From NCBI GenBank assembly GCA_003942085.1, contig DQIQ01000002.1:64898-98048 (forward strand): 33,151 nt of DNA, given 5' to 3'. Below, one piece after another: positions 1 through 33,151 of this stretch. The notes under the pieces are model-generated. The model was not told where the DNA came from and did not search any database. It worked only from the letters and a program-made list of their open reading frames with translations. Each line of letters begins with the position of its first letter. Within the stretch, counting starts at the first letter, position 1. This stretch comes from Thermoplasmata archaeon. GTDB taxonomy: Archaea; Thermoplasmatota; E2; DHVEG-1. The translations under genes and the position numbers were made by a program.

Positions 1-2
1 CA

Positions 3-1100
3 GAAGACCTCTTTGAAGTCGAAAAAATCGAAACAATCTTACCAGAATTTCTCGAAATAACTCCTAAAGAAACAACACAAAAACCTCTAGAGACCATACA
101 GACCACAAGAAATGAAGAAATACCAATTTCTGAATCCGATCTCCCTGAATGGCAACCAATCAAAGATGAACCGGGCAGAGAACCGCTAAAGTCTCATCGA
201 ACACCAAAAATTGATGATATCCCTGAATTTGAAAGAGTGAGAGCTTCAACGAAACCTGAGGTGTTGGAAAAACCAGTTACGTCGGAGATGAATCCTGCAA
301 AAGAAGTATCTATTGAAACCCCTGTTGTGTTCATTCCTGTTGAATCATCAGAACCGTCATTCCAAAAATTTTCTCATAAACAGAACCGCGAAGAAAAAAT
401 AGCACAGAGAAAAAAAGAAAGAGAAGCGAAACGACGAAAGAAAATCGAACTGAAAAAATTAAAAAAAGAGAAACGGGAAAAAAAACATCCTGAAAACCAA
501 ATCACCAACGAGCATCACCCCCTCCAGCAACCAAGAGATGAAATGTCATCGGTATCAAGATACATTGATGCGGTTGACACACCTCAGATTCCTATTGATA
601 TCGTCGCCTTTAAAGACATTAAAAGCATTGATGAAATAACCGCTGAAATCCTGTATAAAAACGGGTATTTCTCAATTGAGAACCTAAAGGATGCAACCGT
701 GGATGATCTTGTTGAAATCCGCGGAATAAAACGGAAACTTGCAAAACAGATTAAAAAAGAAATAGAACAAAAGATGACTATAACCGAGGATGTCGAATTT
801 GTTCCCATAAAGCAGAAAACGACCAAGAAAAAATTAAAAAAAAATCTCGATGATTCCACTGAATGGGAATCCTTCCCTTCTAAAGAGACAATAAATAAAT
901 CATCTTCTATTTCTGTCTTCACGTATAAGGAGTACACGCTGTATACGCGAGAGACGAGTAACCCTGCGGGAAAGAAAACAGCAGTTCATTTCTTTAGCAA
1001 GGAAAAACCAGAGATGAGCGCTCCTGCCCAGCTCCCTGAAGGGTATCAAATCTCAGTCAATAAAAAAACCGGTATCCCATATCTAAAAAAGAAACGGTAA
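3..1100 (+). CDS. Lys/Glu-rich protein with a C-terminal-half helix-hairpin-helix domain (5'-truncated by window edge)
   Basis: Frame stays open to the left edge (EDLFEVEKIETILPEFLEI... precedes the track's start at 237); HhH-like segment FKDIKSIDEITAEILYKNGYFSIENLKDATVDDLVEIRGIKRKLAKQIKKEI. Confidence 0.75.
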   Translation, partial: EDLFEVEKIETILPEFLEITPKETTQKPLETIQTTRNEEIPISESDLPEWQPIKDEPGREPLKSHRTPKIDDIPEFERVRASTKPEVLEKPVTSEMNPAKEVSIETPVVFIPVESSEPSFQKFSHKQNREEKIAQRKKEREAKRRKKIELKKLKKEKREKKHPENQITNEHHPLQQPRDEMSSVSRYIDAVDTPQIPIDIVAFKDIKSIDEITAEILYKNGYFSIENLKDATVDDLVEIRGIKRKLAKQIKKEIEQKMTITEDVEFVPIKQKTTKKKLKKNLDDSTEWESFPSKETINKSSSISVFTYKEYTLYTRETSNPAGKKTAVHFFSKEKPEMSAPAQLPEGYQISVNKKTGIPYLKKKR

Positions 1101-1113
1101 GACCGTCTCAGAG

Positions 1114-1125
1114 CTTTTATAAATC
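1114..1125 (+). promoter_or_regulatory. Archaeal TATA box for rtcB
   Basis: CTTTTATAAATC about 30-40 nt upstream of the ATG at 1156. Confidence 0.6.
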
Positions 1126-1155
1126 CTTCTTTCTATTCGCAAGCAGAGAATCATT

Positions 1156-2625
1156 ATGAATTGGAATGGACCGTTGCAGAAGATAAAAGATTTTCGTTTT
1201 GAAATTCCTATGAGCTATCAAGGCGAGCAGAACAATCTTCATATGAAGACCTCCGCTGTTATTTATGCGAACAATGGGATGATTGAATCCATTCGAAAGG
1301 ATAATGCTCCTGAGCAGGTCGCCAATGTGACCATGCTCCCTGGTATTGTCGGGAAATCATTAGCCATGCCTGATATTCACTGGGGATATGGGTTTCCCAT
1401 AGGCGGCGTGGCTGCAATGGATGAGGAAAACGGCGTCATTTCTCCAGGTGGTGTTGGGTACGATATCAACTGCGGCGTACGATTGATACGAACAAACCTC
1501 CATTTCACAGATCTAGATCCGGAAAAAATACAGCGACTCGTTGACGAGATGTTCATCAACGTTCCCTCCGGTCTTGGTTCAAAAGCAAAGGTTCATCTCA
1601 ACAGAAAGCAACTTGATGATGTTTTAAAACTGGGAGCGAAATGGGCTATCGAGAATGGATATGGTTGGAAAGAAGATGCAGAATATCTTGAGGAACATGG
1701 TTGTTTAGAATATGCGGATATTTCAAAAGTTTCCAATGAAGCAAAACAACGTGGTGCCCCTCAACTTGGTTCCCTTGGTGCAGGAAATCATTTTTTAGAA
1801 ATCCAGAAAGTCGCTGAGATATATGATCCGGTTGCTGCAAAGGCATATGGTATAACGGATGCAGGTCAAATAATGGTGATGATTCACACCGGTTCTCGCG
1901 GTTTTGGCCATCAGGTATGTACTGATCATCTTCGCGTACTTGAACAAGCCGTGAAGAAATATAATATTTGGCTCCCTGACCGTCAGCTTGCCTGTGCTCC
2001 TGTCACCTCAAAAGAAGGACAGGATTATCTGAAAGCGATGGCATGTGCCGCGAATTTCGCCTGGTGCAACAGACAAATGATCGTGCATTGGGTTAGGGAA
2101 TCCTTTGAAAAAGTACTTCGCCAGCGCGCAGAGGATCTCAACATGGGTATCGTCTATGACGTCTGCCATAACATCGCTAAACTCGAGGAACACGAGGTCG
2201 ATGGTAAGAAACGAAAGGTGTATGTTCACCGGAAAGGTGCTACCCGTTCGTTCGGACCGGGAAAACAGGAGGTTCCATTAAAATATCGCGATGTCGGACA
2301 ACCCGTATTAATACCTGGAGATATGGGTACGGAAAGTTACCTGCTCCATGGGACCAAAGGATCTGAAGAAACATTTGGCTCAACTTGCCATGGTGCAGGA
2401 AGAGTTATATCAAGAACCGAAGCAGTGCATCGATATCGCGGGGAACAGATCATGAACGATTTGAAAAAGAAAGGTATCTACGCACATCCTGCGAGTTGGA
2501 AAGTGATGGCCGAAGAAGCACCAGGCTCTTATAAGAATGTTAGCGAAGTCGTGAACGTCACCCACGGAGCTGGGATTTCATTGAAAGTTGCACGGCTTTT
2601 ACCATTGGGAGTTGTTAAAGGCTAA
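1156..2625 (+). CDS. rtcB: RtcB-type RNA-splicing ligase, no intein
   Basis: RtcB motifs: LPGIVGKSLAMPDIHWGYGFPIGGVAA, GGVGYDINCGVR, LGSLGAGNHFLEIQ, HTGSRGFGHQV, STCHGAGR; continuous 489 aa. Confidence 0.97.
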   Translation: MNWNGPLQKIKDFRFEIPMSYQGEQNNLHMKTSAVIYANNGMIESIRKDNAPEQVANVTMLPGIVGKSLAMPDIHWGYGFPIGGVAAMDEENGVISPGGVGYDINCGVRLIRTNLHFTDLDPEKIQRLVDEMFINVPSGLGSKAKVHLNRKQLDDVLKLGAKWAIENGYGWKEDAEYLEEHGCLEYADISKVSNEAKQRGAPQLGSLGAGNHFLEIQKVAEIYDPVAAKAYGITDAGQIMVMIHTGSRGFGHQVCTDHLRVLEQAVKKYNIWLPDRQLACAPVTSKEGQDYLKAMACAANFAWCNRQMIVHWVRESFEKVLRQRAEDLNMGIVYDVCHNIAKLEEHEVDGKKRKVYVHRKGATRSFGPGKQEVPLKYRDVGQPVLIPGDMGTESYLLHGTKGSEETFGSTCHGAGRVISRTEAVHRYRGEQIMNDLKKKGIYAHPASWKVMAEEAPGSYKNVSEVVNVTHGAGISLKVARLLPLGVVKG

Positions 2626-2688
2626 TTGCCTGCGTGCATTCATACCAATTAGTTTTAAATGCTTGGGAATTATATCGGTGCATTGTAA

Positions 2689-3459
2689 GTGGTGATGCAG
2701 TTGGAAGACATTCAAATCGTAGATTTTGAAGAGATGGATTTAGGAAACGGAACTGTTATTGCAGGGTTCCCCTCCATAGGCCTAGTCAGTACGATTGTTG
2801 CAAATTACATGATTGACGCATTAGGTTTAAAACAGATTGGTGCGATGGAATCACCACATTTTCCTACCCTTTCTGTTGTTCATACCGGTGAGCCACTCTC
2901 CCCAGTAAGAATCTACGGGGGTACACTTGCAAATGGACAGAAACTTGCTGTTTTTGTCTCTGAGTTTAAACCCAAGCCTAATTTGATTAATTCGTTATCA
3001 GACGCAATTATGATTTGGTCAAAGAAAAAAAACTGTAAATTGATGATTTCTCCTGAAGGAATGGTCGTTGAAGGCAAATCCGCAGAAGATGAAATGATTG
3101 TAGATGCCTACGCAATCGGGTCAACAGAAAACGCTCGTGCGACACTTACAGCAAAAAACATCCCGCAGTTTAAAAACGGAATCATCGCTGGTGTTTCTGG
3201 AGTCCTTTTAAATAAAGGAAAACATGAGAAGTTCGACGTGATATCGATTCTTGCTGAAGCACATCCCAATTACCCTGATGCTCGTGCCGCTGCCTCCGCG
3301 ATTAATGTCATTGCACTCATCATCGGTATCGAGATAAACGTCGGCCCATTGTATGATGAAGCAGAACGGATCGAAAAACAACTCCAGAAGTTCCACAAAC
3401 AAGCAAAACCGATTGTCTCTGGTGCCAGTCAGATCCCACAACCGGAAATGTACGGGTAG
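2689..3459 (+). CDS. PAC2 family protein (proteasome assembly chaperone-like)
   Basis: VIAGFPSIGLVSTIVANYMIDAL...GAMESPHFPTLSVVHTGEP; TATA AGTTTTAAATGC at about 2651. Start may be GTG 2689 or ATG 2695. Confidence 0.85.
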   Translation: MVMQLEDIQIVDFEEMDLGNGTVIAGFPSIGLVSTIVANYMIDALGLKQIGAMESPHFPTLSVVHTGEPLSPVRIYGGTLANGQKLAVFVSEFKPKPNLINSLSDAIMIWSKKKNCKLMISPEGMVVEGKSAEDEMIVDAYAIGSTENARATLTAKNIPQFKNGIIAGVSGVLLNKGKHEKFDVISILAEAHPNYPDARAAASAINVIALIIGIEINVGPLYDEAERIEKQLQKFHKQAKPIVSGASQIPQPEMYG

Positions 3460-3505
3460 AGCAGATTGATCTTCTTTCCTCTTTTTTCTTTGTTTTTCTC
3501 CCTAA

Positions 3506-3517
3506 CTTTTAAAAAGG
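3506..3517 (+). promoter_or_regulatory. Archaeal TATA box
   Basis: ACTTTTAAAAAGG about 30 nt upstream of the ATG at 3543. Confidence 0.5.
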
Positions 3518-3542
3518 CTCTCTAGTTATTAATGATGCACCT

Positions 3543-4292
3543 ATGCAGAAGATTTCTAAGAGTCATCCACGGTATCAATCCTTAGTGACCAGAGAATTGA
3601 TTGCACAAGCGATGAAACATGGCATTGTACATGAAACAGGTTTGATTGCACATGGTCGTGGAGAAGCATTTGATTATCTCCTTGGTGAAACTACCATACC
3701 TCTTGCTGATTCTGCAGAGAAGATTGCAGCTGCCGCGCTGTTGTCTGCAAAAAACCCTGTGATTTCTATAAATGGGAACGTCGCTGCGCTAGCTGCCGAC
3801 GAATGTATCTCCCTAGCAAAGAATATTCCTGCAAACCTCGAAATAAATCTGTTCCATCGTTCCCCTGAACGAGTCAAGAAAATCGCTGCCATGCTTCGTA
3901 AGAAAGGAGCACATTCGCTGTATGGTTTGAATCCTGATGCACGAATCCCCGGTCTAGATTCTGATCGAGCGCTATGTGAGAAAAAAGGGATTTTTACTGC
4001 TGATGTCGTTCTCGTACCTCTCGAGGATGGTGACCGCTGTCAGGCATTACAGGGAATGGGAAAGATAGTGATTGCTATTGATTTGAACCCGTTGTCGCGA
4101 TCAGCACAGGCTGCAACCATCACCATCGTAGATAATGTGACCAGAGCCGTCCCTCGGATTGAGCATTGGGTTGATACTCTTAAGGATACAAAATCGTCTC
4201 ATCTTGTAAAACTCGTTTCAACATGGGATAATAGCAAAAATCTTGCAGGAGTGATGTCTTTTCTTTCAAAAAGACTAAATTCCTTTTCTTAA
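3543..4292 (+). CDS. 4-phosphopantoate--beta-alanine ligase (archaeal phosphopantothenate synthetase)
   Basis: Family hallmarks: HPRYQSLVTRELI...GLIAHGRGEAFDYLLGE...NPVISINGNVAAL...NLFHRSPERVKKI...LVPLEDGDRCQALQGMGKIVIAIDLNPLSRSAQAATITIVDNVTRAVP. Confidence 0.92.
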   Translation: MQKISKSHPRYQSLVTRELIAQAMKHGIVHETGLIAHGRGEAFDYLLGETTIPLADSAEKIAAAALLSAKNPVISINGNVAALAADECISLAKNIPANLEINLFHRSPERVKKIAAMLRKKGAHSLYGLNPDARIPGLDSDRALCEKKGIFTADVVLVPLEDGDRCQALQGMGKIVIAIDLNPLSRSAQAATITIVDNVTRAVPRIEHWVDTLKDTKSSHLVKLVSTWDNSKNLAGVMSFLSKRLNSFS

Positions 4293-4305
4293 TAAGGGGT
4301 ATCAT

Positions 4306-5607
4306 ATGTATCGAAGTCATTACTCAAAAGAAATCTCAAATAAGGAACATAATTCCTCAGTTACTGTTGCCGGCTGGGTTGAAGATATCAGGAATCTTGG
4401 TTCGATTGCGTTTCTCATTTTGCGTGATAAAAAAGGTACGTTGCAGTTGACGATACTAAAAAAGAAGACTCCTGAGCTATTCGAACAGTTAATTTCGCTT
4501 CCGCGAGAGTCCGTGATTTCAGTAAAGGGTCTGTGTAAGGAAAATGACAAAGTCCGGAATGGGTATGAGATTTTACCTGAATCTGTCGACGTTCTCTCCG
4601 TCGCTGAAACCCCCTTGCCACTCGGTGTTGTTGACAAGGTCGAAGCTGATTTTGATACGCGTCTTGATAACAGAGTAATTGATCTGCGAAAACCAGAGAC
4701 CCAAGCTATTTTCAAGATACGCAACGCAGTACTTGCCGCGGCGCATGAATATCTACGATCACAGTCTTTTCTTGAGGTGCACACCCCAAAGATCATCGCG
4801 AGTTCCTCGGAGGGTGGCACCGATGTGTTTAAACTTCAGTATTTTGAGAAAGAAGCTTTTCTTGCGCAGTCTCCTCAGCTATACAAACAAAGTTTGATGG
4901 CGACTGGTCTTGACCGAGTCTATGAGATCGCTTGGTACTTCCGTGCGGAGGAACACAACACTCGGCGACATCTGAATGAATCAACCGCTGTCGATGTCGA
5001 GATGGCGTTTATAAAAAACGAAGAAGATGTCATGACGATACTTGAACATCTGGTAGTTGCAATGTGGAAGCGTGCGAGTGAATGCAAGGATGAACTTGAG
5101 GTTCTCAAGAAGACTATTACAGTCCCAAAATTACCGTTTACGAGGGTGCCGTATGATGATGCAATCATTAAGATTCAACAGCGGAAATCACCAGTTCAGT
5201 GGGGAATGGACCTCAGCACTGAAGATGAAAGGCTCCTTGGGGATATCATGAAAGAGGATGGAATAGATTTCTACTTCATCACCAAGTATCCGTTAGCATC
5301 AAAACCGTTTTATACCATGCCTGATGGGGAGAATTACTCTCGGGGATTTGATTTGGAATGCAAAGGCGTCGAAATTTCCTCTGGCAGTCAACGGATACAT
5401 GATGTCGCTTTATTGAAAGAACGGTTAAAAGCCTGCGGTCTTGATCCAAAGGATTTCGATGCGTATCTGATGGCGTTCCGATATGGGATGCCACCACATG
5501 GAGGGTTTGGTTTTGGTATTGAACGATTCCTGATGGAGCTTTTAGACATGAATAATATCCGAGAGTGTATCTTGTTCCCCCGTGATCGAACACGACTTAC
5601 ACCATAA
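4306..5607 (+). CDS. aspS: Aspartyl-tRNA synthetase (archaeal type)
   Basis: Class II aaRS motifs: FLEVHTPKIIASSSEGGTDVF, FLAQSPQLYKQ, YEIAWYFRAEEHNTRRHLNE, GMPPHGGFGFGIERFLMELL, C-terminal RECILFPRDRTRLTP. Confidence 0.97.
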   Translation: MYRSHYSKEISNKEHNSSVTVAGWVEDIRNLGSIAFLILRDKKGTLQLTILKKKTPELFEQLISLPRESVISVKGLCKENDKVRNGYEILPESVDVLSVAETPLPLGVVDKVEADFDTRLDNRVIDLRKPETQAIFKIRNAVLAAAHEYLRSQSFLEVHTPKIIASSSEGGTDVFKLQYFEKEAFLAQSPQLYKQSLMATGLDRVYEIAWYFRAEEHNTRRHLNESTAVDVEMAFIKNEEDVMTILEHLVVAMWKRASECKDELEVLKKTITVPKLPFTRVPYDDAIIKIQQRKSPVQWGMDLSTEDERLLGDIMKEDGIDFYFITKYPLASKPFYTMPDGENYSRGFDLECKGVEISSGSQRIHDVALLKERLKACGLDPKDFDAYLMAFRYGMPPHGGFGFGIERFLMELLDMNNIRECILFPRDRTRLTP

Positions 5608-6109
5608 CTCTATGATGCTGCAGATTTTTTCAAATATGCACAAAGGTGAACCCAATAATCTATCATAATAAAATATCCTTTGTACTGGTAAAGAGTGCCT
5701 TATAAAGGAAATTTGATGTAGATGTAGTTAACGATTTCAAAATCTGGTAAAAACATTTTAAAGTTTCTCACGAACCAATTGTAATAATAAAACCTGCCTC
5801 ATGCGACAACATTATGTGGTATGATACTATTTTATATCAATTTGATGGGAAAAGAATCAGATTAATTTCTTAAGAAAATTTTTCATTTATATCCATCACC
5901 ATTTTATAGGACTAATTTGTTTAACATTTTGTTGCGTTGGAAAGAAATGCGATGGGATGTACGTCATGTTGACAGTGAGGATTCTCTAGCATTTCACTTG
6001 ATTAATTTGCTAGGTTTATCATCCGCAGTTTCAGTATGGATCGTATGAACAATTGAATTAAAACCGAAATATCTGCTATATGAGAGATTGGATATAAGCG
6101 TAGAATGTT

Positions 6110-7324
6110 ATGAAATTACGAAGTAAATCATTACTAACGATTTGTGCGGTATTTAGTATCTTCTGCTTAGTGTTAAGTATAATATTAAACACCATTGTTA
6201 TCGAGGGTTATTCAAACTTGGAAAAAAATATTGTTACGGAGCATGTCAGCCGGGTTTTAAACCAATTTGATCAAGAATGTGATAATTTAGCTGCTATGGC
6301 CTGGGACTGGTCTATATGGGATGATACATATCTATTTGTGGAAGATAGCAATGAAGTGTTTATTCAAACGAATATGCAATATGAAATTTTTAAAGATATT
6401 AAAATAAATTTTATGATGTTTTATAATACAACAGGCTCTCTCGTATTTAGCAAAGCCTTTGATTTTCAGCATGAAAATGAAACAACACTTCCAACAAGTC
6501 TCTATGAATATATCTCGAAAAACAATGAATCTTTCTTTATTCATCGAAATTTAGAATCAAGTCAATCCGGGATAATTCTCTATGATAAAAACGAAACGCC
6601 TGTATTTATTGCGGTTACTCCTATACTACAGAGTAATAAAGATGGTCCGATTCATGGCACATTTATTATAGGGAGGTTCCTTGACGATAATAAAGTAGAA
6701 TCTATTGGAAATATAACCCATCTCGTTGTTGTGTTACATCCGAAATCAAATCAACTTTCTTTAGATTTCCAACATGCAACATCTTATATAGACAAAATCC
6801 CAATTTTTATTCAACCAATTAATTCAACATATGTCGCAGGATATATTGTAATGAACGATATATTTGGGGATCCTATTTTTGTCATAGAAGTAGGTTCGTA
6901 TAGAGATGTGTATAATCAAGGCATTGCTCTGATTCAGACCCTTTTAATTTCCCTTATTTTAACGGTGGTCATCTCTATAGCCTCAATGATCTTCATTGTC
7001 GATCGATTTATTACCTCCCGCTTGACATCATTAACCCAATCTGTAAATGCCATTAAGAATTATTCTGACCTCTCAAAACATCTACAAGTAAAAGGAAATG
7101 ATGAAATCGCCATACTTAAAAAAAACTTCAATGAGATGTTGACTTCTTTACAAAAAACGTGGGCGATGAAAGATTCAGCGGAATTTGCTTTACAGAAAAA
7201 AATAGATGAACTTGAACGATTCAAGGCAGTGACCATTGATAGGGAAATAAAAATGATTGAGCTGAAAAAACAGATTAATGAATTGAAATCAAATACTGGA
7301 GAGAATACATTAAATGAGCATTGA
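6110..7324 (+). CDS. Membrane sensor protein: TM - CHASE4-like extracellular domain - TM - HAMP - coiled coil, no kinase domain
   Basis: N-terminal TM; DNLAAMAWDWSIWDDTYLFVED is typical of CHASE4; second TM LLISLILTVVISIASMIFIV followed by HAMP; ends in coiled coil ELERFKAVTIDREIKMIELKKQINEL. Confidence 0.85.
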   Translation: MKLRSKSLLTICAVFSIFCLVLSIILNTIVIEGYSNLEKNIVTEHVSRVLNQFDQECDNLAAMAWDWSIWDDTYLFVEDSNEVFIQTNMQYEIFKDIKINFMMFYNTTGSLVFSKAFDFQHENETTLPTSLYEYISKNNESFFIHRNLESSQSGIILYDKNETPVFIAVTPILQSNKDGPIHGTFIIGRFLDDNKVESIGNITHLVVVLHPKSNQLSLDFQHATSYIDKIPIFIQPINSTYVAGYIVMNDIFGDPIFVIEVGSYRDVYNQGIALIQTLLISLILTVVISIASMIFIVDRFITSRLTSLTQSVNAIKNYSDLSKHLQVKGNDEIAILKKNFNEMLTSLQKTWAMKDSAEFALQKKIDELERFKAVTIDREIKMIELKKQINELKSNTGENTLNEH

Positions 7325-8648
7325 TCTTACATCTGTTCCATGGGACCAGGTTGTTGAAAATTTACACCAAGGTATCTTTGTTATTGATAAAAATGCCAAA
7401 ATAATCTATGCAAATTCGTTTCTATCAGAGATGCTTGGTCATCCTTCTTATGAACTTTTAGAAAAAAATATTTTTGAATTTTTTGATAATGATTCTATAA
7501 ATTTTTTTAAGGAAGCATTGAATGCGACGACAGATACGATTCAGCAGGACTATGAATTGAAATTTACTAAAAAAGATAAGACGACACTCTCTATTTTGAT
7601 TCATATAACACCGTTCTTCAATAAAAAATATAAACATATTGGAATACTTGTAGCGATGCAAGATATTTCGGCTCGTAAGAGTATGGAATATGAATTACAT
7701 GCAAAACTTGATTTGCAACAGAAAAGTGAACTTGCTACCCTTAACATTATGGAAGATTTACAAAATACGATTTCTGCCCTCACACAAGCTGAAACAGAAA
7801 TTCGTAAAAAAAACATAGAACTTCAAAAAATAAATAGTGAACTTACTTCTGCTAGAAAGGAACTTACTTTTCTTAATGAGGATCTTGAAAAAAAAGTGAA
7901 GGAAAGAACTGCGGATGTTGAAAAACTTTTAAAACAGAAAGATGAGTTTATTAGCCAACTTGGTCACGACCTCAAAACACCCTTAACCCCGCTCAATATT
8001 TTAATTCCTCTTATCAAAGAACGCGAACAAGATCCGAAAATAAAAGAGCTGCTCGATGTGATTTTCAATAATGTACAATATATGAAGAATCTCGTTATAA
8101 AAACCTTGGAACTTGCACAATTGAATTCTCCTAATGCGATGTTTGAATTTCACGATGTCAATCTCTTTGATTATCTTCATGATATCCTTGACTTGGAAAA
8201 TACACTGTTTGAAGGAAAAAACGTGGTTATTGAAAACAACATTCCAGCGGAAACCATCGTACAAGCCGATATCTTACAAGTTAGGGAATTATTTGATAAT
8301 CTTATCTCCAATGCGATAAAATATTCAAAAGACGATCAGGTAAAAATAACACTAAATGCAAAACGGAAGGACGATTTGATTGTTATTTCTGTTAAAGACA
8401 CCGGCATTGGACTGGAGCCAAATCAAATTCAACACGTTTTTGATGAATTTTATAAAGTCGATTATTCCCGGCACGATCTTAAATCAACAGGACTCGGTCT
8501 AACTATCTGTAAGAGAATTGTTGAAAAACATGGTGGTAGTATCTGGGTGGAAAGTCCAGGAACGGGGAAAGGTTCGACATTTTTTTTCACTTTAAAATCT
8601 CCAAATAAAATTGTATTACAGAATAGCGACATGCAAACACTAATGTAG
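7314..8648 (+). CDS. PAS-domain sensor histidine kinase (soluble)
   Basis: PAS (GIFVIDKNAKIIYANSFLSEMLG); H-box FISQLGHDLKTPLTPL; N-box FDNLISNAIKYSKD; G1 VKDTGIGLEPNQIQHVFDEFYKVD; G2 TGLGLTICKRIVEKHGG. Overlaps the upstream gene by 11 nt. Confidence 0.95.
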   Translation: MSIDLTSVPWDQVVENLHQGIFVIDKNAKIIYANSFLSEMLGHPSYELLEKNIFEFFDNDSINFFKEALNATTDTIQQDYELKFTKKDKTTLSILIHITPFFNKKYKHIGILVAMQDISARKSMEYELHAKLDLQQKSELATLNIMEDLQNTISALTQAETEIRKKNIELQKINSELTSARKELTFLNEDLEKKVKERTADVEKLLKQKDEFISQLGHDLKTPLTPLNILIPLIKEREQDPKIKELLDVIFNNVQYMKNLVIKTLELAQLNSPNAMFEFHDVNLFDYLHDILDLENTLFEGKNVVIENNIPAETIVQADILQVRELFDNLISNAIKYSKDDQVKITLNAKRKDDLIVISVKDTGIGLEPNQIQHVFDEFYKVDYSRHDLKSTGLGLTICKRIVEKHGGSIWVESPGTGKGSTFFFTLKSPNKIVLQNSDMQTLM

Positions 8649-8680
8649 TAAGAATCATTACGGTTCATTGAGGGATAAAA

Positions 8681-9103
8681 ATCAAGAAAACAATATTGGT
8701 AGTAGATGACAATCCTGATGTCATTACCTCCCTGAAAATAGGTTTAGAAGATGCATCTCAGCTTTATAAAATTCTTGGGGTAGAGAATGGTCAGAAATGC
8801 TTGCAACTGTTGAAAGATAATATCATACCTGATATTATCCTCCTTGATATTATGATGCCACAAATGAGCGGATGGGAAGTTTTTGATCGAATAAAAGAGA
8901 ATCCATCATGGAAAACCATCCCTATTGTATTCTTGACCGCACGAACAGACAGAATCGCAAAAAACGCTGGTAGTTTCTTAGGTGAAGATTATATTGAAAA
9001 ACCCTTTGATATCGCCGATCTTAAAAAAAGAATTGAAAAAGTATTTCAGAATAAAAATTCGAAAAAGATGTTTGCCGATAACAAAATAACGTCTAATCGT
9101 TAA
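8681..9103 (+). CDS. Single-domain response regulator (REC); start codon uncertain
   Basis: ILVVDDNPD..., DIILLDIMMPQMSGWEVF (phospho-Asp), PIVFLTART, YIEKPFD. The track starts at TTG 8696; the frame continues upstream (IKIKKTILVVDDN) with no ATG/GTG. Confidence 0.88.
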   Translation: MKKTILVVDDNPDVITSLKIGLEDASQLYKILGVENGQKCLQLLKDNIIPDIILLDIMMPQMSGWEVFDRIKENPSWKTIPIVFLTARTDRIAKNAGSFLGEDYIEKPFDIADLKKRIEKVFQNKNSKKMFADNKITSNR

Positions 9104-9135
9104 GCATTACATTATTGAAAAATCATCGGATTTTA

Positions 9136-11319
9136 TCACATATTGTTAATCAGATTAGCGATATATGCTTGTCCGTAACAAACACCGCCATCCCCTGCAG
9201 GAAGTTCTCTATTGACAAGAATCCCATTCTGAAGCATATAGCTAGAAATCATTCTATTATACGCAACACCTCCTGAAAAAACGATTGGCAAATCTTTCTT
9301 ATTTGATGCGTTTTTAGCTATCTCAAATAGTCCTTTAGCGAGATAGATCTGGGCGGTTGCTGCAAGTTCTCCCTTTTTATGTTTCATGTTCTTGAGAAGG
9401 AAATCAAATAACTGGGTTGTCAGTAGAATTTTTACTCCTTTTTCCTGGGAAAAAATAGGTTCAAATGTCAAGGGTGTTGACGCCATACTTTCTAAAATTA
9501 TCGCGGGTCGTCCATCATAGGTTCTCAAGTCACAAAAGCCCAATAACGCACTAACCGCATCAAGAATCCTACCTGAACTCGTGGTGTATTGAATGTTGAA
9601 ATTATTGTGAAGCATCTGAAGATATATCCTACTTTCTTGTTCATTGAATAAACCAAATCTAAGAAGTTTTTCTTCTGTTAATGTTTTGGAGAGAATCCCA
9701 AAAAGCATTTTCTTCGGATATATCGTTGCAGAATCGCTACCCAGCTGAGGTTGTTCTTCAAGATGTCCAATGCGGGTAAACATTCTTCCGTTTCGTACTA
9801 AAAATACTTCTCCACCCCACAACCGTCCATCAGTTCCAAACCCTAATCCATCCATCGCAATTCCAATATACTCTTTTATATTGTGTTCAGCTGCCACACT
9901 AGCTACGTGGGCTTGATGATGTTGAACCTGTATCAATTTTGCGTTATATCTTTCAGCCATTTCCTTTGCAAACAATGTTGAATTATACCCTGGGTGAAGG
10001 TCACAAGCAATAATCTCCGGTTTTAAACGAGTGAGATGAACATATTTCAATACCGTATCTTTTAAAAAATTTAATGTCTCAAATTTTGATGTATCACCAA
10101 TATATTGAGAAAGATAACATTTATTTTTCTTTGTCGTGCAGACGACATTGTTTAATTCAGCACCCACCGCAATGGTGTCTTGGCAATTGATCGGCAATAT
10201 AACGGGCAGCGGCGTGTACCCACGTGAACGTCGAAGAAAAAACGTTGTACCGTGAATGACCTTTACAACAGAATCGTCACAACGATTGACAATCCTTCGT
10301 TCATGTGTCAAAAAATATTTACCTATCTTTTCAATAGTTGCGACAGGTTCCCCTGGGATGTTGCACGAGGTCATCACAAGCGGCTCTTTAATATGTTCAA
10401 AGAGAAGATAGTGCAACGCTGTATATGGCAACATAATTCCGATAGTATCTAACTCTGAGACAGCTCTAAAGTTATCCTTTTTTTTCTTTTTAAGGACAAC
10501 AATAGGTCGTTGCGGACTTTGTAATAATTCTTTTTCTCTTTCAGATGTACAGGCAATCCTCTCTGCCATCTCCATATCCTTCACCATGAGAGCATATGGT
10601 TTGTGAGGACGGTGGAACATCTCCCTTACCTTTCGAACATCCTTGTCATCACATTTTGAACAAGTATGGAAACCGCCTACCCCCTTGATTGAAATTACTT
10701 CCCCTAATTTTATGAGATTAATCGCTTTCCTAATTGTGTCCAGATCATCCTTACAGCTAATATCTTTTCCATCTGCGAGAAGATATAATTTTGGGCCACA
10801 CTTTTTGCATGCGATTGTTTGTGCATGATATCTTCTATTGAACGGGTCGATATATTCTTCTTTGCATTGAGGGCACATCTTGAATTGGTGCATCGAAGTA
10901 AATGGTCGATCATATGGATAATCTTCGATCATGGTGAACCGTGGTCCACAATTTGTACAAGTGATGAAATAATAGTTATGTCTTCTGTTTTTTTTATCTC
11001 GTAATTCCTTTAAACAATCATCACACATGAAAATATCTGCGGGAAGCTCAGTCTCTCCTCCAGATTCTGAACTTTTCAGGATTGAAAAATCAGAACAAGA
11101 TTCTTTTGATACAAATTTCTTTACTGTAAATGTCGAGATTTTTGCAAGCGGCGGTAGATCCGTGAGTTTTTGCATAAAATCTTTGTCATTAATAATTATT
11201 TCAACGCCATTCCCGACATTTTTTACTGAACCTGCTAATCGATATTCTTTTGCTTTTCTATAGATATATGGACGAAACCCGACACCTTGAACGACGCCTT
11301 GAACGAATATTTTATACAT
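9136..11319 (-). CDS. hypF: Carbamoyltransferase HypF ([NiFe]-hydrogenase maturation)
   Basis: Acylphosphatase-like N-terminus MYKIFVQGVVQGVGFRPYIYRKA; zinc fingers CDDCLKEL..CTNCGPR and CPQCKEEY..CKKCGPK; YrdC-like region; C-terminal FSGGVAYNR and PAGDGGVCYGQAYI. Start trimmed from 11370 to the ATG at 11319. Confidence 0.95.
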   Translation of the reverse strand: MYKIFVQGVVQGVGFRPYIYRKAKEYRLAGSVKNVGNGVEIIINDKDFMQKLTDLPPLAKISTFTVKKFVSKESCSDFSILKSSESGGETELPADIFMCDDCLKELRDKKNRRHNYYFITCTNCGPRFTMIEDYPYDRPFTSMHQFKMCPQCKEEYIDPFNRRYHAQTIACKKCGPKLYLLADGKDISCKDDLDTIRKAINLIKLGEVISIKGVGGFHTCSKCDDKDVRKVREMFHRPHKPYALMVKDMEMAERIACTSEREKELLQSPQRPIVVLKKKKKDNFRAVSELDTIGIMLPYTALHYLLFEHIKEPLVMTSCNIPGEPVATIEKIGKYFLTHERRIVNRCDDSVVKVIHGTTFFLRRSRGYTPLPVILPINCQDTIAVGAELNNVVCTTKKNKCYLSQYIGDTSKFETLNFLKDTVLKYVHLTRLKPEIIACDLHPGYNSTLFAKEMAERYNAKLIQVQHHQAHVASVAAEHNIKEYIGIAMDGLGFGTDGRLWGGEVFLVRNGRMFTRIGHLEEQPQLGSDSATIYPKKMLFGILSKTLTEEKLLRFGLFNEQESRIYLQMLHNNFNIQYTTSSGRILDAVSALLGFCDLRTYDGRPAIILESMASTPLTFEPIFSQEKGVKILLTTQLFDFLLKNMKHKKGELAATAQIYLAKGLFEIAKNASNKKDLPIVFSGGVAYNRMISSYMLQNGILVNRELPAGDGGVCYGQAYIANLINNM

Positions 11320-11644
11320 CCTGAGTCTACCACATGAGTATACCGCTATAAATTTATTTTCGAGGACCACTGAGTATGTAATAAAATCAATAGAATCACA
11401 AAAACCTCATAGGATATTGCCAAACCGATCGTAGCAAAGAAGCGAACTGAAAAAATCTTCTGCGCTATAACATTATTTTTTTATACAATTGAGTTTTTTT
11501 TCTTTTCGTTTATGCGAAATGGATTGTCAGATTTCTAGGCTAATTCTTGTATATTTCTTCTTGAAACGCCCCTCGTGAATAGTTATTAATAGACGATGTT
11601 AAATCCATAGTAGCTTACGGGTATTATCGATATCAACAGAATAG

Positions 11645-11659
11645 GGAGGTTTCTCCTCC
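11645..11659 (+). promoter_or_regulatory. Perfect 5-bp hairpin in the 5' leader of the permease gene
   Basis: GGAGG-TTTCT-CCTCC, 29 nt upstream of the ATG at 11689. Confidence 0.4.
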
Positions 11660-11688
11660 ATATATCAAGATAAAAAGATGGAAAAACA

Positions 11689-13671
11689 ATGGAAGACGAT
11701 GCTCCTAAACCAAGCATAATGCGGAGGATTTCAACCAAGATAATAGGTCGCCCGCGCAATATCAATGATCCATCAATTTTTCATAAATTATCATTAATAG
11801 CATTACTTTCATGGATTGGTCTTGGAGCGGATGGTCTTTCCTCTTCATCCTACGGTCCTGAAGAAGCATTCAAAGCAATCCAAGGACATGTATACCTAGC
11901 GATCTTTTTAGCGATTGCGACCGCGATGACCGTTTTTATTATCTCTTATACCTACTCAAAAATCATTGAACGTTTTCCACATGGTGGTGGAGGCTACATC
12001 GTCGCAACCCATACACTTGGAAAGAGTGCTGGGGTTGTTTCTGGATCTGCACTTTTAATAGATTATGTTCTCACAATCACCGTCTCGATTGCCGCGTGTG
12101 GAGATGCTATCTTTAGTTTTTTACCTTTGGAATTTCATCAATACAGTCTCCTGTTCAAAGTCTCTTTGATTTTCATCTTGATTATTATGAACCTTCGAGG
12201 CATCAAGGAATCAGTCACCATCCTTGCTCCTATCTTTCTACTCTTTATCATCACCCACATCATCCTTCTGGGGTATGGACTTATCAGTCACGCACCCGCC
12301 TTTGGTACCCATGTCGATCAAATTTCAACAAATTTGGGCAGCGATCTGCAGGCAATAGGACTTATTGGTGTCCTTGCGATTTTCCTGCGTGCATTCTCAT
12401 TAGGGGGAGGTACCTATACCGGAATAGAAGCGGTCTCAAATGGTCTGCCGGTCATGAGAGAGCCCCGAGTAAAAACCGGAAAACGAACCATGATGTACAT
12501 GGCGATTTCCCTATCTCTAGTTGCAGGAGTGCTTTTTATTTGTTATTTCCTCCTTGACATTCAACCTGTACAAGGTCAAACATTAAACGCTGTCCTTGCA
12601 ACCAGACTTTTTGGTGGATTTCCCGCAGGAATTTGGATTGCGGCAATCATTATCTTTTCCGAAGGTTTACTGCTTTTTGTAGCAGCCCAAACTGGTTTCA
12701 TCGATGGACCACGAGTGATGGCAAACATGGCGGTCGACTCATGGTTCCCAAAGAAATTTGCTGCTCTATCAGAGCGACTCACGATGCGAAACGGTGTTCT
12801 TGTCATGGGCGTAGCCGCGCTTATGTTAATGATTGGTACGAATGGTAATATCTCCGCCCTCGTCATAATGTACGCCATCAATGTGTTTCTCACGTTCTCA
12901 CTCTCACAACTAGGTATGGCAAAATTCTCAATAAAAACCAGAAAAAAGAAAGAGCATTGGATACGGTACCTCTTTATCTTCATTATCGGTTTTATTCTCT
13001 GTTTTACTATCCTAATCGTTACGATTTACGAAAAACTTGGACAAGGTGGTTGGCTTACATTAATTATTACACTAGCAGTCATTATTATCTGCTATCTTAT
13101 TCATGGCCACTATAAAAAGATAAAAAAAGCCATGAAGAAATTCGATGAGGTCTTATTGTTATCGAGCATCCATCTCGTTGGGCATCCAAATACAAAACCG
13201 GTAAATCCGAAACATATGACCGCGGTCATTCTGGTGACTGGATATAATGGCTACGGAGTCAATACGTTTTTATCGCTGATTCGAAGTTTTCCTGGATTGT
13301 ATAAGAATATTATTTTTGTTTCGATAGCAGAGATAGATTCAGGTTCCTTCAAAGGTGCTGAAGAAGTAGAAGCGCTTAAGGCATCCGTTCAAAGCTCATT
13401 GCTCAAATATGTGACTCTTGCGCAGAGACTCGGGTTCTCCGCCGATTACCGAATGGACCTTGGTACAGATGTGGTAGAGGCGGCTAGTCATCTCTGTGAG
13501 TCTATTGCAGAAGAGTTTCCAAAGGTGATGTTTTTTACCGCGAAACTCGTGTTCCGACATGAAACGATTTTTCATAAACTTCTTCACAATGAAACCGCTT
13601 TTTCGATCCAGCGTCGACTGCAATGGAAAGGTTTACCCGTGGTCATTCTGCCTGTACGCATCGACATATAA
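11689..13671 (+). CDS. APC-superfamily permease with a C-terminal soluble domain
   Basis: LLSWIGLGADGLSSSSYGPEEAF...FPHGGGGYIVATHTLG...SGSALLIDYVLTITVSIAA; about 12 hydrophobic segments; soluble tail from about MTAVILVTGYNGYG to VRIDI. Confidence 0.85.
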   Translation: MEDDAPKPSIMRRISTKIIGRPRNINDPSIFHKLSLIALLSWIGLGADGLSSSSYGPEEAFKAIQGHVYLAIFLAIATAMTVFIISYTYSKIIERFPHGGGGYIVATHTLGKSAGVVSGSALLIDYVLTITVSIAACGDAIFSFLPLEFHQYSLLFKVSLIFILIIMNLRGIKESVTILAPIFLLFIITHIILLGYGLISHAPAFGTHVDQISTNLGSDLQAIGLIGVLAIFLRAFSLGGGTYTGIEAVSNGLPVMREPRVKTGKRTMMYMAISLSLVAGVLFICYFLLDIQPVQGQTLNAVLATRLFGGFPAGIWIAAIIIFSEGLLLFVAAQTGFIDGPRVMANMAVDSWFPKKFAALSERLTMRNGVLVMGVAALMLMIGTNGNISALVIMYAINVFLTFSLSQLGMAKFSIKTRKKKEHWIRYLFIFIIGFILCFTILIVTIYEKLGQGGWLTLIITLAVIIICYLIHGHYKKIKKAMKKFDEVLLLSSIHLVGHPNTKPVNPKHMTAVILVTGYNGYGVNTFLSLIRSFPGLYKNIIFVSIAEIDSGSFKGAEEVEALKASVQSSLLKYVTLAQRLGFSADYRMDLGTDVVEAASHLCESIAEEFPKVMFFTAKLVFRHETIFHKLLHNETAFSIQRRLQWKGLPVVILPVRIDI

Positions 13672-13771
13672 AATAGACGAATAAAAAAAATTGCGATTTA
13701 TACAAAATAGAAACAATACCTTTTTAATCACCTACACGTTATGAACTTTCATCCTACAAAAAGGAGGAGAG

Positions 13772-13849
13772 ATGGTAATGCCGGCAAAAAAAACAAAAAA
13801 AGTGGCAAAGAAAACAGCAAAGAAAAAAACCACAAAGAAGAAGAAATAA
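13772..13849 (+). CDS. Lysine-rich microprotein, 25 aa: MVMPAKKTKKVAKKTAKKKTTKKKK
   Basis: Strong Shine-Dalgarno AAGGAGGAGAG (13761-13771) just before ATG 13772 (or ATG 13778); TATA-like CCTTTTTAATC at about 13719-13729; stop TAA 13847-13849; T-rich stretch downstream. Not in the supplied ORF track. Confidence 0.6.
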   Translation: MVMPAKKTKKVAKKTAKKKTTKKKK

Positions 13850-14035
13850 GGAATAACTGCAATAATTATTTTTTCTTTTAACAGATAGTTACTGTTTCTT
13901 CTTCAATATTTTTTTTCTTATAGTTTCATCGTAATCATTTTGCTAGACATAGTCATACTGTCGGCCATAAATAAATTTTTTAGATTCCTGGAACGCGAGA
14001 GCTTTCAGTGAAATTTATTTAATTTAGGATTGCAT

Positions 14036-14983
14036 TTACTTTGGAATTATTATAATATTTCCTTGTTTAGTAAATATACATTGACCAATAATGGCTCCTT
14101 CATACTCTAGCTGAATTGTCCATTGATCACCTTTTTTAAATTTACCTAAATTACTAAATGTGATCTGGTCGCCAACCATCAGTGAATTTGGATTTTTATC
14201 CCCATCTGTAATGGTGGCTCCCATTGCCATTGTTTGATTTACTCCGCTCGACGCATTTCTGGCATCTATTGAACATAGAGTTTGATCGACTGGTCCGTTT
14301 ATTATTGCGATAATTCTTACTGCTGATCCATTTTGTAACATGCGAACTAAAGAAATATTATACGGACCTCTTGGGTTCTTAAAAATACATTGACCAATGA
14401 TTTCGCCTTTATACAATAATTGAATTGTCCAGGTGTCTCCAACTTGGAAATCCGCTAGGTGGCTAAAGGTAATGACATCACCTATCCCTAAAAATTTAGG
14501 AAAACCGTTACCATCGATTATAGTAGGTTCAAGAGCAGATGTTTGATTTTCTCCACTAGCTTTATTTGTTGCAGTAACAACTACTTTAGTTTGATTTACA
14601 TAAGATTTTGTCATTCCAATGATCTCAATGTAAAATTCTGTTTGAACCATACTGACGTTAGGTCTTTCATTGGATTCATTAACAATAATTTGAACCGTTG
14701 CAGTTACGGTGGTTGATGAAGATTTTGCAGTAAGTATATACGTTGTAGTTTCCAATGGCAAGATGGTTAGATTTCCTGTAAGATTAACTGTTCCTATCTC
14801 ATTATCGATTGTCACTGATGTAGCATCTGAGACATTCCACCGTAATTGTGTTGTTTGTCCTTGTTCTATTTGAAGTGGTATCCCCTCAAATGAAATATTA
14901 GGTTTTTTTTGTTCACTACATCCGCTTAATATGCTCAAGCATAAAAATAATAGAACGCCAATTACTACCAATTGTTTTTTCAT
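14036..14983 (-). CDS. Secreted lipoprotein with a duplicated C-terminal domain
   Basis: MKKQLVVIGVLLFLCLSILSGC lipobox; two homologous segments (GENQTSALEPTIIDGNGFPKFLGIGDVITFSHLADFQVGDTWTIQLLYKGEIIGQCIF and GVNQTMAMGATITDGDKNPNSLMVGDQITFSNLGKFKKGDQWTIQLEYEGAIIGQCIF). Start set at the internal Met before the signal peptide. Confidence 0.8.
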   Translation of the reverse strand: MKKQLVVIGVLLFLCLSILSGCSEQKKPNISFEGIPLQIEQGQTTQLRWNVSDATSVTIDNEIGTVNLTGNLTILPLETTTYILTAKSSSTTVTATVQIIVNESNERPNVSMVQTEFYIEIIGMTKSYVNQTKVVVTATNKASGENQTSALEPTIIDGNGFPKFLGIGDVITFSHLADFQVGDTWTIQLLYKGEIIGQCIFKNPRGPYNISLVRMLQNGSAVRIIAIINGPVDQTLCSIDARNASSGVNQTMAMGATITDGDKNPNSLMVGDQITFSNLGKFKKGDQWTIQLEYEGAIIGQCIFTKQGNIIIIPK

Positions 14984-15167
14984 AGTTCTGAACCCTCCAA
15001 AATTTATCTTCATAACACCTTCTTCTATAAGAATATTGCGAAGTAAAGAATAATTTTAATTTTATTATCAAAACTGACGAGTAAATATTGATGCCTCTCC
15101 AATTTTTAGTATGAATAATTTACCGGGCTGGTGAAATCTTTATAGGGGGTATAAAATATAAAAAAAA

Positions 15168-17219
15168 TTAGAAAAGGATGTTTTGGAATCCAAGCAGATG
15201 TCGTAGGAGATGAAACATAAATGGGTGCTGTACGAAAATGTGCTGAAATAGAATGTTGAGTGTGAATGTATAGTCTTTTGGCATGCTAATGTCAAGTGTC
15301 GCCCAATCACTTTCTGTGGTAAGGGTGTCTTTTACTTTCGCTTTAATCGTATAGGCTCCTTTCTCTGTAAATGAGTGATTTATGGGTAAGGCTTGGCCTG
15401 CAGGGTACGGGCCGATCCATTCAACAGCAGGAGAACCATCTCCCCACTCAACCCAATATAAAACAGGTTCACCTCCGGGATTAGTTTCCACAAAGGTATA
15501 GGTGTAGGTTACTCCTCTTTTACCCTGAGTTGGACCATCGATGGAGGGTGGTGGCAGGTCATGATGAATAATTGTTGTTCCAAGGGGATTTGACCAGTTG
15601 CTCAGAGCCCCGTGTTCGTCACGAGCTTGTGTTTTTATTGTATAATTACCTGATGTGTTCCATGCGTGCGACAGACTTACGGGTTCACCTGAAGAAACCA
15701 TCGTAGTCCAATTGCTGTAGTCATGGGAACTAGCAGCATCCCAGTCAAATCGATATTGTAATTCATCCCCATCCGAATCGACAGTGCTCGTCGTAAATGT
15801 TCCTGATTCTTCAACGTAGAGAACTGAGGGTCCAGTCGGTGTGGTCGGTATATCTGGTATTCTATTGATGTTGAAACACGAACTATGTCTGAGATCATGT
15901 CGAAACATAGGCCATCCTTGGTTTTCTCCATTGCCCGCTGTAAGAGCATATGCTCTTCCGTAGTTGTTCGTCTCTGGCGATGAAACACCATAACCACCTA
16001 TGATGAAGAGATCAAGTTTTCCATCGCCGTTGAAATCACCAATAACAGGTGCATGATCGATTTGAAAAAGCATCCCATAATGTGCCTGTAAATCATAAGT
16101 CCAAATGACCTCACCAGTGTCACCGCTCAGAACTCTTACCGTACCATCTTCCGATCCAAACGCGACATCTAATATATTGTCTCCATTCACATCTGCAATA
16201 GCTGCACCGCGAAAGATATTACCACCAGCAGAATAACTCCAGAGTAATGATCCAGTATGTGATAAAACACCAAGAATGTTATAGGCGACAAACACGATCT
16301 CGAAATGATTATCATTATTCAGATCCGCAATCGATGTCGGTGCTCCAACATAAAACGGTGCAAGGTAATTCCACACTGGGCTGCCATCTTCGCTATTCAC
16401 CACATAGACATGACTGTCATAACAACCGATTGCAATTTCAGCTCTCCCATCCTCATCGATGTCTGCAAATGAACCACCATGATACATCCAGTCCTGAGGT
16501 TGGTTGGAATACCATTTCGTCGATCCGTTTTCTCCGTTCAAAGCATAAATCCTATGATCGCCATTCCATTGCGCCACGACGATGTCTAATTTTTGGTCAC
16601 CATTGATATCAAGAATGTTGGGGCATGATTGAATATAACTATTTGTTCCAAGGTTTATTTGCCAACATATACTGCCATCTTCCCCATTCAGACAGAAGAC
16701 ATAGCCGTGAAAGGTGCCAATTATAACCTCTGGTTTGTTATCATTATCAACATCAGCAACTGCCGGGGGCGAGTCAATACAGTTTGCGGTTCCTGTGAAT
16801 CTTGACCATTTTATTGAACCGGTCATCCCATTAAAACAGTACACGGTTGACGGTGAAGATGCTGGAATCACCACTTCTAGATTGCCGTCTAAATCAACAT
16901 CTGCGATGGCTGGGGATGCATCATTACATCCACCGGTATTATAACTCCAAAGGAGAGATCCATCGTCTGCGTTTAACGCGTAGACGCTTTCGTCATTAAA
17001 ATAGGTTCCAAAAACGATTTCCAATTTACCATCATTGTCAATATCCCCGGTTGCAGATGACCCAAATGATGGTGCTTGTAAATCATACCACCAAAGTATT
17101 TGTGGAGATGATCCAGTGCTTGATTGTTTTGTCGCGGCATAACTTTGAACAGCGCCTCCAATACATAATATCATGCATAATACTGCGATCCACACTTTCT
17201 GGTACATATCCACGTCCAT
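15168..17219 (-). CDS. Exported FG-GAP/VCBS beta-propeller protein with PKD domains and a C-terminal LRHLLG tail
   Basis: Signal peptide (MYQKVWIAVLCMILCIGGAVQSYA); eight D.(D/N).D...(E/D) metal-binding-type motifs (DIDNDGKLEIVFG, DVDLDGNLEVVIP, DVDNDNKPEVIIG, DINGDQKLDIVVA, DIDEDGRAEIAIG, DLNNDNHFEIVFV, DVNGDNILDVAFG, DFNGDGKLDLFII); PKD-like NYTIKTQARDEHGALSNWS and AYTIKAKVKDTLTTESDW. Confidence 0.88.
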   Translation of the reverse strand: MDVDMYQKVWIAVLCMILCIGGAVQSYAATKQSSTGSSPQILWWYDLQAPSFGSSATGDIDNDGKLEIVFGTYFNDESVYALNADDGSLLWSYNTGGCNDASPAIADVDLDGNLEVVIPASSPSTVYCFNGMTGSIKWSRFTGTANCIDSPPAVADVDNDNKPEVIIGTFHGYVFCLNGEDGSICWQINLGTNSYIQSCPNILDINGDQKLDIVVAQWNGDHRIYALNGENGSTKWYSNQPQDWMYHGGSFADIDEDGRAEIAIGCYDSHVYVVNSEDGSPVWNYLAPFYVGAPTSIADLNNDNHFEIVFVAYNILGVLSHTGSLLWSYSAGGNIFRGAAIADVNGDNILDVAFGSEDGTVRVLSGDTGEVIWTYDLQAHYGMLFQIDHAPVIGDFNGDGKLDLFIIGGYGVSSPETNNYGRAYALTAGNGENQGWPMFRHDLRHSSCFNINRIPDIPTTPTGPSVLYVEESGTFTTSTVDSDGDELQYRFDWDAASSHDYSNWTTMVSSGEPVSLSHAWNTSGNYTIKTQARDEHGALSNWSNPLGTTIIHHDLPPPSIDGPTQGKRGVTYTYTFVETNPGGEPVLYWVEWGDGSPAVEWIGPYPAGQALPINHSFTEKGAYTIKAKVKDTLTTESDWATLDISMPKDYTFTLNILFQHIFVQHPFMFHLLRHLLGFQNILF

Positions 17220-17313
17220 GGTGTCCTCTCCTGTTTTTCAAATATGCCCCATGGCATTTAAATGTTTTCTCTGTGATAAAATCAACAAAAAACTATTTTT
17301 CTGAGCAAAGATT

Positions 17314-17841
17314 TCAGATGATTGTAAATGTGTTTACACTCTGATCAACCACTGAAACATACGTATCAAATGTATTAACCAAAGAAGTGTATGTCACGGA
17401 ACATATCGTGTTATTTTTTTCAAAAGGACTTATTTGTGTTGGAGCATGTATGGTTCTTGACCTTCAGAGTATACCATTTCATGTGCGTTGAGACTATTGT
17501 CAATTTTTAGTTCGCTAGAAATAAGTGAAAAATTTTTAAAATAAGTATGAGTGTAACTTTCTATCATTTATTCGACAATTTTTTCCAGCGTTTTATTTGA
17601 GATTATTGGAACTTTTATGGCGAGATTAACTATATAATTATTTTGATCTGGTCATAGAAAATTAACATCGTCTTGAGTGTTTTCATTGGTTGTCCAGCCT
17701 GCCGGCGGGTTCAATCCGAACCCAAATTCTTAGTTTACATATCTCAAGCTATTTTGGTTTACATCTTGTGTGCATCCACTAAATACTATCGCTATAAACA
17801 CAAGCATGAATCCAGTCACCATGCAGTTTTTTCTTTCGCAT
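17314..17841 (-). pseudogene. Degraded lipoprotein gene with stops and frameshifts
   Basis: Minus-strand reading gives MRKKKL / MVTGFMLVFIAIVFSGCTQDVNQNSLRYVN* EFGFGLNPPAGWTTNENTQDDVNFL* PDQNNYIVNLAIKVPIISNKTLEKIVE* MIESYTHTYFKNFSLISSELKIDNSLNAHEMVYSEGQEPYMLQHK* ... (frameshift) TYTSLVNTFDTYVSVVDQSVNTFTII*. Confidence 0.72.
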
Positions 17842-17972
17842 GGTTCTCTGATATATAACAGATTAGGAGTTTTCCTAGTTAAAACTTTTTATTTTCAACT
17901 TCTATTTTTTCCTCTAAAACTGATCTAAGATGTTAGATAGAAAATGCAGTATAAAAAATAAAGAAGAAAGAA

Positions 17973-17988
17973 GGGGTCCTAGTACCCC
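17973..17988 (-). terminator. Hairpin overlapping the stop codon of the C25 protease gene, followed by a T-rich tract
   Basis: Minus strand GGGGT-ACTAGG-ACCCC then TTCTTTCTTCTTTATTTTTTAT. Confidence 0.45.
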
Positions 17989-20486
17989 ATGAGATGTCGT
18001 AAGATTGGGAACATGTGCGGGAACGTCTCTAGAAGATGCTGAATGAATCCACTGAATGAGAACCGATACTCAAACGGCATTACTATATCCATAGTGCCCC
18101 AGTCGCTTTCATCACCTTGTACATCTTTTGCCTTAATTTTTATCTGATAGGTTCCATCTTGGCTAAAGCTATGTGTAGTTGTCGCCGTTACACCAGAGTG
18201 ATATGGTCCAAGCCAACCGCTCGTCGTGTTATCTCCCCAGTCGATATAATAATAGACATCGTCACCGTTTGCGTCTGTCGTAGAAAATTTATAGAGGTAG
18301 TTTGCCCCGGTTTTTCCCTTTGCCGGACCTGATATGTCCGGAGTGTTTGGCGGGTCGTTCAGCACAATAGTCATCGTCAATGGTTCTGACCAGCCGCTTG
18401 TAGCACTGTTTGTATCCTTTGCCTTTACTTTTACACTATAATTCCCCGTTGCGGACCAGGAATGACTGTCAGATATGGTAAATCCCGACGCGTAAGGCCC
18501 AAGCCATCCGCTTGAGGTTCCATCGCCCCAGTTGAACATATAAAAGATTTGATCACCGTTAGGATCGGTTGTTTTACTTGAGTAGGTATATTCATTGTTT
18601 AGGACTCCATGTACTGGCCCGGTTGGTTTTGATGGTGCGTAGGGTGCATCACTGGTGGTCACAGGACCCATGGTCAAATCCGGGTTGCCGAAAAGTGATC
18701 CCCATTCAAACATTTCCATATATGTACCAGCAGTCCAGAGATTGTTGACATACATCTGTCGTAATGCCCATTGATGAGCTTGACCTTGTGTGTAGTTTCC
18801 TGAGGTACAACAAGTGGTAAAGAAGTAATCAAGCGACTGACTTGACCCGTCCATTGGGTCATTCCAGCCAGGCTGGCCATAGGCAATCTTATTAGAGCCA
18901 AGGAATCCAATAGCGCCTTGTTTTAGCATCGCCTGGCCAATATTCAAATAGTCAGTATCGGAGTTGCTGCACGAATCTGCAAAGATAATCGAAGGATAAT
19001 TGTCATTAAGAGAAAGGCAGGTTGTTTCATCAACAAAAGGCTGAGATGGATAATATTCATACGTTGCTTCAGGTGATCCATGTCCTGCCCAGTCCACGAA
19101 CGCATAAGTTCCTGCAGACCATACTGACTCGACATTATTATAATCCAGGTTGTAGTCACAGGGATATGACGATTGCGCGTCCTCATACAGACGGGTCATC
19201 GTCCAATCAGTCATCCACTCCTGATCGACTTTTGCTTCCATGAGCACTGCGTTATCCGTATCATCCCAGAAGAATGCACCGAGAAGGAGGATGTTTTTCT
19301 TAAATGAATCATCGTTGTTCTGTTCATAGGCAACAGATTTTTCACAAATGCTTTGTACTGTGTCAGGATCGCTCCATGGGATACGACCAACGTTAATTTC
19401 AGTCTCAAAATCAATAGGATCGGAGTTCTCTCCATATTGATGATCTCCATCAACATCCCAGGACTCACTGTCGGGAAGTGAGAGCTCTGCATAGTAGTAA
19501 TCAGTTTCAGGTTCTTGCCAGGTGGTTCGCATAGGTACGTCATCGACATTACCAATGAGACACACATCTAGAATGCCCCATTCTTCCGAGGGGTATTTCT
19601 CAAGGAGAAACGCTCTCATTTTTGCTGAAAGATCATAACCCTCATAATTACTATTAATCCATTCTGTGGTAACCACATTGACATTATGCCCCTTGGCACT
19701 TTCCCAGTCTGCGAGGGATGTCACAGATGAAGTCAACGAATCAAGCGTGATAATCACATAATCATATTGTTCTCTATCTCTAGGACCATCTGGATACCAG
19801 TTCTTCGCTTGGTCATAATTTATAATGATTTCTTGTGCAGTGCGTTCTGTTTGTGGAATATTATCGATCATAATGTTTTTGGAGGATGTTCCTACGGGAA
19901 AAGTATAATGCACAATGACCGTGATATCTTGGTAATACATTAATTTACCAGAAAGCGGGTAGTAAATAAACGGAGAGATTCTCACATCAACAAGGTTATA
20001 TTTCCGATATCCACCTGTTCCAATAACCTCTCCAATCGAAAGTGGATAGGGATTGTTCTGGCCATAGACGGTTTTATAGTTCTCGTCGTAATGGTGTTGA
20101 TCATCTGCATAGCTTGCTGAATTCTCAGAGCCGATGACCCGGGGGAGCGAACTGGGCGGAATCTGGTACAGTCCATGGATGTCGATGCCTTCTTTTGTCT
20201 CAAATACAACATCGCGAACCTTTGCACCTGGAGGTATAGCGATAGAAAATATCTTCGACGGCATATTTGGTTTTCCTGGTATCATTAAACGACCGTAATT
20301 TTCGACTGTTATTTCTTGGCCCACGTTTGTTTCTTTGATCTCATATTTGCCTACAGGAATATTCACCGTAATCGTGCCATCTTCTATAGTAATACCTTGT
20401 TTGCTTTTTATCACTGCATTGGCACTGACCAGTGCACCGCAAATCATCAGCATACATACAAAAATACCTATTATTTTCTTCATCAT
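17979..20486 (-). CDS. Exported gingipain-like cysteine peptidase (family C25) with two PKD domains and a C-terminal LRHLMG tail
   Basis: Signal peptide MKKIIGIFVCMLMICGALVSANA; propeptide-like N-terminus (GRLMIPGKPNMPSKIFSIAIPPGAKVRDV); REQYDYVIITLDSL; candidate catalytic His in DWAGHGSPEATYEY and Cys in IIFADSCSNSDTDY; two PKD units (NYSVKVKAKDTNSATSGWS, TYQIKIKAKDVQGDESDW). Confidence 0.92.
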   Translation of the reverse strand: MMKKIIGIFVCMLMICGALVSANAVIKSKQGITIEDGTITVNIPVGKYEIKETNVGQEITVENYGRLMIPGKPNMPSKIFSIAIPPGAKVRDVVFETKEGIDIHGLYQIPPSSLPRVIGSENSASYADDQHHYDENYKTVYGQNNPYPLSIGEVIGTGGYRKYNLVDVRISPFIYYPLSGKLMYYQDITVIVHYTFPVGTSSKNIMIDNIPQTERTAQEIIINYDQAKNWYPDGPRDREQYDYVIITLDSLTSSVTSLADWESAKGHNVNVVTTEWINSNYEGYDLSAKMRAFLLEKYPSEEWGILDVCLIGNVDDVPMRTTWQEPETDYYYAELSLPDSESWDVDGDHQYGENSDPIDFETEINVGRIPWSDPDTVQSICEKSVAYEQNNDDSFKKNILLLGAFFWDDTDNAVLMEAKVDQEWMTDWTMTRLYEDAQSSYPCDYNLDYNNVESVWSAGTYAFVDWAGHGSPEATYEYYPSQPFVDETTCLSLNDNYPSIIFADSCSNSDTDYLNIGQAMLKQGAIGFLGSNKIAYGQPGWNDPMDGSSQSLDYFFTTCCTSGNYTQGQAHQWALRQMYVNNLWTAGTYMEMFEWGSLFGNPDLTMGPVTTSDAPYAPSKPTGPVHGVLNNEYTYSSKTTDPNGDQIFYMFNWGDGTSSGWLGPYASGFTISDSHSWSATGNYSVKVKAKDTNSATSGWSEPLTMTIVLNDPPNTPDISGPAKGKTGANYLYKFSTTDANGDDVYYYIDWGDNTTSGWLGPYHSGVTATTTHSFSQDGTYQIKIKAKDVQGDESDWGTMDIVMPFEYRFSFSGFIQHLLETFPHMFPILRHLMGY

Positions 20487-20819
20487 TTATTTCTACCTCA
20501 AACCCAATATTAACAAAAGTTATAGAGGGGGAGCTAGTATATAAACCTTCATATAAATTACAGTAAAAAATGAAAAAACAATTATTTTTTACGATTTCAA
20601 ATACAGAAAAAATGAGGAATAATTATGACCGAAAATCTAAAATATTTTTCATAGCTGAAAAAAACTTAAAATTGGTTAAGAAAAAAAGCAGAATAACATT
20701 GTAAATTGATCTGTCTACATCCTAAGAAATGCCTTTAAATGAACGACAAAACAAAAACCTCTTTTTAAATATGTATATATATAACATGCGACATAATGTC
20801 AAATAGTACGGGGGACATT

Positions 20820-23800
20820 ATGAGGAAAAAAAGTATCTCTATACAACTATTTTCTACGCTAGTATTGTGTGTTTTGGTTATCGCTTCGATCACTCAAGCG
20901 GTTATCAACACAAATGTAAGCGACAAGAAAAATATATTTAATAACGGGAGCGAAGGTGTCATACTATCAACAAACATATGGGAGGACACTTTTAGTAATG
21001 AGACAAAAATAGATCCAAGTCCACCAGGGGCTGGTCAGTCAGATAATTATATCGTTTCCGCTGGTCAGGTTTCTATGGCAAATACCTATTCAGCATGGAC
21101 GAATCCAGCCTGGACAAAAATGAAGCCTATTACGATTACCAACACTGCTGGTCAAACGCTTCTCAACACAGTAATCTATTTCAGTATTTCCCATGAATCT
21201 GGAATGCAATCAGCATTTCAGGACATACGATTTAAACATCAGAACAACCCAACCATCTGGTTAAATTATTGGATCGAGCGATACAATGCGACGACTGCGA
21301 ACGTCTGGGTGAAAGTTTCGTCTCTTCCCATGGGAACAAGTACGATGTACCTCTTCTATGGAAATCCCTCAGCGACTAGTCAGAGCAATTATTCTGGGGT
21401 TTTTAGTTGGTCAGCGTTCTGGGCTAACGATGAAAAGACCACAAACCATGCCAACAACGAAGGGACATGGGACCCTGATGTTTCTTATGGGGCTAATGAG
21501 TTTTTGGTTTCATGGGAGGAGGGACAACCATACTGGTTCCCATACTCCTTGGGTTTTAAGCAAGAAATCAGGGCATCGATATATGATGGAGAAGGAAACA
21601 AGTTAGTTGATGACAAACAGGTCTTTAACGATGGTACTCTTTATTTTAGGAACGAAAATCCATCTGCTGATTATGGTGGCGGAAAATACTTTGTCGCCTG
21701 GGAACACTATGCGACAACCGCTAACCCAAGTGTAACGACTGAGGACATCAAAGCAAGAACAGTCGTACGAAATGGCGATCAACTAACGCTCGGGGCTGTC
21801 ATTGATGTCTGTAGTGCAATCGATTGCCAGGCGGATGCCAATGTCCAATTTGACTCAGTAAACAACCGATTTTGTGTTGCCTGGGAAGATGCACGAAATG
21901 GAGAAACGAATTACAACATCTACGGGCGGCTATACGATACCAACGGCAACCCAGTTGGCGGCGAAAAAGGTATTGCTACTGCTACCTATAGCCAATGTGA
22001 AGTATCGGTTGCTTTTGATCCGATTCACGAGCAATATATGATCGTATGGGAGGAGGGAATAACCCCTGATAACGGTCCATTTAGTATAAAAGCAGGAATC
22101 TTTGATGAAAACCTCAATCAAATTGGTAGTACAATTACCATAGCCACCGGCAGCGATGCAGTTGATTATAACTTCCCCTGTGTTGAGTTCTGCCAGCAAA
22201 CCCAGCGTTACCTTGTCACATGGAATAACGATGACCTCAGTACAGGCGACTGGTGGGGAAATCTCTGGGGTAAGATATTTGATTCAGCAGGAAGCGTGGT
22301 CGTCAACACATTTGAGATCAAATCAGGCGAGTACGTTCGAATCGATATCGCTCCTTATCTTTCTTCCTCGTTCTTCATCTCATTCAACAGCAAAGGCGCT
22401 AGTGGATCTGGTTTGATTTGGGGCAAGATACTTTCATCAACTGGAGAGCTTATCGGCGGCGACATTCAGCTATCCGTGAGTCCTTCAGCTCTTGCTGATT
22501 GGGCAAATATCGGTGTCGGCAACAATAAAGTGTTTGCCGGCTGGGAGGATATTCGGATAACGTATCCCTCTCCATGGGATGATATGCCTGATGTATACAG
22601 CAATCTTTTCTCTTCTTCCATAGCAGGATCAAGTGTGACCTATTCGACCGGTGCTGAAAAACAACTTGTGTTGTCCGCTCATGTGACCTCTGTTCAGATT
22701 ATTCCAACGAACTTTCATTCCTGGGATATTTTCAATGCGACCTATATCAATGGTACCATAACATTCGATATCCTTGATGGAACAACCGGTGCCCTGCTTC
22801 TGCAAGGAGTCTTGCCTGGTTGGAATCTTAATGCACACGGCATCATCGCACCGACCGTTCGACTCAAGGCGACGTTTTCCAGAGCAAACCCATCCACTAC
22901 CCCAAAGCTCGATAAATGGAGTGTAAAATGGCAGCTCAATGAGCCGCCAAATGCCCCCAGTAGCCCCAACCCAGCTGATGGTTCAACCGATGTTCCTGTC
23001 ACAACCGATCTGAGCTGGACCGGTGGAGATCCAAACGGAGACCCAGTCACCTATGACGTGTATTTTGGGACAACCAGTCCGCCGTCAAAAATGATCGGCA
23101 ATCAGTCTGCAACTACGTATGATACTGGAACGATGAGTTACGGGACACCCTATTACTGGAAGATAGTTGCCTGGGATAACCATGGAGGCACCACTACAGG
23201 TCCTCTCTGGCATTTCACCACCCACAACGACCCCCCGAACACTCCAAGCAACCCAAACCCGGCAAACGGAGCAACAGGTGTATCTATCGACACTGATCTG
23301 AGTTGGACCGGTGGTGATCCAAACCCTGGCGATACCGTCACCTACGACGTCTACTTTGATGTGACAACCCCCCCAACAACAAAAGTTTCTGCCAATCAAA
23401 CCAGTCTCTTTTATGATACTGGCGCTATGGGCTATAATGTTCATCATTACTGGAAGATCGTTTCTTGGGACAACCATGGTGCTTCAACCTCTGGAATAAT
23501 ATGGGGTTTCACAACAGAAAATAGAGCACCCTATGAACCCACATCTCCATCACCGCCTCAAGGAGCAACCGGTGTGGCCATCACCGCTGATCTGAGTTGG
23601 ACCGGAGGCGACCCTGATGGTGACCCTGTGACCTACAACGTCTATTTTGGAACCAGCAACCCACCACCAAAAGTAGCCAACAATCAGTCTGCTACCACCT
23701 ATGATTTACCAACCCTTTCCTACGGAACGACCTATTACTGGAAGATCGTTTCTTGGGACAACCACGGTGCATCAGCAGCAGGGCTCCTGTGGACGTTCAT

Positions 23801-25916
23801 GACAAACACTCTGCCCTCAGAGCCAAGCAGTCCCAGTCCCGCTAACCATGCGACCGGAGTCGATATTAACACTGATCTGAGCTGGACCGGTGGTGATCCT
23901 GACCCTGGAGACAGCGTCCTGTACGATGTTTACTTCGGCACTGCCAATCCTCCGCCGAAAGTCGCCAGCAACCAGTCTGCAGCCTTATATGATCCCGGAA
24001 CGATGAGCTACCTTGTCACCTATCATTGGAAGATCGTTTCCTGGGACAGTCACGGTGCATCAAAATCAAGCCAACTCTGGGATTTCACCACGACGTTTGT
24101 ACCGAATAATCCTCCGTATATCCCCAGTAATCCCAATCCTCAGAATCACGCAAACAATGTCGGTATCGATAGTGATCTTGGTTGGACTGGTGGAGATCCT
24201 GACCCTGGTGATACCGTCACCTACGACGTCTATTTTGGCTCAACCAACCCCCCGCCGCTCATAAGCCTTGGGCATCCGAATACCAACTATGATCCTGGTA
24301 GCCTCAGTTACAGCACAACCTATTACTGGAAGATCATTTCCTGGGATAACCGCGGTGCATCCACGCCAGGTCCTCTTTGGGATTTCACCACGACTGCTGT
24401 GCCAAATAATCCTCCTTATGTTCCCAATTCTCCTAATCCAACCAACCATGCGATAGGCGTTAACATCAACGCCAATCTCGGCTGGACCAGTGGCGACCCA
24501 GACCCAGGCGACACCGTGCTGTACGATGTCTATTTCGGGACGACCAATACGCCTGCAAAGATAGTCAGCAATCAGTCGGGCACCTTCTATGATCCAGGGA
24601 CAATGAATTACCAAACCGCCTATTACTGGAAGATAGTTGCCTGGGATAACCATGGAGCGTCATCATCAGGCCCTCTCTGGGATTTTACTACAGAAAACGA
24701 GGTAAACAATCCTCCGTATCTACCCTCAGATCCTTTCCCGGTCAATCATGCATCTAGTGTCGACCTCAATGCTGATCTGAGTTGGAACGGAGGCGATCCT
24801 GATCCGGGGGATACGGTAACCTATGACGTGTGCTTCGGAACGACCAATCCGCCCCCCAAAGTCGTGGGTAATCAATCTGGGATGTCCTATGATCCCGGTA
24901 TAATGAACTACCAAGCGACCTATTACTGGAAGATAGTTGCCTGGGACAACCACGATGCATCGACGCAGGGCTCCCTGTGGGATTTCACGACGATAGATGA
25001 GCCGAACGATCCGCCGTATGCACCATCGGGCCCATCACCAGCAGATGGAGCTACAAACGTGGATGTCACGGCAAACCTTGGATGGACCGGTGGCGACCCA
25101 AATGGTGACACCGTCACCTATGATGTGTACTTTGGGACCAGCACACCACCATCAAAAGTAGCATCTAATCAGTCAGCGACGACCTATGAACCCGGTACGC
25201 TGGACTATACAACCACGTATTATTGGAAGATAGTCGCCTGGGATAACCATGGTGTATCAACAGAAGGTTCGATATGGCAGTTTACTACGACCACGGAGCC
25301 GAACAACCCTCCTTATACACCAGCTAATCCCTCGCCAGCAAATGGAGCAACAACTGTTGATGTCAATACAAGCCTCAGCTGGACCGGAGGCGACCCTGAT
25401 TCGGGTGATACCGTCACCTATGATGTCTACTTTGGAACGACGACACTTCCACCACTAATCGTCAGCAACCAGACGAGTTCAACCTATCAACCTTCTCCAC
25501 TAAACGAAAACACGACCTATTATTGGAAGATAGTCGCCTGGGATAACCATGGTTCTTCTGCCGTAGGTGCGGCATGGAGCTTTATCACAGAGACACTCGG
25601 TGATACAACATCACCAATCGTAAAAATCACCAAACCTGAGAAAGCAATTTATATCAAAAATAACAAGGTTCTGTCGTTCATCGCCACCCTTGTTTTCTTC
25701 GCCATCGACGTTGATGTCACCGCCACCGATAACGATTCAGGTGTCTCAAAAGTGGAATTCTACATTGACGATCAATACAAAGCAAACGACACCACTGCGC
25801 CTTACAGATGGACATGGAGCGAAAAAAGCCTGTTCGTTTACACCCTCAAAGTAATCGCGTATGATAACGCAGGACACCGTGCAACCGTAGAGACCAACGT
25901 ATGGAAGTTCTTCTAA
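20820..25916 (+). CDS. Giant exported surface protein: signal peptide, DUF2341-like domain, VAWED-type repeats, nine FN3-like repeats, C-terminal Ig-like domain
   Basis: MRKKSISIQLFSTLVLCVLVIASITQAV signal (second Met preferred over 20796); DUF2341-like WTKMKPITITNTAGQTLLNTVIYFSIS...MYLFYGNPSA; repeated FCVAWEDARNGETNYNIYGRLYDTNG; nine copies of a ~98-aa unit; C-terminal SGVSKVEFYIDDQYKANDTTAPYRWTW. Confidence 0.9.
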   Translation: MRKKSISIQLFSTLVLCVLVIASITQAVINTNVSDKKNIFNNGSEGVILSTNIWEDTFSNETKIDPSPPGAGQSDNYIVSAGQVSMANTYSAWTNPAWTKMKPITITNTAGQTLLNTVIYFSISHESGMQSAFQDIRFKHQNNPTIWLNYWIERYNATTANVWVKVSSLPMGTSTMYLFYGNPSATSQSNYSGVFSWSAFWANDEKTTNHANNEGTWDPDVSYGANEFLVSWEEGQPYWFPYSLGFKQEIRASIYDGEGNKLVDDKQVFNDGTLYFRNENPSADYGGGKYFVAWEHYATTANPSVTTEDIKARTVVRNGDQLTLGAVIDVCSAIDCQADANVQFDSVNNRFCVAWEDARNGETNYNIYGRLYDTNGNPVGGEKGIATATYSQCEVSVAFDPIHEQYMIVWEEGITPDNGPFSIKAGIFDENLNQIGSTITIATGSDAVDYNFPCVEFCQQTQRYLVTWNNDDLSTGDWWGNLWGKIFDSAGSVVVNTFEIKSGEYVRIDIAPYLSSSFFISFNSKGASGSGLIWGKILSSTGELIGGDIQLSVSPSALADWANIGVGNNKVFAGWEDIRITYPSPWDDMPDVYSNLFSSSIAGSSVTYSTGAEKQLVLSAHVTSVQIIPTNFHSWDIFNATYINGTITFDILDGTTGALLLQGVLPGWNLNAHGIIAPTVRLKATFSRANPSTTPKLDKWSVKWQLNEPPNAPSSPNPADGSTDVPVTTDLSWTGGDPNGDPVTYDVYFGTTSPPSKMIGNQSATTYDTGTMSYGTPYYWKIVAWDNHGGTTTGPLWHFTTHNDPPNTPSNPNPANGATGVSIDTDLSWTGGDPNPGDTVTYDVYFDVTTPPTTKVSANQTSLFYDTGAMGYNVHHYWKIVSWDNHGASTSGIIWGFTTENRAPYEPTSPSPPQGATGVAITADLSWTGGDPDGDPVTYNVYFGTSNPPPKVANNQSATTYDLPTLSYGTTYYWKIVSWDNHGASAAGLLWTFMTNTLPSEPSSPSPANHATGVDINTDLSWTGGDPDPGDSVLYDVYFGTANPPPKVASNQSAALYDPGTMSYLVTYHWKIVSWDSHGASKSSQLWDFTTTFVPNNPPYIPSNPNPQNHANNVGIDSDLGWTGGDPDPGDTVTYDVYFGSTNPPPLISLGHPNTNYDPGSLSYSTTYYWKIISWDNRGASTPGPLWDFTTTAVPNNPPYVPNSPNPTNHAIGVNINANLGWTSGDPDPGDTVLYDVYFGTTNTPAKIVSNQSGTFYDPGTMNYQTAYYWKIVAWDNHGASSSGPLWDFTTENEVNNPPYLPSDPFPVNHASSVDLNADLSWNGGDPDPGDTVTYDVCFGTTNPPPKVVGNQSGMSYDPGIMNYQATYYWKIVAWDNHDASTQGSLWDFTTIDEPNDPPYAPSGPSPADGATNVDVTANLGWTGGDPNGDTVTYDVYFGTSTPPSKVASNQSATTYEPGTLDYTTTYYWKIVAWDNHGVSTEGSIWQFTTTTEPNNPPYTPANPSPANGATTVDVNTSLSWTGGDPDSGDTVTYDVYFGTTTLPPLIVSNQTSSTYQPSPLNENTTYYWKIVAWDNHGSSAVGAAWSFITETLGDTTSPIVKITKPEKAIYIKNNKVLSFIATLVFFAIDVDVTATDNDSGVSKVEFYIDDQYKANDTTAPYRWTWSEKSLFVYTLKVIAYDNAGHRATVETNVWKFF
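22938..25602 (+). repeat. Tandem array of nine FN3-like coding repeats, about 296 nt each
   Basis: Unit pattern NNPPY.P..P.PANGAT.V....DLSWTGGDPDPGDTVTYDVYFGTTNPPPKV.SNQS...YDPGTM.Y.TTYYWKIVAWDNHGAST.GPLWDFTT repeated nine times. Confidence 0.95.
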
Positions 25917-26035
25917 AAAATGAAGAATGATACCATAACGATGTAGCTAGAAATCTTCACCATTAGCGTTGACTTGGTTACCGCTGAACGAATCAAGATT
26001 CAATGATAATTAAATCCTGATAGGCTTCCTTTCAC

Positions 26036-26902
26036 TTACACAACTTCAACCGATGACTCGATACGATCGATTGTCTTTTGAAGAAAATCCTCATCATTGA
26101 TCGTGACTTTAATAGCGTTATTCGGGCAGCGGTCAGCGCACCGTCCACAGCCTTTGCAGTCAACACCGATGATCGCATGGCCATCCTGGATCATTATCGC
26201 ATGCACGAAACAATGCTCCGTACATGTTCCACATCCGTTGCATTTTTCAGTCACGGTCACTTCTACCCCAGGCATTCGTTTGACCTTGGCACTTATCCGT
26301 GGGTCAAGGTCTGAGAGTATCTTCCAAAGGCAGCAGCAACTGCAACAATTACAGATCGTTAGGAGATTTCCTTCTGAACCAACACCAAGCCATGTCTCAT
26401 CGATTTTGTCCCTTCCGATCAGATGAATGAGTCCCGACCTACGACATTTCTGTACATACTCTAGGGCTTCATCCACGGTTGCTTCTCTCCCAAAATCGGG
26501 GTTAATGTTTCGTGCTGCGTCTCCAAGGAACAGACAACCGAATTCGATTGGATGGTTCTTACAGTGCATCGCCTCACGACACAGACAAAATTTCATGATA
26601 AAACGATAGTTTGTTTTTCTGATGAAATATTCAACTACCTGCGATGGAAGCACGATGTTATCGGGAGGTTTTATTGATTTCTCGAGGTTGATTTCAACAA
26701 TATTATCTTTTGGGAGGGCGGTAAGATTTGTCTGGTCAAAGAACATTTTATCGATTATTTCTCTCATGAGAGGTACCCGTGTCATCTTTGCTGCAAGGAA
26801 TCGATAGGGGTACATTTTTTCAAGGAAAAAGACGAACCTTCGCGTGCTTTTCATTTGACTACCAAATGATAAAATATAGGATAATAAGGTTATCGATTTC
26901 AT
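26036..26902 (-). CDS. 4Fe-4S ferredoxin-domain protein with an extra Cys-rich N-terminal region
   Basis: Two ferredoxin motifs CNGCGTCTEHC and CKGCGRCADRCP; upstream CLCREAMHC...FGCLFLGDAAR and ICNCCSCCCLWK. Confidence 0.88.
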   Translation of the reverse strand: MKSITLLSYILSFGSQMKSTRRFVFFLEKMYPYRFLAAKMTRVPLMREIIDKMFFDQTNLTALPKDNIVEINLEKSIKPPDNIVLPSQVVEYFIRKTNYRFIMKFCLCREAMHCKNHPIEFGCLFLGDAARNINPDFGREATVDEALEYVQKCRRSGLIHLIGRDKIDETWLGVGSEGNLLTICNCCSCCCLWKILSDLDPRISAKVKRMPGVEVTVTEKCNGCGTCTEHCFVHAIMIQDGHAIIGVDCKGCGRCADRCPNNAIKVTINDEDFLQKTIDRIESSVEVV

Positions 26903-26983
26903 AAAACCCTCATTTTTTCATCGATGAGGTATATTTTTAAGGAAGTAATTATTACAAAACCATGATATGGGGAGTGAAAGTGT

Positions 26984-27136
26984 ATGATAAAATGCAAATT
27001 TCTTGAACAGTATCGTATTCCAACTATGATGTTGAATGGAAAGGATTACGTGGAAAGTGAACGGTGTCGGCTGGGCAATGAGATACCATTAGGTGGTTGT
27101 TTGGAGAATTGTCCTGATTTTGAACCAGGAAAATAA
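26984..27136 (+). CDS. Four-cysteine microprotein, 50 aa: MIKCKFLEQYRIPTMMLNGKDYVESERCRLGNEIPLGGCLENCPDFEPGK
   Basis: TATA-like TATTTTTAAGG at about 26931-26942; GGGGAG SD-like element at about 26969; uninterrupted ATG-TAA ORF with C...C..C...C spacing. Below the ORF-track size cutoff. Confidence 0.65.
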   Translation: MIKCKFLEQYRIPTMMLNGKDYVESERCRLGNEIPLGGCLENCPDFEPGK

Positions 27137-27144
27137 AATATAGT

Positions 27145-27228
27145 GCAGGGGACGAGATTTGAACTCGCGGACCTCTACAGGACAAGACCCTCAATCTTGC
27201 GCCGTTGACCATGCTTGGCTACCCCTGC
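27145..27228 (-). tRNA. tRNA-Leu (anticodon GAG), class II, no intron
   Basis: Minus strand GCAGGGGTAGCCAAGCATGGTCAACGGCGCAAGATTGAGGGTCTTGTCCTGTAGAGGTCCGCGAGTTCAAATCTCGTCCCCTGC; 7-bp acceptor stem GCAGGGG/CCCCTGC; anticodon arm CAAGA-TTGAGGG-TCTTG; long variable arm; TTCAAAT T-loop. Confidence 0.96.
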
Positions 27229-27284
27229 AAGGGTTTTTTTGCTGTAAATACAGGATAACCTATATATCTTTTCGGGTGGCTCTC

Positions 27285-27806
27285 TTAGATGTCGTTGAGA
27301 TCCATACCGCATCGCTGACTCAGTTCCCGATGTAACTCCATCAACCGTTTCGCATGCTTCGTTTGTCCTTTTTGCAATGCTTTTTCGACTTCTTTTTCAA
27401 TCTGATGCTCATGGTCGTTTTCAATCAGGTTATCTGCATGGGCAACGATCTTTTCTTCTAACGTCATCGGGAGGTAATCTTTTGGGGGTAACCCAAGAGC
27501 TATAGCTTCTTCTTTTGGTATCCCTGCGCCTAAATGCCGCTCGATAATGCGAACAATACTGTCTGGTAAACCTAATGAAGTGGCAATCTTTGCTCCTTCA
27601 ACCCCGTGCATTATCCCCTGTGTTTTCGACCTTCCGATATCATGGAGCAACGCACCTGCTTCGACAAGCTGGACGTCCGCATGAGCTTTCCTTGCTATTC
27701 TGACTGCGACCTTTCGCACCGCTTCGCAATGGTTGATAACTTCATTTGAACATCCTACTTCTCTCAATAATCGAAGACAATGTCCAGGGCTTGGAATCGT
27801 GTTCAT
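27285..27806 (-). CDS. HD-domain (HDIG-type) predicted metal-dependent phosphohydrolase
   Basis: AGALLHDIGRSKTQGIMHGVEGAKIA HD signature; overlaps the upstream gene by 4 nt. Confidence 0.9.
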   Translation of the reverse strand: MNTIPSPGHCLRLLREVGCSNEVINHCEAVRKVAVRIARKAHADVQLVEAGALLHDIGRSKTQGIMHGVEGAKIATSLGLPDSIVRIIERHLGAGIPKEEAIALGLPPKDYLPMTLEEKIVAHADNLIENDHEHQIEKEVEKALQKGQTKHAKRLMELHRELSQRCGMDLNDI

Positions 27807-28318
27807 GTTTTTCCCTTTGAAAGAACCGTTTTTCCCTTAACACAGGGAACAATTTGAATGTTTCCGTTGAAATCTTTTCTCTGCCACGCTGCTTTTGTAT
27901 AGCGGTCAAGAAACAGTGCTAACGCGGCAACCTCGGAATGCGGCTGATTCCCGACTGAGACGTTCAGATTAGCGACTTCGTAAAAATAACGAGGGACCTT
28001 TTCTGCTCCGACGATAATCAACAGGTCACGACCGGTATCAAGATGGTCAACTGCTTCATCCAGCTCCATTCCATACATGGTCAGATGAACAATTGAACCC
28101 TGCCATGATTTGATGATTTTTTTATGATCAATCCCAGTCTCTACCTGAAAATCACCACCAAATCGACTGCAGACCGACTGGATGTTTTTCTTAATTTTTT
28201 CATCTTTCGTGGTGATAAATATTTTATCTGCGCCGAATGCACGCGCGACCAACGCGACATGTGTGGTTACCCGTTTGTCTCGATCGATCCGATGTCCAAT
28301 TCTCAGCACCGCTATCAC
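27803..28318 (-). CDS. trm56: tRNA (cytidine(56)-2'-O)-methyltransferase aTrm56 (SPOUT)
   Basis: VLRIGHRIDRDKRVTTHVALVARAFGADKI, VHLTMYGMELDEAV, LLIIVGAEKVPRYFYEVANLNVSVGNQPHSEVAALALFLDR match the aTrm56 family. Confidence 0.95.
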   Translation of the reverse strand: MIAVLRIGHRIDRDKRVTTHVALVARAFGADKIFITTKDEKIKKNIQSVCSRFGGDFQVETGIDHKKIIKSWQGSIVHLTMYGMELDEAVDHLDTGRDLLIIVGAEKVPRYFYEVANLNVSVGNQPHSEVAALALFLDRYTKAAWQRKDFNGNIQIVPCVKGKTVLSKGKT

Positions 28319-28390
28319 GATTATCAGTCCATCCTTGGAATACGGAAAAGAAAAAGAGTCTTAAAAACACTTTGATGTCGACAAAATTTG

Positions 28391-28852
28391 TTATGATCTG
28401 CCTTTTTTCTTCAACAGAATGAAATCAACTTTCTTCTCAGTATTATTTTCGATTCGAGTAATGTTCCCTGTCGAACCCGTCTCTTTTCGTTCCATGCTGT
28501 CGATGCTCTGTTCAATCGTTTCAGGACTTTCCCAACTTGTTCGTTTCGAGTTTTGTTTCTTTTCTGGACGAGAACTTTCTGGTTGTTTTTGTGCAGACCC
28601 CTTAGAATATAATGTTTCATTGTATTCTTTGATTGGAACTTCTTTGGATTCTTCCCTTGTTTTTGGTATCGTTGGTCTTTTCTCTGGTTCTTCGTATTGT
28701 TCGGTGGGTAATCCACTTTCTGTGGGCAATCCTTCTTTACTTTTCAACCGCTTGAACAATTTCCATTTTGTCACAGAGAACCCCTCAAGTCTTTTTTTCT
28801 TGGAGAGGCTATCTTTTAGAGACTTGATAAGGTTTTCCTTAAACAGAACCAC
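28391..28852 (-). CDS. Hypothetical charged low-complexity protein (GTG start)
   Basis: ORF of 153 aa (KSLKDSLSKKKRLEGF...GLPTESGLPTE...); TATA-like AGATAAATGC about 25-30 nt upstream on the minus strand. Competing + strand ORF 28419..28856 is hydrophobic and lacks support. Confidence 0.5.
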   Translation of the reverse strand: MVLFKENLIKSLKDSLSKKKRLEGFSVTKWKLFKRLKSKEGLPTESGLPTEQYEEPEKRPTIPKTREESKEVPIKEYNETLYSKGSAQKQPESSRPEKKQNSKRTSWESPETIEQSIDSMERKETGSTGNITRIENNTEKKVDFILLKKKGRS

Positions 28853-28925
28853 TTGAAACCGTCAGGGCAAACGAAAAGCATTTATCTGACTCCTAAATTC
28901 ACACTTGTAGCTTTTTAGTCAAGAA

Positions 28926-28998
28926 GGGCTAGTGGTCTAGTTGGTTATGACATCGCTCTCACACGGCGAAGGCCGCCGGTTCGAATCCGGCCTAGCCC
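28926..28998 (+). tRNA. tRNA-Val (anticodon CAC), no intron
   Basis: GGGCTAGTGGTCTAGTTGGTTATGACATCGCTCTCACACGGCGAAGGCCGCCGGTTCGAATCCGGCCTAGCCC; acceptor GGGCTAG/CTAGCCC; anticodon arm TCGCT-CTCACAC-GGCGA; GGTTCGAATCC T-arm. Confidence 0.97.
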
Positions 28999-29159
28999 AT
29001 ACATTTTCTAAATTACCTCTTCAGTCTCTAAGCAAATTCATAAATTCATTGGTGTTAAAAAAAATTTTGGTTCGCATCATCGATAAATTTTTTTTCATCA
29101 TCTAAATCGATTAGCTTATTAATCACCATGTGATTCCGTATATTGGTTACGTGGATGGG

Positions 29160-29510
29160 ATGCAGGATGACACAAATACAGCGATTTCTCCAGAGATGTT
29201 GAAACCTCTTATCATCAGGTCGCTTCGGAGAAGTAGCGTACGGAAGAAAATAGCGGAGTACCTTTTTGAGATTAGTCCCAGCGGGAGTTATACCTCGGAG
29301 ATCGCGTTCAGCGTCAAGACCACGCCGACCAATGTTATCGGCGCGATTCGTGGGATGAATACCAGATATCGCAATGATGAATCCCTCATCAGTCTGAATC
29401 TTGTTGAACAAATCGAAGGGGGAAAACACCGGGATATAAAATTGTACAGACTTACCGATCTTGGCAAAGAAATTGTAGAAGGTCTGCGTGACAATAAAAA
29501 ACGATACTAG
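29160..29510 (+). CDS. Winged-HTH transcriptional regulator-like protein
   Basis: RKKIAEYLFEISPSGSYTSEIAFSVKTTPTNVIGAIRGM...LISLNLVEQIEGGKHRDIKLYRLTDLGKEIVEGL wHTH pattern; TATA-like TTAGCTTATTAATC favours ATG 29160 over GTG 29130. Confidence 0.75.
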   Translation: MQDDTNTAISPEMLKPLIIRSLRRSSVRKKIAEYLFEISPSGSYTSEIAFSVKTTPTNVIGAIRGMNTRYRNDESLISLNLVEQIEGGKHRDIKLYRLTDLGKEIVEGLRDNKKRY

Positions 29511-29740
29511 GCGCCTTCGTATGATCCTTTTTTGTATTCTTCAAACATCGTCGTGACTTGATTTTCTTCTACTTGACCGATATCGCCACTTTCATAGCGC
29601 ACCACAAACCACCTGCTTGGACGCGGATACGTTCTGATGACGATTGCTTTTTTCGCAGGAAGATTTGGTGCATCTGGATCCCGCACTAAAACTTCGATAC
29701 CTTTTCGTATCCCTCGTTCTTCCAGCATAGATTTCTTCAT
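29507..29740 (-). CDS. Small conserved-looking hypothetical protein, 77 aa
   Basis: MKKSMLEERGIRKGIEVLVRDPDAPNLPAKKAIVIRTYPRPSRWFVVRYESGDIGQVEENQVTTMFEEYKKGSYEGA; beta-rich SH3/Tudor-like pattern. Confidence 0.65.
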   Translation of the reverse strand: MKKSMLEERGIRKGIEVLVRDPDAPNLPAKKAIVIRTYPRPSRWFVVRYESGDIGQVEENQVTTMFEEYKKGSYEGA

Positions 29741-29887
29741 CCTTCATTTTTTACTTTGTAGAATGAAATAACATCGACGTATAAAGAATTATTTCAACTG
29801 CTCATGATGTTCCAAAAATAACATATGATGTTCTATGATGAAGTTTAAATATAATACATTCGATTGCAGAAAATAGGTGAGGGCGAT

Positions 29888-30436
29888 ATGAAGTCAAAAA
29901 GAACGCTGTTTTTGTTAATGTTTGTAATCGGTCTTTGTTTTGCAATGGTGCTTGGTCCCCTATGTAGTGCTCAGCATGCTGTTGTTTCTATCAAGAATGT
30001 CAGTGTACAATTGGTAGAAACACGACCACCGGTGGGAAACAAGGTGATACGTGTCTACAATATTATTGCAGTCTTGCAAAATTCAGGTGACGTCAAATCA
30101 GATGAAATCAGTGTTTTTTTTTATGACCCTGAATATAATAAAACGACGACACCGCCCATAAAACTAACACCCTTTAATGTATCATTGAATCCTGATGAAA
30201 ATAAAACATTTATCCTTAATAACTGGCCGACACCGCTCACCGGTGATGTCCTTATCAATGTCAGCTTCAAGCCTTCGTTATCTGACGTTTTAAAAACCCA
30301 GGATAACTCCGGCTCTTATGTGTATCATCTGCAGATAGGAGCAACTAGGAAAACAACATCGACACCTGGTTTTGAGGTCGCGGTTGTTCTTTTCGCAATT
30401 CTTGCTCTTCTCGTAAAGAAACAAATAAAAAAATAA
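29888..30436 (+). CDS. Exported protein with CARDB-like domain and PGF-CTERM-like C-terminal sorting signal
   Basis: Signal MKSKRTLFLLMFVIGLCFAMVLGPLCSA; SD GGTGAGGG before ATG 29888; C-terminus TPGFEVAVVLFAILALLVKKQIKK. Confidence 0.82.
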   Translation: MKSKRTLFLLMFVIGLCFAMVLGPLCSAQHAVVSIKNVSVQLVETRPPVGNKVIRVYNIIAVLQNSGDVKSDEISVFFYDPEYNKTTTPPIKLTPFNVSLNPDENKTFILNNWPTPLTGDVLINVSFKPSLSDVLKTQDNSGSYVYHLQIGATRKTTSTPGFEVAVVLFAILALLVKKQIKK

Positions 30437-30478
30437 CAAGAGCAATGAACGATCAGTTAATACAGGAAATTTATTTCC

Positions 30479-30904
30479 CTATTTTTCTGTCACCGTAATA
30501 ACTACATGATCCACAAACGCTGCACCTGCTCCGTCATAGGTAACTTTATTTGCAGCGGAGAAAGATTTTTCAGTGTACCCTGAGGGTAAATTTGAGACAC
30601 TATGTCTGCTGTCATTGTACAACAAAATATTATTCTTGTCATAGAATTTCACATCAATCTTTGCGCTGATCATCTTTCCAGCGATATTGTGGAACAGCCA
30701 GCCTACGATTGCTGATTCGATGCCTCCTGATTTGTTTAAATTTTTTTCAAAAGACACATTTGCAAACTCGACGATCGTCGAATCAAGAAACACATTTTGA
30801 GGCCTTTGTTGCATCTTGATACTATTGGTATCTTGACATCCGCTCAACGACGCAATTATGGAAATAACGACTGCTATAACAAGTAATAATCCTTTCTTCA
30901 TATC
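30479..30904 (-). CDS. Lipoprotein with FxLYD-like beta domain
   Basis: MKKGLLLVIAVVISIIASLSGC lipobox; NIAGKMISAKIDVKFYDKNNILLYNDSRHSVSNLPSGYTEKSF. Confidence 0.75.
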   Translation of the reverse strand, partial: DMKKGLLLVIAVVISIIASLSGCQDTNSIKMQQRPQNVFLDSTIVEFANVSFEKNLNKSGGIESAIVGWLFHNIAGKMISAKIDVKFYDKNNILLYNDSRHSVSNLPSGYTEKSFSAANKVTYDGAGAAFVDHVVITVTEK

Positions 30905-31083
30905 CACTAATCCCTCCTGGTTTTCTGATAGAAAGATATGCGGGATCATCATAAATATGTTTCTATACCAAAGACTTTTCTAAGGAGGATTTTTTTGTTC
31001 ACAAAAAGTTTTAATAGCTATAAAATATCATTGATGGTATAAAATCAGGGAAAGCCAGACGATCTGGCGAAGAGAGATGGGAT

Positions 31084-31527
31084 ATGCCGTTGCCAGAAAA
31101 ATCAGAAATTATAAAGAACGTTCTAAAAACATTAATTTCGATTTCCAGTAGAAAGACCGATCTTCCCTATACGATTCTGACTATCGAAGACCATATCAAA
31201 CGATTAGCGATTCAATATTCCTTCCTCAAGCATGTTCAAATAAACAATGATGTCTATAACGAAGAGTCCGCTGAGGTAATCAGCGTGATGTCTGACATCA
31301 ACACCGTGCCACCGACAGAGCTAGGGAAAGCGTTGCATTCGATCATTCATTCGATGAATCGTTCTTTAGGGGATAATGCCGGTCATTTTTTCATAAAAGA
31401 AATCCGCAATACGCTCAACGATGATTATCTCAATGGTATGAAAGACATGGGCGTGGATCTGGGTCTGATGCAGCTAGAAAGCGAAATAACAAGATTGGAA
31501 CGAGAAATCACCCAGCGAAAAAAATAA
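31084..31527 (+). CDS. Hypothetical protein, 147 aa, alpha-helical with C-terminal coiled coil
   Basis: Complete ORF with TATA-like AGTTTTAATAGC at about 31007; no family recognised. Confidence 0.7.
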   Translation: MPLPEKSEIIKNVLKTLISISSRKTDLPYTILTIEDHIKRLAIQYSFLKHVQINNDVYNEESAEVISVMSDINTVPPTELGKALHSIIHSMNRSLGDNAGHFFIKEIRNTLNDDYLNGMKDMGVDLGLMQLESEITRLEREITQRKK

Positions 31528-31529
31528 CC

Positions 31530-33149
31530 TTATTTCTTCTTCCTGAACACCGCATACAGGATGACGATCATCACGATCAACGCCATGAAAATCCAGATAT
31601 ACCAGCTTTGTGGGATAATCTGGAAGATATCCTTATTTGATTTCTGTTCAAGGACAGACGGTACTTCGAATGTTAGTGCGTTCAACCCATAAATCGTGCC
31701 GTTCGCACCAATAATCACAGTTCCATTTGCCACAACAGGGTTTGACACGATCGGTGTTGTCACATAATTCCTCACGCCATCTACCGTGAAGCGCGGTGCA
31801 AACGCCCAGACCAGTTCTCCGTTCGATTGATTCACTGCATAGAGCCTGCCATCGTCACAGCCAAAGAACACATAACCCCCGTATGAGACTGGAGTGGAAT
31901 GGATACTTGCTTGGCAAGGAAACATCCATTTTACGGTCCCATCTTCCTCAAAAGCATAGAGGTTATTGTCCATGGCACCGACAAAGATGACCCCTTTTGA
32001 GACAACAGGGGCGCAATCAAATCCCCATCCTGTTTGATAACTCCATTTTACCACACCAGTGGCTGCATCAAGGGCATAGACATAGGTATCCCATGACCCA
32101 AGATAGATCGTATTGTTTGATAGAACAGGGGCTGCAGTGATCCTGCCTTTTGATGAAAACGTCCATGTAACGGTATGATTATTTCTGTCTACCGCATAGC
32201 AACTGTTCTCTGAGGTAAGATAGATGTTCTTGTCGTAGACTGCTGACAAATAACTTTCGTTACCAAATTTCAGTCTCCATTGCTCTTGACCATCGAGTAC
32301 CGAGAGAGCATATACGTTCCCGGATGAGTCTGCACACAGAATGTTGTCTTGTATGAGTATCGGTTGTGAGATGATTTTACCAGGGGTTTGTATCTTCCAT
32401 TGTCGGTCTCCTGTTTGTGAAAATGCTGCAATACCTTGTTCATCTCCAACGAATAACAAACCATTCTGTGCTAGTGGGGTCGTAGGGTTCCTTCCTACTG
32501 TTGTACGCCATCGCAGACTACCAGTTTGTGCGTTGAGACAGAGCAGGTCACCTGATGGGAGAGTAATGTACAGTCTCCCGTCTTCCACAAAACCAGCAGC
32601 AGTAAAATTATTCACTTTTTGCGTGGTATCAAATGTCCATGCCACTGTTGTTTCTCCTAAGGTTTTTTTCTCTTCTGGTATAGGTAACTTGTATCCTTCT
32701 TTGGATGGTAGACCAAACAGCCGTACCCATCCGGCTGGTGGTACTTCTTCTGTTGTGACTGCCTGGGAATCATAATTTGATATGATCAGTGGATGATGAG
32801 GGTTTCCGAAAAATGCCCATAACCCGTTCTGGCTCATCAGATAAGAATCAGTCACTTTTACATCGGTGATCCAATCACTAATCGGGGAGGTGCACATGAT
32901 CTGCTTGACGGTCTCAATATCGATGTCCCCGTAGTATTTTTTTCCGAGCTCTTCGAATTTGAGGTCTCGTTCTGTGGGGATATATCTGAACGAGAAGTAC
33001 CCCCATCCAGGCACCCCTAGAAAATTGCATAACACAAAGTTTTTTACATAGCTTTTAAGGTTCATTCGTTCGAAACGGACATGGAGATCAAGCGGGTTAT
33101 TTGCGCTCCAGTAAAACCCGTTGAATGTTCGCCAGACTGCAGAATGTCG
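31530..33149 (-). CDS. PQQ-type beta-propeller protein with C-terminal TM anchor and an unusual N-terminal region (truncated by right edge)
   Basis: Repeated GDLLCLNAQTGSLRWRT, GNVYALSVLDGQEQWRL, TYVYALDAATGVVKWSYQT, NNLYAFEEDGTVKW, GRLYAVNQSNGELVW; terminal YIWIFMALIVMIVILYAVFRKKK. The frame remains open upstream of Met 33065 (RHSAVWRTFNGFYWSANNPLDLHVRFER). Confidence 0.85.
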   Translation of the reverse strand, partial: RHSAVWRTFNGFYWSANNPLDLHVRFERMNLKSYVKNFVLCNFLGVPGWGYFSFRYIPTERDLKFEELGKKYYGDIDIETVKQIMCTSPISDWITDVKVTDSYLMSQNGLWAFFGNPHHPLIISNYDSQAVTTEEVPPAGWVRLFGLPSKEGYKLPIPEEKKTLGETTVAWTFDTTQKVNNFTAAGFVEDGRLYITLPSGDLLCLNAQTGSLRWRTTVGRNPTTPLAQNGLLFVGDEQGIAAFSQTGDRQWKIQTPGKIISQPILIQDNILCADSSGNVYALSVLDGQEQWRLKFGNESYLSAVYDKNIYLTSENSCYAVDRNNHTVTWTFSSKGRITAAPVLSNNTIYLGSWDTYVYALDAATGVVKWSYQTGWGFDCAPVVSKGVIFVGAMDNNLYAFEEDGTVKWMFPCQASIHSTPVSYGGYVFFGCDDGRLYAVNQSNGELVWAFAPRFTVDGVRNYVTTPIVSNPVVANGTVIIGANGTIYGLNALTFEVPSVLEQKSNKDIFQIIPQSWYIWIFMALIVMIVILYAVFRKKK

Positions 33150-33151
33150 AT

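Follow-up and report, generated by a model that had tools for sequence, protein, structure and literature searches.

A portable terminal tag on exported proteins of one archaeal family, a candidate cell-surface attachment module

Two neighbouring exported proteins encoded in the window, that is, the whole stretch of 33,151 nucleotides that was analysed, end in a shared tail, which belongs to a family of short tags found on many exported proteins of one archaeal family. Neither the libraries nor the papers searched describe this tail family: Pfam and NCBIfam scans assigned no model to the tail apart from a sub-threshold DUF4404 match of one tail, and literature searches found no description of an archaeal tag of such kind. 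As the tag fills the slot in which relatives carry other end modules, among them dockerins, it is a probable undescribed surface-holding device, and we favour, with some reserve, the reading that it is a portable, lineage-specific cell-surface attachment (docking) module.

Results

The shared tail of the two window proteins

The first-pass annotation proposed that two adjacent, otherwise different exported proteins share a C-terminal tail. The letters quoted there for both tails were correct, while their extents were slightly short: including the last PKD strand, tail 1 (SDWATLDISMPKDYTFTLNILFQHIFVQHPFMFHLLRHLLGFQNILF) comprises 47 amino acids at 15171-15311 (-) followed by the stop codon at 15168-15170, and tail 2 (SDWGTMDIVMPFEYRFSFSGFIQHLLETFPHMFPILRHLMGY) comprises 42 amino acids at 17982-18107 (-) with the stop codon at 17979-17981. 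The two are 44% identical over 45 amino acids (E 7e-10); tail 2 is a typical type-1 tag, tail 1 a diverged one with five extra residues. Pfam scans confirmed that the proteins are unlike in the rest of their length. The first (15168-17219, minus strand) is a secreted FG-GAP/PQQ beta-propeller protein with two PKD domains, the last of which lies at approximately 15294-15554 (-), and the second (17979-20486, minus strand) is a secreted gingipain-type C25 peptidase made up of a propeptide, the C25 domain, two PKD domains (the last at 18099-18305 (-), AlphaFold2 pLDDT above 90) and tail 2.

Two other terminal modules were seen in the window. An exported protein at 29864-30436 (+) has a PGF-CTERM-like end (..TTSTPGFEVAVVLFAILALLVKKQIKK*), and with it a second tag system, of the archaeosortase type, is present in the window's genome. 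The 1706-aa exoprotein at 20796-25916 (+) carries a C-terminal Big_7 domain ending in ..VWKFF*; this module also terminates other secreted proteins (M14 peptidases of G031, G002 and G011) and may represent another attachment class.

Copies, position and distribution of the tag

A search of the 2.02 Mb window genome with the 47-aa tail alone returned 13 genuine copies, all at ORF ends, and a refined profile (E<=1e-3) raised this number to 17, the highest count in any one genome being 79. The type-1 consensus reads MPxxYxxPxxxFxxxLLERFPxAFPILRHLL, while a type-2 variant (WWFMRWLDRFPLLQRLLGWFIW) with a Trp-rich sequence (NWWFMRWLDRFPLLQRLLGWFIW) occurs mainly in related genera. The best single-proteome test was offered by a near-complete relative assembled as one 1.92 Mb contig (G035), where 47 of 1,935 gene C-termini matched the profile versus 2 of 7,391 internal 60-residue pieces; one of these two was a chance match, and in the other the tag is truly used at the N-terminus. 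The sharing of the tail is thus not a matter of chance. Among the 152 distinct tails collected from fetched loci, from which matches ending more than 10 residues before the stop had been excluded (mostly partial alignments or frame effects), 129 end 0-1 residues before the stop codon, and copies in general almost always lie 0-2 residues from it. A weak tail at L261 is followed by about 119 residues, and at L006 (G000:C61:373-501) a TGA interrupts the tail two codons short of where it usually ends (..RHLM*Y*). The proposal that the tag sits at the extreme C-terminus therefore holds for nearly all copies and fails in four genomes, where DUF4382 proteins bear the tag at the mature N-terminus (see below).

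At E<=1e-5, the tag was detected in 39 of the 46 genomes of the window's family (f1) and in 1 of 346 other genomes sampled across the phylum, the copy counts per genome in this survey being at-least values. Named records with tails include SG8-52-3 and SM1-50, both Thermoprofundales (MBG-D) MAGs (PMC6461988), from which we infer that family f1 corresponds to MBG-D/Thermoprofundales. Genomes are called tail-less here if type-1/2 matches are absent or almost absent; three of those counted so (G027, G062 and G021) have proteins in which PKD is followed by a diverged amphipathic end, and strongly diverged tails that keep only the amphipathic character occur in some genomes and paralogs. C25 peptidase matches numbered 10-33 per genome in all seven family genomes tested, tail-poor and tail-less ones included.

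Cargo proteins and the relation of the tail to PKD

Pfam analysis of 39 tailed proteins of G035 revealed PKD, C25, propeller, NosD/beta-helix, M14, papain, beta-lactamase-like and other domains, and further cargo includes C10 peptidase, arylsulfotransferase-like, GH130-like and Omp28/glutaredoxin-like proteins. After leaving out 9 of the 47 tailed G035 genes, in which sequence gaps fall at or ahead of the N-terminus, a signal peptide was found in 34 of the 38 assessable proteins by a simple rule other than SignalP (in one of the 34 across a frameshift), so the tag indeed sits on exported proteins, as had been supposed. A Type I secretion C-terminal signal was discarded on the same count, since that class lacks an N-terminal signal peptide. 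The tailed genes of G035 are scattered, and no neighbour gene common to their neighbourhoods was found.

A PKD domain precedes 124 of 145 tails, and the similarity of paralogous tails owes partly to the common ancestry of a PKD+tail cassette. At least 21 tails, however, follow other domains, and the same PKD type is plentiful both in other families of the class and in tail-less genomes, G031 having 28 such domains, which shows that the tail is not part of PKD and, in agreement with the first-pass annotation, not merely its last strand.

Exchange of end modules

Homologs of the window's C25 gene differ in how they end. Five of them (L045-L048 and L051) carry the tail, two others that are 64-66% identical (L049 and L050) have a beta end, 'GFGKIEVTATAE...VLLFFVHI', in its place, and two (L052 and L053) terminate in dockerin-like repeats, as judged by eye. 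The dockerin-ended C25-PKD protein at 609-2949 of L052 is 60% identical to that of the window; the contig is short and sits in a Zixiibacteriota (bacterial) bin, and this protein may reflect gene transfer or misbinning. The M14 peptidases of the family likewise end in the tail, a diverged tail, Big_7, the beta end or a dockerin, the last being identified by Pfam in G029 (3e-8), the only Dockerin_1 match obtained. The beta end, 'GFGKIxIxVxAE....VLLFFVIGV*', without a Pfam match, recurs C-terminally on exoproteins, at L049 and L050 (C25 ORF), L218, L225 and L227, and at the M14 loci L303, L308-L310, L316 and L319.

The tag is also used at the other end. One G035 protein consists of a signal peptide, the tag at the mature N-terminus and a DUF4382 domain (Pfam 3.8e-30), and alignments run through the tag-DUF4382 join with no intervening stop in G063, G068 and G003 as well, which brings this architecture to four genomes of three genera; another DUF4382 protein of G035 has a lipobox-like LLAC instead. 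The tag thus stands in for known attachment modules at either protein end, and this speaks against a sortase or secretion signal confined to the C-terminus.

Predicted structure and constraint

AlphaFold2 modelling of PKD+tail (67 sequences) gave a confident PKD domain followed, at modest confidence (pLDDT about 64-71), by a helix at fragment residues 102-112 (18024-18056, minus strand), a Pro-containing break and a second helix at residues 116-123 (17991-18014, minus strand), so the tail is apparently a helix-Pro kink-helix detached from PKD. The suggested amphipathicity was borne out by a hydrophobic moment of 0.447 versus 0.331 in shuffled tails and by a peak at 110 degrees of 0.556 versus 0.337. 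None of 152 tails exceeded the transmembrane hydrophobicity threshold (KD 1.6 over 19 residues) and no CTERM model matched, in line with the earlier view that the tail is not a lipobox, a PGF-CTERM or a transmembrane anchor. Eisenberg's surface-seeking region holds only 19% of 151 tails, and their net charge is only about +0.8.

In 54 type-1 proteins, mean identity was 56% in the helix core, 41% in the adjacent PKD and 34% in the linker, and the core was more conserved than PKD in 86% of pairs. The polar positions were retained, E(-2) in 86%, R(+8) in 87%, Pro(+5) in 90% and G(+12) in 71%; Pro(+1) was demanded by the search pattern and hence is not counted as evidence of conservation. This constraint on the core, together with the small share of surface-seeking tails, favours specific contacts over plain partition into lipid.

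Search for a partner or a processing enzyme

Archaeosortase (TIGR04178) was found in 40 of the 46 family genomes, including G026, G027, G029 and G031, which have no type-1/2 tails, and it was absent from G022 and from the tail-rich G069 (64% complete). Occurring irrespective of tails, it was rejected as the tail-processing enzyme, and no membrane enzyme co-varying with the tag was found. A partner screen with fragments of 33 surface or membrane proteins, a small part of such proteins, compared two tail-less with two tail-rich genomes and yielded no partner or receptor for the tag; many of the proteins occur in both kinds of genome. The single fitting candidate, g1659 (G035 C1:1672285-1673091), is a secreted protein with two TM helices, present mostly in single copy in 18 of the 46 family genomes, all 18 tailed. 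It is absent from the tail-rich G028 and G066, and is at most a weak lead.

Discussion

As a kind, the tail belongs with the known terminal attachment tags. Like type I dockerin, it is short, portable and terminal, equips many exported enzymes and takes the position that dockerin has in homologous peptidases of the C25 and M14 families; it differs in having no Ca-binding repeats, another sequence and another predicted fold. No Dockerin_1 (Pfam) match was reported in the tail or in tailed proteins, and we know of no cohesin-like partner for it. PGF-CTERM, the substrate tag of archaeosortase A, is likewise a family of C-terminal tags on archaeal surface proteins and occurs in the same genomes, whereas the tail lacks the PGF motif, the TM segment and the basic end, and archaeosortase does not co-vary with it. 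The C-terminal domains of type IX secretion are also conserved ends of C25 proteases and further secreted cargo. The tail, in contrast, is an archaeal helical element of about 30 residues, not a beta-sandwich, and is used N-terminally too. NCBIfam, in which TIGR04183 and TIGR04131 model the type IX C-terminal domains, gave no match to the tails. Amphipathic in-plane anchors resemble it as amphipathic helical elements without a TM segment, while the tail has fixed polar residues and prolines and mostly lies outside the surface-seeking range.

The main rival of docking is an in-plane membrane anchor: resting in the outer leaflet of the archaeal membrane, the amphipathic helices would need no receptor. 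The high moment and the 110-degree peak, the Trp-rich type-2 variant and the diverged tails that stay hydrophobic or amphipathic without the motif all suit this idea, and these diverged tails in fact fit membrane association equally well as docking. Yet lipid partition does not need a conserved E, R and Pro, the net charge is small and few tails are surface-seeking, so we hold a mere membrane anchor to be rather unlikely. A further alternative, in which a variant of the PKD family spread by duplication and the tail is just its end with no function of its own, is very improbable: a related PKD domain does precede most tails, but not those behind other domains nor the set N-terminal to DUF4382, PKD of the same type is common where tails are missing, and the tail core is conserved better than PKD.

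The near-terminal position of nearly all copies, the diversity of exported cargoes and the C25 cargo, which recalls Porphyromonas, could also be expected of a C-terminal sorting or secretion signal, perhaps cleaved, for a dedicated machine of the type IX or archaeosortase kind. We consider this improbable given the N-terminal tags in four genomes, the archaeosortase gene that is present in tail-less genomes and missing from some tailed ones, the failure of T9SS and CTERM models to match the tail, and the absence of g1659, the sole candidate of the screen, from tail-rich genomes. A type IX-like export machinery, the system that the first-pass annotation likened to the tail in arrangement only, thus finds no support, the exchange with dockerin and Ig-type ends pointing elsewhere. 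The annotation's broader proposal of an anchoring or sorting-type tag fared better, as the tag is portable across cargo and swaps with dockerin and Big_7 ends; because of this exchange and of the N-terminal tag on DUF4382 proteins, attachment is preferred over an export or cleavage signal.

According to the docking reading, the enzyme would leave the cell by Sec export bearing the tag, and the helix-Pro kink-helix, usually C-terminal and hung on a flexible MP(K/R)-type linker, would then tether it outside the cell, presumably uncleaved, keeping the digestion products close by. Since conservation is equally high at the polar E, R, Pro and G and at the hydrophobic positions, the tag would most likely bind a common protein partner, or other copies of itself, and not just lie in the membrane. 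MBG-D/Thermoprofundales are among the archaea most often met in sediments and are thought to break down detrital protein via secreted peptidases (PMC6461988). It is conceivable, though we put it forward only tentatively, that they assemble a cellulosome-like surface complex for detrital protein, with 20-80 exoenzymes, a helical tag and no cohesins; in such a complex the tag might possibly dock onto a dedicated receptor or onto other tags.

With up to about 80 bearers in a genome, the tag brings together as a single class many secreted proteins that had no annotation, and in existing metaproteomes the tail could be tested for through its tryptic peptide, FPHAFPILR or FPNAFPILR. The tag bears on how MBG-D archaea retain their secreted enzymes and the products of these.
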